Assembly: GCA_903927965.1 (NCBI GenBank)
Contig: CAIYPA010000437.1
Coordinates: 1-64,000 of the forward strand
Direction of reading: 5' to 3'
DNA length: 64,000 nucleotides
Source of the DNA: an uncultured Bacteroidia bacterium
GTDB taxonomy: Bacteria > Bacteroidota > Bacteroidia > Bacteroidales > Prolixibacteraceae
The position numbers and the translations under genes are program-made. The first letter of the stretch is position 1; each line of letters opens with the position of its first letter. Shown here one piece after another: positions 1-64,000 of this stretch. Under the pieces are notes generated by a model. The model worked only from the letters and a program-made list of their open reading frames with translations. It did no database searches and had not been told where the DNA came from.

Positions 1-141
1 AGGAAGGAGGTTCAGGCAAAAACAAAAAACATAGTGGCTCCATTTTCTTGGCAACAAATTGCTGCCAGAAGCTACTGCTTTGCCTTTGCCCGTGCCAGAA
101 ATAAAAACACACTCAAAAAATTGTTTTCGCTGAATCGCTGA
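1..141 (+). CDS. Possible C-terminal tail of an unknown plus-strand protein
   Basis: Plus-strand frame 1 is open from base 1 to a TGA at 139-141 (46 codons) and reads KEVQAKTKNIVAPFSWQQIA followed by a basic tail. The FSWQQIA stretch with downstream Arg and Lys resembles the last helix of group 1 glycosyltransferases, but this is a guess from a short segment. The stop falls exactly where the antisense TonB receptor stops looking like its family, so one of the two frames here is probably not original. Confidence 0.25.
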   Translation, partial: RKEVQAKTKNIVAPFSWQQIAARSYCFAFARARNKNTLKKLFSLNR

Positions 142-1524
142 TAAAAGAGTGCTAAAACCATTTTCTGAAACGATAGTATTCAACGTACTTCCAATTGTGA
201 CCACATTTTTCATCAATAAGTCATACTTCATCCCAGTGGCAGTAAAACCAGTTTTGTTGGTATGCCTGGAACTGAATTTTGTATTGAGATAAGAGGTGAG
301 CACAAAACTGTAATTCCGGTTATGAATCCTGTTTTTGGGAATCAGGTCCAAATTGGTTACCATTCCATCCGTTGAATAGTCTAGTCCATTCATTGTGGCA
401 GCCAATGTTGTTTTCACATACTGCGTCTTGTTCAGCGAAATCTTATGGCTTAAGCCAACTGCGCCCATGTATTGTTTAACATCCTGTTGCTCCTTGTCGC
501 TGTCGTATTTCCATTGCGATTGATCGGTTTTTGGTTCTGCTCCCGAACCATCGGTTAACCCAATTCCCCATAAAGAGAATGTTCCCGTCTTTTTAGTAAG
601 GAAATTCAATTTAAAAGAGATATCCTGGTAAGTTGTTCCACCTGCATTTTCTGGCAATATGGATTCAAGCAGTGCCAATGTCGAGTAGCGGTAGTTGAAA
701 AGATAGGTAGAACTCCCGTTTTTCTTAAAGGGACCTTCTGCAGATGCATCGATCCCAAGAAGCCCCAGTTGGACAGTGTGTTCAGGAGTGATATTCCCGT
801 TGCGCATAAAGATATCAAAAACACCCGACAAGGCATTGCTGTATTCGGCAGGCATGGCTCCCGAGAAAAAATCAGAATTGGCAAGAAGCTGACTGCTCAG
901 TGCGGTCAATCCACCTCCACCGAAAGTCGTCATATCGGCAAAATGGTTTGGGTTGGGTATTTCGATCCCCTCCATTTTCCATTGCAACGATTGCGGACTG
1001 TTCCCACGAATGGCAATCGCATTGTTACTGACGTTGCTCGATACTCCGGCAAAGGAAGAAACCAACCGTGCAGGGTCGTCAAATCCACCGGCATAACGCG
1101 TTGCTTCTTCGACACTCAACATTTTGGCACTTACCGAAGCTAAATTGTTTAATGGCAGTTCCTTATTAACATTGGGTTTTACCACCACTTCCGAAAGTAA
1201 ACCGGTATTTTCTTTCATTTGAATAGTCATGGAAAGCTCCTTTCCGGATGAAACCTGAACTTCCTTTATGATATAAGGTTCGTATCCAATCATCGAGACC
1301 TGCAGTTGGTACCTTCCAACAGGGACATCGCGAATGATAAATTTCCCCTGGCCATCCGTGGATGCCCCAAAACCTGTGTTTAAGAGAATTGTATTGGCAA
1401 AAGGCAAAGGCTCATTGGAAGCGTTGTCGATTACTGTCCCCCGAATAGTTTGGGTGGGCAATTGTGAATAGGAAAGAATGCAAAATGCATTTAGCAGAAT
1501 TAAAACCAGGGAAAAACGGGTCAT
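1..1524 (-). CDS. TonB-dependent receptor, carboxypeptidase-like N-terminal domain (partial)
   Basis: Outer-membrane active-transport receptor; the first 508 codons are in the window and the frame is still open at base 1. A signal peptide (MTRFSLVLILLNAFCILSYSQ) ends near residue 21. Residues about 27-100 form the carboxypeptidase-regulatory-like beta domain (GTVIDNASNEPLPFANT, then DGQGKF). The plug follows at about 110-240, with the family hallmarks FAGVSSNVSNNAIAIRGNSP and GIEIPNPNHFAD. Barrel strands then run to about residue 462. After the segment ENGFSTLLSA the residues (IQRKQFFECVFISGTGKGK...) no longer look like a barrel and are Cys- and Phe-rich, while the opposite strand is open; see findings. 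The ligand cannot be told from sequence. It lies 84 bases downstream of the PAS-LuxR gene on the same strand. Confidence 0.85.
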   Translation of the reverse strand, partial: MTRFSLVLILLNAFCILSYSQLPTQTIRGTVIDNASNEPLPFANTILLNTGFGASTDGQGKFIIRDVPVGRYQLQVSMIGYEPYIIKEVQVSSGKELSMTIQMKENTGLLSEVVVKPNVNKELPLNNLASVSAKMLSVEEATRYAGGFDDPARLVSSFAGVSSNVSNNAIAIRGNSPQSLQWKMEGIEIPNPNHFADMTTFGGGGLTALSSQLLANSDFFSGAMPAEYSNALSGVFDIFMRNGNITPEHTVQLGLLGIDASAEGPFKKNGSSTYLFNYRYSTLALLESILPENAGGTTYQDISFKLNFLTKKTGTFSLWGIGLTDGSGAEPKTDQSQWKYDSDKEQQDVKQYMGAVGLSHKISLNKTQYVKTTLAATMNGLDYSTDGMVTNLDLIPKNRIHNRNYSFVLTSYLNTKFSSRHTNKTGFTATGMKYDLLMKNVVTIGSTLNTIVSENGFSTLLSAIQRKQFFECVFISGTGKGKAVASGSNLLPRKWSHYVFCFCLNLLP

Positions 1525-1608
1525 AACAATATGATTTTATAATTACTTTGAAGGATCAAAAGTCTTTCAAAATCATATTTTATGCAATACTGATTTATAA
1601 GTACAAGT

Positions 1609-2394
1609 TTATAAAAGCCCGAGTTTTGAGGCAAAAGCGACAGCCTCCATCGAATTATTCGCACCCAGTTTTTCCAAAACCCTCTGCCGATGTGTATTAA
1701 CAGTGTGCAAACTAATGTCCAGATTGTCTGAAATCTCCTTGCTAAGTAGTCCATTCTTCACCATCCGGAGAATCTGGAGCTCTCTTTTAGATAAAGTCGT
1801 ACTCATTGATTCCTCACTTTTCTTCTTGCCCTGGAAGGGGATCAACCTGCCAGTCCTGAAATCGAACAACTGGCTTTTGAACCCCTCTTCCAACTTCTGG
1901 TTGGGAGATATGTCGATTACACTCATCGACAACCACACGTTCCCATGTATATCCAATTCCAAAATCTGGTGTTGCTCAATTACCCGAATATAATCGTTGT
2001 TGGAATTTAATATCCTATACTCGTTGATAAGTTTGTAGTTTGTCCTTTCATCGGTCGAAAATTTCAGGTAGAGTTTAAGTAAGGACACGCCCATGTACAT
2101 CAACTCAGCGAAATCGTCAGGATGGATCTTTTCATCCAGGAAGACCTGACCTTTTTCTTCGATCATTTTTAAATCAAAACCCAAAAGTTGCCCAAAATTC
2201 GGCGAATAAAAGACATGTTCCTTTTTGAAAATATCAAAAACGCTGATCCCACTCTTGCCAATATTGGCCAAGGTTTGCAAAAAAGGCCTGTGTTTATCAA
2301 GAATTGAATAATCCAAATCTGCTGGCACGAATTGCTGGGTATTTAACAACTCAAGATAAGTGAGGGTAACTTTTTCATCTGCCCTATTTTTCAT
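1609..2394 (-). CDS. PAS domain LuxR-type transcriptional regulator
   Basis: Cytoplasmic DNA-binding regulator of 261 residues. The middle region (about 55-170) looks like a PAS fold (SVFDIFKKEHVFYSPNFGQL, then EKIHPDDFAEL and the strand region YRILNSNNDYIRVIEQHQI). The C-terminus (about 197-261) is a GerE/LuxR helix-turn-helix: LSKRELQILRMVKNG, LSKEISDNLDISLHTVNTHR. There is no receiver domain or aspartate pocket, so the signal is presumably sensed by the PAS domain. In Bacteroidota this architecture is common and mostly uncharacterised. Its position just upstream of the TonB receptor on the same strand suggests, but does not prove, that it controls that gene. Confidence 0.85.
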   Translation of the reverse strand: MKNRADEKVTLTYLELLNTQQFVPADLDYSILDKHRPFLQTLANIGKSGISVFDIFKKEHVFYSPNFGQLLGFDLKMIEEKGQVFLDEKIHPDDFAELMYMGVSLLKLYLKFSTDERTNYKLINEYRILNSNNDYIRVIEQHQILELDIHGNVWLSMSVIDISPNQKLEEGFKSQLFDFRTGRLIPFQGKKKSEESMSTTLSKRELQILRMVKNGLLSKEISDNLDISLHTVNTHRQRVLEKLGANNSMEAVAFASKLGLL

Positions 2395-2436
2395 AAAAAC
2401 TCATTACTAGCAGGTTATCAGGTAATCAATAAATTT

Positions 2437-3069
2437 TTACAAGTAGTCACTTATCGCTGAAAATGAAATCATTTCAACCCCTCTGGATAACCAGGTTTCA
2501 AAAGGCAAAGGGAGGTTGGGTAACTCTTTGATCGCATCCTTGATCACAAAGACGTGAATTCCCCTTTCAACCAAGCCCATGACAGCTTTATCGACACAGA
2601 TGTTGGTGGTCACTCCATAAACAAACACCTGGTCGGGATGGAGGATTTGGAGGATCTTTTCGGTATATTGATTGCCAATGAACACATCAAAAGCATCTTT
2701 TCGGATCACAATGTTCCTGAACCGGTGCGGATCGTCAAGTTCTTCAAAAATCCCAAGTTCACTGTCCCAATCAATTAACAATGGAGCCTCGGGTTCAGTT
2801 TCGCTGATAAATTGGGCACCGGATGTCCCCGCCATGCAATGGTATGGAAAACTTGTCTTATAATCTGGTAAATTCGAAAGTTCCTGAGAATTAATAAAGT
2901 GATAATCACAAGTATTGATCACCCTGACACCTTCGGTTTTGGCAAAATCGGTTATTTCTTTTAAAACCAGCCTGATCCCTTCAGCACCTTGCACATACAG
3001 TTTACCCGATTGATCAATAAAATCCTCCTGTGTATCCACATTCCAGAAAATACTCCGCTTAGTGTCCAT
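2437..3069 (-). CDS. Isochorismatase-family hydrolase, nicotinamidase-like
   Basis: Cysteine hydrolase of 210 residues. The catalytic triad of the family is visible: Asp12 (NVDTQEDFI), Lys124 (VIRKDAFDVF) and Cys158 (GVTTNICVDKA). Asp55 and His57 (TCDYHF) match the metal-binding residues of nicotinamidases, and FPYHCMAGTSGAQF resembles the substrate-side loop of PncA. The likely reaction is nicotinamide to nicotinate plus ammonia, which would feed pncB (nicotinate phosphoribosyltransferase) at 25.7 kb, but amidases of other small molecules share these motifs. It starts 31 bases after the dsbD-like gene ends and may be co-transcribed with it. Confidence 0.8.
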   Translation of the reverse strand: MDTKRSIFWNVDTQEDFIDQSGKLYVQGAEGIRLVLKEITDFAKTEGVRVINTCDYHFINSQELSNLPDYKTSFPYHCMAGTSGAQFISETEPEAPLLIDWDSELGIFEELDDPHRFRNIVIRKDAFDVFIGNQYTEKILQILHPDQVFVYGVTTNICVDKAVMGLVERGIHVFVIKDAIKELPNLPLPFETWLSRGVEMISFSAISDYL

Positions 3070-3100
3070 TGGTAAGTAGTTTTTGATTAATAATTACTTG

Positions 3101-5095
3101 TCATTTTTGTTTGGCTTTGAAAGCGGCCAAACCTTTGTCCAAAAAGTCGATAAAATGCTCCGGATTTAAATCCCTCGCAGTAGGTTCAACCAGCAATTCC
3201 TGGTTATGGTCAAGCAATACATAATAAGGCTGGGCATTTACCCCAAATTTGGATATCTGAAAATCGGCAAATTTCTTTCCGATCGTCTTTTTTATTTTTT
3301 GATCATATGTTGATGTAACCCATTCTTTTTCAGGTAGATTTGTTTTGTCATCAACGTAAAGGGCTACAATTACGAAATTATTTTTTAACCGTTCAAGCAC
3401 ACGTGGATCAGACCAGACATTTGCTTCCATCTCCCTGCAGTTTACACATCCATGACCTGTAAAATCAATGAACACGGGTTTATTTTGAGCTTTGGCACAG
3501 GCCATTCCCTGTTCAAAATCGAAATATCCTTCCAATCCATGTGGCAATTCTAGAAACTCGCTAAATTTGGGCTTTTCGCAAAGCGCATTGCCTTTATTAG
3601 CGAATTTATCAATTCCCGGGGCATGATCCACCAGTTTTACCTCATCCCTGATAATCTTGTGCAGATCAAAATCATGCGATGTCATCGGTGGAAGGTAGCC
3701 TGATATCGCTTTCAATGGGGCTCCAAACATTCCGGGAAGGAGATAAACAACAAAAGAGAAGGTGATCAGGGACATCATCAGTCGTGGAACGGTTATAAAT
3801 TTTGTGTCACTATCGTGGGCAAATTTCATTTTCCCAAGCAGATAGAATCCCATCATTGTAAAAATAACAATCCATAGGGCGATATAGACTTCCCGGTCGA
3901 GAATCCTCCAATGATAAGTCTGGTCGGCAATACTCAGAAATTTCAGTCCGAGCGCCAATTCGACAAAACCAAGGACCACTTTCACCGAATTCAGCCACCC
4001 CCCCGATTTGGGGAGGTTCGACAACCACTGCGGGAAAATGGCAAAAAGTGTAAACGGTAAAGCAAAAGCCAATGAAAAGCCAAGCATCCCAATGATTGGT
4101 TTTATGACCATCCCCCCCGCAGATTCGACCAAAATTGCCCCGACGATCGGCCCGGTACAACTGAACGATACCAATACGAGGGTCAAAGCCATGAAAAAAG
4201 CGCCGCCTATTCCCCCTTTATCGGCCTGGCTATCCGACTTGTTCACCCAATTGCTTGGAAGGATAATTTCGAACGCACCAAAAAAAGAGAAAGCAAAAAC
4301 AGTAAAAATCAGAAAAAACAGGACATTAGGGATCCAATGGGTACTTAACCAATTGGCAAAATCAGCCCCGAGGGTAAGGGCAACCACAGTACCTATTAAT
4401 GTGTATATCAATATAATAGATCCGCCATAGACAAATGCCTGGATCTTTGCCTGCAACCTCGATTTGCTGCTGTTCATAAAGAATGAGACCGTCATCGGGA
4501 TCATCGGAAAAACACAGGGCGTAAGTATCGCAGCCAATCCTGCAACAAAACTAAATACCAAGAACCACCACAAACCATGTTGTGGCGCTGCTTTGTTTAT
4601 TGCGACAGGTTTAACAGTCGTTTTAGCCGGAGCCGTTCCTGCAATGTCAAAACTAAAATCCAGATCGTCGAGGGTACAGGTCTCGTTGTTGCAACTTTGG
4701 TACTCGACAGCCCCTTTGATGCTAAACGATTGATTTGTAATGACTTTAATCGTTTGTGTAAAAATGGCTTCATTGCTGAAAAATTCGAGGTCCATGTTAA
4801 AAATCTTGTCATGTTCCTTTGTTGGTTTAGTTTTAGGCGATATATCTCCCACCAATTGATATTTGGAACTATCGGGATTAAATGTAAAGCTTGTTTTAAT
4901 GGGTCCTCCGTCAGGCAAACTTGTGGAATAGAGATGCCATCCAGCATCGATTTTAGAACTGAACGTGAGTTCAATTTCTCCATTTCCGGTAGATTTCTGC
5001 GAAAAACTCCATTTGACCGGTTTGGTCAGTTGACCTGAAGATAGGATACTTGTACTTAATATCAGGGATATTAAGAGAATAAGTGTTTTTGTCAT
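3101..5095 (-). CDS. DsbD-family thiol:disulfide interchange protein
   Basis: Inner-membrane protein of 664 residues that passes electrons from cytoplasmic thioredoxin to the periplasm. A signal peptide (1-21) precedes a DsbC-like periplasmic domain (25-150) with the pair Cys135/Cys140 (CNNETC). A membrane domain of about eight helices (175-465) begins with AAILTPCVFPMIPMTV (Cys194, the CxFP signature), and a second redox-site Cys lies in the SFSCTGPIVGA helix. The C-terminal thioredoxin domain (about 500-664) carries the active site GCVNC (near 549-552). All three modules of DsbD are therefore present. Its own promoter-like box lies just 5' (5121-5128), after the terminator of the RNase G gene. 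Confidence 0.92.
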   Translation of the reverse strand: MTKTLILLISLILSTSILSSGQLTKPVKWSFSQKSTGNGEIELTFSSKIDAGWHLYSTSLPDGGPIKTSFTFNPDSSKYQLVGDISPKTKPTKEHDKIFNMDLEFFSNEAIFTQTIKVITNQSFSIKGAVEYQSCNNETCTLDDLDFSFDIAGTAPAKTTVKPVAINKAAPQHGLWWFLVFSFVAGLAAILTPCVFPMIPMTVSFFMNSSKSRLQAKIQAFVYGGSIILIYTLIGTVVALTLGADFANWLSTHWIPNVLFFLIFTVFAFSFFGAFEIILPSNWVNKSDSQADKGGIGGAFFMALTLVLVSFSCTGPIVGAILVESAGGMVIKPIIGMLGFSLAFALPFTLFAIFPQWLSNLPKSGGWLNSVKVVLGFVELALGLKFLSIADQTYHWRILDREVYIALWIVIFTMMGFYLLGKMKFAHDSDTKFITVPRLMMSLITFSFVVYLLPGMFGAPLKAISGYLPPMTSHDFDLHKIIRDEVKLVDHAPGIDKFANKGNALCEKPKFSEFLELPHGLEGYFDFEQGMACAKAQNKPVFIDFTGHGCVNCREMEANVWSDPRVLERLKNNFVIVALYVDDKTNLPEKEWVTSTYDQKIKKTIGKKFADFQISKFGVNAQPYYVLLDHNQELLVEPTARDLNPEHFIDFLDKGLAAFKAKQK

Positions 5096-5120
5096 AATTT
5101 TAAAAATCAGAATTTCAATT

Positions 5121-5128
5121 CAAAACTA
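5121..5128 (-). promoter_or_regulatory. -7 promoter box of dsbD-like gene
   Basis: On the minus strand the bases read TAGTTTTG, matching the Bacteroidota -7 consensus TAnnTTTG, 25 bases before the dsbD-like ATG and immediately after the rng terminator. No clear -33 TTG is visible because that region is inside the terminator stem, so the call rests on one box. Confidence 0.35.
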
Positions 5129-5129
5129 C

Positions 5130-5166
5130 AAAAAAAGCTCATGCTTGTATTGCATGAGCTTTTTTT
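5130..5166 (-). terminator. Rho-independent terminator of rng
   Basis: Inverted repeat GCTCATGC (5137-5144) and GCATGAGC (5152-5159) with a 7-base loop, flanked by a run of A on one side and T on the other, so the stem extends to 15 pairs. It sits 3 bases after the rng stop, read on the minus strand, and ends in a T run. The symmetry would also stop plus-strand transcription. Confidence 0.85.
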
Positions 5167-5168
5167 GT

Positions 5169-6716
5169 TTAGAAGATAATCTCTTCGCCATTCTCGTCGT
5201 AAAACTTTGAATCGAGGAAACTCATCGCGTTGATCTCCTGGATCTGAACTTTTTTACGATATTTCCATCTCCATTTCAAAGCTTTCGAAGGAAATCCCCT
5301 GGTCAGGAATGCCCCAACAAACGGGTGCAGTTTAATGGTCAACTTTCGTTTATGTAGTTCTTCGAAGATGAACCTGATTTTCTGTTCGATCTCTTCGATA
5401 AATAGTAAGGTTGGAGTCACTTTTCCCGAACCTTTGCAAACCGGACAAGTCTCAGCTGTCTCGATTGCCATCTCCTGACGCACCCGCTGCCGGGTAATCT
5501 GCATCAGACAAAACTTGCTCAAAGGCAATATGTTGTGTTTCGTTCTATCGGAAGCCATGGCCTCCTTCATTTTCTCAAAAACTTTTTGTCGGTTTTCGTT
5601 GCCGTGCATATCGATAAAATCAATTACGATTATGCCACCCATATCGCGAAGTCGCAATTGATGGGCTATTTCCTCAGCGGCAGCGAGATTGACCTCAAGG
5701 GCATTTGATTCCTGATCACCTGTTTTCGACCGGTTTCCACTGTTCACGTCAATAACGTGGAAGGCTTCTGTGTGTTCAATGATCAGATAGGCACCGCTCC
5801 TGAATGAGACGGTTTTTCCAAAAGATGCTTTAATTTGTTTATCGATCCCAAAATGTTCGAGAATGGGCAATTTACCATTGTAGTATTTTACCACTTTTTT
5901 CTTCTCAGGATCGATTGTTCCTACATATTCCTTTATCTCTACGGCAATATCCTCGTTGTTCACAAAAATATTGGAAAAATCAGGCGTATATAAATCCCTG
6001 ATCATTCCAATGGTACGGTCAAGTTCCCCTAAAATAAGGGAGGGTGCTGCTTGTTTTTCCAGCTTTACGACCGCATTTTCAAATTTTGTAACCAAACGCC
6101 TTAGTTCGGGATCCAATTCCGCTACACGTTTCCCTTCAGCAGCAGTCCTGACAATAACCCCGTAATTTTTGGGGCATATGCTTTGAACTAATTTTTTTAA
6201 ACGGCTCTTTTCCTCTGCCGATTCGATTTTTTGAGAGACTGAAATTTTGTTGCTGAACGGGATAAGCACCATATTTCTTCCAGCTACTGATATTTCGGAT
6301 GTTAATCTGGGTCCTTTGGTCGAAATCGGCTCCTTGGCGATTTGCACCAAAATTGTCTGACCTGACTTGAGTACATCAGTAATTTTCCCATCTTTCGGAA
6401 TATCAGGTTCCGGTTGAACCTTTAACTCAGAAGTCAACTTATTCTTTTTGGAACTTACCTGTTTAAGAAATTTGTTTAAAGTCTGGAATTGAGGCCCTAA
6501 ATCCAAATAATGTAGGAACGCATCTTTCTCGTAGCCAACATCAACAAAAACAGCATTTAATCCGGGCATGATCTTCTTTACCTTGGCAAGGTAAATATCA
6601 CCAACCGAGAATTTTAAATCACTGCTTTCCCTGTTTAGTTCTACCAGTTTTTTGTTTTCGAGTAAAGCGATTTCAACATGTGAGGGCGATACATCAATAA
6701 TCAGTTCATTACTCAC
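5169..6716 (-). CDS. rng: Ribonuclease E/G family endoribonuclease
   Basis: Endoribonuclease of 515 residues for 5S/16S rRNA maturation and mRNA turnover, cytoplasmic. An S1-like RNA-binding domain occupies about residues 35-130 (VGDIYLAKVKKIMPGLNAVF, GYEKDAFLH). The catalytic DNase I-like subdomain has the two metal-binding aspartates in FHVIDVNSGNRS and GGIIVIDFIDM. The zinc-link CPVCKGSG is near residue 420, though only the first CxxC is seen here, as in each subunit of the dimer. The length is that of RNase G, with no long C-terminal degradosome scaffold. It lies downstream of the small basic protein and HU, a common order in Bacteroidota. Confidence 0.93.
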   Translation of the reverse strand: MSNELIIDVSPSHVEIALLENKKLVELNRESSDLKFSVGDIYLAKVKKIMPGLNAVFVDVGYEKDAFLHYLDLGPQFQTLNKFLKQVSSKKNKLTSELKVQPEPDIPKDGKITDVLKSGQTILVQIAKEPISTKGPRLTSEISVAGRNMVLIPFSNKISVSQKIESAEEKSRLKKLVQSICPKNYGVIVRTAAEGKRVAELDPELRRLVTKFENAVVKLEKQAAPSLILGELDRTIGMIRDLYTPDFSNIFVNNEDIAVEIKEYVGTIDPEKKKVVKYYNGKLPILEHFGIDKQIKASFGKTVSFRSGAYLIIEHTEAFHVIDVNSGNRSKTGDQESNALEVNLAAAEEIAHQLRLRDMGGIIVIDFIDMHGNENRQKVFEKMKEAMASDRTKHNILPLSKFCLMQITRQRVRQEMAIETAETCPVCKGSGKVTPTLLFIEEIEQKIRFIFEELHKRKLTIKLHPFVGAFLTRGFPSKALKWRWKYRKKVQIQEINAMSFLDSKFYDENGEEIIF

Positions 6717-6759
6717 GGTCTTTACTCTTACTGTAAATTAAATACTAATAAATACAAGA

Positions 6760-6787
6760 AACCTAAAGTGCAATAGCACTTTAGGTT
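6760..6787 (-). terminator. Hairpin between the small basic protein gene and rng
   Basis: A perfect 12-base-pair stem AACCTAAAGTGC (6760-6771) and GCACTTTAGGTT (6776-6787) with loop AATA. On the minus strand it lies 25 bases after the stop of the 30-residue protein and about 43 bases before the rng ATG. The following bases (TTCTTGTATTTATTAG) are T-rich but not a clean run, so it may attenuate rather than fully stop transcription into rng. Confidence 0.6.
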
Positions 6788-6812
6788 CTAATTCCTTTTC
6801 TACCACAAAAAA

Positions 6813-6905
6813 CTATTTCTTCTTTTTGTGGCGATTTTTCCTCAAACGTTTTTTCCGTTTGTGGGTGGCCATTTTATGTCCTTTTCTTTTTTTACCGCTC
6901 GGCAT
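6813..6905 (-). CDS. 30-residue highly basic protein, probably ribosome-associated
   Basis: A short frame encoding 30 residues, starting MPSGKKRKGHKMATHKRKK and ending in four lysines. Eighteen of 30 residues are Lys or Arg and four more are His. A near-identical tiny protein occurs in this position (between HU and rng) across Bacteroidota as far as I recall. The composition is that of an RNA-binding ribosomal peptide of the bTHX or bL36/bL38 kind, but I cannot assign it to a named ribosomal protein. It sits 17 bases after the HU gene stop, on the same strand, so it is likely co-transcribed with HU. Too short for ordinary gene callers and easily missed. Confidence 0.8.
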   Translation of the reverse strand: MPSGKKRKGHKMATHKRKKRLRKNRHKKKK

Positions 6906-6922
6906 AACTTAAAAACTTTTAA

Positions 6923-7207
6923 TTATTTTACGTTGTTTTTAACGCGACCAACAAAAGTTTTAGCCGGTTTGAAAGAAGGAATAAAATGTTCAGGAATGAT
7001 GATGGTTGTGTTACGGGAAATGTTGCGGGCTGTTTTCTCAGCACGTTTTTTCACGATAAAACTTCCAAAACCACGAAGGTAAACATTGTTTCCTTCTGCA
7101 AGTGAACCCGATACGGTGTCCATAAATGCCTCAACTGCTTTCTGAACAGTTACTTTCTCGATACCTGTGTTCTTCGAAATCTCGTTTACGATATCTGCTT
7201 TTGTCAT
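6923..7207 (-). CDS. HU-family DNA-binding protein
   Basis: Histone-like DNA-bending protein of 94 residues. MTKADIVNEISKNTGIEK forms the helical dimerisation part and the beta-arm holds the HU signature (GFGSFIVKKRAEKTARN, then TIIIPEHFIPSFKPAK). An upstream in-frame ATG at 7246 would add 13 residues (MKTKKVESFKFIA), but the internal ATG at 7207 fits the family start exactly and is chosen. There is no Shine-Dalgarno sequence, only an AT-rich leader, as usual in this phylum. A strong promoter lies at 7256-7282. Confidence 0.93.
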   Translation of the reverse strand: MTKADIVNEISKNTGIEKVTVQKAVEAFMDTVSGSLAEGNNVYLRGFGSFIVKKRAEKTARNISRNTTIIIPEHFIPSFKPAKTFVGRVKNNVK

Positions 7208-7255
7208 TGCTATAAATTTAAATGATTCGACTTTCTTTGTTTTCATTTTGGTTTA

Positions 7256-7282
7256 CAAATATATTGCTTTTGAATTAACCAA
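7256..7282 (-). promoter_or_regulatory. Promoter of the HU gene
   Basis: On the minus strand TATATTTG (7256-7263) matches the Bacteroidota -7 box TAnnTTTG exactly, with TTG (7280-7282) 16 bases upstream as the -33 element. Initiation about 5-7 bases downstream would give a leader of roughly 40 bases to the ATG at 7207. Confidence 0.6.
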
Positions 7283-7341
7283 CATCATACTAATCAATAT
7301 TTTTTGTTCTTTTCGGAAAAATTTTTCAAAAAACTAAAAAT

Positions 7342-8406
7342 ATGCCCGAATTCGATAAAATCTTGATTGCTTGGTATCAACAAAACAAACGAAATCTTCC
7401 CTGGAGATCAAATAACGACCCTTATTTTGTATGGGTATCGGAAATAATCCTTCAACAAACACGAGTGGACACCGGAACCGACTATTTTCTTCGCTTCATC
7501 AAGACTTTTCCTGACGCTATTTCTTTGGCAAATGCTGAAGAAAATGATGTTTTAAAACTTTGGCAAGGATTAGGGTATTATTCCCGCGCCCGAAATATGC
7601 ACGCTGCCGCCTTGCAGATAATAAATGAGTACAAAGGAGGTTTCCCAAGTTCCTATGTTGACATCAGAAAACTAAAGGGTGTTGGGGATTATACTGCTGC
7701 TGCGATTGCCTCTATTTCTTTTGGTCTGCCTTATCCCGTAATTGATGGAAATGTTTTTCGGGTCTTATCAAGGATTTTTGGAGTGGAAACTGCAATCGAT
7801 ACCTTAAAAGGCAAGAGGGAATTTACTGAATTGGCCTCGCTTTTAATAGACAAGGAAAACCCTGGTCAATTTAATGAAGCACTGATGGAATTCGGGGCTT
7901 TGCAATGCACACCCAAAAATCCCGAATGTCCGACTTGCCCATTCAATGACCGATGCATTGCCCTTTCAAAAAATGAAATTTCAAATCTTCCGGTCAAGTT
8001 AAAACAAACAAAAGTCAGAAAAAGGTACTTTAATTATTTATTAGTCAACGATGGAAATAGTTTTTACATTGAAAAAAGAGTTGAGAAGGATATTTGGCAC
8101 AATCTGTATCAGTTCCCGCTTATTGAAACATCTGACACCGTAAACCTTGAAGAACTTATTTCCAATGAACGCTTTGTTAATCTGTTCGACCCAAAAGAGA
8201 TTGTAATTGGCTCAATGGGACCAGAAATCGTACACCTTTTGACCCATCAGCGCTTACATGTCAAGTTTATTGACATCAAATCTTTAAAAGTTGTACCACA
8301 AATCAACTGGATTAAGGTAAGCCTCACGGGGATAAACAATTTTCCAGTCCCCAAAATAATCAATGACTTCTTGTTGGAGATGCATTCAAACAATAATGAG
8401 GAATAG
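7342..8406 (+). CDS. mutY: A/G-specific adenine glycosylase
   Basis: DNA repair enzyme of 354 residues that removes adenine opposite 8-oxoguanine. Glu34 (SEIILQQTRVDT) and Asp135 (YPVIDGNVFRVLSR) are the catalytic residues. The helix-hairpin-helix is at about 108-130 (LKGVGDYTAAAIASI). The [4Fe-4S] loop has all four cysteines with canonical spacing C-x6-C-x2-C-x5-C at 189, 196, 199 and 205. The C-terminal 120 residues form the NUDIX-like domain that reads 8-oxoguanine. It is transcribed divergently from HU and precedes ssb. Confidence 0.95.
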   Translation: MPEFDKILIAWYQQNKRNLPWRSNNDPYFVWVSEIILQQTRVDTGTDYFLRFIKTFPDAISLANAEENDVLKLWQGLGYYSRARNMHAAALQIINEYKGGFPSSYVDIRKLKGVGDYTAAAIASISFGLPYPVIDGNVFRVLSRIFGVETAIDTLKGKREFTELASLLIDKENPGQFNEALMEFGALQCTPKNPECPTCPFNDRCIALSKNEISNLPVKLKQTKVRKRYFNYLLVNDGNSFYIEKRVEKDIWHNLYQFPLIETSDTVNLEELISNERFVNLFDPKEIVIGSMGPEIVHLLTHQRLHVKFIDIKSLKVVPQINWIKVSLTGINNFPVPKIINDFLLEMHSNNNEE

Positions 8407-8429
8407 TCAGAAATTATCACGTTTATTGT

Positions 8430-8437
8430 TATCTTTG
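8430..8437 (+). promoter_or_regulatory. -7 box upstream of ssb
   Basis: TATCTTTG matches TAnnTTTG and lies about 50 bases before the ssb ATG, just past the mutY stop. No convincing TTG at the -33 distance. It suggests ssb can be transcribed independently of mutY. Confidence 0.4.
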
Positions 8438-8487
8438 AGAAGTAAATTTTTAGTAACTTAGACATATTAACCAATATTCTAAAGATT

Positions 8488-8934
8488 ATGTCGATAAACA
8501 AAGTTATTTTAGTTGGAAATGTCGGGAAAGATCCTGAAATCAGACATTTAGACAGCAATGTCGCTGTTGCGAATTTCTCTTTGGCAACATCTGAGAGTTA
8601 TACCAACAAAGCCGGTGAGAAGGTGACAACTACAGAATGGCACAATATTGTGTGTTGGCGCAGTTCTGCCACTTATGCCGAGAATTATATCCGAAAAGGG
8701 AGCCAGCTTTATGTGGAAGGGAAAATCAAGACGAGAAGTTACGATGCTCCGGATGGATCGAAAAGGTATGTGACAGAAATCTATGCCGATTCAATGCAAT
8801 TGCTTGGGAAAAAAGCCGATAGCCCAACACCAGCAGAAGGCTATAAGACAACCCAAGTACCCTCTGTAAATGAACCTGTTGACAATTTTTCATATGGGAA
8901 AGAGGACAAGGAAGAAGACGATTTGCCATTCTGA
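8488..8934 (+). CDS. ssb: Single-stranded DNA-binding protein
   Basis: Protein of 148 residues that coats single-stranded DNA in replication and repair. The OB fold occupies residues 1-110, with the typical start MSINKVILVGNVGKDPEIRH, the core strand EWHNIVCWRS and VEGKIKTRSYDAPDGSKRYV. A disordered linker leads to the acidic tail ending DDLPF, the conserved tip that docks partner proteins. Follows mutY, as is usual in this phylum. Confidence 0.95.
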   Translation: MSINKVILVGNVGKDPEIRHLDSNVAVANFSLATSESYTNKAGEKVTTTEWHNIVCWRSSATYAENYIRKGSQLYVEGKIKTRSYDAPDGSKRYVTEIYADSMQLLGKKADSPTPAEGYKTTQVPSVNEPVDNFSYGKEDKEEDDLPF

Positions 8935-8948
8935 TATTCAACGATAAA

Positions 8949-8999
8949 ATGGAAACAGGATTATCAATTACAAACCCAAGAAATTTTATCAGATGGTAA
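8949..8999 (+). other. 16-codon ORF between ssb and gldD (leader peptide or gldE scar)
   Basis: ATG at 8949 starts the frame METGLSITNPRNFIRW, which stops at 8997-8999, seven bases inside gldD (ATG 8993). In related genomes gldE normally stands between ssb and gldD; here only this short frame is present. It may be a coupling leader, what is left after a gldE deletion, or chance. I cannot match its residues to GldE with certainty. Confidence 0.25.
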
Positions 9000-9583
9000 A
9001 ATTTCCCTACATTTTTGTTGTGTTCCTGTTGTGTATCCTGATTTTTTCCGGTTCATGCCACAAAACTTATACTCCACGACCTCGTGGTTACTTCAGGATT
9101 GCTTTTCCTGAAAAGAGTTACAAACCACTTGCGATCCGGTTGCCTTATGGTTTTGAAATCCCGACCTATTCCATATTGGGGCGGGATTCCTTTAACCTGG
9201 ATCAACCTTATTGGATCACGATCGACATACCTGCCAATCATGCACAGATACATTTAAGCTATAAAGAAATCAACAATAACCTGGGAACTTATATAGAGCA
9301 GTCTCGAAACCTTGTTTATGAACACACCCAAAAGGCAAGTGCCATCGAAGAACAAATTTTTGAAATGCCATCAAAAAGGGTTTTTGGTACAGTTTACACA
9401 ATCAAAGGCAATGCTGCCTCGCCTTTACAATTTTATTTGACTGACAGTGTCAGGCATTTTTTACGTGGTTCCCTCTATATTAAGGAGATACCCAATATAG
9501 ACAGTTTGCAGCCGGTCATTTCTTTCCTGTCGAAGGATGTTTACCGCATAATTGAAACAACCGAATGGAAAAATTCTAAATAA
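8993..9583 (+). CDS. gldD: Gliding motility lipoprotein GldD
   Basis: Predicted lipoprotein of 196 residues. The N-terminus is a signal with lipobox FSGSC (Cys22), followed by the GldD hallmark YTPRPRGYFRIAFPEKSY. The body contains PYWITIDIPANHAQIHLSYK and the C-terminal LYIKEIPNIDSLQPVISFL. GldD is one of the proteins needed for gliding and linked to the type IX secretion machinery in Flavobacterium, although homologues also occur in non-gliders. The stop overlaps the start of the next gene by one base (TAATG), showing translational coupling. Confidence 0.9.
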   Translation: MVKFPYIFVVFLLCILIFSGSCHKTYTPRPRGYFRIAFPEKSYKPLAIRLPYGFEIPTYSILGRDSFNLDQPYWITIDIPANHAQIHLSYKEINNNLGTYIEQSRNLVYEHTQKASAIEEQIFEMPSKRVFGTVYTIKGNAASPLQFYLTDSVRHFLRGSLYIKEIPNIDSLQPVISFLSKDVYRIIETTEWKNSK

Positions 9584-10275
9584 TGCCACTGATACATCGG
9601 GAAAATATTAACAGGGGTGAGATTGGAGTTTGGAATATATCTGAGAGCATCGATGACCTGTACTTATTGGCCAGGTTATCAGAACCGGATTTATATTCTT
9701 ATAATGAGATTAAAGCGCCACATCGTAAAAAAGAGTGGCTGACAGCCAGAATACTTCTCAACGAACTAACCGGTGAGCAAACTAGAATTGCCTACCATAA
9801 CGATGGAAGACCCTACGCCGAGAATTCAGTATTTAATATAAGCATATCACATACAGGTATATACGTTGCTGTCTTTCTCCATTCCAAGGCAATCCCGGGA
9901 ATTGACATCGAGCTAATTACAAGACAGGTTGGGCGTGTTGCAACCCGGTTCCTTGCACCTGATGAATTATCCTCGTGTTTAGATGATAAAGAATTATCAA
10001 ATTTCCGGTTGTTGATGCACTGGTGTGCAAAAGAGGCCATTTTCAAGATGATACCACTCACAGATATTGAATTTGCAACAGATATCAGAATCAACTACGA
10101 CGGACCTACCTCTAATACAGGGACTTTTCAAGGAGCATTTGAATTTAAAACCGGCTCAGTTCCAATTCCTCTTTACTATCGGATACTTGGTGAACTCCTG
10201 ATTGTCTGGGGCTCGATTGAAAAAACGGAGTTGGAATGTCACATACAATCGATTCCCACTAATTTGGTCAAGTGA
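9583..10275 (+). CDS. 4'-phosphopantetheinyl transferase superfamily protein
   Basis: Enzyme of 230 residues that transfers phosphopantetheine from coenzyme A to a serine of carrier proteins. The Sfp-type motifs are all visible: ISISHT (86-91), GIDIELI with Asp108 and Glu110 for magnesium, and WCAKEAIFKM with Trp147, Lys150 and Glu151. Its start overlaps the gldD stop by one base. The gldD-PPTase pairing is conserved in Bacteroidota; the natural carrier-protein substrate is unknown, and no carrier protein is encoded in the window. Confidence 0.88.
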   Translation: MPLIHRENINRGEIGVWNISESIDDLYLLARLSEPDLYSYNEIKAPHRKKEWLTARILLNELTGEQTRIAYHNDGRPYAENSVFNISISHTGIYVAVFLHSKAIPGIDIELITRQVGRVATRFLAPDELSSCLDDKELSNFRLLMHWCAKEAIFKMIPLTDIEFATDIRINYDGPTSNTGTFQGAFEFKTGSVPIPLYYRILGELLIVWGSIEKTELECHIQSIPTNLVK

Positions 10276-10325
10276 ACAAATGAAGCTTTCATACGTCATT
10301 TGATTATGAAAATACAATATATAAT

Positions 10326-11835
10326 ATGAATATACCCGATTCCCATATCATCGTGATCTTTGGTGCCTCCGGGGACCTAACGAAAAGGAAACTGATCCCA
10401 GCTGTTTTTGAACTTTTCATTGATCAGCACCTACCGGAAAATTTTGCAATTCTTGGCACCAGTCGAACTACCCTGACTGATGAAGAATTCCGTCAGCGGA
10501 TTTTGGAATTTTTACCATTGGAAAGCAAACAAACAGAATCATTTTTAAATCATATCTATTATCAAACAATTGATTACTCTGTTCAGGACGATTACCTGAA
10601 ATTGAAAGAACGGTTGGAGAGTTTAAGTTTGCGGTTAAGGATCACACCCAATTATCTTTTTTACCTTTCAACACCTCCCAATTTATATGACCTGATTCCT
10701 GAAAAGCTTGCAACGGTACAGCTTAATTCACAAAAGGATGGATATAGAAGATTAGTTATTGAAAAACCGTTTGGAAACAGTCTTCTAAGTGCCAAGGCAT
10801 TGAATATTAGCCTTCAAAAAAACTACCAGGAGAATCAAATCTATAGGATAGACCATTATCTCGGCAAAGAAACTGTTCAAAACCTGATGGTCACACGGTT
10901 TGCAAATGGCATCTTCGAACCCATCTGGAACAGGAACTTTATTGAGCGTGTTGAGATCACCTCTGCTGAAAGTCTTGGTGTGGAAGGTAGGGGAGGATAT
11001 TATGACCACTCCGGTGCAATGCGCGACATGGTGCAAAACCATCTTTTACAGGTTGTTGGGATGGTGGCAATGGAACCTCCCGTAGTGATTGAAGCGGATG
11101 CCATCCGCCATGAAGTCATGAAGGTTTTTCAATCTTTACGCCCTTTAAAACCTGAGGAGCTGCAAAAACATGTTGTCAGGGGACAATATACAGCATCGAC
11201 CATAAAGGGTCAGGCAATTGCAGGCTATCGTGAAGAACCTGGAGTTGATCCTGAATCCCATACCGAAACCTATCTTGCAATGAAGTTCTACATTGACAAC
11301 TGGAGATGGGCAGGTGTTCCGTTCTTTATCCGCACAGGTAAAAAACTACCAACACGGGTTACCGAAATAGTAATCGAATTCAAACCTTCGCCACATCATT
11401 TATTTATTTAACATGAACAGTTTTGACCAAATTGCTAACAATCAATTAATTATACGCATTCAGCCAGATGAGGGCATATTGTTGAAATTTGGGATGAAAG
11501 AACCTGGCGCAGGATTCAGGGTAAATCAGGTGAACATGGATTTTCACTACTCAAGTCTGGCAAACATTCAATTACCTACTGCCTACGAACGCCTCCTATT
11601 GGATTGTATGATGGGGGATGCGACCCTTTATTCACGGGGAGATACGGTTGAGGCAGCATGGAATTTTATACAACCAATTCTGGATGCATGGGAAAATGAT
11701 CCTACAATTCCCGTTTATGGTTATCCCGCAGGAACATGGGGACCACTTGAATCGGATAGTTTGATCGACGGGGACAAGATGTGGCGCTATCCATGCAAAA
11801 ACCTGTCGGACGATGGGTTGTACTGTGAATTGTAG
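10326..11835 (+). pseudogene. zwf: Glucose-6-phosphate 1-dehydrogenase, frameshifted
   Basis: Two consecutive frames make one enzyme. Codons 1-361 (10326-11411) hold the NAD(P) site FGASGDLTKRKL, EKPFG and the active-site RIDHYLGKE; this frame stops at TAA 11409-11411. The rest (11413-11835, 140 codons) begins MNSFDQIANNQLIIRIQPDEG and holds the C-terminal sheet (YERLLLDCMMGDATLYSRGD, WGP). The combined length of about 500 residues is normal. The break lies in TTTATTTATTTA (11398-11409): with two instead of three TTTA units the reading is PHHLFNMNSFDQIA, the expected family sequence. So a 4-base duplication disrupts a gene otherwise intact; it could also be a read error or a slippage switch. 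Normally it would catalyse the first step of the oxidative pentose phosphate pathway, with pgl next. Confidence 0.85.
11398..11409 (+). repeat. TTTA x3 tandem repeat at the zwf frameshift
   Basis: TTTATTTATTTA inside the zwf coding sequence. Loss of one unit restores the full zwf frame, so the copy number decides whether the gene is readable. Confidence 0.85.
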
Positions 11836-11856
11836 AAAACTGAATTGTATTAATGG

Positions 11857-12573
11857 ATGGGAACTTTTATACACATTGGCAAAACGGCAGAAGATATTGC
11901 TGTGATGTTTGCAAATCAATTGGTTGCCTTGGTTTATGAAACTGGGGACGCCCCTTTTCACCTTGCTTTGTCAGGGGGAAAAACTCCGTCGCTATTGTTT
12001 TCTTTATTGGCAGAAAAATATGCAATGACTATTCCCTGGCAGAAAATCCATTTTTGGTGGGGCGACGAGAGGATGGTCCAGCCTGATAATCCTGAAAGTA
12101 ACTTTGGTGTAGTCAATGAACTTCTATTTAGAAGACTCTCAATTGCATCAGAAAATATCCACAGGATTAAAGGTGAAGATTTTCCTGATATTGAATCGGA
12201 AAGGTATGGAACAGAAATCAATTCATTCCTACCAGAAGTGGATGGCTGTCCATCTTTCGACCTGGTTATGCTGGGATTGGGTGACGATGGACACACTGCT
12301 TCTATCTTTCCGAACCAAATGCAATTACTGGAATCTGATCAGGTTACGGCAATTGCGACCCATCCCCAATCGGGACAAAAACGGATTACCCTAACCGGAA
12401 AGGTGATCAACAATGCAAAGAGGGTCGCCTTTTTGGTTTCAGGGGAATCGAAAGCACTGATTTATAATGAGATAGCTAATAACACTGATAATTCTTTAAA
12501 GTACCCGGCGGCGCATATCCATCCAAATGGGGATTTGCATTGGTTTGTTGACAACAAAGCACGATTTCTTTGA
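11857..12573 (+). CDS. pgl: 6-phosphogluconolactonase
   Basis: Cytoplasmic enzyme of 238 residues that hydrolyses 6-phosphogluconolactone, second step of the oxidative pentose phosphate pathway. Motifs of the DevB/SOL family: FHLALSGGKTPSLLF (phosphate-binding loop, about 32-46), IHFWWGDERMVQPDNPESNF (about 64-83), and LGLGDDGHTASIFP (about 138-151). It begins 21 bases after the zwf C-terminal frame, so both are in one operon. No 6-phosphogluconate dehydrogenase gene is in the window. Confidence 0.92.
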   Translation: MGTFIHIGKTAEDIAVMFANQLVALVYETGDAPFHLALSGGKTPSLLFSLLAEKYAMTIPWQKIHFWWGDERMVQPDNPESNFGVVNELLFRRLSIASENIHRIKGEDFPDIESERYGTEINSFLPEVDGCPSFDLVMLGLGDDGHTASIFPNQMQLLESDQVTAIATHPQSGQKRITLTGKVINNAKRVAFLVSGESKALIYNEIANNTDNSLKYPAAHIHPNGDLHWFVDNKARFL

Positions 12574-12592
12574 TTGGAAAACGTGCTTTTTT
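12556..12592 (+). terminator. Rho-independent terminator of the zwf-pgl operon
   Basis: AAAGCACG (12556-12563) pairs with CGTGCTTT (12582-12589) followed by a T run. The left arm lies inside the last codons of pgl, so the stem overlaps the coding end. It separates pgl from the convergent FAH-family gene. Confidence 0.6.
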
Positions 12593-12618
12593 GTCAAATG
12601 ATCCGATTACAATATTGC

Positions 12619-13230
12619 CTATTTGACCAGAAAGTCGAACATTTTTCTTTCTCCAATAAACCCTTCGAGCCGGTCGTTGATATTTACTGGGCCAACACCT
12701 GCAGGAGTTCCTGTATAAATTAAGTCTCCTATTTTTAGCGTAACAAACTGTGAGACATATTCTATAATCGTATCAATATTGAAGATCATGTCGCGGGAGT
12801 TACCGGTTTGTACCACTTCCCCATTTTTGCGCAACGAAAAATCGATCTGTCCCAGATCGCCAAGTTCCTGTTTCGGGATAAATTCGCCCAGGACCGCTGC
12901 CGAATCAAAAGCCTTTGCCTTTTCCCAGGGCAGACCTTTTTCGATGAGTTTCCGCTGAAGGTCCCGGGCTGTAAAATCGACCCCGAGTCCAATTTCGTCG
13001 TAATAACGATTGGCGAATTTCGATTCGATGGATTTACCAAGCCGATTGATTTTTACGATCAATTCAACCTCGTGATGAATCTCCTTTGAAAATTCTGGAA
13101 TAAAAAAATGCCTGTTGTCCAGCAATAAGGAGGAATCCGGTTTCATGAAGAAAACTGGTTCTGTTGGAATATCATGCTCCAGTTCCCTGGCGTGTTTCAG
13201 GTAATTACGTCCTATACAAATGATTTTCAT
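12619..13230 (-). CDS. Fumarylacetoacetate hydrolase family protein
   Basis: Protein of 203 residues of the FAH fold, with the family start MKIICIGRNYLKHARELEHD, the metal site HHEVELIVKI (about 51-60) with a later Asp in GLGVDFTARDLQ, the lid KAFDSAAVLGEF and the closing YTGTPAGVGPV. Family members cleave or decarboxylate acylpyruvates and 2-keto acids (for example acylpyruvase or oxaloacetate decarboxylase activity), acting in the cytoplasm; the exact substrate cannot be read. It runs 19 bases downstream of the exonuclease gene on the same strand. Confidence 0.85.
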   Translation of the reverse strand: MKIICIGRNYLKHARELEHDIPTEPVFFMKPDSSLLLDNRHFFIPEFSKEIHHEVELIVKINRLGKSIESKFANRYYDEIGLGVDFTARDLQRKLIEKGLPWEKAKAFDSAAVLGEFIPKQELGDLGQIDFSLRKNGEVVQTGNSRDMIFNIDTIIEYVSQFVTLKIGDLIYTGTPAGVGPVNINDRLEGFIGERKMFDFLVK

Positions 13231-13249
13231 GGCATTACAATATAAAAGA

Positions 13250-14059
13250 TTATAATTTACGGTTCATTTCCCTCAATTTGATGCCTGTCAGGATCTTTTT
13301 TGTGTAAAGCGGAAATTCATTCTGCATCATCCAGCCATAATAACCTGGTTCAACACGAAATACCTCTTCAACAGGCTTTCCTTTGTGCTTTCCAAAATTA
13401 AATACCTCAACACCCTTTTCATCATATACAATCCGACCGGCAAAATCAACGCTTTTATCAAATGCTGAAAATGAGGCCAATGCATCAACACTATTTACAA
13501 TCGGCACCGACTTCTTCCCATTGTCCTCAAATTCCACTCCTGAATACCTCTCGATCTGTGCTTTTAAAACTTCGTAAGTGGCTTTGGTATCAGCCATTGC
13601 GTTATGGGCATTTTCAAGATCCTGCAACAGGTAAAATTTATAGGCCGCGGCCAAAGTCCTCTTTTCCATCCGGTGGAAAATAATCTGCACGTCAACAAAT
13701 TTGTGTTTTTTCAGGTCAAGGTCGATATCGACCCTCAAAAATTCTTCCATTAACAATGGAATGTCGAATCGCGTCGAATTAAATCCCGCAAGATCGCAGC
13801 CTTCGATAAATTTGGCGTACAGTTTTGCAACTTCCTTAAAGTGGGGGGCATCTTTTACATCCTCATCATAAATACCATGGATTGCAGATGATTGGGCTGG
13901 AATAGGTATTCCAGGGTTGATCCGTTGTAATTTTTCCTCTTCCCTGCCATCCGGAAACACTTTTAAAAGTGCAATTTCCACGATGCGGTCGGTGACCACA
14001 TTGATCCCGGTTGTTTCGAGATCAAGAAAAACGAGGGGATTCCTTAGATTTAGTTTCAC
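13250..14059 (-). CDS. DnaQ-like 3'-5' exonuclease
   Basis: Protein of 269 residues. The N-terminal 165 residues are a DEDDh exonuclease: VFLDLETTGIN (Asp13, Glu15), AGFNSTRFDIPLL (second Asp) and HNAMADTKATYEV (His and last Asp). The C-terminal 100 residues (VDFAGRIVYDEKGVEVFNFG, then HKGKPVEEV and YYGWMM) form a small extra domain seen in Bacteroidota homologues. It is transcribed after dnaN, so it may proofread or process ends together with the polymerase clamp, but it is not the proven epsilon subunit. A terminator lies between it and dnaN. Confidence 0.85.
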   Translation of the reverse strand: MKLNLRNPLVFLDLETTGINVVTDRIVEIALLKVFPDGREEEKLQRINPGIPIPAQSSAIHGIYDEDVKDAPHFKEVAKLYAKFIEGCDLAGFNSTRFDIPLLMEEFLRVDIDLDLKKHKFVDVQIIFHRMEKRTLAAAYKFYLLQDLENAHNAMADTKATYEVLKAQIERYSGVEFEDNGKKSVPIVNSVDALASFSAFDKSVDFAGRIVYDEKGVEVFNFGKHKGKPVEEVFRVEPGYYGWMMQNEFPLYTKKILTGIKLREMNRKL

Positions 14060-14080
14060 TGTAGTACTAGATTAAAACTA

Positions 14081-14114
14081 AAAAACCCGGGGGTCGTGCA
14101 ACCACCAGGTTTTA
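14081..14114 (-). terminator. Terminator after dnaN
   Basis: On the minus strand AAAACCTGGTGG pairs with CCCCCGGGTTTT (one mismatch, one G-U pair) around a short loop, followed by TTTTTTAG. It sits 20 bases after the dnaN stop and before the exonuclease start. Confidence 0.7.
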
Positions 14115-14133
14115 TTAGTTTGAAATTCAAATA

Positions 14134-15261
14134 TTAAGCATTGATCATCATCGGCATTAACAACATCAGGATGTCTTCGGCTTCCAGTTCTTTTTCAGCA
14201 GGCAATAAAAGTCCAGCCCTCGAATGATCCGAAAGTTTCATCTTCACATCTTCAGAAGAGAGATTGGAAAGAATTTCGATCAGGAATGTCGATTTAAAAC
14301 CAATTTCCATGTCAGGACCGGTATATTCACAATTAATTGTCTCCACACCGGAGATTGCAAAATCAATATCTTGGGCTGAGACAATAAGTTGCGATGGTGT
14401 CATCTTTAGACGGACAAGGTTGCTCGCCTGATTCGCAAAAACAGAAACACGTTTTAGGGTTGTGTAGAAATCGACCCGGTCGATCAATAATTCGTTGGGA
14501 TTATTTAATGGAATAACAGAATTATAGGAAGGATATTTACCTTCTACAAGCCTGCAAACCAATTTAAAACCGCTCAATGTAAAAAACGCATTTTTTTGAT
14601 CGAATTCGAGTTTTACATCCGAATCTTCGCGGGGAAGAAGGCTTTTCAACAAGGACGCCGGTTTTTTTGGAAGGATGAAGGATGCTACATTATCGTATTT
14701 TACGTCCGAACGTTTGTACCTTACCAGTTTATGTGCGTCAGAAGCAACGAACGTAACTTCCTCAGGGGCAAATTCCAAATAGATACCATTCATAACCGGT
14801 CTCAACTCATCGTCTGCAGTTGCGAACAAAGTCTTGTTGATTCCTGTCAGCAACAGGTCGTGTGGAAGATTGATCGAGTGTTTGTTATCTGAAAGATTGG
14901 GCAAGGAGGGGAAATCTTCACCGTTGTGTCCCACAATCGAGTATTTACCATTTGCAGAAAGGATCTCAACAACAAGTGAATCAGGATCAATCACAAAAGT
15001 AAGGGGTTGCTCTGGAAACTCCTTTAACGTTTCGAGCATGATTTTTGCCTGAACTGCAATCAACCCATCCTCTTCGGAATTTTCAAGTTCAAGTTGGGTG
15101 ATAAGCGTGGTTTCCAGGTCGGAAGCCGTTATCGTCAAAGTTGTTCCTTCAAGCTTCAAAAGAAAATTATCCAATATTGGTAAGGTGTTCTTACTGCTAA
15201 TCACCCTGCTGATCGCATTCAGATGCTTCAGCAATTCGGTACTTGAAACTACAAATCTCAT
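14134..15261 (-). CDS. dnaN: DNA polymerase III sliding clamp (beta subunit)
   Basis: Processivity clamp of 375 residues with the three repeated clamp domains. Family features: MRFVVSSTELLKHLNAISRV at the start, TLPILDNFLLKLEG, FEVQ-type strand EDGLIAVQAKIMLETLKEFP, GEDFPSLP, GINKTLFATADDELRPVMNG, SDAHKLVRYKR, and a hydrophobic C-terminal end EAEDILMLLMPMMINA, where VMPM-type residues contribute to the partner-binding cleft. Length is typical. In this genome it is not next to dnaA, which is common in Bacteroidota. Confidence 0.96.
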   Translation of the reverse strand: MRFVVSSTELLKHLNAISRVISSKNTLPILDNFLLKLEGTTLTITASDLETTLITQLELENSEEDGLIAVQAKIMLETLKEFPEQPLTFVIDPDSLVVEILSANGKYSIVGHNGEDFPSLPNLSDNKHSINLPHDLLLTGINKTLFATADDELRPVMNGIYLEFAPEEVTFVASDAHKLVRYKRSDVKYDNVASFILPKKPASLLKSLLPREDSDVKLEFDQKNAFFTLSGFKLVCRLVEGKYPSYNSVIPLNNPNELLIDRVDFYTTLKRVSVFANQASNLVRLKMTPSQLIVSAQDIDFAISGVETINCEYTGPDMEIGFKSTFLIEILSNLSSEDVKMKLSDHSRAGLLLPAEKELEAEDILMLLMPMMINA

Positions 15262-15433
15262 GGTTTATACTCTTAAATTGGTTTTATTTTAAATCCTAAT
15301 ACCCTGATTATTAATGCAAACAAATTACAATTTTGACGTTTGCACGAATTTACGAAGTTATGAATATTCATTTACTTTGCAAATCTAACCTGACAAATAT
15401 TTTGTTTTTCGTGTTTCTTTAAAAATCAGGTTG

Positions 15434-17878
15434 TTACATCCTCTGAATTGAAACCGGATGTTTTCTTGAATAACGCCTGCGGCGCATAAAACTGAAGGCC
15501 AATCCTCCGGATAAGCTGATTAAGACAGGTAGGAGCACGTTGACCAATTGCCAGAACGTTTTTTCCTCCCTTAATTTCACTTTATCGAGCAACCGCATTT
15601 GCATGGTTCGTGACCTTAACAGCATCAGTCCCGAATCGTCGCAAAGGTAATTTATGGAATTGACCAAAAATTCCTTATTCCCATAGGTTATATTCGTGAC
15701 TTTATCATATCCGAGCGGCAAAGGGATATATTTACCGCCTGAGAAAGTTACTTTATTGGCAATCAATGCACCATCTGAAATGAAGATCATTTTTGAAGGT
15801 TTACTTTCTGTAACCATCTTTGTACCTACTGGAATTCCCAACTCATTGATCATTCTGTTTTTAAATACAGAAGTAAACTTCCCTTCCTTCAGAACGCCTG
15901 TAGGGATGTTTTGTTTGTTAAAGAGGTTTCGGGCAGGTGGCGCATCTATCATTGCAAGGTTAACCATCATTGGACTTTGGTTTGTCCTTGCATAAGGGGA
16001 AGTCGTGAGGATCACAATACTTTTCATAGATTCGTTTTCATCAACCAAATCTATCGAACTAACAAATTCTGTAGATACCCTGTTGACACTTTTCCCAATT
16101 GGATGAGTTTGTGAGGGTTCCAGTAAAGGGGAAAAATACCAAGGGGCCATGGTGTACCTCGGAGGCTGTCCTTCAAGTGCCGTATTTACCCTTAATTGCT
16201 GACAATCAACATCCTGTATCAAATCTCGATTAAACCTGATCCCATAACGGAACAACTGATCATCAAGGTTCAACTCCCTTGGGAAAGCAAGGGTGGACAT
16301 TCCGTTGGATAAACTATCGAGACTAACACTTACGGGATCGATCAGCCACATCATTCGTCCGCCATTCATAAGGTATTGATCTATTGCAAATTTATCCTTT
16401 TCGGGAAAGGGCTTCAATGGATTGGCAATTATTACCGCCTTAAAACTATCAGGTGAAGACAAAAGAGCTGAGGAAGTAATCCTTTGAATATTAAAACTTT
16501 CGGAAAGTGTGGTAGAAATATCATGTACCTGGATTTCCTCCAATTCATCATGACCAGTCAGAAAGGCAATATTTTCCTTTTTCTCCTGGAACAACAATTT
16601 CAGACCCCTTGCAATCTCATATTCGAGCTGCTCAACTGATCGTATCAGGTTTTCCTCATCGCGCAATCCCGGATCGTTTTTCAATAAATTTACAATGATT
16701 TCATTGTTTCCGGAACGTAGGACAAGAGTCGGGAAAACTGTTTTCGTTGTAACTCCCCTTTCAGTGTTGATCCTTAGGTTTACAGGCATAATTCCAGATG
16801 AAATAATGTTCTCGATGTACTTCTTTCTGTCAATTCCGGGTGGTATTAAATCATAAGGATCAGTAATCAATATCTTAAATGGTTGATCGCAATAGGTTTT
16901 TAAATCCCTTAATTTTTCAATTGTTGCCTTTTGCAATTTAATCAGGCCGGGAGGAAGATCCCCAGCAAGCAATATCTCAGATTCAATGGGGTAATGAATT
17001 TTTTTGACAAGTTCAAGCGATTGTGGGGAAAGGGTATATCTTTTTTCGGTCGTAAAATCCAATCTGAAAAAATTAATTTCAGAAATAACTGTAACGACCA
17101 ATATAATAGACACATATAAAAATAAATGTTTTGCTGAACGTGTTATGGGTCTTCGTTTCCATTCAATAACTATGCGGGTAAGCAGAATAAAAAAACCTGC
17201 CATAAATAAAAAATAGAGCAAATCGCGGCTGTCGAGTACTCCCCGGCTTACCGACGCATAATGAGAACTGATCCCAATTGAAGTAATAAGTGTGGAAATA
17301 TTTGAGGGGAATGGTAATCTTGCTATGAAATCAAATCCTGAGTACCAGAAGAAGCACAGAAAAACAGAGACAATAAAGGCAATAATCTGATTGTCAGTAA
17401 TTGAAGATGTAAATAAACCGATAGTAAGGTAAATTGCGGCAAGAAAGAAGAGTCCTGTATAACTTCCCCAGGTCGCACCAGTATCGATTGATCCCACAGG
17501 GTTACCTAAAAGATAAACAGCCAGGAAGTAGATCAGGGTTGGTATAAGTGTAAGTGCAACAACTGTTAATGCTGCAAAAAACTTGGCCAGGACCAATTGA
17601 AGTTCGGTGATCGGACGGGTCAGCAAAAGTTCCATCGTACCACTCCTTATCTCATCGGCAAACATACGCATGGTAACAGCCGGGATCAGAAACAAATAGA
17701 TCCATGGTGCAATTTCAAAAAGTCCATCCAGAGTAGCATAACCACTGTCTGGGATATTATAGTTGCCTGTAAAAACCCATAAAAAAAGTCCTGTCAACAG
17801 TAAAAACACCACAGAAACCAAGCTACCGATGATTGAACCAAAAAACTGAACAATTTCCTTCCTGAATAAACTCCACAT
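15434..17878 (-). CDS. Fused GldF-GldG gliding ABC transporter subunit
   Basis: Inner-membrane protein of 814 residues joining two parts that are separate genes in Flavobacterium. Residues 1-245 are the ABC-2 permease GldF (six membrane helices; FRKEIVQFFGSIIGSLVSVV, FADEIRSGTMELLLTRPITE). Residues about 255-770 are GldG, a periplasmic GldG-like domain (KRYTLSPQSLELVKKI, NIAFLTGHDELEE, MMWLIDPVS), with a last helix at about 785-800 (LLPVLISLSGGLAFSFMRRR). The partner ATPase GldA is not adjacent. Gene fusions of this kind occur in Bacteroidia. The gene lies eight bases downstream of lpxB on the same strand. Confidence 0.88.
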   Translation of the reverse strand: MWSLFRKEIVQFFGSIIGSLVSVVFLLLTGLFLWVFTGNYNIPDSGYATLDGLFEIAPWIYLFLIPAVTMRMFADEIRSGTMELLLTRPITELQLVLAKFFAALTVVALTLIPTLIYFLAVYLLGNPVGSIDTGATWGSYTGLFFLAAIYLTIGLFTSSITDNQIIAFIVSVFLCFFWYSGFDFIARLPFPSNISTLITSIGISSHYASVSRGVLDSRDLLYFLFMAGFFILLTRIVIEWKRRPITRSAKHLFLYVSIILVVTVISEINFFRLDFTTEKRYTLSPQSLELVKKIHYPIESEILLAGDLPPGLIKLQKATIEKLRDLKTYCDQPFKILITDPYDLIPPGIDRKKYIENIISSGIMPVNLRINTERGVTTKTVFPTLVLRSGNNEIIVNLLKNDPGLRDEENLIRSVEQLEYEIARGLKLLFQEKKENIAFLTGHDELEEIQVHDISTTLSESFNIQRITSSALLSSPDSFKAVIIANPLKPFPEKDKFAIDQYLMNGGRMMWLIDPVSVSLDSLSNGMSTLAFPRELNLDDQLFRYGIRFNRDLIQDVDCQQLRVNTALEGQPPRYTMAPWYFSPLLEPSQTHPIGKSVNRVSTEFVSSIDLVDENESMKSIVILTTSPYARTNQSPMMVNLAMIDAPPARNLFNKQNIPTGVLKEGKFTSVFKNRMINELGIPVGTKMVTESKPSKMIFISDGALIANKVTFSGGKYIPLPLGYDKVTNITYGNKEFLVNSINYLCDDSGLMLLRSRTMQMRLLDKVKLREEKTFWQLVNVLLPVLISLSGGLAFSFMRRRRYSRKHPVSIQRM

Positions 17879-17886
17879 CTTACTAT

Positions 17887-19017
17887 CTATTTGTCATTCA
17901 GTAATCTAAACATCAATATAGCGGCTCGTTCCGCACATCCTGGACCACCAAGTTTTTCCATTACTTCTGCATATCCCGTTAACATTGCCTCCCGATAAGC
18001 TTTTTCGTCAAGAATCCTGGTCAATTCGCAACTTACTTTTTCAACCGTACAATCAAATTGAAATAGTTCCTTGACGATTTCGCGCCCACCAATCAGGTTA
18101 ACGAGAGAAATAAATGGTATCTTAACAATGTATTTTTTGAAAAAAACACCCACTATTCCCAATTCCACTTTATAACAAACGACTTGTGGAATATTCAGGT
18201 AGGCTGTTTCAAGTGTAGCAGTACCCGATGCAACAAGTGCTGCGGTTGATTGTTTTAAAAGATCATATGTTTGGTCAAAAACCACTGGAATCGATACATT
18301 TCCCAATACATTGTCATAGATAGTTTTGTCCTGTGAAGGCGCACCAGCTATAACAAATTGAAATTCTGGATATTGCAACGAAACTTCAGATAAGACAGGC
18401 AAAATCCGCATAATCTCCTGTTGTCGGCTACCGGCCAGCAAACCTATAATTGGTTTTTGGGACAAATTGTTCTTTTGTATGAATTCGTTATAAGTCTGTT
18501 CCTGATTTGGCCTGCGCGAGAGTTCATCAATCGTAGGGTTGCCTACATACCTGACTTTGTAATCATATTTGCTATAAAATTCCGATTCAAATGGGAAAAT
18601 CGTAAATAACTCATCTATGAATTTTTTTATTTTATGTACCCTTTTCTTCTTCCATGCCCATATTTTGGGCGAGATATAATAATAAACTTTTATCCCATGG
18701 GCTTTTGCAAATTCGGCCATCCTAAGGTTAAACCCTGGATAATCAACCAATATCAATACATCAGGTCTAAACTCAAGCAATTTTTGTTCGGCCAATTTAA
18801 AATTCTGCTTGATTTTGTGGAGGTTCAATAACACAGGAACAAGTCCCATAAAGGCCATTTCGCGATAATGTTTCAAAAGTGTCCCGCCCTCAGCAGCCAT
18901 CAGGTCGCCTCCAAAAAAAGTGAACAAAGCTTCTTTGTCACACTTTTTCAATTCCCGCATTAAATGTGATGCATGAAGATCACCCGAAGCCTCACCGGCA
19001 ATTATGAAGTATTTCAT
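17887..19017 (-). CDS. lpxB: Lipid-A-disaccharide synthase
   Basis: Glycosyltransferase family 19 enzyme of 376 residues that joins UDP-diacylglucosamine and lipid X at the inner membrane to make the lipid A disaccharide. The start MKYFIIAGEASGDLHASHLM is the family signature; further motifs are MGLVPVLLNL, VDYPGFNLRMA, YYISPKIWAWKKKR, LLAGSRQQEI and AALVASGTATLETA. It is consistent with a lipopolysaccharide- or lipooligosaccharide-bearing outer membrane. Part of the surE-small membrane protein-lpxB-gldFG run on the minus strand. Confidence 0.95.
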   Translation of the reverse strand: MKYFIIAGEASGDLHASHLMRELKKCDKEALFTFFGGDLMAAEGGTLLKHYREMAFMGLVPVLLNLHKIKQNFKLAEQKLLEFRPDVLILVDYPGFNLRMAEFAKAHGIKVYYYISPKIWAWKKKRVHKIKKFIDELFTIFPFESEFYSKYDYKVRYVGNPTIDELSRRPNQEQTYNEFIQKNNLSQKPIIGLLAGSRQQEIMRILPVLSEVSLQYPEFQFVIAGAPSQDKTIYDNVLGNVSIPVVFDQTYDLLKQSTAALVASGTATLETAYLNIPQVVCYKVELGIVGVFFKKYIVKIPFISLVNLIGGREIVKELFQFDCTVEKVSCELTRILDEKAYREAMLTGYAEVMEKLGGPGCAERAAILMFRLLNDK

Positions 19018-19072
19018 TTGTCAATCAATAATTAATCTTTCACTGTTTATATAAGCAGAAAGAATTCAACAA

Positions 19073-19378
19073 TTAAAACAATTTTAGGATGAAAACAGCA
19101 ACTCCTAAAATTATTGTAGCTGCCAGGACACCTCTTCCCGAACTATATCGATTACTATTCATCAGAAGGAGGAAAGGGAGCAGATTGGGAAAAACAGAAA
19201 GGCTTATTACACTAACAAATTTTTTCGATTCCCATAAATGTTTAAGGTAATCCGTAAAGTTATAGGTACCACCACGGACGATGTAATAAAGCATGAAAAA
19301 AATCAGAGGAAACATAAACCCAATCAGGATACCTTGTGACATCTTATTAAAAAACAGGGTCTTATCGTCGTAATCCAT
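19073..19378 (-). CDS. Small conserved membrane protein between surE and lpxB
   Basis: A protein of 101 residues starting MDYDDKTLFFNKMSQGILIG at 19378, four bases past the surE stop; the longer frame beginning at 19510 lies inside surE and its first 44 residues are a shadow. There are three hydrophobic segments (about 14-36, 55-73, 84-101). No catalytic motif is visible and I do not recognise a named family. The placement between surE and lpxB on the same strand recurs in Bacteroidota, suggesting an envelope role. Confidence 0.7.
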   Translation of the reverse strand: MDYDDKTLFFNKMSQGILIGFMFPLIFFMLYYIVRGGTYNFTDYLKHLWESKKFVSVISLSVFPNLLPFLLLMNSNRYSSGRGVLAATIILGVAVFILKLF

Positions 19379-19382
19379 AACA

Positions 19383-20144
19383 TTAAAATTTCCATTTGTG
19401 CATAACCTGAAATCCCGCATAGGCAGTAAGATCCGTGGTGACGGGTACAACCGAAACAAATCCGTTAAGCAAGGCAAAATCATCTGTATCACGCGATTCA
19501 GCTTCAGCATTGTTGAAATACCCTTTCAGCCAGTAATATTCACGGCCATGAGGATCAGTCCTTTTTTCAAACTCCTCCACCCACTTGCCCCTTGTCTGGC
19601 GGCATAAATTAATCCCCTTAATCTCACCTTTTGGAATGTTCACGTTTAAACAAACACCTTCGGGAAGCCCATGTTCTGCTACTTTTTGAAAAACGCGGGC
19701 AACGACCATTTTGGAACGTGAAAAATCTGCGTCAGGACTATAATCATTCAAAGAGAATCCGATAGAGGGTACGCCATGAATACACCCTTCAAGTGCAGCA
19801 CCCATGGTTCCTGAATACAATATCGATACTGAAGTATTCGCTCCATGATTGATGCCCGAAATAATAAAATCCGGAAGTCTTTCAAGTAATTGGTTACAAG
19901 CCAGTTTTATACAGTCAGCCGGTGTGCCGGTACATGAATAGATTAAAAGACCCTGATCTTCCTGAAGCCTGGTCACTCTTAAAGGATGATCAACTGTAAT
20001 TGCATGCGACATCCCTGAACGTGGACTTTCGGGTGCGACAACAACAATATCCCCAAAAAGGCGGATCACCTCAATCAGTTCGTTCAAACCTTTGGCATAA
20101 ACGCCATCATCGTTGGTAATTAAGATCAAGGGTCTCTCGTCCAT
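19383..20144 (-). CDS. surE: 5'/3'-nucleotidase SurE
   Basis: Metal-dependent nucleotidase of 253 residues that dephosphorylates nucleoside monophosphates. The family start holds the metal site: LILITNDDGVYAKGLNEL (adjacent Asp residues), then SPRSGMSHAIT with the active-site Ser, GTPADCIKL, and SGINHGANTSVSILYSGTMGAA (Asn). It is cytoplasmic. First gene of the surE-membrane protein-lpxB-gldFG run; a -7 box lies 25 bases upstream at 20169. Confidence 0.95.
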   Translation of the reverse strand: MDERPLILITNDDGVYAKGLNELIEVIRLFGDIVVVAPESPRSGMSHAITVDHPLRVTRLQEDQGLLIYSCTGTPADCIKLACNQLLERLPDFIISGINHGANTSVSILYSGTMGAALEGCIHGVPSIGFSLNDYSPDADFSRSKMVVARVFQKVAEHGLPEGVCLNVNIPKGEIKGINLCRQTRGKWVEEFEKRTDPHGREYYWLKGYFNNAEAESRDTDDFALLNGFVSVVPVTTDLTAYAGFQVMHKWKF

Positions 20145-20168
20145 TGTTTATTTTTAATTAACAGGGCG

Positions 20169-20176
20169 CAAAGATA
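20169..20176 (-). promoter_or_regulatory. -7 box upstream of surE
   Basis: TATCTTTG on the minus strand, 25 bases before the surE ATG, matches TAnnTTTG. It faces the box for the divergent glycosyltransferase at 20221. No clear -33 TTG. Confidence 0.45.
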
Positions 20177-20220
20177 ATGGATTCGATATGAAGAAATGTG
20201 CTATTTTTAGTAATAGTTTA

Positions 20221-20228
20221 TACCTTTG
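20221..20228 (+). promoter_or_regulatory. -7 box upstream of glycosyltransferase
   Basis: TACCTTTG matches the -7 consensus exactly and lies 18 bases before the TTG start codon at 20247, giving a very short leader. No clear -33 TTG. Confidence 0.45.
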
Positions 20229-20246
20229 CCTTAAAATCTGACAATT

Positions 20247-21398
20247 TTGAAAAAGAGAATTATACTACTTGGTACAACATGGCCCTTTCGTAGTGGAGGG
20301 ATTTCGACATTCAATGAGCGACTTACGCGTGCTCTCATTGATTCAGGCGATCAGGTTGTTATTTATACTTTCTCCCTGCAATATCCTTCATTCCTGTTTC
20401 CAGGCAAGACCCAACTTTCAGACCAACCTGCACCGGAAGGATTGGACATCCGGATTAAAGTTAATTCCGTCAATCCATTTAACTGGGTTGCTGTTGGGCG
20501 TGAAATCCGCAACCAAAAACCCGATGTATTGTTGCTTCGCTATTGGATCCCATTTCTGGCACCCTGTCTGGGCACTATAGCAAGGATTGTCAGGAAAAAT
20601 AAGTTTACAAAAATCATAGCTGTAGCAGATAATATTATACCTCATGAGAAACACGTTTTTGATAAATCTTTCACCCGCTATTTTACAGAAAGCTGCGATG
20701 GATTTATTACCATGTCGAGGGCAGTATTAAAAGACCTGAAACAATTTTGTCCGAATGCACCGATGGTCTATACTCCACATCCATTGTATGACATTTTCGG
20801 AAATATTGTTCCGAGGGAACAGGCACTCAATCAATTGGGCTTAAGCACCGATTACAGGTATCTTTTATTTTTTGGGTTTATCCGTGATTACAAGGGCCTT
20901 GATTGGCTTCTCGAAGCATTTAGTGATGAAAAACTCCGCAAATTTCCTGTCAAACTGATTGTTGCAGGCGAGTTTTATACCTCGTCGGAAAAATATCTAC
21001 AGATCATCAGGGACAAAAACCTCACTGATCATGTTATCCTACGTACCGATTTTATTGCCGATCAGGATGTTGCAAATTATTTTGGGGCTGCCGACATGGT
21101 GGTTCAACCTTATAAATCTGCGACACAGAGTGGTGTTACGCAGATTGCATTTCACTACAATAAACCAATGTTGGTAACCGAAGTTGGTGGGCTTGGAGAA
21201 ATAATCCCGCATGGAAAAGTTGGCTATGTTGTTCAACCTGAACCTAAGGCAATTTCTGAGGCAATTTTTGATTTTTACAAAAATGATAGGATTGGGTTAT
21301 TTACCGGAAATGTTGTCCGTGAAAAGGAAAAGTTCTCGTGGGGAACAATGATCGAAACCTTTGAAATTGTTCTTAACAAAATATTGACAAACAAGTGA
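20247..21398 (+). CDS. Glycosyltransferase family 4 (group 1)
   Basis: Cytoplasmic or membrane-facing glycosyltransferase of 383 residues with the GT-B fold. The N-terminal domain has RSGGISTFNERLTRALIDSG and the C-terminal domain has LLFFGFIRDYKGLDWLLEAF, KLIVAGEFY, and the nucleotide-sugar site VVQPYKSATQSGVTQIAF followed by VTEVGGLGEII, equivalent to the usual EGFG...E segment. The start codon is TTG, supported by a promoter box only 18 bases upstream. The sugar and acceptor are unknown; nearby lpxB suggests surface glycans. Confidence 0.85.
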   Translation: MKKRIILLGTTWPFRSGGISTFNERLTRALIDSGDQVVIYTFSLQYPSFLFPGKTQLSDQPAPEGLDIRIKVNSVNPFNWVAVGREIRNQKPDVLLLRYWIPFLAPCLGTIARIVRKNKFTKIIAVADNIIPHEKHVFDKSFTRYFTESCDGFITMSRAVLKDLKQFCPNAPMVYTPHPLYDIFGNIVPREQALNQLGLSTDYRYLLFFGFIRDYKGLDWLLEAFSDEKLRKFPVKLIVAGEFYTSSEKYLQIIRDKNLTDHVILRTDFIADQDVANYFGAADMVVQPYKSATQSGVTQIAFHYNKPMLVTEVGGLGEIIPHGKVGYVVQPEPKAISEAIFDFYKNDRIGLFTGNVVREKEKFSWGTMIETFEIVLNKILTNK

Positions 21399-21481
21399 TC
21401 AGACGTTAAAGGAATTCAAAATGGTTTGACCATCATATCAAATAAAAAGTTATTTTTACGTTTCAAATTGAGGCCAGATTG

Positions 21482-23674
21482 ATGATGGATTTACAAACCG
21501 AAATAGAAAAAAGAGAAATTGAAGATTTGTTCGAAGATCTTTTAAAGTCGTTTACGCGGCCTTTATCTGCAGAACACGAACAATTGATCCGAAAAGCATT
21601 CAATTTTGCCAATGCAGCGCATATGGGCGTCAGGCGCAAATCAGGCGAACCCTATATTATCCACCCTATTGCCGTTGCAAAAATTGTGGTCAGCGAAATC
21701 GGGCTTGGTACAAAGTCGGTTCTTGCTGCAATTTTGCACGATGTAGTTGAGGATACCGAATATACGCTTGAAGATATCCACAATATGTTCGGGGCTAAGG
21801 TCGCTTCCTTAGTTGACGGACTCACTAAACTATCAGGTACCTTCGATTCAAAGCAAGCCTCCAATTTCAGGAAAATGCTCCTGACATTGTCAGACGATGT
21901 TAGGGTAATTTTGATCAAACTGGCTGACAGACTGCACAATATGCGGACACTTGATTCGATGCCCTATCAGAAGCAGTTGAAGATCACCTCAGAAACACTT
22001 TATATCCTTGCACCGCTTGCACATCGGCTTGGCCTCTATGCGATCAAATCGGAACTCGAAGACCTGAGTTTGAAATACAAAAGCCCAGAAACCTATAAAC
22101 AAATTGAACTTAAACTCCGAAGCGAACAGGAACGGATCAACTACCTGGTTTTTGATTTTGCTGCTCCAATTCAGGAGAAGCTTAGGGCTGAAAATTTTGA
22201 GTTCGACATTAGTGGCCGTCCTAAATCGATCTATTCCATCTGGAACAAGATGCAGTCAAAAAATGTCACTTTCGACGAGATTTACGATCTGTTGGCTATC
22301 CGGATTGTATTCAAACCAAAGGAAGGAATTTCAGAAAAAAGGCAGTGTTTTGATATCCTTTCCCTGATTACCGATATTTACACTCCCAAACCTGACCGCA
22401 TCCGCGATTGGATCACAATTCCCAAAGCAAATGGCTATGAAGCGTTGCATGTGACAGTTATGGGACCGGAGGGGCAATGGGTCGAAGTACAGATACGAAC
22501 TGAGCGGATGGATGAAATTGCCGAAAGGGGATTTGCTGCACATTACAAATACAAAGAGGAGGGCGCCAATGAAAGCGAATTGGATAGGTGGTTATTGAAA
22601 ATCAGGGAATTGCTCCGAAACCCGGAATCAGATGCACTTGATTTTCTGGATGAATTCAAATTGAACCTTTACTCTCAGGAAATCGTCATTTTCACACCCA
22701 AAGGGGAGATGAAAATGTTGCCAAAAGGTGCCACCGTTCTTGACTGTGCATACGATATCCACTCGGAACTCGGCAACCATTGTATTGGGGCAAAAGTGAA
22801 CCACTTATTGGTCCCCATGAGCCATGTTCTTAAAAGCGGCGATCAGGTCGAGATCCTCACATCAGACAAACAAACCCCAAAACCAACCTGGATCGACAGT
22901 GCAATTACGGCCAGGGCCAAATCAAAAATCAGGGATTCGTTTAAGCAGGAACAGAAAAAGCACATCGAAGATGGAAGGACCGAACTTAACGAACAACTCG
23001 AAAAATTAAAGGTCAAGCCAGCCTCCAATACCCTTAAAAAACTGATCAACCATTACGGACTTCATACAAAAGAACAGCTTTATGCTGAAATCGGTATGGG
23101 ACTTGTCAGCCTTGACGATCTCGAAACTACGCTACATGAAAAATCGGTCAATAAATTTGTGAAATTCTGGAAGCTTTCCTTTGGTGGTGATAAAAAGGCT
23201 GAAAATCAGGTTATTGATAAGAATAAGCCCTTCCTGCTTACCGAAAATCAAAAAAAAGCCAATTATCTGCTCGCCTCTTGCTGTAATCCGATACCAGGAG
23301 ATGATGTTGTTGGTTTTGTAACTGAAGGTGGCCAGATCATGATCCATAACAAATCATGTACACAGGCTCTAAAAATGATGTCAAGCCAGGGTGATAATAT
23401 TGTTGAAGCAACCTGGACAAAATCAAAAGTACTTTCATACCTTACCCACTTGTATATTAAGGGTTTCGACAGGCAGGGAATTGCGCATAATATTATCAAT
23501 GTGATCTCAAACGAATACGGTATCAATATGAGGTCCATCAACCTTGATGCCCATGATGGCTTATTTGAAGGCAACCTTTATCTTTACATTCACAATACCG
23601 ACCTGCTTGAAACATTGATAACCAAGCTTTCAGGCATAAAAGGCGTTGACTCTGTCCACCGGAAGGATATTTAA
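21482..23674 (+). CDS. Bifunctional (p)ppGpp synthetase/hydrolase
   Basis: RelA/SpoT homologue of about 730 residues controlling the stringent response. Domains in order: HD hydrolase (about 50-200; HPIAVAKIV, ILHDVVEDT, LIKLADRLHNMRT), RelA/SpoT synthetase (about 235-350; FDISGRPKSIYSIWNKMQ, NGYEALHVTV), TGS (about 395-455; IVIFTPKGEMKMLPKGATVL), a conserved zinc-finger-like region (LLASCCNPIPGDDVVGFV) and a C-terminal ACT domain. The HD motif is intact, so hydrolase activity is likely. The frame is open from a TTG at 21479, but the ATG at 21482 (or 21485) is the more likely start. Confidence 0.94.
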   Translation: MMDLQTEIEKREIEDLFEDLLKSFTRPLSAEHEQLIRKAFNFANAAHMGVRRKSGEPYIIHPIAVAKIVVSEIGLGTKSVLAAILHDVVEDTEYTLEDIHNMFGAKVASLVDGLTKLSGTFDSKQASNFRKMLLTLSDDVRVILIKLADRLHNMRTLDSMPYQKQLKITSETLYILAPLAHRLGLYAIKSELEDLSLKYKSPETYKQIELKLRSEQERINYLVFDFAAPIQEKLRAENFEFDISGRPKSIYSIWNKMQSKNVTFDEIYDLLAIRIVFKPKEGISEKRQCFDILSLITDIYTPKPDRIRDWITIPKANGYEALHVTVMGPEGQWVEVQIRTERMDEIAERGFAAHYKYKEEGANESELDRWLLKIRELLRNPESDALDFLDEFKLNLYSQEIVIFTPKGEMKMLPKGATVLDCAYDIHSELGNHCIGAKVNHLLVPMSHVLKSGDQVEILTSDKQTPKPTWIDSAITARAKSKIRDSFKQEQKKHIEDGRTELNEQLEKLKVKPASNTLKKLINHYGLHTKEQLYAEIGMGLVSLDDLETTLHEKSVNKFVKFWKLSFGGDKKAENQVIDKNKPFLLTENQKKANYLLASCCNPIPGDDVVGFVTEGGQIMIHNKSCTQALKMMSSQGDNIVEATWTKSKVLSYLTHLYIKGFDRQGIAHNIINVISNEYGINMRSINLDAHDGLFEGNLYLYIHNTDLLETLITKLSGIKGVDSVHRKDI

Positions 23675-23760
23675 TCTGGTTTGTTTATTATTTTTATTGT
23701 GAAATGCTGATTTATTCAAAATATTCCTACTTTTACAGTCTATTTTAACTTAGATTAAGT

Positions 23761-24225
23761 ATGAATAGTCAACATAGTAATAAAGATACAGTTAAGTCAC
23801 TATTTACCGAATACCTTGAACGCAAAGGACATCGGAAGACACCGGAACGTTATGCGATTCTCGACGAGATCTACTCCAGGAATGGGCATTTCGACATCGA
23901 AACACTTTATATTTCGATGAAAAACAAAAATTACAGGGTAAGCCGTGCTACCTTGTACAATACAATTGAGTTGCTTCTTGATTGTAAACTTGTCGTCAAA
24001 CATCAGTTTGGAAAGAATATTGCCCAGTTTGAGAAAACCCTTGCTTCTACACAACACGATCACCTGATCGATATCAGAAATGGTAAAGTGCTTGAGTTCC
24101 ATGATCCCCGCATAAGGGAAATTATTGAGGATGCCTGTGCCAAGCACAATTTTAAACTTTCGCACCACTCCCTTTATTTGTATGGCGAAATGGAGGATCA
24201 GGCAACGAATACATCGACAGATTAA
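23761..24225 (+). CDS. fur: Fur-family metal-dependent repressor
   Basis: Transcriptional regulator of 154 residues. The winged helix is at about 15-85 ([39 protein letters not shown]). The metal-binding core [20 protein letters not shown] retains the His-Asp-His motif, but the structural zinc CxxC seen in many Fur proteins (normally HDHLICxxCG) is replaced by DIRNG. The usual role is iron-dependent repression of iron uptake; the receptor at the window start and the ferritin-VIT1 gene would be natural targets, but no site was identified. Confidence 0.88.
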
Positions 24226-24262
24226 TTTAATCGCTGAACAGTCGCCTTCTGATCGGAGGTTC

Positions 24263-24295
24263 TTGTCCCGTTTTCAAAAGATTTCTTTACCTTTG
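24263..24295 (+). promoter_or_regulatory. Promoter of purA
   Basis: TTG (24263-24265), a 22-base spacer, then TACCTTTG (24288-24295): a full match to the Bacteroidota -33/-7 pattern, 37 bases before the purA ATG. Confidence 0.65.
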
Positions 24296-24332
24296 TTCGA
24301 TTTTTGCGTTTTGAAATTAAAATTATTATCAG

Positions 24333-25601
24333 ATGAAGGTAGATGTATTGCTTGGTCTTCAGTGGGGGGACGAAGGAAAAGGAAAGGTTGTGGATGTTTT
24401 GACTCCTCGTTACGATGTGATTACCCGTTTCCAGGGAGGTCCGAATGCTGGCCATACCCTTGAATTCAATAATATTAAGCATGTCCTTCACACAATTCCT
24501 TCTGGAATATTCAGGGACGATAAGATCAATATCATTGGTAATGGTGTTGTAATTGATCCGTGTATTTTTAAAAAGGAGATCGATTCATTGTTAAAACTAG
24601 GGTTCGATCTTAAAAAGACCCTTTTTATTTCCAAAAAGGCCCACTTGATCCTTCCAACCCACCGTCTTCTCGATGCTGCATCAGAGGCAGCAAAAGGGGA
24701 TGCCAAGATCGGATCTACCCTTAAAGGGATTGGCCCGGCTTATCGTGATAAAATTGGTCGGGATGGATTAAGGGTCGGCGATATCCTTTCTGGTTTCATG
24801 GAAAAGTACAAATCAAGGGTCAAACAACATACAGATTTACTGACCAAGTATTATCGCTTCGATTATGAATCGGCTCTGACCGATTATGAAACAGCATGGT
24901 TCGAGGGAATTGAAACGATAAAACAATTCCAACTGATTGATAGTGAAATATTTATTAACAATTTAATTGAAAGTGGCAAAACAGTAATCGCAGAAGGAGC
25001 CCAGGGAACAATGTTGGATATTGATTTTGGTTCCTATCCGTTTGTAACCTCTTCCAATACAATTACTGCCGGGGCTTGCACCGGTTTGGGTATTGCCCCA
25101 AACAAAATCGGGAAAGTTTATGGAATCTTCAAGGCATATTGTACCCGTGTTGGAAGTGGTCCTTTCCCCACTGAATTGATTGAAGAAACCGGTCAAAAAT
25201 TGAGGGATATTGGCCATGAATATGGTTCAACAACAGGACGTCCGCGACGTTGCGGGTGGCTCGACCTTGTAGCTTTAAAATATGCCATTATGATTGATGG
25301 TGTTACTGAGCTGATCATGATGAAAGCTGATGTCCTCGATGATTTTGACGAGATCAAAGTCTGTACAAAATATAAAATTAATGGTGAGTTGACGGATGAA
25401 TTTCCGTATGAGCTTGATGGTCAGGTCGAACCGATCTATGAAATCCTGCCTGGTTGGAAAACCCCGTTGACCGGAGTGACCGATGTTTCGGGTATGCCAG
25501 ACAACCTGATCAGATATATCCATTTTATTGAAGCCAAAATGAAAGTCCCTGTCAGGATTGTCTCTGTGGGTCCGGACAGGTCGCAAACAATTGAACGGTA
25601 A
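24333..25601 (+). CDS. purA: Adenylosuccinate synthetase
   Basis: Enzyme of 422 residues that condenses IMP, aspartate and GTP in AMP synthesis, cytoplasmic. The P-loop GLQWGDEGKGKVVD holds Asp13 and Lys16, and GGPNAGHTLEF holds His41, the catalytic residues. Other signatures are GIGPAYRDK, VIAEGAQGTMLDIDFGSYPFV, SSNTITAGACTGLGI and TTGRPRRCGWLD. Full length. A strong promoter precedes it and a terminator follows. Confidence 0.97.
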   Translation: MKVDVLLGLQWGDEGKGKVVDVLTPRYDVITRFQGGPNAGHTLEFNNIKHVLHTIPSGIFRDDKINIIGNGVVIDPCIFKKEIDSLLKLGFDLKKTLFISKKAHLILPTHRLLDAASEAAKGDAKIGSTLKGIGPAYRDKIGRDGLRVGDILSGFMEKYKSRVKQHTDLLTKYYRFDYESALTDYETAWFEGIETIKQFQLIDSEIFINNLIESGKTVIAEGAQGTMLDIDFGSYPFVTSSNTITAGACTGLGIAPNKIGKVYGIFKAYCTRVGSGPFPTELIEETGQKLRDIGHEYGSTTGRPRRCGWLDLVALKYAIMIDGVTELIMMKADVLDDFDEIKVCTKYKINGELTDEFPYELDGQVEPIYEILPGWKTPLTGVTDVSGMPDNLIRYIHFIEAKMKVPVRIVSVGPDRSQTIER

Positions 25602-25628
25602 ACTATTGGAATTACTCCATATGATAAG

Positions 25629-25659
25629 GATCCCGGAACTACACCGGGATTTTTTTTAT
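25629..25659 (+). terminator. Rho-independent terminator of purA
   Basis: ATCCCGG (25630-25636), loop AACTACA, CCGGGAT (25644-25650), then eight T. It lies 28 bases after the purA stop. Confidence 0.9.
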
Positions 25660-25707
25660 TCCTGAACCATTGACTATTTTTGTGTAAAAAGGAATTTGTG
25701 ACAATAG

Positions 25708-25715
25708 TATATTTG
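25708..25715 (+). promoter_or_regulatory. -7 box of pncB
   Basis: TATATTTG, an exact TAnnTTTG match, 15 bases before the pncB ATG and after the purA terminator. A TTTG 25 bases upstream may serve as -33. Confidence 0.55.
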
Positions 25716-25729
25716 ATAAAACAAAAACA

Positions 25730-27160
25730 ATGTTGACAAAAACAACCGCGGAAACTTTAGGTCTTTATACCGATTACTACGAATTATCGATGGCACAGGG
25801 TTATTTTCTGGCAGGGAAAAAGGAAGATATAGTTGTATTCGATTTCTTTTTCAGGACCAATCCTTTTGAAGGTGGTTTTCTCGTTTTCGCGGGACTTGGT
25901 GATTTCCTTCAGTCGCTTTCGCGGTTCAGGTATTCGCAAGAAGATTTGAACTACCTGGAAAACAGAGGATTTTGTGACGAATTTCTGAATTATCTGAAAG
26001 ATTTTAGTTTTAAAGGGACGATCCTGTCTGTCAGGGAGGGTGAGATTGTCTTTCCAGGTGAACCGATACTAAGGGTCGAAGGGAGTATTATTGAAGCCCA
26101 ATTGATTGAAACATTGCTCCTTAATATTTTAAATTTTCAATCCTTAATTGCCACCAAATCATTTCGAATGAAATTGGTTTGTGGCGAAAAGAACTATGCT
26201 GAATTTGGACTTCGCCGGGCCCATGGAACCGGAGGTATCCAGGCAAGTCGGGCTGCAATCATAGGAGGAGCCTCATCAACCTCGAATGTTTATGCAGGAA
26301 GTTTGTATGGTATCCCCGTTTCTGGCACAATGGCCCATTCGTGGGTACAAAGTTTTGACGATGAGCTAACCGCTTTTCGCACTTATGCACGTTTTAACCC
26401 GAACCACACCATTTTGCTTGTCGATACTTACGACACCTTGTGCAGTGGCATCCCCAATACGATTACCGTGGCCAAGGAGATGGAGGCGATTGGCCATAAA
26501 ATTATCGGAATCCGGATGGACAGTGGCGACCTCGCTTACCTGAGCAAAAAAGCCAGGAAAATGCTGGATGCCGCAGGATTAAAATACATTAAAATAATTG
26601 TATCCAATCAGTTAAACGAATATGTAATCAGAAGTCTTGACGAACAGAATGCACCGATAGATGGTTATGGGATTGGGACTGAATTGGTAACAGGCAAACC
26701 GGATGCTGCCCTCGATGGCGTTTACAAATTGGCCTTATGCAACGACCATCCGCGCATGAAATTATCCGAAAATGTGGAGAAAATGACCTATCCTGGCCGC
26801 AAATCGCTTTATCGTTATTACGACAGTGAAGGGAATTTCTTCCGCGATGGCATCCTGCTCGATGATGAAGAACCTGACAGCTGCGATTGTATCCACAACC
26901 CAATCCTACCTGAACGTTGTACAATGGTGAACGGATTGACCAGGGAAAACCTTCACATTAAGGTATATGAAAATGAGGTAATTACAAATACGCTTTCATC
27001 TCCGCAAGAGTGCCACGAATATCTGATGTCACGAGCGGCCCTATTGCCTGCAGAACACAAGCGGTATATCATGCCCCATATTTACAAGGTCGGCACATCG
27101 ATTAAACTACTCAATTTACGGGATGAGGTAAGGAAGAAGATGGGGAAGAAATCTGTCTAA
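25730..27160 (+). CDS. pncB: Nicotinate phosphoribosyltransferase
   Basis: Enzyme of 476 residues that converts nicotinate and PRPP to nicotinate mononucleotide in NAD salvage, cytoplasmic. Family residues: LYTDYYELSMAQGYFLAG at the start, AEFGLRRAHGTGG (PRPP-contact arginines), GGASSTSNVYAG, SGTMAHSWVQSF with the phosphorylatable His, and GIRMDSGDLAYLSKKAR. The nicotinamidase-like gene at 2.4 kb would supply its substrate. Confidence 0.95.
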   Translation: MLTKTTAETLGLYTDYYELSMAQGYFLAGKKEDIVVFDFFFRTNPFEGGFLVFAGLGDFLQSLSRFRYSQEDLNYLENRGFCDEFLNYLKDFSFKGTILSVREGEIVFPGEPILRVEGSIIEAQLIETLLLNILNFQSLIATKSFRMKLVCGEKNYAEFGLRRAHGTGGIQASRAAIIGGASSTSNVYAGSLYGIPVSGTMAHSWVQSFDDELTAFRTYARFNPNHTILLVDTYDTLCSGIPNTITVAKEMEAIGHKIIGIRMDSGDLAYLSKKARKMLDAAGLKYIKIIVSNQLNEYVIRSLDEQNAPIDGYGIGTELVTGKPDAALDGVYKLALCNDHPRMKLSENVEKMTYPGRKSLYRYYDSEGNFFRDGILLDDEEPDSCDCIHNPILPERCTMVNGLTRENLHIKVYENEVITNTLSSPQECHEYLMSRAALLPAEHKRYIMPHIYKVGTSIKLLNLRDEVRKKMGKKSV

Positions 27161-27181
27161 TGATTCTTTTACAGTCCACAG

Positions 27182-27283
27182 TTAAGGACAAGATGCGTTT
27201 GCAATCTGATTATCAATAGATTCAAATGGATTATCGATTTTAATTCCGTCAATTTTTGAAAAGTCAGGGACATTTCTTATCAT
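27182..27283 (-). CDS. 33-codon ORF, unknown
   Basis: Minus-strand frame MIRNVPDFSKIDGIKIDNPF and on to CP, 33 residues, starting 14 bases after the 45-residue ORF below. Codon choice looks like coding sequence but no motif is recognisable. It could be a remnant of a toxin-antitoxin pair or chance. Confidence 0.2.
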   Translation of the reverse strand: MIRNVPDFSKIDGIKIDNPFESIDNQIANASCP

Positions 27284-27296
27284 TTAAAGTTGGTGC

Positions 27297-27434
27297 CTAT
27301 AATAAATCTCTCGTCCATTGATTTCGCATTTGTTGCAATTCATCCTCCAAATCAAAATTATAACTTGACAACAAACCGATGAAATCAGTAGGGTCAAAAT
27401 CATGTTTTTTCTCATCCAGAATTTCAGAGTTCAT
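27297..27434 (-). CDS. 45-residue acidic ORF, unknown (possible antitoxin remnant)
   Basis: Minus-strand frame of 45 residues beginning MNSEILDEKKHDFDPTDFIG and containing LEDELQQMRNQWTRDLL. Acidic with a predicted C-terminal helix. The opening resembles short Bacteroidota antitoxin-like proteins that contain FDPxxF, but this is weak. Lies in the 312-base stretch between pncB and the lipocalin gene, which otherwise shows nothing. Confidence 0.3.
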   Translation of the reverse strand: MNSEILDEKKHDFDPTDFIGLLSSYNFDLEDELQQMRNQWTRDLL

Positions 27435-27472
27435 GTGTGACTTTTATAGTGTTTTCAAGTTTGGTTGAAATT

Positions 27473-28012
27473 TTAGTATCTCAATTGTGGCACCTTGTAA
27501 AGCTGGTCCAAATTGTAACCGCGTTTGCGGGCCTTGTTTAGCAACATATTGTAGATGGCGGAGTCCATTTGCGGAGTACGGCACAAAATCCAGAAATATT
27601 TGTCGGAAGAGCTGCCGATCATTGCGTACTGGTAATTTATGGCATCCAGCTCAAGGACGAAATAATCGGAATAGAATATCCAGAAGAAGGAGACCTTGAG
27701 TTTTCCAGGTTCAAGTTTGTCGGGGAGTTTGGCTTTCCCTATAGCGATGGACTTTTCCCCATCCAACATGTTCTTAAATCCTGCATTAATAACCTCAATT
27801 TTCCCATCTTCCAGAAAACGATAAGTTGCAGTAACACCTACAAGGCCTTTTTCAAAAAAATGGGGAAACCGGGCAATCTCGTACCATTTGCCCATATAAC
27901 GGTTCAGGTCAAGTTCTTTCACAGTTGTCAAATCTAAAACCTGACCTCTTGATTTCGCACTGAAGCCAAAAACTAAAATAATAAGTATCAATATTGAATG
28001 TAATCTTCTCAT
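27473..28012 (-). CDS. Lipocalin family protein
   Basis: Periplasmic or membrane-bound lipocalin of 179 residues. A signal peptide (MRRLHSILILIILVFGFSAKS) is followed by the lipocalin GxW motif (MGKWYEIARFPHFFEKGLVG), the strand VTATYRFLEDGKIEVINAG and the C-terminal FWILCRTPQMD, as in bacterial Blc. An upstream ATG at 28045 would precede the promoter box at 28033-28040, so the start at 28012 is chosen. Blc-type proteins bind lysophospholipids or fatty acids in envelope stress; the ligand here is unknown. No lipobox cysteine is evident. Confidence 0.88.
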   Translation of the reverse strand: MRRLHSILILIILVFGFSAKSRGQVLDLTTVKELDLNRYMGKWYEIARFPHFFEKGLVGVTATYRFLEDGKIEVINAGFKNMLDGEKSIAIGKAKLPDKLEPGKLKVSFFWIFYSDYFVLELDAINYQYAMIGSSSDKYFWILCRTPQMDSAIYNMLLNKARKRGYNLDQLYKVPQLRY

Positions 28013-28032
28013 ATCCTGTTTATTTCTTTTCT

Positions 28033-28040
28033 CAAAGATA
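28033..28040 (-). promoter_or_regulatory. -7 box of the lipocalin gene
   Basis: TATCTTTG on the minus strand, 20 bases before the ATG at 28012. It lies inside the longer alternative frame and so decides the start. Confidence 0.5.
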
Positions 28041-28057
28041 ATCATATAAAAATATGT

Positions 28058-28087
28058 TTTGTCCGGATTCTGAAAAGCTTACATTTG
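28058..28087 (+). promoter_or_regulatory. Promoter of the ABC transporter operon
   Basis: TTTG (28058-28061), 18-base spacer, TACATTTG (28080-28087): a full Bacteroidota promoter 31 bases before the ATPase ATG. Confidence 0.65.
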
Positions 28088-28118
28088 TAGCACGAAAAAA
28101 TATTAACAACCTTATCTC

Positions 28119-28898
28119 ATGGGCAACCAGATCATCGTCGAAATCAACAATTTGCAAAAAAATTATGGCCCGAAGGCTGTACTTCAAGGCATCGACCTAA
28201 AAATCAGCTCCGGTCAGATCATTGGGTACATTGGTCCCAACGGGGCAGGAAAGTCAACCACGGTAAAAATCCTATGTGGCCTAATCTCTGAATTTCAGGG
28301 AGATGTAACCGTGTTCGGAAAAGACCTGCGCCTCCAGACCCTTGAAATCAAACAACAGATCGGTTATATCCCTGAAAATGCAGTGCTCTACGAATCGCTG
28401 ACGCCATTGGAATTTATGGAGTTCGTAGGGGAAATGCGTGGGCTTGGAACAGACCAGACCCGTGACAAAGCGGAAAAGCTCATGAATATATTCGAGATGA
28501 AACCTCATCTTAACCAACGGATTGCAACCTTTTCAAAGGGGATGAGGCAAAAAGTACTGATTTGTTCGGCCTTGTTGCACAATCCCAATCTCATTTTCAT
28601 GGACGAACCGCTCTCCGGGTTGGATGCCAATTCGGTGATCATGGTCAAGGAGATGCTGATCCACCTTGCACACGAAGGGAAAACCGTTTTTTACAGTTCC
28701 CATCTGATGGATGTCGTCGAGAAAATATCCGACAGGATCATCCTCATCGACCAGGGGAAAGTCATTGCCGATGGTTCGTTTGAAGAGTTGAACAAACTTT
28801 CGCATGACGAAAACCTCGAAAAGATGTTCACCCGGTTGACTGGGAATACAGACCATGGCGAAAAAGCAGAAGCATTCATCAACGCATTTGAAAAGTAA
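28119..28898 (+). CDS. ABC transporter ATP-binding protein
   Basis: Cytoplasmic ATPase of 259 residues. Walker A GYIGPNGAGKSTTVK (about 43-57), Q-loop IGYIPENAVLYESL, signature FSKGMRQKVLICSAL, Walker B LIFMDEPLSGLD and H-loop YSSHLMDVV. The two-gene pairing with the membrane protein starting five bases later, and the signature class, indicate an exporter-type or ABC-2 system. The cargo is unknown. Confidence 0.93.
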   Translation: MGNQIIVEINNLQKNYGPKAVLQGIDLKISSGQIIGYIGPNGAGKSTTVKILCGLISEFQGDVTVFGKDLRLQTLEIKQQIGYIPENAVLYESLTPLEFMEFVGEMRGLGTDQTRDKAEKLMNIFEMKPHLNQRIATFSKGMRQKVLICSALLHNPNLIFMDEPLSGLDANSVIMVKEMLIHLAHEGKTVFYSSHLMDVVEKISDRIILIDQGKVIADGSFEELNKLSHDENLEKMFTRLTGNTDHGEKAEAFINAFEK

Positions 28899-28903
28899 AG
28901 TCC

Positions 28904-30577
28904 ATGATTAATTTGATCCTCAAGCTTTTTGTCCCCTTCAGATGGTTTATTGAGAAGATGGGTGCCGACTACACTCAGTTTATCCGGATACTGAAACTTA
29001 AACTGACCCTTGATGACCGGCGCGTGAACAAATATTCAAAAGTAAGGGAAAACGGGCAGCAGAAGACCCTTATCAAACAATCTTTTTCACAGGTTTTGAT
29101 GGGTGGTTTCTTCTCTATTTTACTCGTAATGGTAAACAATCCGTTCACATTTTTCTATCTCGCACATATTTTTTTGATGACGATGATGGCCATGATGATC
29201 ATCTCGGAGTTCTCCACCATATTGTTCGACACATCGGAAAACGCAATCATTCAGCCACTTCCAATTAAGGGCAATACTGTAAGCCTGGCACGGAATGCCC
29301 ATGTTTTTGTCTATCTTACAATGATGGCACTGTGTCTTTCAGTAATAACCATCATAATTGCCATTGTAAAATTTGGTAACCTCCCGGCATTCCTGTATGT
29401 AATTACTGTTTTTCTGAATGTATTGTTTACCTTGTTTTTTGCCAATATCCTGTACCTCGGAATTATGCGTTTGGTCAGTGGGGAGCGGTTGAAAAACCTG
29501 CTGATGTATTTTCAGATTGCAATCGCCATCTTTTTTATGGCTGCTTATCAGATTGGGCTCAGGATGGTGGACAAGACCGCGATTCAGGAAATGGTTTTAC
29601 CGGTTCATTGGTTTACCTATCTATTCCCGCCGGCTTTTTTCTCCGGTCTGATTGATGGACTGATGTCATTCAATTTTGATCAATCCCACCTTATTTTTAT
29701 CGCAGAGGCTTTGATCGTACCACCTGTTGCGATCTATTTGACAGGCAAGTACTTAACACCGGTTTTTAATCGTAAATTAATGGAACTGGAACAGGGCGAC
29801 CGTGTTTCAAAAATAAAAATAGAAACTGGCCGCAGAAGTCCCTGGTTTAGCCTGATGTCTTCCCTGTTTGCCCATTCGGAAGAGGAAAAAGCCTCTTTTA
29901 AGCTGATGTGGAAAATGACCGGACGAGAACGGCAGTTTAAACAAACTTTTCTTCCGTCGTTGGGGTATATCCTGATTATGATCATTGCACCCAATGTCGG
30001 AAAAAGTGGGAACCTCCATGATTTCACAACCGGTTACAAATATCTTTTTATTTTGTACGTTTTTATAATGGTTGCCTTTGCACTGTGTACCTCTTTGTTG
30101 ATCGGTACCAACCAAACTTCGACATGGATATTCAAATCGTTGCCCTTAAAATCGCCGGCAAGCTTTTTTAAAAGTGCAATAAACGCTGCTTTTGCTCGGT
30201 TTTTTATTCCCTTTTACCTTGTGATGGGTATCATCGTCAGTGTATTGTGGGGAATAAAGGTCCTGCCAGATCTATTCATTGCCTTTTTAGCGATCTATTT
30301 AATTACCACGCTTTTGTATTATTTTCAGCAACCTGGTTTTCCTTTTTCACTTGAGAAAACAGCCATTCAGGGTGGATCGAATGCGATGAAGGTTTTTGGA
30401 TTGATGGCATTGGCCGGTATTGTGGGTTTTGTACACTATTCATTGCTCAGATGGTCGGGGTTTGCCAGCCTTATTCTGATACCTATCTATTGCGGTGCAA
30501 TCTATTACGTCAACAGGATCTTCGTTTACAAAAAAATTACCTGGAAGGAGGTTGACCGGGTGAATAGTTATTCTTAA
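28904..30577 (+). CDS. ABC transporter membrane subunit
   Basis: Integral membrane protein of 557 residues with about 11-12 hydrophobic segments and a soluble stretch at about 300-350. It starts five bases after the ATPase stop, so it is its partner. It does not show a standard ABC-2 permease motif by eye; it resembles the large, poorly described exporter permeases of Bacteroidota. Substrate unknown. Confidence 0.75.
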   Translation: MINLILKLFVPFRWFIEKMGADYTQFIRILKLKLTLDDRRVNKYSKVRENGQQKTLIKQSFSQVLMGGFFSILLVMVNNPFTFFYLAHIFLMTMMAMMIISEFSTILFDTSENAIIQPLPIKGNTVSLARNAHVFVYLTMMALCLSVITIIIAIVKFGNLPAFLYVITVFLNVLFTLFFANILYLGIMRLVSGERLKNLLMYFQIAIAIFFMAAYQIGLRMVDKTAIQEMVLPVHWFTYLFPPAFFSGLIDGLMSFNFDQSHLIFIAEALIVPPVAIYLTGKYLTPVFNRKLMELEQGDRVSKIKIETGRRSPWFSLMSSLFAHSEEEKASFKLMWKMTGRERQFKQTFLPSLGYILIMIIAPNVGKSGNLHDFTTGYKYLFILYVFIMVAFALCTSLLIGTNQTSTWIFKSLPLKSPASFFKSAINAAFARFFIPFYLVMGIIVSVLWGIKVLPDLFIAFLAIYLITTLLYYFQQPGFPFSLEKTAIQGGSNAMKVFGLMALAGIVGFVHYSLLRWSGFASLILIPIYCGAIYYVNRIFVYKKITWKEVDRVNSYS

Positions 30578-30578
30578 G

Positions 30579-30965
30579 GTGAAAATTTTACAAATAACAC
30601 ACAATCAAACAATTAGACTTTCTGTCATTTTTGTAGTTTGGTCCATTGTTATGGTAATGCCCAGAGAAATACTTTTCGATGAGACACATGTACAATGTAT
30701 CCACAAGTATTTATTTGGTTTTCAATGCCCTTTGTGCGGAATGACAAGGGCAGTCTTTCAGTTTTCACACTTTGAGTTCATATCGGCAGTCAATTACAAC
30801 TTTGTGGTTATTTTTCTCCCATTTTACCTTGTGATTGATATTGGAACTATTTTCACACAGCAAAGATGGCTTGACTTCGCGAGGAAAATCATCTTATTTT
30901 TAATTGCGGTTTCTCTTGTATTGTTATATACCTATCGCATAACTCATTACGTTAATCTGCTTTAA
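30579..30965 (+). CDS. DUF2752 domain small membrane protein
   Basis: A 128-residue protein with a GTG start one base after the permease stop, so it is the third gene of the operon. The DUF2752 signature CIHKYLFGFQCPLCGMTRAVF is at about 43-63, with a CPxCG motif, and three to four membrane helices follow. The function of the family is unknown. The stop lies three bases from the convergent DUF58 gene. Confidence 0.8.
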   Translation: MKILQITHNQTIRLSVIFVVWSIVMVMPREILFDETHVQCIHKYLFGFQCPLCGMTRAVFQFSHFEFISAVNYNFVVIFLPFYLVIDIGTIFTQQRWLDFARKIILFLIAVSLVLLYTYRITHYVNLL

Positions 30966-30968
30966 AAG

Positions 30969-32345
30969 TCAGATCTTTCCCATCGTTTTAAGCTCCAAGT
31001 ATTTATTGATCAGGTTCGCTGAAAGGTCTTCTGGCTTTGTAAAGGAGGTATGGATTCCATGATTCTTCAACTCTTTGACAATCAATTTCTTTTCGTAAAT
31101 GAACTTCTCTGCTATTGTTTTGGCATAAATGGCTTCGAGAGTATGTGCGTCAGCCTGTGCAAAGGTTTTTATTTCCGTGTTTTCAAAGATTACAACCACA
31201 AGCACATGATTTTTATATATGTGTTTTAAATAACCAAGTTGTCGGTGCAATGAAGCAATCGATTCAAAATTGGTATAAAGGACCATCAAACTACGATGGG
31301 TAACATTCCGGCGGACAAATGCGCTTAGGTAGGAAAAATCCGATTCGAGATGTTCGGTTTTCTGATTGTACAGCAACTCAATAATTTGAGCAATTGTCTT
31401 GTTCCCGCGTTCGGCCCTCAGAAAAGTCTCCACTTTCTGGTTAAAAGTGATCAATCCGGCTTTATCGTACCTGAGCAAGGCAGTATTGGAAAGAATCAGC
31501 GAACTGTTGATGGCATAATCGAGCAAGCTCATCCCGCCAAAAGGCATTTGCATTACCCTTCCCATGTCGATCACATTGAAAATTTGTTGGGAACGCTCTT
31601 CCTGATATTGGTTGACCATCAACTTTGATTTGCGTGCTGTGGCATTCCAGTTGATTGTCCGATAATTATCACCAGGCACATAATCTTTGATCTGATCGAA
31701 TTCGGAAAAGGAGCCTACTTTGCGGATCCGTTTGACTCCGGCATCAACCAATTGATTTGAGATGGCAAGGAATTCATACCTGCGCATTTGTAAAAAAGAT
31801 GGATAAACTGGCACTTTAGTCGTGCCCGTTCCAAATCTCATCCTTCTGCTCAACAATCCAATCTGCGTTGACAGATAGACATTTGTATAACCGAAAGTAT
31901 ATTCGCCACGCACTTTAGGACTTAAAACGTAGGTTACAGTTTGCTCCTGACGAGGAGAAAGAACCAATTTTACCGAAAAATCGCGAATTTGAAATTGAGG
32001 GGGCAATTCATCAATTATTTCTGCCTTGAATTTGAAATAATGGTTGTTTGTGATGAATATTACAATCTTATTTTCATCGCCATTCGATAGTTTTTCAGGG
32101 ATTATCCGACGGACCAAAACCAAATCCCGCTTTGTAAAGAACAACAAGACAGCATCGAAGATCAGCATCAGGACGAAAAAAAACAGACAAATTTTTGCAA
32201 CAAAAAAGGCAGGGTCGAAAAATTGCCCAATTACGAACAATACAACGATAACGCTGCTGATAGCATACAGTTGGAATTGCGTGAATATTTCCTTTATAAA
32301 CTTCACAATCTGTGAATTAGCGTGGAATTGATACTGAGTTGACAA
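30969..32345 (-). CDS. DUF58 domain protein
   Basis: Membrane-anchored protein of 458 residues. Two helices near the N-terminus (about 22-65) are followed by a beta-rich region and the DUF58 signature (DYVPGDNYRTINWNATARKS) at about 220-240. The C-terminus resembles a von Willebrand A-like fold (IFNVIDMGRVM, MVLYTNFES). DUF58 proteins are encoded with MoxR ATPases, which are thought to act as chaperones on vWA partners. Its start overlaps the end of the MoxR gene by 29 bases, last gene of the operon. Confidence 0.88.
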   Translation of the reverse strand: MSTQYQFHANSQIVKFIKEIFTQFQLYAISSVIVVLFVIGQFFDPAFFVAKICLFFFVLMLIFDAVLLFFTKRDLVLVRRIIPEKLSNGDENKIVIFITNNHYFKFKAEIIDELPPQFQIRDFSVKLVLSPRQEQTVTYVLSPKVRGEYTFGYTNVYLSTQIGLLSRRMRFGTGTTKVPVYPSFLQMRRYEFLAISNQLVDAGVKRIRKVGSFSEFDQIKDYVPGDNYRTINWNATARKSKLMVNQYQEERSQQIFNVIDMGRVMQMPFGGMSLLDYAINSSLILSNTALLRYDKAGLITFNQKVETFLRAERGNKTIAQIIELLYNQKTEHLESDFSYLSAFVRRNVTHRSLMVLYTNFESIASLHRQLGYLKHIYKNHVLVVVIFENTEIKTFAQADAHTLEAIYAKTIAEKFIYEKKLIVKELKNHGIHTSFTKPEDLSANLINKYLELKTMGKI

Positions 32346-33297
32346 TATCCGAAATAACCTGTGTTTCCAAAATCCCTTCCATCTCCTTTTCAGGTGTCAG
32401 ATAGATTCGGTGGATCAACACAGGGACCAATACTGACTTAATATCTTCCGGGATTACAAAATCACGTCCCTGAATTGCAGCATAAGCCTTTGAGGATTTT
32501 AAAATATTGATTGAAGCGCGTGGCGATGCACCCAGATAAAGCGAAGGGTGATTGCGCGTTTTGTTTACAATTTCTGCAATGTATTGTAAAAGAGGGTCTT
32601 CCACATGAACCTGTTGTACCACCTTTTGAAAATCCACAAGTTGCTCTGCGGAAATCACCGATATTACACCATCCGTTTCTTTTCCACCCTGACGAAGGTT
32701 GGCATTTTTCAAAATCTTTACTTCGTCCGTGACCGATGGATAGCCAACAACGATTTTAAAAAGGAACCTGTCCAACTGAGCTTCAGGCAACCTGTAAGTC
32801 CCTTCATGTTCCAGGGGGTTCTGGGTGGCAAAAATCAAAAAAGGTGACTCCATCAGATATGTCTTTCCATCATTAGTGACCTGCTTCTCTTCCATCACCT
32901 CGAACAATGCTGATTGAGTTTTCGCAGGTGCACGGTTAATCTCATCGATCAATACGATATTTGAAAAAATCGGTCCGGCATTAAACTCAAATTTGGAATT
33001 GCCTGCATTGAAAACTGTGGTACCCGTCACATCCGAAGGCATTAAATCGGGGGTAAACTGGATACGCGAAAAATTGGTCGAGATAAGCTTAGAGAGAACC
33101 TTGGCAGAAAGTGTTTTTGCGATCCCCGGAACCCCTTCGAGCAGGACATGACCTTCTGCAAGCATTGCAACAATCATTAATTCAATCATCTTCTCCTGTC
33201 CAACTATAACTTTGGCCATCTCTTCCCTGATCGCATCCACTTTTGCGGACAACAATTGAAGTCCGATCCGATCTTCAAAATATTCCTGATTTTCCAT
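32317..33297 (-). CDS. MoxR-family AAA ATPase
   Basis: AAA+ ATPase of 326 residues. Walker A LLEGVPGIAKTLSAK (about 55-69), Walker B NIVLIDEINRAPAKTQSAL (about 113-131), sensor 1 FLIFATQNPLEHEGTYRLPEAQLDRF and sensor 2 SPRASINILKSSKAYA. MoxR proteins act as chaperones for metal-site or complex assembly, together with vWA/DUF58 proteins such as the one that overlaps its end. Confidence 0.94.
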   Translation of the reverse strand: MENQEYFEDRIGLQLLSAKVDAIREEMAKVIVGQEKMIELMIVAMLAEGHVLLEGVPGIAKTLSAKVLSKLISTNFSRIQFTPDLMPSDVTGTTVFNAGNSKFEFNAGPIFSNIVLIDEINRAPAKTQSALFEVMEEKQVTNDGKTYLMESPFLIFATQNPLEHEGTYRLPEAQLDRFLFKIVVGYPSVTDEVKILKNANLRQGGKETDGVISVISAEQLVDFQKVVQQVHVEDPLLQYIAEIVNKTRNHPSLYLGASPRASINILKSSKAYAAIQGRDFVIPEDIKSVLVPVLIHRIYLTPEKEMEGILETQVISDIVNSVSIPR

Positions 33298-33306
33298 TCC
33301 TTTAGT

Positions 33307-34494
33307 TTATAAACATTGTTTGTAAAACATTTCAATATCACGGTTTAAACCGATCAATTCTCCCTCTGATACTTTTTGTGCCAATTCATAAGACTCCATA
33401 GTTTCAAATAGTTTTTGCACAAAATCGGCTGGGACACCTGATTTTGCTGAAACCATCACCGCACAATCATGATTAGCTGAAATTCCCGTCAAAAAATAGT
33501 GTTCGCGCAAATACTCTTTAAAATATTGGGTCTGCTTCCTGGCAAGGTCGGCATTGTCCCGCTGTTTGAAGTAAAGGCTTCCTATCGTTTTAATAAATTG
33601 CAACGAATGGTTTCCAGGCGGAACAATCACCGGAATAACACGCTGGCGACGCTTCGATTCGATAACCATATAGATCAGTAATGTGATAAGTAGCAGATAA
33701 TAGGCAGATTGCAAAGGTGGCTGGGATAGGATATAACGCATAGGTGAGGAATTGACTAAACGGTCGGGTTTATAGTAATTGTCCCATACCGTTGTACGAA
33801 TTGGCAGATAGGACAAAACTTTTGCAGCATATTCACCGTTGCCATGCAAAATGTGATAGTTGGTAAAAACAAGGGGCTGGGTATGAAAGTAGATTTTGCC
33901 CGATCCATATTTTGTGCGGATAAAATTCAGGTTTCCTTGCTGGTCAGTTCCAAGTTTCAAGGTATGAAGGGTATCGAAGGAGGTAATCGTGACCTGTGGC
34001 AATTTTCGATTGTAGTGGAACCCTGAATCGTTTCGAAGCCTACGATTTAGCAGGATCAACTTGTCCGTATTATTTTTAAAAATGGAGGTATCGATAATAG
34101 GAGAACTGATCTTAATCTTCAAAGTATCGAGGAACAAACGTCCAAAGTTTGACGATGATATAAAAACATCATTCCCTTTTGCCACGTAGTTCAGCAGTGC
34201 CCCAATGTCGTATTTGTCGGGTTTGAAGTCGGGAGTGACAACGATTATATTTTTGTGTCCAACAAGATTTGAGTCGAGTGAAGTATAAAACCCATCCTCA
34301 TTGTATTCAATATGCTGTTTAGGGAAAAGTGTACCAAACAAATCGTTCAGAATATAACAACCATAGGGTGATTTACTTGAAATATTGCAGTTTAGGGTCC
34401 AGTCAACCTGTTTAGGAGAATAGTGGTTGATTGCGATCAGTGCCACAAAAAGGAAGGCAATTCCAACAAGGATACCACGTCTATTTTTGAGCAT
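33307..34494 (-). CDS. DUF4350 domain protein
   Basis: Membrane protein of 395 residues. An N-terminal helix (about 8-22) is followed by a periplasmic DUF4350-like region (SKSPYGCYILNDLFG, VVTPDFKPDKYDIGALLNYV), a second helix at about 270-290 and a soluble C-terminus. Its start overlaps the DUF4129 gene end by 14 bases and it ends nine bases before MoxR. Function unknown; a recurring member of this MoxR operon type. Confidence 0.75.
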   Translation of the reverse strand: MLKNRRGILVGIAFLFVALIAINHYSPKQVDWTLNCNISSKSPYGCYILNDLFGTLFPKQHIEYNEDGFYTSLDSNLVGHKNIIVVTPDFKPDKYDIGALLNYVAKGNDVFISSSNFGRLFLDTLKIKISSPIIDTSIFKNNTDKLILLNRRLRNDSGFHYNRKLPQVTITSFDTLHTLKLGTDQQGNLNFIRTKYGSGKIYFHTQPLVFTNYHILHGNGEYAAKVLSYLPIRTTVWDNYYKPDRLVNSSPMRYILSQPPLQSAYYLLLITLLIYMVIESKRRQRVIPVIVPPGNHSLQFIKTIGSLYFKQRDNADLARKQTQYFKEYLREHYFLTGISANHDCAVMVSAKSGVPADFVQKLFETMESYELAQKVSEGELIGLNRDIEMFYKQCL

Positions 34495-35209
34495 CGATTG
34501 TAGAATAAAATGACTGAAAAATGGATGCCAACCTTAAAAACAGATCTTCATTGATTTCAACATCGCCATACCACACATGGTTATAGATAGAGGTGATGCC
34601 AGAAAATTGAGATTTTAAATCATCATTGGTCAGATCATGTAAATAATCAAAATTAGTTTTTTCTTTCGAAAATTGAATGTACCCTTGGGTGAGCAGTCCA
34701 TTGATTACTTTCAGGTAGAACACCCGTATCGCGTTGCGAAACTGTTGCCTTGCTTTAAACTGACGAATAGCGTCATCATAATCAACAATTTCATTGTCCG
34801 ATTTCGTGATGATGAAGGCAGGTGTTTCAATCTCTTTATCTGAATAAAATAGTTGATAAAGCTGTGACTGCGTAATGATTATAAAAACAAAAAATATTAA
34901 CAGTCCCCAAATCAATATCTTAAATATCAAAGGTATGGCTTTTGAGAAGGAGATCAATTCCTCAATTTTATTAAAAAGATAGACCAATAACTGTTTTATG
35001 AAATTGGTTTCCAAAGGAGCCGGTGCATAATTAAACTCCTTTTGGGACCGGTAAGAATCAAGGAATTTTTGATCAGGTTGCCGGACCACCACATCGGATG
35101 AATCGACAATTTGATCAGTTGAAGCAAAAAGGGTTATCCCGGAAAATACCGGGATAACCAACAAAAGAAGATGGAGAATATGTCGAAAAAAATACCTACT
35201 CATTATCAC
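34481..35209 (-). CDS. DUF4129 domain protein
   Basis: Predicted membrane protein of 242 residues: a signal or anchor segment (9-30), a periplasmic region, one helix at about 97-115 and a cytoplasmic C-terminus containing the DUF4129-like stretch RNAIRVFYLKVINGLLTQGY. DUF4129 often accompanies DUF58 and transglutaminase-like proteins. It overlaps the neighbours on both sides by 14 bases, indicating translational coupling. Confidence 0.75.
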   Translation of the reverse strand: MIMSRYFFRHILHLLLLVIPVFSGITLFASTDQIVDSSDVVVRQPDQKFLDSYRSQKEFNYAPAPLETNFIKQLLVYLFNKIEELISFSKAIPLIFKILIWGLLIFFVFIIITQSQLYQLFYSDKEIETPAFIITKSDNEIVDYDDAIRQFKARQQFRNAIRVFYLKVINGLLTQGYIQFSKEKTNFDYLHDLTNDDLKSQFSGITSIYNHVWYGDVEINEDLFLRLASIFQSFYSTIDAQK

Positions 35210-36080
35210 GGATTTGACCGATCTTGTCCATTAGGGATGGTTTTTCGACCTTTTCGACAAAGCTGTAGTAAACAAATGCGGACATGACAAGAGGAATTAC
35301 TATAAACAGGTTGTTAATCAGATTTGTTATTGCGCTTAAAATGTAAAATCCAATTGAAAAGTCAATCACTGGCATTTGATTCTGCTTTATATTGGCAAAT
35401 AATGATTTGAATCCCAGGATTACGCTTGGTATTGAAACAAATATTGCAAGAACATAGATGATTATGCCGGTTACGATAAGGATCCCGAAGGTCAGCCACC
35501 AATTGGTGTTGATCAGCTTCATGCTCCGGCTGAAAGATGTCCCAAAATTCTTTTCCTCAAAAATCATAATAGGGAAAACAATAAACAGTGCAACCCCGAG
35601 GTAAATACCTGGAATAACGCAACAAATGACCCCTACCAATACTACAATTCCTACAATGATTGTTGCAATCAAAGCTTTCCAAAAATACCTCGTTACCTCC
35701 AGCCACACATCGTTAATCGTAAACCCCTCTGGTCCTTTTTGAATATAAAGTTTGATATAACCGAAAACGGTACACATCAGTACCGAAGTTGCAACAAAAG
35801 AGATCAACATGGTTGCCGCGACATAGCCCATCATAGACCCTAAGATTGAAAATATTGCAAATGGATCACTCTTATCTCCCTGCATCATGGCCTGTGACAT
35901 TTCCTGCATTTTTACCGAATAGATTGTCATGGCAATGGCCGATACAATAAAAAATGGGAACACAAAGTACAGGATTGCAGTTGCCAACCGTTTAAATTCC
36001 TGTGAAATAAAACTAAAGGTTGCATTGAAAAGGTCTCCAAAGTCGCGTTCCTGTTTGAAATTAATGTTTGAATTTGTCAT
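35196..36080 (-). CDS. Six-helix membrane protein, unknown
   Basis: Protein of 294 residues with about six membrane helices (for example LATAILYFVFPFFIVSAIAM, IATIIVGIVVLVGVICCVIP, LTFGILIVTGIIIYVLAIF). The N-terminus FKQERDFGDLFNATFSFISQ resembles the soluble start of glycerophosphodiester-phosphodiesterase membrane-domain-like proteins, without catalytic residues. Overlaps its neighbours by four and 14 bases in the operon. Function unknown. Confidence 0.7.
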   Translation of the reverse strand: MTNSNINFKQERDFGDLFNATFSFISQEFKRLATAILYFVFPFFIVSAIAMTIYSVKMQEMSQAMMQGDKSDPFAIFSILGSMMGYVAATMLISFVATSVLMCTVFGYIKLYIQKGPEGFTINDVWLEVTRYFWKALIATIIVGIVVLVGVICCVIPGIYLGVALFIVFPIMIFEEKNFGTSFSRSMKLINTNWWLTFGILIVTGIIIYVLAIFVSIPSVILGFKSLFANIKQNQMPVIDFSIGFYILSAITNLINNLFIVIPLVMSAFVYYSFVEKVEKPSLMDKIGQIRDNE

Positions 36081-37036
36081 AATTTTGATTTTTTAAGTAG
36101 ATAAATGGGATATAAATAAAAGTAAAAAACAATCGACAAAAGCGAAAAAAAGATAATTCCAAAGCGGACAATATAGGGCGCCCCGGTATATCGCGTCACA
36201 AAACCTTCGAGAAACCCTGCAACAACAAAAACAGGGATTAGTCCGACTACCATTTTTGAACCGCGGACAGCGCCACGCCTGAAAGATTCGGTACGGGAAA
36301 AGGTACCGGGAAAGATTATACTGTTCCCGATCACAATACCAGCCCCCCCGGCAACAGTGATTGCGAATATTTCATAAGTTCCATGAACCCAGATCGTACC
36401 GATCGAATCAAGCAAATAGCCTTGTTGCGCCAGGAAGGAGTGAAAAGTTCCAAGCATTACCCCGTTTTTCATCATAATAAAACCGGTACCGATAGGTGAG
36501 AATATCCCCATTGCAAAGGCGAAAAACGAAACCTTAATGTTATTCAACGTTATTCCAAGGAACATGTCCACCTGATTCATCCCTTTATAAACTGCCAATG
36601 GATCGCCCTTGTGAATATTTGAAAGAGTCATATTTACATAACTGTCGCCCAATATGATACGTGAAAAGCCAGAATCATATTTATTTGATAAAATACCGAT
36701 CAAAACAGAAATGATTAGCAATCCGAACGACACCAAAATCTCTTTTCGCGAGCCATAGATAAGCAACGGAAATTCGGTGACCCAGAAGTTCTTAATCCGG
36801 TTTTTATTGATCGGCTGGTTCTGATAAATGATCCTGTGCGCCTTTTGTGTCAACTGGTTGAGATATTGTGTAGCTTTGGTATCAGGAAAATAAGTGCGCG
36901 AATAGGCAAGATCATCAGTCAGGTTAATATACAAGTCGCTCACTACATCGGGATCAGCATGATCCTTTTTGTCAAGGAGAGCCTCGAAGGCTTCCCATTT
37001 TTTGATGTTTTTATGTAAGAACTGGATCTCGTTCAT
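36077..37036 (-). CDS. SpoIIM-like (stage II sporulation protein M) membrane protein
   Basis: About 319 residues, start at MNEIQFLHKNIKKWEAFE; an upstream in-frame ATG at 37096 adds 20 residues. A helical soluble N-terminus (1-110) is followed by five to six membrane helices with the SpoIIM-like segments ILGDSYVNMTLSNIHKGDP, FAMGIFSPIGTGFIMMKNG and WVHGTYEIFAITVAGGAGIV. The organism need not sporulate: SpoIIM homologues with MoxR, DUF58 and RDD genes are common in non-sporulating bacteria. First gene of the operon, divergent from RDD. Confidence 0.85.
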   Translation of the reverse strand: MNEIQFLHKNIKKWEAFEALLDKKDHADPDVVSDLYINLTDDLAYSRTYFPDTKATQYLNQLTQKAHRIIYQNQPINKNRIKNFWVTEFPLLIYGSRKEILVSFGLLIISVLIGILSNKYDSGFSRIILGDSYVNMTLSNIHKGDPLAVYKGMNQVDMFLGITLNNIKVSFFAFAMGIFSPIGTGFIMMKNGVMLGTFHSFLAQQGYLLDSIGTIWVHGTYEIFAITVAGGAGIVIGNSIIFPGTFSRTESFRRGAVRGSKMVVGLIPVFVVAGFLEGFVTRYTGAPYIVRFGIIFFSLLSIVFYFYLYPIYLLKKSKL

Positions 37037-37115
37037 CTCACGATTGCAAATAGGTTTAATTTTGCGCAAGGTAATTATTAAATGAAAATTTTGCACTTAT
37101 TTTACAAAAAAAATA

Positions 37116-37826
37116 ATGGATACATTAAGTATTGGCACATCTCAAAATATTAATATAGAACAAAGTATTGCAAGTATTGGAGAACGGGTTGCAGCTACGT
37201 TGCTGGACCTGCTTTTTATTGGTTGTTATTATATTGTCGTCCTGGTATTGTCCAGTGTAATCCATTCAAATAGGATCATCATGATTTTTTCTCTTCCGCC
37301 TTCACTTTATAGCCTAATCAGCGAATTGGCAATGAACGGACAGAGCTGGGGCAAAAAAATCATGAAAATCAAGGTGGTCAATACAGATGGAACCGCTGCC
37401 ACCTTTTCAGGATATTTTTTAAGATGGATAACGCGTCTCATTGAAGTTTTGGTGACCTTTGGCTCACTGGCAACAATTGCAATAATCCTAAATCGCAAAG
37501 GTCAGCGCCTTGGTGATATCGCTGCAAATACGGCTGTTATCCGGCTTAAGGACAAAAGCCTTAGGGAGACCATTTACACTCAGATTCCAGATAATTATAC
37601 GGTTGTTTATCCTGAGGTCTCTAAACTATCGGTAAACGATATTTATACGATAAAAGAAGTTCTTGAAACATTGAGGACCAGGAAGAGAACAAACCAAACT
37701 CTCATCCTTGCGCAAAAAGCACATGAAGCCATTGAACAGAAGTTGGGTGTTAAGGCAAATCAGGCAACTGCACCTTTTTTACAATCGGTCCTTCATGATT
37801 ACAATTTTATGAACAGGGGATTTTAG
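37116..37826 (+). CDS. RDD family membrane protein
   Basis: Membrane protein of 236 residues. The RDD motif is in GERVAATLLDLLFIGCYYIV (Arg and Asp residues), with helices at about 25-47, 52-75 and 105-125, GQSWGKKIMKIKVVNTDG and KGQRLGDIAANTAVI. The C-terminal 80 residues are soluble. RDD proteins are thought to transport or sense ions. Divergent from and associated with the SpoIIM-MoxR operon. Confidence 0.88.
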   Translation: MDTLSIGTSQNINIEQSIASIGERVAATLLDLLFIGCYYIVVLVLSSVIHSNRIIMIFSLPPSLYSLISELAMNGQSWGKKIMKIKVVNTDGTAATFSGYFLRWITRLIEVLVTFGSLATIAIILNRKGQRLGDIAANTAVIRLKDKSLRETIYTQIPDNYTVVYPEVSKLSVNDIYTIKEVLETLRTRKRTNQTLILAQKAHEAIEQKLGVKANQATAPFLQSVLHDYNFMNRGF

Positions 37827-37926
37827 ATTTTGTTGTCTTCTCAATTGTGCATAAAAATGGACTCTTTCAGTTTTGGATAATTATCCATAAATTTGCTGAT
37901 AGCTAATTTGTTTTAAAATTCCGTAA

Positions 37927-40866
37927 ATGGCTTTAAGTTGGAATGAAATTAAAGAGCGTGCCATTAGGTTCTCCAAAGAATGGGTCAATGCCTGCAATGA
38001 AGAAGCAGATGCAAAACCTTTCCTGATCGAGTTTTTCGAGGTATTTGGCATATCGCGTAAGAGGGTCGCCACTTTCGAGTATAAAGTCAAGAAACTTGGC
38101 GATTTCGATGGGTATATAGATATGCTTTGGAAAGGTACTATCGTAATCGAAATGAAAAGCCGTGGAAAAAACCTTGATAAGGCTTTCGATCAGGCGAATG
38201 ATTATCTTCATGGATTAAAACAATATGAATTACCCAGATATATTCTTGTTTCCGATTTTGCCAACTTTCGTCTTTATGACCTTGAGGAAGATACACAGGT
38301 AAATTTTCACCTTGAAGACTTTGTAAAACATGTTCAGGTATTTGGGTTTATTGCCGGTTATCAAAAAAGGGTTTATAAAGCCGAGGATCCTGTGAACATC
38401 GAAGCAGCTTACCTGATGGGAAAGTTGCACGATGCGTTGAAAGAAGCAGGATACGCCGGACATGAGTTGGAAAAGTATTTGGTAAGGCTGCTTTTTTGCC
38501 TTTTCGCCGAAGACACCACCATTTTTGAAAAGCGAAGTTTTCAGGAATACATTGAAAATAAAACGAATATAGACGGTTCTGACCTTGGGCTACACCTTGC
38601 CCAAATTTTTCAGGTGCTGAATACACCAAATGAAAAAAGACAAAAAACGCTTGATGAAAGCCTTGCTGCTTTTCCATATGTGAACGGCCAATTATTTGAA
38701 GAACAAATTTCGTTTGCCTCGTTCAATAGCCGGATGCACCAGGCCCTTTTAGAGTGTTGTTACCTCGATTGGGGCAAGATTTCGCCCGCTATCTTTGGCT
38801 CCCTTTTTCAGAGTGTAATGGATGTTGACCAACGTAGAAACCTTGGGGCGCATTATACAAGCGAAAAAAATATCCTGAAAGTGATCAAACCACTGTTTCT
38901 TGATAAACTTTGGCTTGAATTTGAGGCCGTTAAAACCAATGCGAATAAACTTCGACTTTTCCATCACAAAATTGCAAATCTTCGTTTTTTGGATCCGGCG
39001 TGTGGTTGTGGCAATTTCCTGATCATCACCTATCGCGAAATCAGGTTGCTTGAATTTGCCCTTTTAAATGAGCAGCTCAAAGGGCAGCAGGTGATTGATA
39101 TTACCAGTCTTATACTTTGCGATGTGGACCGCTTTTATGGGATCGAGTATGAAGAGTTTCCTGCTCAGATTGCACAAGTCGCCATATGGCTGATCGATCA
39201 CCAGATGAATATGCTTGTATCACAGGAGTTTGGGAATTACTTCATCCGATTGCCTTTGACTAAATCGGCCAAAATAGTTCATGGCAATGCCTTACAGATC
39301 GATTGGGACAACCTCCTTCTTTCGGAAAAAACAATTACGATACATGCTAGGGAAGCAAATGTAATTCAGGTACAGGAAAAGGAATTGAAATATGGCAAGG
39401 TGAATATATTTGCAGAGAAAATAAATATTACTGACAAAGTTCCATTGGAAGAGGATCCAACTGTGAAATTTGACTATATTTTAGGAAACCCACCTTTTAT
39501 TGGCCATCAATGGAGAAATGCGAATCAAATTGCTGATATGGAATATGTCTTCGGAGATGCAAAAAGGGCAGGAAGGTTAGATTACGTTACAGCCTGGTAT
39601 ATTAAGGCATCTCGGTATTTACAAAAATACAATACGTTAGTCCCCAATTCGGTAGGTTATGAAAACCAACTTAGTTTTGCTACCCGGGTTGCATTTGTTT
39701 CAACCAATTCCATTTCCCAAGGCGAACAAGTTGGTATTTTGTGGAACGAATTGTTCAACCATTATAATATAAAAATACACTTTGCACATCGTACCTTTAA
39801 ATGGGGAAACGAAGCAAAGGCCAATGCTGCCGTTCATGTCGTCATTATCGGATTCTCTAATTTTGATATTTCAGACAAGTTGATTTATGAATATAAAGAT
39901 ATCAAGGGTGAACCACATGAACTAAGAGTTACAAATATTAATCCTTATCTAACAGAAGGAAAAGACATTATAATCGATTCAAGAAATAATCCTATCCATT
40001 CCTATCCAGCTTTATTTAAGGGAAGTCAGCCAACCGATGGGGGTTTCCTAATCTTGTCAAAGGAAGAAAAGGAACATTTAATAAAGGTTGAACCTTCAAT
40101 TGAACAATGGATTCGTCCTTTTATAGGTGGAGAGGAATTAATTAAAGGATCGGTACGATACTGTTTATGGTTAAAAGATTGTCCGCAGGATTCACTTCGA
40201 AAATTAAAAGTGATTAAGGAAAGACTTGAAAATGTTTCCAAAGCAAGATTAAACAGTGCGACACAGAGTGTAAGGGAGTTTGCAAGGTTTCCCTATTTAT
40301 TTACCCAAGACCGTCAACCCATTACCCGTTATTTAGCCATTCCAGAGGTAAGCTCAGAAAGAAGAGTGTATATACCCATTGGATTTATGTCACCTAATAT
40401 CATATGCAGTAATAAGTTGCAAATAATTCCACAAGCTGATCTTTTTATATTTGGTGTGCTAACCAGTATGATGCATATGGTTTGGACAAAATATGTTTGT
40501 GGACGAATGAAAAGCGATATTAGCTATTCTCCTGCGGTCTATAATAATTTTCCATGGCCCAACACAATACCCGAAAAACAAAAAATGATTATAGAAAAAT
40601 TGGCACAAAGAGTTTTAGATGTTAGGGCTGAATTTCCAAATAGCAGTCTTGCTGATCTTTACGATCCTTTATATATGCCCCAGGTTTTGGTAAAAGCACA
40701 TTCCGATCTTGACAAAGCTGTTGATCTGGCTTACCGCCCGCAACCATTTATCAACGAAACAAAACGGATTGAATATTTATTTGAATTGTACGACAAATAC
40801 ACTTCGGGATTGTTTGTTGTTGAGAAAAAGAAGAAGAAAAGCAAAATAAAACAAAATAATATTTGA
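37927..40866 (+). CDS. MmeI-like single-chain restriction-modification enzyme (type IIL-like)
   Basis: A 979-residue protein with nuclease, methylase and target recognition in one chain. The N-terminal PD-(D/E)xK nuclease reads DFDGYIDMLWKGTIVIEMKS, with Asp65, Glu75 and Lys77 spaced like the D-x9-E-x-K of MmeI. A helical linker follows. The adenine methylase has motif I LDPACGCGNFLIITYREIR (near 355) and motif IV ILGNPPFIGHQW (near 520), where NPPF marks N6-adenine methylation. The C-terminal third is the recognition domain. It stands alone, with no separate specificity or nuclease gene. A promoter-like TAAATTTG lies at 37888-37895. Recognition sequence not readable. Confidence 0.85.
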   Translation: MALSWNEIKERAIRFSKEWVNACNEEADAKPFLIEFFEVFGISRKRVATFEYKVKKLGDFDGYIDMLWKGTIVIEMKSRGKNLDKAFDQANDYLHGLKQYELPRYILVSDFANFRLYDLEEDTQVNFHLEDFVKHVQVFGFIAGYQKRVYKAEDPVNIEAAYLMGKLHDALKEAGYAGHELEKYLVRLLFCLFAEDTTIFEKRSFQEYIENKTNIDGSDLGLHLAQIFQVLNTPNEKRQKTLDESLAAFPYVNGQLFEEQISFASFNSRMHQALLECCYLDWGKISPAIFGSLFQSVMDVDQRRNLGAHYTSEKNILKVIKPLFLDKLWLEFEAVKTNANKLRLFHHKIANLRFLDPACGCGNFLIITYREIRLLEFALLNEQLKGQQVIDITSLILCDVDRFYGIEYEEFPAQIAQVAIWLIDHQMNMLVSQEFGNYFIRLPLTKSAKIVHGNALQIDWDNLLLSEKTITIHAREANVIQVQEKELKYGKVNIFAEKINITDKVPLEEDPTVKFDYILGNPPFIGHQWRNANQIADMEYVFGDAKRAGRLDYVTAWYIKASRYLQKYNTLVPNSVGYENQLSFATRVAFVSTNSISQGEQVGILWNELFNHYNIKIHFAHRTFKWGNEAKANAAVHVVIIGFSNFDISDKLIYEYKDIKGEPHELRVTNINPYLTEGKDIIIDSRNNPIHSYPALFKGSQPTDGGFLILSKEEKEHLIKVEPSIEQWIRPFIGGEELIKGSVRYCLWLKDCPQDSLRKLKVIKERLENVSKARLNSATQSVREFARFPYLFTQDRQPITRYLAIPEVSSERRVYIPIGFMSPNIICSNKLQIIPQADLFIFGVLTSMMHMVWTKYVCGRMKSDISYSPAVYNNFPWPNTIPEKQKMIIEKLAQRVLDVRAEFPNSSLADLYDPLYMPQVLVKAHSDLDKAVDLAYRPQPFINETKRIEYLFELYDKYTSGLFVVEKKKKKSKIKQNNI

Positions 40867-40885
40867 AGACCAAGTAATTTTAAAT

Positions 40886-41458
40886 ATGGGTAAAAGTATC
40901 GTCGGAACACAGACCGAACAGAACCTTTTAAAAGCCTTTGCGGGTGAATGTCAGGCAAAAAACAGGTATGAGTTCTTTGCTGAAAAGGCAAGAGCCGAAG
41001 GTTATCAGCAGATTGCAGCGATCTTCGACACAACAGCGTTACAGGAGCAATCACATGCCAAACAGTTTTTTAAGTTTTTAGAGGGTGGTGCAGTGGAAAT
41101 AAAGGTCACTTATACATCTGAAAATGTGGGTACTACTGCTGAAAACCTGAAATGTTCTGTGAAGGAGGAACATAATGAATGGTTATCCCTTTATCCGCAA
41201 TTCTCGGAAACTGCCAAAGAAGAAGGCTTTCCTGCTATTGCCGCGATCTTCAAAATCATCGCCAAAGTGGAGGCCGAACACGAGAAAAGGTTTGCTAAAT
41301 TTCTGACTCGGATTGAGGAGGGGACTCTTTTAAAACGGGAAAAACCAGTCAGGTGGGAATGTCGTAAATGTGGCTATGTTCACGAAGGGACCGAACCGCC
41401 TCAAATCTGTCCAGCCTGCAACCATCCGATAGGCTATTTTGAAGAGATGGCAGAATGA
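40886..41458 (+). CDS. Rubrerythrin
   Basis: Non-haem diiron protein of 190 residues that reduces hydrogen peroxide in anaerobes. The ferritin-like domain has iron-ligand motifs EQNLLKAFAGECQAKNRYEF and EQSHAKQFF, plus EAEHEKRFAKF. The C-terminus is a rubredoxin-like FeS site with CRKCGYVHEG and CPACNHPIG (two CxxC pairs). It indicates an anaerobic or microaerobic lifestyle. Confidence 0.95.
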   Translation: MGKSIVGTQTEQNLLKAFAGECQAKNRYEFFAEKARAEGYQQIAAIFDTTALQEQSHAKQFFKFLEGGAVEIKVTYTSENVGTTAENLKCSVKEEHNEWLSLYPQFSETAKEEGFPAIAAIFKIIAKVEAEHEKRFAKFLTRIEEGTLLKREKPVRWECRKCGYVHEGTEPPQICPACNHPIGYFEEMAE

Positions 41459-41492
41459 CAACAAAAATCATATATAGTTCATTGTCAGAAGA

Positions 41493-43385
41493 ATGAAAAT
41501 AATTAATAAAATGGCCATATTATTCAGACGTGTATTTCTGGTGAATATGGCAATTGCTCTGGTACTATTGGGAATGATCGCCTGTGGAAGCCAGAATGAT
41601 CCTAAAAAGCAGAACTCTATCGGGGAAACAATAGTCCAGGAAAATACCGAACCTGACGAATCATCAATTGTTCCTGCACTTTTGGTTTCGCCATGCAACC
41701 CGATACCGGGAGAAACTTTTCGGGTGATGGCTGTTGGCGGCAAGGGATTCCGAAAATCCCAAATCATCGTTTCCAGTGCTTCCGGTCCGCTCGGATCCAA
41801 GAAAAGCAGAAATGGCGATGGTTTGCCATATTGGAAGATCGATGAATTTCAAGCTGGAGCAGAAGGTACCTATCAGGTTGTTTTAAAGATAGATGGGAAA
41901 GTTGTTGTTAAGCAGGATTTTTCAGTACTTAGCAAAACACCTGTTACTCCAGTTGCCGGAGTCTGGAAAACAACCAGGGGTTGGAATGGCGAAACCGAAG
42001 AACTCTATTCGGCATGGATCAATGCCTTGTTTTATGATGCCGACGAACGGGCGTCATGGGGTGCATTGCACGAAGTGACACAGAACGCTGAAAGGAATTT
42101 CCTGTTCGATTACCTCTCGCTGGGGGAAGATGACCCAAACAACAAGAACAAGGTATTGATGGAACCCGATTGTGCCGATAACCCATTTTACTTTAGGGCT
42201 TACTTTTCCTGGAAGCTGGGCCTCCCGTTTGGTTACCATGTGTGCGACCGCGGAACATTGGGACGTGCTCCTCAAACCGGACAATGGGTAACCAACGAGA
42301 CACCGATCCAACGATCCTCTCCTACCCAGAAAATGAATGCTTTTCTCAGGATGGTTGCAAATGGGGTCCATTCCGGCACAGCACGTACCGCACTTGACAA
42401 CGAAAATGCCGATTATTATCCGGTTCCACTTACACAGGAAGGGCTACGTCCTGGTGTTGTGTTTGCCGATCCATATGGTCATACACTGATTCTCGTTCAC
42501 AGGATTGCCCAATCCGATAAAAGTCCTGGGGTACTTCTTTCAGTCGATGCGCAACCTGACGGGACTGTTGGGATCAAACGGTTCTGGAAAGGGAATTTTT
42601 TGTTCACCACCTCCAATGTTATTGGGGAACCTGGCTTTAAGGCATTCCGCCCCATCGTTATAAAGGATGGCCAGCCGCAGCTTCTGAAAACAGAGGGGAT
42701 CAATTCAAAATCTGGAATGATCAGGTATTCGCTTCAACAGAAAAAGATGACTGGCGATGTGTTCTATCACACGATGGAACGCATCATCAACCCGAAACCG
42801 CTCGATCCAGAAGTGGCACTACTGGATCTGGTTCAGGCGTTGTACGAACAATTAACGGTTAGGATCACTTCCGTTGGGAATGGCGAAGCCTATATGAAAT
42901 CGCATCCCGGGGCTGTGATCGAAATGCCCGGGCGGCCTGCCGGAGTCTTTCAGGCAGGTGGCCAATGGGAGGACTTCTCAACACCCAACCGCGACCTTCG
43001 GTTATTGATCGCTATGGATGCCATTCTGGATTTTCCCAACAAGATCGTTCGTTCGCCTGAGGATTTCAAAATACCGATGCTTCAGTCGCCAGAACATGTG
43101 AAAAAAAATCTGGAAGAGCTGTTAAACAAGAAGTTGTCGGAGCTTTCGATTACTTATACCCGCACAAACGGGTCGGAGCAGAACCTGACATTATCAGAGA
43201 TATTAAAAAGAAGGGCCGCATTTGAGATTGCTTATAATCCGAACGATGGGATTGAAATACGCTGGGGTGCGCCGGAAGGAAGTGAAGAACGCTCTTCATG
43301 TAAACGCCACGTATCTGCCAGTCAGTCAGAACGGATGAATGCTGTAAGGGTTTGGTTTCAGAAGAGGTTGCACCCACCGACCTAA
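41493..43385 (+). CDS. Predicted lipoprotein of unknown function (possible cysteine hydrolase fold)
   Basis: Protein of 630 residues. An N-terminal helix ending in a lipobox-like GMIAC (Cys31) suggests lipid anchoring. An Ig-like region (about 60-140; PALLVSPCNPIPGETFRV) is followed by a mixed domain with Cys-containing PDCADNPFYFRAYFSWKLGLP and HVCDRGTLG, and later FADPYGHTLILVHRI. A Cys, His and Asp in this order recall NlpC/P60- or papain-like hydrolases, but I cannot confirm the family. Starts 34 bases after rubrerythrin. Followed by a strong terminator. Confidence 0.65.
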   Translation: MKIINKMAILFRRVFLVNMAIALVLLGMIACGSQNDPKKQNSIGETIVQENTEPDESSIVPALLVSPCNPIPGETFRVMAVGGKGFRKSQIIVSSASGPLGSKKSRNGDGLPYWKIDEFQAGAEGTYQVVLKIDGKVVVKQDFSVLSKTPVTPVAGVWKTTRGWNGETEELYSAWINALFYDADERASWGALHEVTQNAERNFLFDYLSLGEDDPNNKNKVLMEPDCADNPFYFRAYFSWKLGLPFGYHVCDRGTLGRAPQTGQWVTNETPIQRSSPTQKMNAFLRMVANGVHSGTARTALDNENADYYPVPLTQEGLRPGVVFADPYGHTLILVHRIAQSDKSPGVLLSVDAQPDGTVGIKRFWKGNFLFTTSNVIGEPGFKAFRPIVIKDGQPQLLKTEGINSKSGMIRYSLQQKKMTGDVFYHTMERIINPKPLDPEVALLDLVQALYEQLTVRITSVGNGEAYMKSHPGAVIEMPGRPAGVFQAGGQWEDFSTPNRDLRLLIAMDAILDFPNKIVRSPEDFKIPMLQSPEHVKKNLEELLNKKLSELSITYTRTNGSEQNLTLSEILKRRAAFEIAYNPNDGIEIRWGAPEGSEERSSCKRHVSASQSERMNAVRVWFQKRLHPPT

Positions 43386-43423
43386 ATAAATAGCCCCCTG
43401 CTTCAGCTGGGGGCTATTTATTT
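43384..43423 (+). terminator. Strong bidirectional terminator
   Basis: A 15-base-pair perfect stem: AAATAAATAGCCCCC (43384-43398), loop TGCTTCAGCT, GGGGGCTATTTATTT (43409-43423). It begins at the stop codon of the 630-residue lipoprotein gene, and the A/T flanks would stop both strands, thus also shielding from the convergent GH30 gene. Confidence 0.85.
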
Positions 43424-43614
43424 AATATTTAGTCCTTTAAACAGCTGACAGGTCAACCAGTAATCTTATTTAAATCATAATGCGATGAATAATTTGTTTA
43501 ACCAAGTTGCCGTGTGAAGAATAGATAAGTTTTCATTAGCTGTTAGGGAGTTAAAGAAAAGCCTGCTTCTAATCAGATTGTCTTCAGTCACCGGGACACT
43601 TGTACTAAAATAGG

Positions 43615-45048
43615 TTACTTCCAAATATAGGTTCCAACAGCTCCTTTATCCAATTGGGTTGAAACAGATTTGCCTTTCCATGTCAGGTTAAAGGTTTTGT
43701 TTTCGCTGCTGTTGTTCTGGACAATTACAACAATCTTTCCATCGGCGGTTTTAAAAGCTACATTAGGAAGATCCTTCGATGTATTGGAAGCGATCCTAAT
43801 AGATCCTGGACGGACGAATTTTGCGGCATGGGCCAATATGTAATAGGCTGGATTTCTTGTTATTAGATTACCATCAATCGTAATGGTTCCAAGACATTGG
43901 GTGCAACCACCAATTGTATGTGGGTCATTTTTGGGATCGGCTGCAAGGTTCCATTCGAGCACTGTGCGGCACCAGTTGCGTGTTGCCCCTATAATCAGGG
44001 TCCGTACATGCCATGCCAGGTCGCCCGCCAGTTTTCCAGGAGCACCCACCCATTGTTCCGTAAAATAGAGATTTTTATCAGGATATGCCTCATGTACAGG
44101 TGTTAATGCATCAATTGATCCTCCGTAAAGGTGAAAAGCCGACCCATCAACATATTTTGCAGCATCCGGATCTTTTAAGATCGTCAAAGGGTACTCAGGT
44201 CTGTCTGCATTATGGTCATACACTATAATTTTCGTCGAAAGTTTGGCTGCTGCAAAGGCCGGACCAAGACTTTGCTTAACGAATTTAGCCTGGTCTTCAG
44301 CTGTCATGTACATGCTTGGGTTATTTCCGGGATGCAAAGGCTCGTTCTGGATTGTAATTGCGTCAATGTTAATTCCTTCTACCTTCATGCTGTTGAGATA
44401 CTTCACAAAGTACAAGGCATAGGCATCGTAATATTCAGGTTTCAGGCTTCCCCCTTTTGAATTGTTGTTGGTTTTCATCCAGGTTGGGGCCGACCAAGGA
44501 GAACCCATAATTTTGATTTCGGGATTGATGGCCAATATTTCTTTTAAGATTGGGATCAGGTCGGCTTTTTCCAAGTCAATCGAAAATTTCGACATTTGGG
44601 GATCGGTTTCACCATCGGCCAGGTCGTTGTAGGAAAAGACTTTTTCGCTCAAATCGGATGCCCCTATACTGATCCTCAAATAACTGATTCCTATGTTATT
44701 ATCATTGGTTGCGAATAGTTCTTTCAAAATAGCAGTCCGTTTGTCTGCCTCTATCCGATGTAAAAGTGTGGCACTTCCCCCAGTTAAACAATTTCCAAAC
44801 CCATCGATGGTCTGAAAAGTTTGGATCGCGTCAATGAGAATGGATGGGTCCTGGTTGATCGGTTTACCAAAATCCAACTCTTTCTGCGGTTGAAAGAGAA
44901 TATTTTTTTCTGGACTTGTCAGCCAGAACTGAACAGCTTTTTTCGAATGTTGGGATGAAGGACTTTGGGGTTGGTTTTTGGACAGGACGGTTTCTACGGA
45001 ACAGAGCAAAGAAATAAAAAGTACAAATGCTAACAATTTGATTTTCAT
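43615..45048 (-). CDS. Glycoside hydrolase family 30 glucanase
   Basis: Secreted enzyme of 477 residues. Signal peptide 1-23. The family core begins with IDGFGNCLTGGSATLLHRI; the acid/base is Glu236 in ITIQNEPLHP and the nucleophile Glu331 in LYFTEQWVG, with PWSAPTWMK and the small beta-sandwich at the C-terminus. GH30 includes glucosylceramidases and endo-beta-1,6-glucanases; with two GH16 genes at 56-58 kb the beta-1,6-glucanase role fits branched beta-glucan. Exact subfamily not resolvable. Confidence 0.9.
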   Translation of the reverse strand: MKIKLLAFVLFISLLCSVETVLSKNQPQSPSSQHSKKAVQFWLTSPEKNILFQPQKELDFGKPINQDPSILIDAIQTFQTIDGFGNCLTGGSATLLHRIEADKRTAILKELFATNDNNIGISYLRISIGASDLSEKVFSYNDLADGETDPQMSKFSIDLEKADLIPILKEILAINPEIKIMGSPWSAPTWMKTNNNSKGGSLKPEYYDAYALYFVKYLNSMKVEGINIDAITIQNEPLHPGNNPSMYMTAEDQAKFVKQSLGPAFAAAKLSTKIIVYDHNADRPEYPLTILKDPDAAKYVDGSAFHLYGGSIDALTPVHEAYPDKNLYFTEQWVGAPGKLAGDLAWHVRTLIIGATRNWCRTVLEWNLAADPKNDPHTIGGCTQCLGTITIDGNLITRNPAYYILAHAAKFVRPGSIRIASNTSKDLPNVAFKTADGKIVVIVQNNSSENKTFNLTWKGKSVSTQLDKGAVGTYIWK

Positions 45049-45142
45049 TGGAATTATTCTTATAAATACAATTGAAATATATTGAAATGTGTTAAGGCAG
45101 ATTGAAACACTGAAAGAAAAAAAGTCTTTTAATAGGACGTCA

Positions 45143-45340
45143 CGGTGCGCTGCACCTCCATCGTTACTTCAATTTCAACGATTTCTACAAATATTTCGCC
45201 ACTCTGTGGCATTCAGGAGGTGCAGTGCACCGGAATATTTGTAGAAATTCAGCCATGGACAAGATATTAGGTGCAGCGCCCCGGAATATTTGTAGAAATT
45301 CCGCCACGGACAAGATATCGAGGTGCAGCGCACCGAAATA
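45143..45340. repeat. Palindromic intergenic repeat cluster (four units)
   Basis: Three direct units start at 45219, 45270 and 45322 with the dyad GGTGCAGYGC(A/C)CC followed by GGAATATTTGTAGAAAT(T/C) and a GCCAyGGACAAGATAT spacer; periods are 51 and 52 bases. An inverted unit at 45143-45198 has the exact reverse complement CGGTGCGCTGCACC and ATTTCTACAAATATTTCG. Between glpF (ends 45405) and GH30 (starts 45048), so in a 356-base gap with no gene. The dyads may form hairpins that stop transcription or act as REP-like mobile repeats. Confidence 0.85.
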
Positions 45341-45404
45341 TTCAGCAATCCAGACATCAAATATTTATCAAAAAGAGCTTTAATCTTTTAATTAACAATT
45401 GGTT

Positions 45405-46118
45405 TTAGTGGGCAGTTAAAAGTGTGAACACGAATCCTGCGAGGCACGCACCAGCTATAGGTCCCAAAATTGGAACCCAACTGTAACCCCAATCGCTGGC
45501 CCCTTTGTTTTTTATAGGCAATATGGCATGCATGATCCTTGGGCCCAAATCCCTGGCAGGGTTTATGGCATATCCGGTTGTACCACCCAATGAAAGTCCA
45601 ATTCCCAAAACCAAAAATGCAACTGGTATAGCATCTATCGAACCAATTGGATTAGAAGGTTTTGCAAAATAGAGAATTCCAAAAACAAGTACAAAAGTCG
45701 CGATCATTTCGGAAAGAAAATTATAGACACTGCTTCTTATTGCAGGTCCTGTGCAAAATGTGGCCAAAATCAAATCATTTCCAACAGTTTCATCGTAATG
45801 CTTTTTGTAGCTTACCCAAACAAGGAATGCCCCAAGCATAGCCCCAATCATTTGACCAGCAATGTAAACAGGAACATCACTCCATGGAAAACCATTAAAA
45901 GCAGCCATTGCGATTGTAATCGCCGGGTTTAAATGGGATGCGCTACCTGTAGCTGACACAACTACTCCGGCGAAAACGGCTAAAGCCCATCCAAAAGTTA
46001 TCACAATCAATCCACTGTTATTTCCTTTTGTTTTCGAAAGCAAAACATTTGCAACAACACCATCGCCCAATAGGATAAGAATCATGGTGCCAAATAATTC
46101 CGATAAAAATGCAGTCAT
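45405..46118 (-). CDS. glpF: Glycerol uptake facilitator
   Basis: Aquaglyceroporin of 237 residues with six helices and two half-helices. The pore motifs are NPA at 64-66 (SHLNPAITIA) and NPARD in GYAINPARDLGPRIMHA. The Asp after the second NPA-R is typical of glycerol-conducting GlpF rather than water-only channels. Last gene of the glp operon, 18 bases after glpD. Confidence 0.93.
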   Translation of the reverse strand: MTAFLSELFGTMILILLGDGVVANVLLSKTKGNNSGLIVITFGWALAVFAGVVVSATGSASHLNPAITIAMAAFNGFPWSDVPVYIAGQMIGAMLGAFLVWVSYKKHYDETVGNDLILATFCTGPAIRSSVYNFLSEMIATFVLVFGILYFAKPSNPIGSIDAIPVAFLVLGIGLSLGGTTGYAINPARDLGPRIMHAILPIKNKGASDWGYSWVPILGPIAGACLAGFVFTLLTAH

Positions 46119-46136
46119 TTGTATTTGTTTAATTAT

Positions 46137-47693
46137 TTATAAATGAGGTATATATCCTTGCGCCAATTTCGTGAAATGTTCAATCTGCCCTATCTCCCAA
46201 TCCTTTGCCATACCAAGGTGTTCAGCCATAATCGCTGCAACTTTGGGTGCTGCTTCTATTGCCGCCCTTGCATTAAGGATCAACAAACGAACCCTTCGGG
46301 ATAAAACATCTTCAACCGTTAAAGCCATTTCATGATCGATAGCCCAAATAACTTCAGCCTTTGTATATGGATAGGAGGAATGGATCTGTTCGTTTAAGCC
46401 AGTTTTGCTTTCCATAAGGGCAGTAATAGCGGCAGCATCTGATCCATAGACAGATAGATGGGTTTCGTTTTTTGCTTCAGTCCAACCATGAATCCTTAAA
46501 TGTCTTGTTTTGCAATGTTTAAATTTCAACAAGGTTGACCTGATAGCTCTGTTGATCGTATGCCGGGCCATGTTGCGATAGGTTGTCCATTTGCCACCGG
46601 TGACATGGACCAGACCTGATGGAAGAACTTTTATCACATGATCCCGCGGCATTACAGAAGTTTTCTTTATTCCAGCAACTTTGGCCAACGGCCTCAAACC
46701 AACAAAAACACTTTGAATGTCATCATAGGTAATATTGGTTACTGCGTACCGGTTAAAATGGTGGATAATAAAATCGATCTCATCCTTCAATGGTAGTGGC
46801 TCCTCTGAAACCTCCTCGACCGGAGTGTCTGTTGTTCCAAGGATCACCTTTCCTTCCCATGGAATAAAGAACAAGACCCTTCCATCATCTGTTTTTGGGA
46901 GCATCATTCCAGCGTCGCCTGTGAAAAAATGTTTGTCAACAATCAGATGGATACCCTGAGATGGTGCTATTGTTTTTTCAGAATGGCCTTCAGCAAGCTG
47001 CAACAAGGTATCTGCAAAAACGCCTGTCGCATTGATCACCACCTCCGACTTGAATTCATATTCCTTACCGCTTATTTCATCTTTTGCTTTTACACCAACA
47101 ATCAGACCTGAGTCTTTAATAAAATCTGTAACACCAAAATAATTAACAACTATCGCTCCCTTTTCAATTGCAGTTTGTGCCAGGTTGATCGCCAACCGGC
47201 TATCATCAAACTGACCGTCATAATAGAGGACTCCCCCATTCAGGTTATGTTCCTTTAAATCAGGTAAATATTTAATCGTTGATTTTTTTGAAAGCAATTT
47301 CGTTTTGCCAAGACTCAGGTCTCCTGAAAGGTATTCATAAATCCACAATCCTATACCATAGAACCATTTGTCCCACCATTTGTAGGATGGCATCACAAAA
47401 GTCAAAGTATGGCACAAATGTGGGGCGTTCTGGAGCAACACTCCTCTTTCAATTAGAGCTTCCCTTACAAGGCGGATATTTCCTTGGGCAAGATACCGGA
47501 CCCCTCCATGGACCAATTTGGTGGACCGGCTCGAAGTCCCTTTGGCAAAATCGTGTTTTTCAAGCAAGAGGGTTTTAAACCCCCTGGCGGCTGCATCAAG
47601 TGCACATCCTAAACCGGTGGCACCTCCACCTATGATGATGAAATCAAACTCATTCTCTTTGTTTAGTTTATCCAGTTGGTCTTTGCGGTTCAT
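46137..47693 (-). CDS. glpD: Glycerol-3-phosphate dehydrogenase (FAD, aerobic type)
   Basis: Membrane-associated flavoenzyme of 518 residues that oxidises glycerol 3-phosphate to dihydroxyacetone phosphate and passes electrons to quinones. The FAD fold is FIIIGGGATGLGCALDAAARG (about 20-40), followed by the substrate motif KGTSSRSTKLVHGGVRYL and ATGVFADTLL; the C-terminal helical domain ends near 518. It lies 14 bases after glpK. Confidence 0.95.
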   Translation of the reverse strand: MNRKDQLDKLNKENEFDFIIIGGGATGLGCALDAAARGFKTLLLEKHDFAKGTSSRSTKLVHGGVRYLAQGNIRLVREALIERGVLLQNAPHLCHTLTFVMPSYKWWDKWFYGIGLWIYEYLSGDLSLGKTKLLSKKSTIKYLPDLKEHNLNGGVLYYDGQFDDSRLAINLAQTAIEKGAIVVNYFGVTDFIKDSGLIVGVKAKDEISGKEYEFKSEVVINATGVFADTLLQLAEGHSEKTIAPSQGIHLIVDKHFFTGDAGMMLPKTDDGRVLFFIPWEGKVILGTTDTPVEEVSEEPLPLKDEIDFIIHHFNRYAVTNITYDDIQSVFVGLRPLAKVAGIKKTSVMPRDHVIKVLPSGLVHVTGGKWTTYRNMARHTINRAIRSTLLKFKHCKTRHLRIHGWTEAKNETHLSVYGSDAAAITALMESKTGLNEQIHSSYPYTKAEVIWAIDHEMALTVEDVLSRRVRLLILNARAAIEAAPKVAAIMAEHLGMAKDWEIGQIEHFTKLAQGYIPHL

Positions 47694-47707
47694 TTGATGG
47701 CGTATTT

Positions 47708-49189
47708 TTAGATTACTGATAATGCTGCATTAATTGCTTTCCCCCATCCGGTAGCTAATTCGTTTCTTCTTTCGTCTGAAATTTGTGGTGAAAATATTTT
47801 ATCAATTTCCCATTGTTGCTGTATTTCATCAACATTGCCCCAAAAACCGGTCGCCAATCCGGCAAGATAAGCGGCACCTAATGCGGTAGTTTCTGTAACA
47901 GTGGGACGAACTACTTTTGTATCAAGCATGTCACTCTGAAACTGCATCAGCAGATCGTTTTTTGTCGCACCGCCATCAACACGCAACTCTTTGATATGGA
48001 TACCGCTATCGGCTTCCATCGCATTGAGGACATCCATGGTTTGATAGGCGATACTTTCAATGGCAGCCCTGGCAATATGGGCGGATGTGGTTCCTCGTGT
48101 AAGACCAGTAATTGTTCCTTTTGCGTGTTGGCTCCAATATGGGGCACCTAAACCTGCAAATGCAGGAACAACATAAACGCCATCCGTGGTTTTCACTTTC
48201 ATGGCGAGTTCTTCAACTTCAGCGGCGGTCTTGATGAAGCCCAATCCGTCCCTGAGCCATTGCACAACTGCCCCTGCAATAAACACACTACCTTCGAGCG
48301 CATACTGGGTCACTCCGTTTATTTTCCAGGCAACTGTTGTCAATAAGTTATTCTTTGAGAAGATCTTCTTTTCGCCCGTATTCATCAACATGAAACAACC
48401 TGTCCCATAAGTATTTTTGACCATGCCTGGATGAGTACACAATTGTCCGAACAAGGCAGCCTGCTGATCGCCAGCAATACCAGCAATTGGTATATTTGTC
48501 TTGCCATCAAGTAAAATGGTATGACCATACACTTCACTGCTGCTCCGGATTTGTGGCAGGATATTGCCGGGGACATCCAAAATTTTCTGCAGTTCTCCAT
48601 CCCATTGGCAGGTCTCAATATTGCAAAGCATTGTACGGCTGGCATTGCTCACATCGGTTGCATGAATTTTGCCTCCGGTCAATTTCCACAATAACCAGGT
48701 ATCGATCGTGCCAAAACAAAGTTCCCCCTTTTCAGCCTTTTCCCTGGCACCTTCAACATTATCAAGAATCCATTTGACTTTTGTCCCGCTGAAATAAGAA
48801 TCCGCAAGTAAACCGGTCTTCTCCTGAATCACTTTTTCCAAGCCATTGGCCTTCAGTTCATCACAAAATGTAGCAGTCCTTCTGTCCTGCCAAACGATCG
48901 CATTGTAAATTGGGATTCCTGTATTTCTGTCCCAGATAACAGTAGTTTCCCGCTGATTGGTAATCCCGATTCCAGCCACTTCACTTGCAGAAATATTCAA
49001 TTTCGCAATCACCTCCTTTGCCGTTGACAACTGGCTTTCCCAGATTTCCATTGGATCATGCTCTATCCATCCCGGTTTAGGGAAGATTTGTGAAAACTCT
49101 TTCTGGGCAACCCCAACTATAATGCCGTTTTTATCGACTAAAATTGACCGGCTGCTGGTAGTCCCTTGATCTAAGGATAAGATATACAT
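47708..49189 (-). CDS. glpK: Glycerol kinase
   Basis: Cytoplasmic kinase of 493 residues that phosphorylates glycerol. The N-terminal ATPase motif [42 protein letters not shown], the phosphate-2 loop [15 protein letters not shown] and the adenosine motif [18 protein letters not shown] are all present. First gene of the glpK-glpD-glpF operon; a -7 box is at 49270. Confidence 0.97.
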
Positions 49190-49269
49190 GGTAATAGTTT
49201 GAAGAATGGTTAATATTTGTTTCTCAATTTCGTTATTTCCTAGTAAGGTCGTCTTAAAGATGTCCTATG

Positions 49270-49277
49270 CAAATATA
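49270..49277 (-). promoter_or_regulatory. -7 box of the glp operon
   Basis: TATATTTG on the minus strand, 81 bases before the glpK ATG, an exact TAnnTTTG match. No clear -33 element. The 70-base leader is AT-rich without an evident riboswitch. Confidence 0.5.
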
Positions 49278-49329
49278 AGACTATTTTTTAATCTGAATCT
49301 ATTTTGGAAGAACCTACATTTTGGTTGAA

Positions 49330-50021
49330 TTAAGTTAAAACGAAGTTTATTTCAAAAATAAAATTCCATTCCCAAAAGACCTTTTTAGACAAGATCTTAT
49401 TCATAATGAACCCATTTTCACTCGAAATCGCGGAAATGGTTTGGATATCGCAATCATCGGAAAGGATCATCAGTATTCTGGTCCCGGTGTGGATAAATTT
49501 GTCAATCTGGTTGAACAGGTTTCTGAAATACTCAAAGTCTTCGCCACAATACCAGGCATATTCAGCAACAGAAGAGGGCTTTTTGGGGAAATAGGGTGGT
49601 GGAATAATGATGATGTCGAATGTTTGGGGCGGTATTTTCGTAAACAAATCTGATTCAATCACCTGCATTGTCTGATTGTTTAAACCCGCATTAAGTTGCA
49701 AATTTTCAATTGCAAGTGGAGAAATATCGGTGGCTGTCACAATAGCACCCTTTATTGCAGCAAATAACAATATAAAGCCTGTTCCTGCACCCAACTCAAG
49801 GAATTTGAAACCCTCCAAATTGAGATCTTCCAGAAAATTGACAAATATTTTGGTACTCTAAAACAATCCGGGATGGGAAATGTCCCTATTTTCCTGAACT
49901 TTAATCCCTTTATACGCGTATTTAAAGCCTCAACGAAATAATACTTTACGATGAGAATGAAGAGGTACTTACCAGTTATTTTGAATGCATTTTTAAGTTC
50001 TTGATCGGAAAATAATTTCAT
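49330..50021 (-). pseudogene. SAM-dependent methyltransferase, frameshifted and interrupted
   Basis: Remains of a class I methyltransferase. The start (50021, MKLFSDQELKNAFKITGKYL) runs in one frame; the body lies in a second frame: YKGIKVQENRDISHPGLF, then an internal TAG at 49858-49860, then STKIFVNFLEDLNLEGFKFL, ELGAGTGFILLF (SAM motif I), DIIIIPPPYF (substrate motif), to 49330. The frame shift falls near 49930-49945 and the TAG replaces a residue in what should read LFFSTKIF. Both lesions are needed to restore one protein of about 230 residues. Last gene of the radical SAM operon; possible read errors are not excluded. Confidence 0.8.
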
Positions 50022-50060
50022 GTCACAGTAGATTAAAATGGCATTATAATTAACTAATAT

Positions 50061-51152
50061 TCATTGAAATGATCCACAGCAACGCGTACAGCCTGGCATT
50101 AAACCACCACTTTTTATTAAATCACTTCTTAATTGGGCCAGAGTTTTCGAATTCCAGATCTCTTTCAAACTATTTTGGTAAAGATTCCCTGCTACCACTT
50201 TATAACATTTGCCAATCCCCGGGATAACATCCCCATTGGGTTTTACCATGATATTTCGAAAGGTGTCCCAGCAATGATTTCCTATCGTTTGAACATGGTT
50301 ATTGTAATACACCGATAAAATATTCAAGTCATTGAGATCGGGATAGAAAGAAACCGGAAATGGAAGACCAATTTTCCTGATTTCCTTTATTTGCTCAAAC
50401 AATACCGGTAATTTGATATTATCAAGGTTCATTTTTGATAAAGAAGAATCTGTTACCGGATAAGCATTTCCCCAAAGCTTATTGTGGTCAAGAGCCATGG
50501 CAGAAGAAACAAAATTTGGGTGCATAAATGCTATGCCCTTAATTTGCAGAGATTTGAATATATTAACAAATTCTATCATTTTATCATAATTCCACTCTGT
50601 AATTGTGTGACATACTAATATTTTAATCTCACTTTGAGATAATTCCAAAACCCGCTTTATCCCTTCGAAAGCCAATTCAAATGAGTGAGGATTTCCCCGG
50701 ATCATGTTGTGTGTTTTGGGAGGGCCATCCAGGGAAACATTTAAATATTTAAGACCGGATACTGAAAGATCAGCAGCTAGTTCTTTTAATTTCAACCCAT
50801 TCGTTACCAATGATGTAGAAATTCCTTTTTGTCGTGCATAGTCGAGTGAGGTTAAAAGATGCGGATAGATCAATGGTTCCGCATAAGAATAGTCAATTTT
50901 TGTCTGAGGATAAAAATGCCCAATTTCATCGCAAATCTTTTTGAACAATTCCAAGGGCATATTTAATGGTTTATTACCCGTTAAGTTTTGGGAATAATTA
51001 CTTTCTGTATGGCCATTTCCAACATCACACATTTTACAATGTAGGTTGCAGGCGTTGTTCAAACCAAGTAATAGCCAATCCGGCCCATAAAACAAATGGC
51101 GAGGATATATTCTTTGATTGAGTTTTTTGAGCCGGTTATGCAGCAAAATCAT
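50061..51152 (-). CDS. Radical SAM protein with SPASM-like C-terminus
   Basis: Protein of 363 residues. The radical SAM site CNLHCKMC has Cys35, Cys39 and Cys42; the partial barrel follows (TSLVTNGLKL, YLNVSLDG). The C-terminus holds HCWDTFRNIMVKPNGDVIPG and CTRCCGSF, cysteines matching a SPASM auxiliary cluster, as in enzymes that modify peptides or carbohydrates. It starts ten bases after the upstream radical SAM gene and ends 39 bases before the methyltransferase remnant. No substrate peptide gene found nearby. Confidence 0.88.
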   Translation of the reverse strand: MILLHNRLKKLNQRIYPRHLFYGPDWLLLGLNNACNLHCKMCDVGNGHTESNYSQNLTGNKPLNMPLELFKKICDEIGHFYPQTKIDYSYAEPLIYPHLLTSLDYARQKGISTSLVTNGLKLKELAADLSVSGLKYLNVSLDGPPKTHNMIRGNPHSFELAFEGIKRVLELSQSEIKILVCHTITEWNYDKMIEFVNIFKSLQIKGIAFMHPNFVSSAMALDHNKLWGNAYPVTDSSLSKMNLDNIKLPVLFEQIKEIRKIGLPFPVSFYPDLNDLNILSVYYNNHVQTIGNHCWDTFRNIMVKPNGDVIPGIGKCYKVVAGNLYQNSLKEIWNSKTLAQLRSDLIKSGGLMPGCTRCCGSFQ

Positions 51153-51162
51153 AGCGAAGTGT

Positions 51163-52554
51163 TTAAGATTGATGATATATTGAAATTTGTTTCATTTTCA
51201 GCCTCCAATAAATGGCAAAGAGTTTATGTTTTAAAGCCTGAACCATTTTCATTTTTTTCCAATTTCGATAACCAGCCATCTCCCTATTTACAAGGTTGAT
51301 AGCATACTCATAATATTGCCTTGGGTATTTCCTGCTGAAATCAGTTTGCCGGTCAGTTCTATTTGCCCAATCGTTTTCAGATGGATCGCTCAAAACAACC
51401 TGATTGTACAATTCGGTACCTGTTATGGGATATGCAAGTGTAATCGTATATAAGTCGGGATTTGAACGTTTAAGATGCTTCACGGTGTCGAGAATGTCCT
51501 TTTCCTCCTCGCCTGGATATCCTAACATAATAAAGGTTCCAGCTTGCATACCGGCTTTTTTGACAGAAATAATGCTTTTTTGAACTTCCTCAACCTTGAC
51601 CTTCCTGTTCATTAAGTCCAATATTTTTTGAGAACCACTTTCGGCGCCGATCCAAACCCTGTAGCAGCCCGATTCTTTTAATAACTGAACATCCTGAACA
51701 GATAATTGATCGGCCCTTGTAATGCACTCATAACTTATTCGGATATGCCTCAATTTCAATTCATTCGCAAACCGGCTAAGCCATTGCGTGCTTAACGTGA
51801 ATACATCATCTACAAACCAGATATGATCAAATTGAAAATGACTTTGCATCCAAATAATTTCATCTACGACCAATCGGGGACTCCTGCGCCGGTTTGAATT
51901 TCCATAGACAGCTTTGCTACACCAACAGCATCCAAAAGGACACCCACGCATTGTACTGATATTTAATGTATTAAATCCATGCACCTCTTTCCATTTCGAA
52001 AGGTACGATCCAATATTGATTTTATGACGTGCTGGAAGTGGCAGGTTGTCCAAATTCAGCAGATTTCGGTCCGGAGTAGAAATTATATCACCTAAAGGTC
52101 CGGAAAATGCAATCCCGCGGACAGAATTCAAAGGTTCGTTATTTATTAAAGCATTGATCAGTTCAAAGGTTGTTGCTTCCCCCTCTCCAATAACAAGATA
52201 ATCTGCACCATGAATGAGGTAATTCTTTGTATTAAACCTAACATCCGGACCACCGAGGATAATCTTAGCACCTTTAAGTTGATTTGATGATTTGATGAAC
52301 TTTATCAGCCTAATTATTTGTAGTTTGGTCATTAATGTGGCATATATGCAAATAAAATCGGGGACTTCTTTCAAAAGATAATCCGATAATGATTCTTCAG
52401 TTTCAAAAGTAGAATCAAAAACTTCGTTCATCAAACCATTCTGATCTAGGTAGGCTGAAACATACAACAATCCAAGAGGAGGATAAGGCATCATTGTCTT
52501 TTGCTCTGACTTATCATCACAAAGAAAATAGGCATGTGTAATGACAATCTTCAT
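51163..52554 (-). CDS. B12-binding-type radical SAM protein (copy 2)
   Basis: Protein of 463 residues. The N-terminal 170 residues form a cobalamin-binding-like Rossmann domain (TMMPYPPLGLLYVSAYLDQN, KIILGGPDVRF, ADYLVIGEGEATTFELI). The radical SAM core starts MRGCPFGCCWC near 205-215 and shares VWIGAESGSQKILDLMN with its paralogue at 53.3 kb. Family members often methylate unactivated carbon. It overlaps the upstream methyltransferase by four bases. Whether it really binds cobalamin is inferred; no DxHxxG motif is obvious. Confidence 0.88.
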   Translation of the reverse strand: MKIVITHAYFLCDDKSEQKTMMPYPPLGLLYVSAYLDQNGLMNEVFDSTFETEESLSDYLLKEVPDFICIYATLMTKLQIIRLIKFIKSSNQLKGAKIILGGPDVRFNTKNYLIHGADYLVIGEGEATTFELINALINNEPLNSVRGIAFSGPLGDIISTPDRNLLNLDNLPLPARHKINIGSYLSKWKEVHGFNTLNISTMRGCPFGCCWCSKAVYGNSNRRRSPRLVVDEIIWMQSHFQFDHIWFVDDVFTLSTQWLSRFANELKLRHIRISYECITRADQLSVQDVQLLKESGCYRVWIGAESGSQKILDLMNRKVKVEEVQKSIISVKKAGMQAGTFIMLGYPGEEEKDILDTVKHLKRSNPDLYTITLAYPITGTELYNQVVLSDPSENDWANRTDRQTDFSRKYPRQYYEYAINLVNREMAGYRNWKKMKMVQALKHKLFAIYWRLKMKQISIYHQS

Positions 52555-53345
52555 CCTGCTTTGATTAAATGGATTAAATAATGATCTGCATATGCTGATA
52601 ACAACGAATAGTTTTCAATCTTCGACTCAATTTTCCCCAAAACTTTTAATAACCTTGGATGCCTTGAAAAAAAGCCATTCAAATAGGAAGGCGGAATAAA
52701 CAATCCGATTGGCTTTATTGACCTGATTGTTAGATTGTTATTGAAGAACCCCGAAAATTGTCCGGGATTATAGTACCAGACTGGGAAACTTTCTTCATTA
52801 AATGTGATTAATGTTTCTTTGACTGTCCATCTTCGGATACCCGTTCTGAATTTCAATTTCACGAAAAAATATAAGCTATCCCATAGGCAAAAGCGGGGCA
52901 TCAATACACCTATCAAATGACCTCCTGGTTTCAAAAGATGATGTATTGCCTGTGCAAAAAGTTGATAGTCGATGGAGGAGATGCAGTTCAGGCCACCAAA
53001 ATTTGAAAAAATAAGATCGAATTCCTCATTTTTGAAAACACTTCCGATATCAAGTAGATTACACTGAAGGATCCGGATATTCTGTTGCCCCATTTCTGCT
53101 TTTTTTTGAGCAATTTCGATCATTTTTCCTGAAATATCTGTAGCTGTGATATTTAATCCTCTCTTCGAGAAGTAAAGGGCATCAGTTCCTGTTCCGCAAT
53201 TGATTTCAAGGATTTTAGCGTCCGGATTATTAAATTCCATTGAATCAAGATATTTAATGACCTGGGTACGCTGCATCCGTCCAATTGCAGATTCGGTGAA
53301 ATCGACGTCATAATTTTCTGCCAACAAATCAAATGGAACCTGCAT
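52551..53345 (-). CDS. Class I SAM-dependent methyltransferase
   Basis: Protein of about 264 residues. The start MQVPFDLLAENYDVDFT (at 53345) lies one base after the stop of the upstream radical SAM gene; an ATG at 53363 would overlap it. SAM motif I is ILEINCGTGTDALYFSKRG, followed by ITATDISGKMIEIAQKKAEM and FDLIFSNFGGLNCI. The C-terminal region is hydrophobic and may touch the membrane. The N- versus O-methyl target is unknown; the operon suggests it acts on the same product as the radical SAM enzymes. Confidence 0.87.
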   Translation of the reverse strand: MQVPFDLLAENYDVDFTESAIGRMQRTQVIKYLDSMEFNNPDAKILEINCGTGTDALYFSKRGLNITATDISGKMIEIAQKKAEMGQQNIRILQCNLLDIGSVFKNEEFDLIFSNFGGLNCISSIDYQLFAQAIHHLLKPGGHLIGVLMPRFCLWDSLYFFVKLKFRTGIRRWTVKETLITFNEESFPVWYYNPGQFSGFFNNNLTIRSIKPIGLFIPPSYLNGFFSRHPRLLKVLGKIESKIENYSLLSAYADHYLIHLIKAG

Positions 53346-53346
53346 C

Positions 53347-54804
53347 TTAAGTCTTTTTACCAAGTTTATTTAATTTGATCTTATCCATTACGCATAGTGG
53401 TGCCATGTAAACAATTTTAGCGCAATTCTTTACAAAAACACGATTGAAAAAATTCAGGTTACTGACTGAATCCTTGAGAATTGAGATCGACTTTTTATAG
53501 TTAAACCGTCGATGGATGTATTTATAAAGTTGCCTGTAGAACTCTGATGAATAATTGTTTACAAACATCATATCCAGGTCGTTAGAGTCTGTCCAATTCG
53601 ATTTTTCCTGCAGATCCTTTTTTACTTTTTCATAATACGGTGTACCTGGAAGTGGATACGAGACAGAGATGCCAATCTCACCCGGCATTAAATCCAGGAT
53701 CATTTTTATGGACAGATCAATATCCTCTTTTGTTTCGTTCAAATAGCCCAGTTGGATAAAAAAGGCTGTTTTGATCCCATATTTTTTCAGGAGTCGAAGT
53801 GCTACGCCAATTTGCTCAACTTTGACCCCTTTGTTCATCGCATCCAGTATTTTTTGAGATCCGGATTCTGCACCCATCCACACTTTTTTGCATCCAGATT
53901 CAGCAAGCCATTGCACTGTTTTTTCGTCCTGAAGCAGGTCGGCCCGGGTTTGAATGATATAACCAAAGCAAAGTTCCCTTTTTTTCGTCAAACTATTGAA
54001 TTCGTTCAGCCAATTTGGCTTTTGGCCAAAAATATCATCACACATCCAAAATTCCCTTGCATTGTAATTGTCCATCAGGAACGAAATCTCATCTATGACC
54101 TTTTCAGGTGAACGGGACTTATAGCTATAGCCATATATTGGTTTGGCGCACCAATTGCACCGGTACTGGCATCCGCGTGTGGTGGCAATGTTTAAGGTAA
54201 ATTGACGGTTCCCATTGACCCATATTGACCGGTAACTTTCCATATCGATTAGGTCCCAGGCAGGCATCGGAAGCGAATCGAGATCCGAAATTAGCGTTCT
54301 TTGGTAAAAGGGATGATCCCCTTCACGACAATACACCCCTGCAATATATTGAATATCAGCATTTGGTATCTCAAGATGATTAATCAGTTCCTTCAAAGTT
54401 GCTTCAGCTTCGCCACGGATCACATAATCAGCACCCTGGTCGAGGTATTTTTGATAATGGTCTGTTGAATCAGAACTCGAAATGATCACTATACAGCCGT
54501 TGTTTTTTCCAATTTTGATCATTTCAAAAGCTGCCTCCCGCATGTTTGTCAGGCACATTTTGGTCAGATAATTAAAGCAATCATCATAAACCACAAGATA
54601 TTGGGGCGCGAATTCATTAATGACCGGGATAATATCATTTGGCGAATCTTTTAAATTCGTATCAAAAAGGGCAACATGATAACCCTCCTGCCTGATTACT
54701 GCAGCGGCAAGGATTGTTCCCAAAGGCGGATATGGCTGTTTCATCTGCCAGCTTTTGGGGTCGAACTTGTAAAAATAGGAATGTGTAAACAGTATTTTAT
54801 TCAT
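53347..54804 (-). CDS. B12-binding-type radical SAM protein (copy 1)
   Basis: Protein of 485 residues, paralogous to the 51.2 kb gene. N-terminal domain MKQPYPPLGTILAAAVIRQE and DQGADYVIRGEAEATLKEL; radical SAM site TTRGCQYRCNWCAKPIYGY; later VWMGAESGSQKILDAMNKG. The C-terminus carries extra basic residues (about 430-485). It overlaps the nucleotidyltransferase gene by eight bases. Role inferred as in its paralogue. Confidence 0.88.
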   Translation of the reverse strand: MNKILFTHSYFYKFDPKSWQMKQPYPPLGTILAAAVIRQEGYHVALFDTNLKDSPNDIIPVINEFAPQYLVVYDDCFNYLTKMCLTNMREAAFEMIKIGKNNGCIVIISSSDSTDHYQKYLDQGADYVIRGEAEATLKELINHLEIPNADIQYIAGVYCREGDHPFYQRTLISDLDSLPMPAWDLIDMESYRSIWVNGNRQFTLNIATTRGCQYRCNWCAKPIYGYSYKSRSPEKVIDEISFLMDNYNAREFWMCDDIFGQKPNWLNEFNSLTKKRELCFGYIIQTRADLLQDEKTVQWLAESGCKKVWMGAESGSQKILDAMNKGVKVEQIGVALRLLKKYGIKTAFFIQLGYLNETKEDIDLSIKMILDLMPGEIGISVSYPLPGTPYYEKVKKDLQEKSNWTDSNDLDMMFVNNYSSEFYRQLYKYIHRRFNYKKSISILKDSVSNLNFFNRVFVKNCAKIVYMAPLCVMDKIKLNKLGKKT

Positions 54805-55762
54805 TGCTCACAAATAATTTAACGCGTTTCGTTGATTCAAACTCCTTGCCCGCCATATCAAATAGTTTTAGGATTCTTGATTGGTTATCATCAATCGAAA
54901 AATTCATTCTTACCATTTTACGGTTGACTGTATTAAAAAAGGTCTCTTTGTTTGGCACAGTCGCCCTGTTGGTATCAATTTGCCATTTCTTGCGCTTAAT
55001 GACAATCTTCATTATCATGAAATCGATGAAATCGAACAATTGTTTGATACAAATAAACTCTATAAAACGCTTTAGCCGATTGGAATTTTCATCCAGAGTA
55101 TCATTCACCCACTCAAATCCGAAATTTGGGAAATAATCTTTTATCCACTGATTTTGATACAGAAGGTCGATACTGGTTTTTTTTCCACAAGCAGGAATAA
55201 GTATGGCCAATTCGACGGCAGTAAATAAATTCATGGGGGTTACCTCAGTCCCCATTTCAATGAAATAATTGGTACAAATGAGATATTTCCTTTTGGAACC
55301 TAGCATTTTTCGATAAATGGTCATCATTAACCTGATTAGCCATAACCTTTTTCGCTCCGAAATAATGAAAAAATCAATATCATTGCCATAATCAAAATTG
55401 TTTTTTGAAAGGGATCCCGATAAACACACGCCACGTACAAAAGGAAAATGGAACAAGGTTTTTGCGAGGCTTACTGCAATTGGAAAATATCTTTTAGATA
55501 ACCTGTTGGTTTTAACCCTTTTCCTTACAAGTCCGCCATCTTTTCTTAATTGGTAATAGCCACTTTCGTGGTATAGCAGGTCCTTTCTGACAAGGCTTGC
55601 AAGGGTTGCCTTAAATTGCTCATCATCTGGTATTTTTATTTGGCAAAAACGAATAATCTCATCTTCTGTTAAAGGGTAATCAAAAATCCCTGAATACAGG
55701 AGTGTTTTAATAATGCCACTTTCCAACTCATTTAATTGCTCGTCAACTTGTTTTAATTCCAT
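54797..55762 (-). CDS. Nucleotidyltransferase-fold protein with N-terminal winged helix
   Basis: Protein of 321 residues from the ATG at 55762 (MELKQVDEQLNELESGII). A winged-helix-like N-terminus (10-75; FDYPLTEDEIIRFC) leads to the nucleotidyltransferase signature CLSGSLSKNNFDYGNDIDFFII (G-S and D-x-D), as in MNT-type transferases. A more upstream start at 55792 would overlap the -7 box. First gene of the radical SAM operon. Substrate unknown; a role in activating a sugar or tailoring a small molecule is possible. Confidence 0.78.
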   Translation of the reverse strand: MELKQVDEQLNELESGIIKTLLYSGIFDYPLTEDEIIRFCQIKIPDDEQFKATLASLVRKDLLYHESGYYQLRKDGGLVRKRVKTNRLSKRYFPIAVSLAKTLFHFPFVRGVCLSGSLSKNNFDYGNDIDFFIISERKRLWLIRLMMTIYRKMLGSKRKYLICTNYFIEMGTEVTPMNLFTAVELAILIPACGKKTSIDLLYQNQWIKDYFPNFGFEWVNDTLDENSNRLKRFIEFICIKQLFDFIDFMIMKIVIKRKKWQIDTNRATVPNKETFFNTVNRKMVRMNFSIDDNQSRILKLFDMAGKEFESTKRVKLFVSNE

Positions 55763-55789
55763 ATAGCCTGGCTGAATTAGATAACAAAG

Positions 55790-55797
55790 CAAAATTA
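55790..55797 (-). promoter_or_regulatory. -7 box of the radical SAM operon
   Basis: TAATTTTG on the minus strand, 27 bases before the ATG at 55762, matches TAnnTTTG. It supports the shorter start of the nucleotidyltransferase gene. No TTG at -33. Confidence 0.4.
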
Positions 55798-55985
55798 TCA
55801 GGGAAATCCATCGTAAGTTCGACCCTTTTTAAAATCAGCTAAAAATAGGATTTATTTCGAATATTACGGTTCATGACTAATAATCTAAAAAAAATCCAGA
55901 AATAGGTTTACTTCCGAAGCCTTGAAAAAAACAAAACTTAAAAAACAATTCAAAAATTTGATAATACAATTGACATCACGCGATA

Positions 55986-56168
55986 TTAATCGTTGGCGCG
56001 GCGAAGTTCCAATTCAGTTTTCATGAGGTCGGTTGTTGCGGCATCGATCTTATAGAAAAACATGAAGATGGCACACGACATGTAGGGGATTCCAAGTATT
56101 ACCGAAACCAGAAGTTTAATTCCTGTAATGGCATTTGTTGTCTCCAAAAAAAAGTCTTTTTTATTCAT
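55986..56168 (-). CDS. 60-residue single-helix membrane protein
   Basis: MNKKDFFLETTNAITGIKLL followed by a hydrophobic helix (about 18-40) and a charged tail ending RRAND. The start at 56168 is 16 bases after the GH16 stop, so it is co-transcribed. I do not recognise a family. The longer frame from 56219 overlaps the GH16 end and is not used. Confidence 0.5.
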   Translation of the reverse strand: MNKKDFFLETTNAITGIKLLVSVILGIPYMSCAIFMFFYKIDAATTDLMKTELELRRAND

Positions 56169-56184
56169 CTTGAATGTGATTACT

Positions 56185-57027
56185 TTATTTTTTCTTTTTT
56201 TGCTTGTAAAACCTGACATAATCTACTTCCATGGTTTGTGGGAATGCGGCATCATCAATCCCTTTCGTACGGCCCCATGCACCACCAACAGCAAGGTTAA
56301 GGATCAGGTAAAACGGTTTATTGTAAGGCCACTTCGATTCACCAAGCCCTTCGTTTTTATAGACAAAATAGAGGCTATCGTCAACAAATGCCTTCATTAT
56401 CTCCGCATCCCATTCAAAAGCATAAGTGTGGAAATTTTTGGTCGCATCCGGTACCGAAATGATTGCAGTTTTCTGTGTTGCTGCCTGCCATTGGTAATCT
56501 TTTGAATGTGCCGAAGCATGGATTACTCCCAAATCGTGGCCAACATGTTCCATAATGTCGATTTCACCGATTGTTGGCCAGTTCCCGTCTTTAAATGACC
56601 ACCCTCCCGGCATCATCCATATGGCAGGCCAAGTGCCACGACCATCAGGAAGTTTGGCAGAGATTTCTATTCTTCCGAATTGCCAAGCTTCTTTTGAGTT
56701 CAACCTGACCGACGAGTATTTTTTTCCTTCGGTCTCTTTTTTTAATGCGATAATGTACAATTTCCCATTTTCGACCCGGCCATTCTCCAATTTCCCAATT
56801 GTATATTGCTGATCTTCAAAGTTTCCCCAGTTTGCAGCATTTCCTTCGGTATCATATTTCCATTTTGTTGAATCGGGAAGCCCAATGTAATTGAACTCGT
56901 CGCTCCAGACCAATTTCCATTTTTTATTTATTGTACCCCTATTTGTTTGGGCCGGTGAATTTCCGGCAAAAAACAATATAATAATTGCGAATCCTAAGAA
57001 TCTTAGAAATTTATTGTATAAAATCAT
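56185..57027 (-). CDS. Glycoside hydrolase family 16 beta-glucanase
   Basis: Secreted enzyme of 280 residues from the ATG at 57027, where a good signal peptide (MILYNKFLRFLGFAIIILFF) starts; a more upstream ATG at 57069 lacks one. The catalytic motif GEIDIMEHVG supplies nucleophile and acid/base glutamates. WADEF-like WSDEFNYIGLPDSTKWKYDT and RGTWPAIWMMPGG are typical of laminarinases. A TACCTTTG promoter box lies at 57105-57112 on the minus strand. Confidence 0.93.
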   Translation of the reverse strand: MILYNKFLRFLGFAIIILFFAGNSPAQTNRGTINKKWKLVWSDEFNYIGLPDSTKWKYDTEGNAANWGNFEDQQYTIGKLENGRVENGKLYIIALKKETEGKKYSSVRLNSKEAWQFGRIEISAKLPDGRGTWPAIWMMPGGWSFKDGNWPTIGEIDIMEHVGHDLGVIHASAHSKDYQWQAATQKTAIISVPDATKNFHTYAFEWDAEIMKAFVDDSLYFVYKNEGLGESKWPYNKPFYLILNLAVGGAWGRTKGIDDAAFPQTMEVDYVRFYKQKKKK

Positions 57028-57104
57028 TTGATTGATGTTAATTCTAAACTTAATTTGTTTTGGCGACATCCACAGAATATTGTCCCAATTGGTTCACCTT
57101 ATCG

Positions 57105-57112
57105 CAAAGGTA
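57105..57112 (-). promoter_or_regulatory. -7 box of the first GH16 gene
   Basis: TACCTTTG on the minus strand, an exact consensus match, 78 bases before the ATG at 57027 and in the gap after the PKD-GH16 gene. Confidence 0.45.
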
Positions 57113-57149
57113 AAAACAATAATTTTTTGGTGCGTCATGATCAGGATGG

Positions 57150-58190
57150 TTATTTGATCACCCTGATATAATCCACTTCAAGTGTTGCATTTACAAAAGC
57201 CGGGTCAACCGAACCACCAAACGTGCCTCCCATAGCCAGGTTGATGATGAAAAAGAAGTCGTGATTGAACGGGATGCTGCTCGTATTGACGACAGTATGA
57301 ATCAATTGATCGTCAACGTAGATCCTGATTAATGCAGCTGTCCAGTCAAGTGAGTAAACATGAAACTCTGTCGTTGCATTCGAGATGACCTTTGTGCTCC
57401 CATCGGCGTTCCCACCTGACCTTCCGGGATAATGCAATGTTCCAAAAATCTTATTCAGCTCACTTCCACGATGTTCCATGATGTCGATCTCGCCACAAGC
57501 AGGCCAAATAGCTGTCGCAAGGTCGGTACCCAACATCCAGGCAGCAGGCCATGTACCAACTCCGGCAGGAAGTTTGGCCCTGATATCGACGCGGCCATAT
57601 TTGAAGGCAAATTTATTCAGCGAAAGCAAGCGTGTCGATGTATAGGCACTGCCACTATAACTATCCTTTATTGCAGTGATTTTCAGCACACCACCTTGGA
57701 CGGTTACATTTTGTGACCGGTTGGTGTAATATTCCAGCTCAGAGTTGCCCCATCCGCCTGAACCTGTTCCAAGGTCATAGCCCCACTTGGTAGGGTCGGG
57801 TGCGCCATCAGTATTGAATTCGTCCGCCCAAAAAACAATCGGAATCGGTGAACTGACTGTCACAGTGACCTGAATGGTGCTTTTGACCGATAAACCAGCA
57901 TTGTTCCTTGCTGTGACGCTGACAGAATAGGTATTGGTTCCGGCAACTGTATATTGATAATTAATCGATCCAGTTGTCCCCAATTTTATTTCGCCATTCC
58001 CAAATTCATAATCAAAAGTGGTTGCATTGTCAGCGGTTGCGGTAAAGGCAACGCTCCCACTTCCATCGGTACTCACCACACTTTTTACGACCAGGTTGGA
58101 TGGGGCAGTTTCCACTGCCCCGCCATTTCCTTTTTTGCAACCGTTTAAAATAGATAGTAGGGCTAATGCCGTTATTATAAGATACTTCAT
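57150..58190 (-). CDS. PKD-GH16 beta-glucanase lipoprotein
   Basis: Protein of 346 residues with lipobox LNGCKK (Cys18) for surface or outer-membrane anchoring, a PKD domain (about 28-112; FDYEFGNGEIKLGTTGS) and a GH16 catalytic domain (about 118-346). The catalytic motif is GEIDIMEHRG, preceded by GTWPAAWML. Together with the 280-residue GH16 enzyme and GH30 it fits beta-1,3-glucan degradation. Just upstream (58.2 kb) lies a remnant of a surface protein. Confidence 0.93.
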   Translation of the reverse strand: MKYLIITALALLSILNGCKKGNGGAVETAPSNLVVKSVVSTDGSGSVAFTATADNATTFDYEFGNGEIKLGTTGSINYQYTVAGTNTYSVSVTARNNAGLSVKSTIQVTVTVSSPIPIVFWADEFNTDGAPDPTKWGYDLGTGSGGWGNSELEYYTNRSQNVTVQGGVLKITAIKDSYSGSAYTSTRLLSLNKFAFKYGRVDIRAKLPAGVGTWPAAWMLGTDLATAIWPACGEIDIMEHRGSELNKIFGTLHYPGRSGGNADGSTKVISNATTEFHVYSLDWTAALIRIYVDDQLIHTVVNTSSIPFNHDFFFIINLAMGGTFGGSVDPAFVNATLEVDYIRVIK

Positions 58191-58197
58191 TGACAGT

Positions 58198-58391
58198 TTA
58201 TTTAACTTTTAGCTTTTGATACCATGCATTTCCATCAGTCCCGATGTTGCGCAAGGTGACAGTTGAAGCAGTAATTGCCATGATTTCATAAGTCACACCA
58301 CCTGTACCGATATTGATGATCCCATTCCCATGTACAACAAATTGGATGGTTGTAGAGTTCGACGAAGTTGAACCAGAAGTGGCATTCATAA
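58198..58391 (-). pseudogene. Remnant of a surface glycan-binding protein (C-terminal piece)
   Basis: A frame of about 64 residues from MNATSGSTSSNSTTIQFVVH ending ITASTVTLRNIGTDGNAWYQ and KLKVK. This ending, with RxIGxDGxAWYxK, is typical of the C-terminal domain of SusE/F-like surface proteins that precede GH16 genes in such loci. No signal peptide or N-terminal domain is present; the frame runs upstream into G-rich heptamer repeats and then VIT1. It ends eight bases before the PKD-GH16 start. Confidence 0.6.
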
Positions 58392-58422
58392 AGGACAATT
58401 TTTTGGTTTTGACCCGTCTCAA

Positions 58423-58457
58423 CGCTCCCTGCCCCACGCAACCTGCTCCACGCCCCC
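58423..58457. repeat. Degenerate heptamer tandem repeat
   Basis: Five consecutive 7-base units on the plus strand: CGCTCCC, TGCCCCA, CGCAACC, TGCTCCA, CGCCCCC, with consensus YGCNMCM. They lie between the VIT1 stop (58464) and the remnant, and are GC-rich compared with the surroundings. Such heptamers are known from cyanobacterial and Bacteroidota intergenic regions. Confidence 0.5.
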
Positions 58458-58463
58458 AGCAAG

Positions 58464-59567
58464 CTATCCCCCAATCGAAACGCCGATCAACTTTCCGATA
58501 CCAAATGTTACTGCAGCGGCAGCCAGGCCGAAAAAAACTTGCCTGAGCCCAGAATACCAGACACTTTTACCTGTAAACAACGTGATGGAAGCTCCAATCA
58601 GGAACAATCCAATGGCACTAAAAAGTGTACTGAAAATCACTGCCTGAAATCCAACAGTAAAGAAAAATGGGATGATCGGTATTATTGCGCCAACAGAGAA
58701 AAGGATGAAAGAGGTAATTGCAGCTTCCATTGCCGAGCCCTGTAAATCCTCAACATTGATCCCCAGTTCCTCCTTGATCAGAATTTCATGGGCATGGTCC
58801 TTATTTCCAATGACTTCCTTAGCCATCTTTTTTGCTTGTTCTTCTGAAATCCCTTTGGAAATGTAAATGAGTGCAAGTTCTATTTCTTCCCCTTCAGGGT
58901 TGGTTTCCAGCTCGTCAGCTTCTAGTTGCATCTGGTTTTCAAGGAGTTCCTGTGAGCTTTTCACAGATATCCATTCGCCCAAAGCCATCGACAATGCCCC
59001 GGCTAGAAGCCCTGCCAGACCAGTTAAAAGGACAATATTCGATCCGTTGGTAGCACCTGCAATTCCCATTGCCAAACTAAAATTCGATACCAACCCATCA
59101 TTGCCACCCAAAACAGCAGCTCGTAAGGCATTTCCACCAACCGACCGGTGCCTCTTTTCGAAACGCGCCAGGTTGGAGCCTGAAACGTTCGAATTGTTTT
59201 TAAGAATATTCTTTAATATCGTAACATGTGCTGTGTCTGATAAAGAAGAGGGCGATGCCCCTTTTTGCCTTGCTGTCACAATTGATGAGGAGATACTTTT
59301 TTCGGTGTCGAGCAGCACGCCCAACACATAATCGTATCCAAAAATCTTCCCGATCAACTGTAAGGTCCTCGCTCTCTTTGACGGCGGATAATATTTCGCT
59401 GTATCGAGGTTATTTTTCTTCATAAAGGCGAGTGCGTGGCCTTTCTCAATATCACTCATCTGGAGAAATATCCTGGCAACATTGGGGTCTGCTTCATTAT
59501 CCCCAAGGACTTTATACAAAAATCCAGCATCAATTTCTGTCTGGATGTTTTTTAAATTGATCATCAA
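58464..59567 (-). CDS. Ferritin-like domain fused to VIT1/CCC1 iron transporter
   Basis: Membrane protein of 367 residues. Residues 1-135 are a ferritin/rubrerythrin-like four-helix domain (DNEADPNVARIFLQMSDIEK, GHALAF). Residues about 140-367 are the VIT1 transporter with ALRAAVLGGNDGLVSNFSLAMGI and SMALGEWISVKSSQELLE, then three further helices. VIT1 members move iron or manganese across membranes; the fused domain probably binds or oxidises iron first. Start at 59567; a -7 box is at 59604-59611. Confidence 0.9.
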   Translation of the reverse strand: MMINLKNIQTEIDAGFLYKVLGDNEADPNVARIFLQMSDIEKGHALAFMKKNNLDTAKYYPPSKRARTLQLIGKIFGYDYVLGVLLDTEKSISSSIVTARQKGASPSSLSDTAHVTILKNILKNNSNVSGSNLARFEKRHRSVGGNALRAAVLGGNDGLVSNFSLAMGIAGATNGSNIVLLTGLAGLLAGALSMALGEWISVKSSQELLENQMQLEADELETNPEGEEIELALIYISKGISEEQAKKMAKEVIGNKDHAHEILIKEELGINVEDLQGSAMEAAITSFILFSVGAIIPIIPFFFTVGFQAVIFSTLFSAIGLFLIGASITLFTGKSVWYSGLRQVFFGLAAAAVTFGIGKLIGVSIGG

Positions 59568-59603
59568 ATTGTATTTAGAAAATAATCATACCGATATAGT
59601 TTT

Positions 59604-59611
59604 CAAATGTA
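59604..59611 (-). promoter_or_regulatory. -7 box of the ferritin-VIT1 gene
   Basis: TACATTTG on the minus strand, 37 bases before the ATG; exact TAnnTTTG. No clear -33 box. Confidence 0.45.
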
Positions 59612-59691
59612 TTTGAATTTTAATAAAATAGATTGTGGTTTTAATAATTTTATCTAAATTGCTACAAAAAAATTAAATCGGTAATTCCGAC

Positions 59692-62600
59692 ATGAAAAAC
59701 CCAAATGAAAAGAGTACCGACATGGATTTTCAGAATAAATCCAAAACGGACCTTATTGCGGAATTGGTAAAATTACGTCAGGAATTTAATGATCTGAAAG
59801 ACCAGCACAAGCAAACACAGTTTATTCTGGGCGAGCGCAAAAAGGAGCTCAATTGCCTTCACCGTATCTCGTCCATCCTGAGTGATACAAATATTACGAT
59901 AGAATCAGCAATCCATCAGATTGTGCTTATCCTTCCTGATGCCTGGCAGTTTCCGGAAATTACACAAGCATCTATTCGAATAGAAGATCGGATTTTCCAG
60001 ACCGCAAACTTTGAAAAATCACATCTCTCATTAAGTCAGGATATTAATTCAAGAGAGACCATTATTGGTCAAGTTGAAATTGTGTATTCCGAAACCCCAC
60101 CTACCGGGTCTGAACAGATTTTTCTTCCGGAAGAATACGATTTATTGTTCTCTATTGCTGAAACAATTGGCAATTTTATCGAAAAAAATGCAAAAGAAAC
60201 CGCGCTGCTTAAAAGCGAAGATAAATACAGAAGACTGATCGAGAACATCAATGATGTAATTTATGAAGTGACAGATTCTGGCATTATCAGGTACATCAGT
60301 CCGGCAATCGAAAAGATGTTGGGCTATACACCAGATGAGCTGATTGATAAAAGAATTTTCGATTTTGTCATTGAGGCTGATTGTCAGGTTATGAAAGAAA
60401 GGATAGCTTCACGTGTTAAACTCGATTCATCCTATCACGAATACAGGTTTGTCAATAAAACCGGGAACATTCAATGGTTGCGCAAATCAACAAATGAAAT
60501 CGTTATAAATGAAGGGTCTGTTTGTAAAATAGGAACCCTGACGGACATTACCCAACAGAAACTTGCCGAAGTTCAGCTTCAGAATAGCGAATTGCTTTAC
60601 CGTTCAATATTAAATGCTACCCCAGATGTAATTACAATTACCGATCTTGAAGGAAAGATCCGTTTTTCCTCCCCCAAAACATTGGAAATGTTCGGATATG
60701 AAAGCACGGAAATATTTGTTGGTCGCAGCCTTCTTGATTATATTGATCCGTCAGACCACGAAAAGGCCATTGAAGGAATTGCGCAGATGGTCCGGAACAA
60801 TATTTATGATGCGACTGAGTATAAAGCCTTAAGGTCCGATGGCTGCACTTTTGACATTGAAGTAAAAGGGGAATTTATCAGGGATGATGCCGGTAATCCA
60901 TACCAAATGATTTTTGTTACGAGGGACATCACGGATCGCAAAATGGCCGAGGATAAATTGCGCAAGCTATCAAGTGCAGTAGAACAAAGTCCTATCAGTA
61001 TCGTGATCACAAACCTAGAAGGGAATATTGAATATGCCAATCCAAAGGCTTGTGAAACAACCGGGTATTCATTAGACGAGTTGCTCGGGAACAATCCAAG
61101 AGTATTAAAATCAGGTGAAACTTCATCGGATGAGTACTCCGTTCTTTGGGATAATATTGTCCAGGGGAAAGAGTGGAAGGGCATATTCCACAACAAGCGT
61201 AAAAACGGGGAACTCTATTGGGAATCTTCAACAATTGGGCCTATCCTGGACACCTCTGGCAAAATAACTAACTATCTTGCTATAAAAGAAGATATTACAG
61301 AGCGTCGTCAAATGCAATTGTCACTTCTCAAAAATGAAGAGCGGCTGAGGCAGATTGCCGAAATTAGCCATACAATGATTTATGAAACAGATCCTACTGG
61401 ATTATATACTTATGTAAGCCCCGTTTCAGTACGAATTTTGGGCCTGGAACCTGATCAGGCCGTTCGGAAATTGTATTTTTTTGATTCTCTTCCCGAAGAA
61501 TTCCGCGAACTGGCAATAGGGCTTTATAACCGCATGGTTCCTGTGGATCAATTTGTTTATCCACTTTACAATCAAAACAGGGATTTAGTGTGGGTGGAGG
61601 TAAACGCGATACCCATCTTTAATGATAACGATGAATTTATAGGTTATCGGGGCGGGCTCAACGACATTACCAAAAGAAAGCTTGCCGAAGATGAGCTTAA
61701 AAAGTTCCGTACAATTTCAGACCAGTCAAACTATGGGAATGCAATCGCCGATCTCAATGGGATTTTGATTTATTCAAATGCAGCCTTTGCCCATATGCAC
61801 GGAATGGAGGTTGATGAATTGATCGGGAAGCCCCTTTCAATTCTCCATAGTGGCGAACAATTGGTAAAAGTGGCTGAAGCATTAGGTAAATTAAAAACAA
61901 CAGGCGGTTTTACGGCAGAAGAAATTTGGCGCACAAGGAAAGACGGATCTGTTTTTCCATCTTTGATGAACGCTAAAATGATTTTTGACAGCAACGACCA
62001 ACCGCTGTTTATGTCGGCATCGGCTATTGACATCACGGACATTAAAGAGGCGGAAGAAAAAATCAGGAAACTGAACCAGGCTATTGAGCAGAGTCCCGTT
62101 GCAATTGTCATCACCGATCTGAAAGGAAATATTGAATATGCCAGCCCTGCCTTTTATCAAACCACAGGCTACACTTTGAAGGAAGTTTATGGTAAAAGTA
62201 CAAGTCTGCTTAAATCAGGAAAAACAGACCCTTCGATTTACCACAACATGTGGGAAACAATCGAAACTGGAAAAGCTTGGCAGGGTGAATGGATCAACAA
62301 GAAGAAAAACGGCGAGTTGTACTGGGAGTCTGTGTCGATTACCCCAATACTGGACACTGACGGTAAGATGATCAATTATCTTGCAGTCAAACAGGATATT
62401 AGCCAACGGAAACGAGACGAACAGGAAATCCATGACCTTAATGCTTCCCTCGAAATAAAAATTGAAAAAAGGACAAAGGAGCTCAGGGATACCAATGACC
62501 ATTTAATTAAGGAAATCGAAGAAAGGAAGTATATTGAAAATGAACTAATGGCTAAAACCATAGAGCTGGAAACATTTTTTGACGTATCGCTCGATTTGAT

Positions 62601-64000
62601 TTGTATTTCCGATTTCTCCGGTAAGTTTATCCGGATAAATAAGGCCTGGGAGGGTAACATGGGCTATTCGGAATCTGAAATAGAGGACAAACATTATCCT
62701 GAATTTATCCATCCGGATGACCTTCAGGTAACCTATGATGCGATGAATGGTTTGACGAATGACAAGCCGGTTTTCAATTTGACCCATCGTTTTAAAACAA
62801 AAGATGGCAGTTACCGCCTGATTGAATGGAACGGTTCTGTATCGGGCAATTATATCTATACCGCTGCACGTGACATAACAGAGCGTAAAAGGGCAGAAGA
62901 ATTTGAAAACGAAATGTTGCAATTGTCCCCAAAATTAACAGGTGTGACAATTTCCGAAATCAATGATGCGATCAATATGGCATTGGCAAGGATTGGTCAA
63001 TTCCTTTCTGCCGATAGGGCTTATATTTTCGAACTTGAAGAATCTGGATATACAATAACAAACACCTATGAGTGGTGCGGAGAAGGGATCATTTCTGTAA
63101 AGGAAAACCTTCAGAATATACCCAGCCAAAATGCACTTCAGCTAATTGATATTCTTTCAAGGCATGAAAATGTGATTATTCCTTCAATTGAAGATTTACC
63201 TGATACATGGAAAGCCGAACGCGAATCCATGATAGCACACCAAATCCAATCATTGATCCTAATACCCATGCTTGTTGAAAACGATCTGATTGGGTTCGTT
63301 GGCTTGGATTCTGTACTGCACCAAAGAGAATACAACAAGGCAGAAATCAATATCCTCAAAGTGTGGAGCAGCATGTTGGCAAGTTTGATAAACAACCAGC
63401 GCAAGGAAAGTTTGCTCGAACTGACCCGCAAGAACTATGAAACATTCTTTAACACGATCGACGATTTTCTGTTTGTAATGGATGTTAACGGACATATAGT
63501 GCATACCAATTCAACTGTCAACCTTCGGTTAGGCTACTCTCAGGAAGAGCTTTTAGGACAGTCGGTTATCATGGTCAGGCCTCCTGAACGTCGTGAAGAA
63601 GCATTAAAGGTGATGGACGAACTGTTATCAGGTGAAACCCAGATCTGTTCGATTCCATTAATGTCCAAGTATGGCGAACAGATCCCTGTTGAAACCAGGG
63701 TCAAAAGTGGTTTTTGGAATGGACAACCCATTATTTTCGGGGTCAGTAAGGACATCTCCCAAATTAAACTGTCGGAACAAAAATTTGCAAGCGCGTTCCA
63801 GGCAAATTCGGCCATGATGGCCATATCTTATTATGAAGATGGTCGTTATATCGACGTTAACAATGCCTTCCTCGAAACATTGGGTTACCTGCGAGAGGAT
63901 GTAATAGGTAAGACCAATAAAGAGATGGAACTTTTTAAGGATACGGAACTTCGCGAAAAGATGCTTGACGATCTGAATAACGGTATCCCAATCCGCAAGT
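59692..64000 (+). CDS. Giant multi-PAS/GAF sensor protein (partial)
   Basis: Open from ATG 59692 to the window end (1,436 codons) without a stop. Coiled coil at 20-55, then a GAF-like domain (about 55-165), and nine PAS domains: for example RLIENINDVIYEVTDSGIIR (PAS1), RSILNATPDVITITDLEGKI (2), SAVEQSPISIVITNLEGNIE (3), MIYETDPTGLYTYVSPVSVR (4), FRTISDQSNYGNAIADLNGI (5), QAIEQSPVAIVITDLKGNIE (6), FFDVSLDLICISDFSGKFIR (7), FFNTIDDFLFVMDVNGHIVH (8) and a ninth (SYYEDGRYIDVNNAFLETLGY). A GAF domain lies between PAS7 and PAS8 (near ALARIGQFLSADRAYIFELE). No transmembrane helix is seen, so it is probably cytoplasmic. The output, presumably a histidine kinase, lies beyond 64 kb. Confidence 0.88.
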   Translation, partial: MKNPNEKSTDMDFQNKSKTDLIAELVKLRQEFNDLKDQHKQTQFILGERKKELNCLHRISSILSDTNITIESAIHQIVLILPDAWQFPEITQASIRIEDRIFQTANFEKSHLSLSQDINSRETIIGQVEIVYSETPPTGSEQIFLPEEYDLLFSIAETIGNFIEKNAKETALLKSEDKYRRLIENINDVIYEVTDSGIIRYISPAIEKMLGYTPDELIDKRIFDFVIEADCQVMKERIASRVKLDSSYHEYRFVNKTGNIQWLRKSTNEIVINEGSVCKIGTLTDITQQKLAEVQLQNSELLYRSILNATPDVITITDLEGKIRFSSPKTLEMFGYESTEIFVGRSLLDYIDPSDHEKAIEGIAQMVRNNIYDATEYKALRSDGCTFDIEVKGEFIRDDAGNPYQMIFVTRDITDRKMAEDKLRKLSSAVEQSPISIVITNLEGNIEYANPKACETTGYSLDELLGNNPRVLKSGETSSDEYSVLWDNIVQGKEWKGIFHNKRKNGELYWESSTIGPILDTSGKITNYLAIKEDITERRQMQLSLLKNEERLRQIAEISHTMIYETDPTGLYTYVSPVSVRILGLEPDQAVRKLYFFDSLPEEFRELAIGLYNRMVPVDQFVYPLYNQNRDLVWVEVNAIPIFNDNDEFIGYRGGLNDITKRKLAEDELKKFRTISDQSNYGNAIADLNGILIYSNAAFAHMHGMEVDELIGKPLSILHSGEQLVKVAEALGKLKTTGGFTAEEIWRTRKDGSVFPSLMNAKMIFDSNDQPLFMSASAIDITDIKEAEEKIRKLNQAIEQSPVAIVITDLKGNIEYASPAFYQTTGYTLKEVYGKSTSLLKSGKTDPSIYHNMWETIETGKAWQGEWINKKKNGELYWESVSITPILDTDGKMINYLAVKQDISQRKRDEQEIHDLNASLEIKIEKRTKELRDTNDHLIKEIEERKYIENELMAKTIELETFFDVSLDLICISDFSGKFIRINKAWEGNMGYSESEIEDKHYPEFIHPDDLQVTYDAMNGLTNDKPVFNLTHRFKTKDGSYRLIEWNGSVSGNYIYTAARDITERKRAEEFENEMLQLSPKLTGVTISEINDAINMALARIGQFLSADRAYIFELEESGYTITNTYEWCGEGIISVKENLQNIPSQNALQLIDILSRHENVIIPSIEDLPDTWKAERESMIAHQIQSLILIPMLVENDLIGFVGLDSVLHQREYNKAEINILKVWSSMLASLINNQRKESLLELTRKNYETFFNTIDDFLFVMDVNGHIVHTNSTVNLRLGYSQEELLGQSVIMVRPPERREEALKVMDELLSGETQICSIPLMSKYGEQIPVETRVKSGFWNGQPIIFGVSKDISQIKLSEQKFASAFQANSAMMAISYYEDGRYIDVNNAFLETLGYLREDVIGKTNKEMELFKDTELREKMLDDLNNGIPIRK

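Follow-up and report, generated by a model that had tools for sequence, protein, structure and literature searches.

An incomplete version of a Bacteroidota radical SAM module that may modify a surface sugar chain

The window analyzed here, a stretch of DNA of 64,000 nucleotides, carries an operon of six minus-strand genes that run in the order A-B-C-D-E-F from position 55762 to position 49330 according to the ORF calls (Table 1). A and B overlap by 8 bases and C and D by 4 bases, and gaps of 1, 10, and 39 bases separate B from C, D from E, and E from F, respectively, in agreement with the six same-strand genes of the initial annotation. Its description of two paralogous B12-type radical SAM proteins around a class I methyltransferase was also borne out, as B and D are 34% identical and C lies between them. 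The GC content is 0.35–0.38 for A, C, D, E, and F and 0.398 for B, and the mean of 43 ORFs of the window is 0.410 (SD 0.027).

Table 1. Features of the operon and of its upstream edge.
Feature	Coordinates	Strand	Description
A	54797..55762	-	Winged helix, nucleotidyltransferase (MNT/pol-beta type) and helical C-terminus, 321 aa
B	53347..54804	-	B12-type radical SAM protein, 485 aa; module marker
C	52551..53345	-	Class I SAM methyltransferase, 264 aa; Methyltransf_25, E 2.9e-18
D	51163..52554	-	Second B12-type radical SAM protein, B paralogue, 463 aa
E	50061..51152	-	Radical SAM/SPASM protein, 363 aa; Pfam Radical_SAM and SPASM; optional module member
F	49330..50021	-	HemK/MTQ2-like methyltransferase in two frames, ORFs 49752-50021 and 49330-49818
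Promoter-like box TAATTTTG	55790..55797	-	One site, upstream of A
Transporter relic	55986..56168	-	C-terminal 60 aa of an MFS_2-family sugar transporter; upstream module edge

The promoter-like box reported at 55790, TAATTTTG, is present and is presumably of the Bacteroidota -7 type, but boxes of this kind occur in the window at about the rate expected by chance (73 found vs. 68.3 expected), and its support for a promoter is therefore weak. Gene A starts with ATG; the alternative TTG at 55792 lies within the box and is therefore an unlikely start. Besides the end of the next ORF, the only ORFs in the gap at 55.8–56.0 kb are 20 to 34 aa long, and none of these small ORFs had a match in the other module loci, consistent with the earlier statement that it contains no short peptide ORF. 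The next ORF, of 60 aa, was ruled out as a precursor peptide: it encodes the last part of a transporter, being 68–72% identical to the C-terminus of 450–453-aa proteins in four loci of relatives, with Pfam MFS_2 identified in one of the full-length transporters. In three of these four loci a homologue of the window gene 43615-45048 adjoins the transporter, suggesting a rearrangement in the window. The operon is surrounded by glpK, glpD- and glpF-like genes, and two GH16 genes (glpK and one GH16 identified by Pfam, the remaining labels by eye). Between 21.4 and 64 kb, inspection of the ORF list by eye revealed no recognizable glycosyltransferase, with a GT4-like frame at 20.2–21.4 kb, and the window copy does not lie among glycosyltransferase, ligase, or chain-length genes. 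No repeat of at least 16 bases was found within either operon edge, a repeat search of 45–56.3 kb gave no pair that joins the two edges, and there was no tRNA in the window and no Rfam match in 44–60 kb. In the loci examined by the empty-site search, the glpK of relatives lay in other surroundings and no clean empty site was found.

Gene A carries a GS motif followed by DxD, as in the MNT/pol-beta superfamily, and G115, D127, D129, and E183 were identical in 114 of 114 aligned rows, the window included; in the same alignment, no invariant acidic residue was found at positions 168 and 169, where the third carboxylate was expected. The match to Pfam NTP_transf_2 was weak (E 0.0011, 19.7 bits, just under the cut-off of 21). 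The predicted model of 320 residues (pLDDT 87.9) gave MNT antitoxins as the top rows in Foldseek at a modest best E of 0.018, the full-length fold had no match in PDB at E ≤ 0.001, and VIA-align gave a modest match to the aminoglycoside nucleotidyltransferase 6un8 (Z 8.1, rmsd 3.1, 111 residues). The winged helix of A is also compatible with a regulator.

B and D both matched Pfam Radical_SAM (PF04055) and B12-binding (PF02310), the latter above the cut-off of 32.1 bits as an N-terminal domain in D (44.1 bits) and below it in B (26.5 bits, E 6.2e-6). The CxxxCxxC cysteines are invariant in B (C212, C216, and C219) and conserved in D (C205, C209, and C212). Two separate sister clades were formed by B and D in a 54-row tree (support 97), and the duplicated enzyme is an old pair rather than a recent duplication, as judged from the sequences. 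The nearest folds to the structure model of B were MgmA, OxsB, AprD4, and TsrM, and the model aligned with OxsB and TsrM across about 450–560 columns. Among the best 25 NCBIfam families for each protein, neither B nor D reached the cut-off of an equivalog (BchE, HpnJ, PhpK, rSAM_ladder, TIGR04295, AprD4), the best scores being 141.6 vs. a cut-off of 481 for B (BchE) and 146.4 vs. 600 for D (PhpK).

E carries a SPASM domain (PF13186, E 7.2e-10), and no curated equivalog was above cut-off among the matches listed. Its close homologues were found in 7 of 133 loci (L096, L110, L133, L176, L185, L214, and L222), all of which keep C35, C39, C42, C294, C355, C358, and C359; C316 of the window is not a conserved column. 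The last methyltransferase, F, is decayed, as the initial annotation had stated, being frameshifted with a changed motif residue: its 3′ part matches Pfam MTS and has an F-family score of 236 bits. At least 90% of 37 relatives carry NPPY, a motif typical for enzymes that methylate a planar nitrogen, where the window has PPPY, a departure from the HemK/MTQ2 motif. F of the window is probably non-functional, judging from these changes, although the frameshift may instead be an assembly error.

Of 394 other genomes of the class, 58 have a relative of B, with identities of 46–58% in 57 cases. In 133 non-identical loci (137 minus four with identical B), the order nucleotidyltransferase-B-methyltransferase recurred, followed by D in about half; the smaller denominators below are the loci left after those with too little flanking sequence were dropped. 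C lay within 1 kb downstream of B on the same strand in 117/128 loci, A within 150 bases upstream of B in 88/123, and D within 3 kb downstream of B on the same strand in 61/114, and A was within 10 kb on either side of B in 94/105 and missing in 11/105. Same-strand neighbors were separated by at most 30 bases in 87 of 93 cases for A-B, 108 of 118 for B-C, and 58 of 64 for C-D, and B and C were fused in one frame in one locus (L105). The linkage of A, B, C, and often D across Bacteroidota is thus real; the single-pathway reading of the initial annotation had been staked on such linkage, and the comparison of loci did not refute it. A third B12-type protein, G, was present in 41 of the 81 covered loci and is absent from the window operon; D and G are each absent from about half of the loci, and E and F are optional members. 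The module is unnamed and no curated equivalog fits it. Named loci were mostly from Flavobacteriales, Sphingobacteriales, Chitinophagales, Saprospirales, Cytophagales, and Ignavibacteriales, and B was not found in a plasmid collection (E 1e-40) or in viral contigs. In one locus of the same order (L263), a Wzz-like gene and a Wzy_C family gene are accompanied by G, F, A, B, C, a further methyltransferase, and D cut by the contig end. Seven loci of the same family or order had a relative of A, whereas none of their genes scored as B, D, E, or G; a relative of C was present in six of the seven. Both of the two such loci that were scanned contained an O-antigen ligase, with a Wzz at cut-off in one (L018) and an epimerase in the other (L024). 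A first scan of genome contigs using A by itself gave no match. A defence system was also considered and rejected, the PADLOC matches (viperin, mad2, and PDC-M51A) covering single domains.

One or more of six glycan families lay within 8 kb in 50 of the 81 fully covered loci vs. 1 of 20 control regions, which marks a surface-polysaccharide locus as the usual setting of the family, with the reservation that BLAST clusters served to score the loci and profiles derived from these clusters to score the controls, a bias favoring the 50/81. The families, each with a Pfam-identified representative, were GT4 twice, PMT_2-like, GT87, Wzy_C, and polysaccharide deacetylase, and the controls were 20 regions of 20 kb at hand-picked places in nine module-carrying genomes. 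None of the six families was found within 8 kb in the other 31 covered loci. Free of the BLAST/profile bias, Pfam Glycos_transf_1 was identified in 13 of 120 sampled neighbor proteins vs. at most 2 of 120 control proteins, with the caveat that the loci are related and the events hence not independent; the samples, taken from 1023 eligible neighbor proteins and 249 control proteins, were random draws of 128 minus 8 each, one of those left out (L092:4935-6329) being dropped as a radical SAM protein itself. A flippase-like family, labeled by eye, was left out of the counts because three of its members had no Pfam match. O-antigen ligase and Wzz-like genes are often beside the module elsewhere, and no neighbor family points to a particular sugar. 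The absence of a transporter, noted initially, holds for the window copy but not for the module elsewhere, whose neighbors include O-antigen ligase, Wzz-like, and ABC genes.

On balance, we lean toward reading the operon as an incomplete version of a module that is conserved in Bacteroidota, usually resides in a surface-polysaccharide locus, and modifies a sugar chain. The earlier proposal of one product, a lipid, glycan, or peptide, is thereby narrowed toward a surface glycan by the company the module keeps elsewhere, and its peptide option is left without support. Before export, the module would act on a sugar precursor that is linked either to a lipid or to a nucleotide. A may transfer a nucleotide as substrate activation or as a mark for the radical enzymes; B and D, with G elsewhere, would carry out radical reactions on unactivated sugar carbons, most simply C-methylation, with deoxygenation or rearrangement as possible alternatives; C, and F where intact, may add ordinary methyl groups; and E may perform a further radical oxidation or epimerization in some species. 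In the window copy, the modification may be incomplete or lacking altogether. AprD4, whose fold is close to that of B, is a radical SAM dehydratase, and methyl transfer by B or D is therefore not assured. The host genome has a match to a B12-dependent methionine synthase domain, so the host probably uses B12. An unlikely extension is a new sugar-tailoring machine made up of A, B, C, D, and G: A would tag a surface-glycan precursor with a nucleotide and the two or three B12-type enzymes would act on the tagged sugar in turn, with C-methylated or rearranged sugars so far undescribed in Bacteroidota envelopes as the product.

Each known system shares part of this organization. Fom3, a B12-type enzyme of fosfomycin biosynthesis, reportedly recognizes a cytidylyl-carrying substrate, and Fom1 is the cytidylyltransferase of that pathway; by analogy, A with its MNT-type domain might nucleotidylate the substrate of B, which is a guess. 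AprD4 (PDB 6fd2), at fold-match ranks 4 and 5 for B, shares the two-domain scaffold and acts on a sugar, but B scores 59 bits with the AprD4 family model vs. a cut-off of 500, and no reductase partner of an AprD4-like system was found among the recurrent neighbor families scanned. MgmA (PDB 9ccb), the methyl-coenzyme M reductase glutamine methylase, was the best PDB sequence match of B and D and the best fold of B, but it is an enzyme of methanogens with a protein substrate and about 17% identity to B in the fold alignment. HpnJ, BchE, PhpK, rSAM_ladder_B12, and TIGR04295 (B12_rSAM_oligo) belong to a broad group in common with B and D, with scores far under the cut-offs. B12-type radical SAM methylases are described in the biosynthesis of gentamicin (GenK and GenD1) and moenomycin (MoeK5) (PMC8992657, PMC5461906); these belong to the same group as B and D and have sugar-containing products. 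They are parts of antibiotic pathways, whereas the module has up to three paralogues and a nucleotidyltransferase, often in surface-glycan loci, and its activity is predicted. No title or abstract on such a module was found in the open-access literature, subscription papers being mostly outside this search.

The module might instead modify a membrane lipid or polyprenyl carrier in a hopanoid-, ladderane-, or bacteriochlorophyll-like manner, with the nearby sugar genes reflecting a shared envelope function. The sub-threshold curated matches of B and D do include HpnJ (hopanoid), rSAM_ladder_B12 (lipid), and BchE, and the GT87 and PMT-type families among the module neighbors use polyprenyl-linked donors; since all such scores are far below the equivalog cut-offs (133.8 vs. 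360 for D with rSAM_ladder) and fatty-acid-type families are limited to two thiolase domains, with two members each, among the 25 most frequent of the 144 Pfam families seen in the 120 neighbors, we regard this as rather unlikely. A small diffusible aminoglycoside-type natural product in place of a surface polymer appears quite improbable: the separation of the window copy from polymer genes and the fold neighbors of B (OxsB, AprD4, TsrM, CysS, and TokK, all natural-product enzymes) would fit it, but a module this common (58/394 genomes) and often beside O-antigen ligase or Wzz-like genes would be unusual for antibiotics, and neither a natural-product synthase nor a resistance gene was found in the 15 recurrent neighbor families scanned. 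Modification of a precursor peptide by the SPASM and B12-type enzymes, as in a RiPP pathway, is hardly credible in spite of the SPASM domain of E and of ApyD and rSAM_ocin among the sub-threshold matches, because among small ORFs (20–110 aa, within 1.5 kb of module genes) the largest recurrent set covered 3 of 133 loci, none of the 10 small ORFs of the window had a match among those of the 133 loci, and the neighboring candidate is the transporter relic; the initial annotation had likewise set the operon apart from a standard RiPP cluster.

Compared with the fullest form of the module, the window operon lacks G, has a decayed F, and has no adjoining glycan-polymer genes. Its position away from sugar-polymer genes, the adjoining truncated transporter, and its absence from the other sampled genomes of the genus (0 of 17 had a match to A at E 0.001 or to D at E 1e-40) suggest that it is probably an acquired, partly decayed copy of the widespread module. 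The low GC content of A, C, D, E, and F also favors acquisition. Among 392 other genomes of the order, four have B, a scarcity also compatible with loss, and window B sits on a long branch with no close donor; its GC content is near normal, which counts against acquisition. Whether the copy is a non-functional relic on its way out, which would be compatible with a glycan role of the family, is possible though doubtful. Such a relic would account for the frameshift and altered motif of F, the orphan position, and the absence of G from the whole host genome (98% complete). A whole-genome search with A found no further copy, and none of the 8 that were scored among 30 further radical SAM matches of the host was a module member. 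At conserved columns, D was the most deviating of 68 rows (9/126 columns) and F of 38 rows, and the deviation of B was equalled or exceeded by 2 of 132 others. Conversely, the reading frames of A to E are open, the radical SAM cysteines are retained in B, D, and E and the motif in A, and A and C are not unusual (1/27 and 1/25 conserved columns), so that the deviation could be that of a distant lineage.

The module family is of more interest than the window copy. Up to three B12-type radical SAM enzymes occupy conserved positions in an unnamed module found at 133 non-identical loci. If the glycan reading is true, the module would link vitamin B12 to the cell-surface chemistry of common environmental bacteria and would provide an enzyme set whose substrate could be traced by comparing the glycans of mutant and parent.

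The initial annotation had described a run of six same-strand genes with overlaps of 8 and 4 bases and gaps of 1, 10 and 39 bases, and all six were confirmed on the minus strand with these positions and spacings; the handles A to F follow the order of transcription. The start of A, a nucleotidyltransferase, was placed at ATG 55762 and not at TTG 55792, because the TTG falls within the promoter-like box. Pfam analysis gave a weak nucleotidyltransferase match for A, B12-binding and radical SAM domains for each of the paralogues B and D (the B12-binding domain of B scoring below the Pfam cut-off), class I methyltransferases for C and F, and a radical SAM protein with SPASM for E. No NCBIfam model reached its cut-off for any operon protein among the best 25 matches listed per protein, and A had no NCBIfam match at all.

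The surroundings of B relatives were fetched up to about 20 kb, and the ORFs called were scored with family profiles. B was carried by 137 loci and was non-identical in 133, and the module (A-B-C, often with D) is linked beyond chance. C lay within 1 kb downstream of B in 117 of 128 loci, and D no more than 3 kb downstream of it in 61 of 114. A was found less than or equal to 150 bases upstream of B in 88 of 123 loci, and up to 10 kb away in 94 of 105. Same-strand spacing was at most 30 bases for A-B (87/93), B-C (108/118) and C-D (58/64). Of 81 loci covered to 10 kb, 48 had D, 41 had G, a third B12-type protein, and 26 had F; SPASM proteins of the E type occurred in 6 and those of another type (e) in 16. 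B and D formed two well-supported sister clades separate from G and other B12-type proteins in a tree built from 54 sampled rows, where some outgroup branches were very long. A single 761-aa frame spans B and the methyltransferase C at L105:9685-11970 (-), which is either a fusion or an assembly error. D and G are each split in two pieces in a same-order genome (L264:7659-9036 and 3237-4766), where they are perhaps decaying too, or reflect assembly errors.

The class-wide search with B matched 59 of 395 genomes, host included; the best match had 46 to 58% identity in 57 of the 58 other genomes and was partial (39%) in the remaining one, G510. Scanning of genome contigs revealed at least 557 stretches encoding B relatives at E 1e-3, the best 80 of which had 52 to 57% identity to B and came chiefly from Flavobacteriales, Sphingobacteriales, Chitinophagales, Saprospirales, Cytophagales and Ignavibacteriales. 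A contig titled as a Bifidobacterium breve MAG (CALPIE020000027.1) carries a Flavobacterium-type module, falls within a Bacteroidota group in the B tree and is probably mis-binned. Another, titled Thermoanaerobaculia (JAKLJF010000074.1), clusters with Saprospirales; mis-binning is the probable explanation, transfer the other. Judged by title and abstract, none of the papers listed in the literature searches described the module.

Recurrent neighbour families were identified from one scanned representative per family. They comprised GT4, PMT_2-like and GT87 glycosyltransferases, a Wzy_C O-antigen ligase and a polysaccharide deacetylase, together with an ABC transporter, GNAT, an amidohydrolase and two additional methyltransferase families; Wzz-like proteins scoring below the Pfam cut-off also recurred. 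The block was largely syntenic across Mucilaginibacter and Dyadobacter (L186, L192, L209, L218). Among 120 sampled neighbour proteins, Pfam identified Glycos_transf_1 in 13, Glycos_transf_2 in 4 and Wzy_C in 4, versus Glycos_transf_2 in 2 of 120 control-region proteins, where Glycos_transf_1 and Wzy_C were not among the 25 families listed (smallest listed count 2). At least one of six glycan families (GT4 counted twice) lay within 8 kb of the module in 50 of 81 fully covered loci versus 1 of 20 control regions; the other 31 loci had none of the six. This comparison is biased towards the glycan reading: the neighbours themselves supplied the profiles used on the controls, loci and controls went through different scoring programs, and the control regions had been hand-picked in nine module-carrying genomes. 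A lipoprotein-like family (LP5, e.g. L182:13606-14739) recurred in 19 module loci; all but one of its 20 members shared the strand of B, and the scanned representative had no Pfam match. Seven same-family or same-order loci (L018-L024) represent a second setting for the nucleotidyltransferase family of A: A relatives were present, a C relative in six, and nothing scored as B, D, E or G. Both of these loci that were scanned, L018 and L024, encoded Wzy_C; L018 also had a Wzz match that just reached its cut-off, and L024 an epimerase.

The AlphaFold model of A (mean pLDDT 87.9) showed a nucleotidyltransferase domain between a winged helix and a helical end. A matched no PDB chain at E 0.001, and the top structural match of the nucleotidyltransferase part was the aminoglycoside nucleotidyltransferase 6un8 (Z 8.1, rmsd 3.1, 111 residues). 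Catalytic residues are conserved: all 114 sequences shared G115, D127, D129 and E183, with variation at positions 168 and 169, the possible place of a third carboxylate. The winged helix might suggest a mere DNA-binding protein; the invariant residues argue that A would be a working enzyme. The model of B (pLDDT 82.9, low confidence near the cluster loop) was closest in fold to MgmA, OxsB, AprD4, TsrM, CysS and TokK. Since AprD4 is a radical SAM dehydratase (PMC5461906), the scaffold does not decide among methylation, dehydration and ring chemistry. Precedents for B12-type radical SAM methylases with sugar-containing products are GenK, GenD1 and MoeK5, which belong to antibiotic pathways (PMC8992657, PMC5461906).

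Features in and around the window operon
Feature	Position	Strand	Remark
Operon A to F	49330-55762	-	
Promoter-like box	55790-55797	-	
MFS_2 sugar transporter, truncated	55986-56168	-	C-terminal 60 aa; upstream of module; full gene of relatives 450 to 453 aa
51-bp tandem repeat with inverted-repeat arms	45143-45335		between aquaporin-like gene and gene at 43615
Gene at 43615	43615-45048		homologue adjoins full-length MFS_2 gene in 3 of 4 relatives' loci seen

Judging from sequence comparisons, the window copy is probably acquired and partly decayed. None of 17 same-genus genomes matched A (E 0.001) or D (E 1e-40), and of the 392 other genomes in the order just 4 had B. GC content was 0.35 to 0.38 for A, C, D, E and F versus 0.410 (sd 0.027) over 43 window ORFs, and 0.398 for B. 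The full-length transporter gene adjoins the homologue of the gene at 43615 in three of four relatives' loci seen; in the window, the glp genes (glpK, glpD-/glpF-like) and the module separate the two, which is consistent with a rearrangement accompanied by the module's arrival. A clean empty site was not found because glpK of the relatives sits elsewhere. The 19-base core of the 51-bp repeat has two genome copies, both within that repeat. F carries a frameshift and the motif PPPY instead of NPPY. Measured at columns with 95% conservation among the other rows, D departed at 9 of 126, the most of 68 rows, and B at 8 of 133, a count that 2 of 132 others reached or surpassed; A and C were unremarkable. 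The window alone among the loci seen has A to F in a row without G, which a whole-genome search did not find in the host.

We infer the substrate and reaction of the module, its use of cobalamin and the role of A: most likely, the module tailors a surface glycan, combining radical chemistry of the B12 type with the transfer of nucleotidyl and methyl groups.
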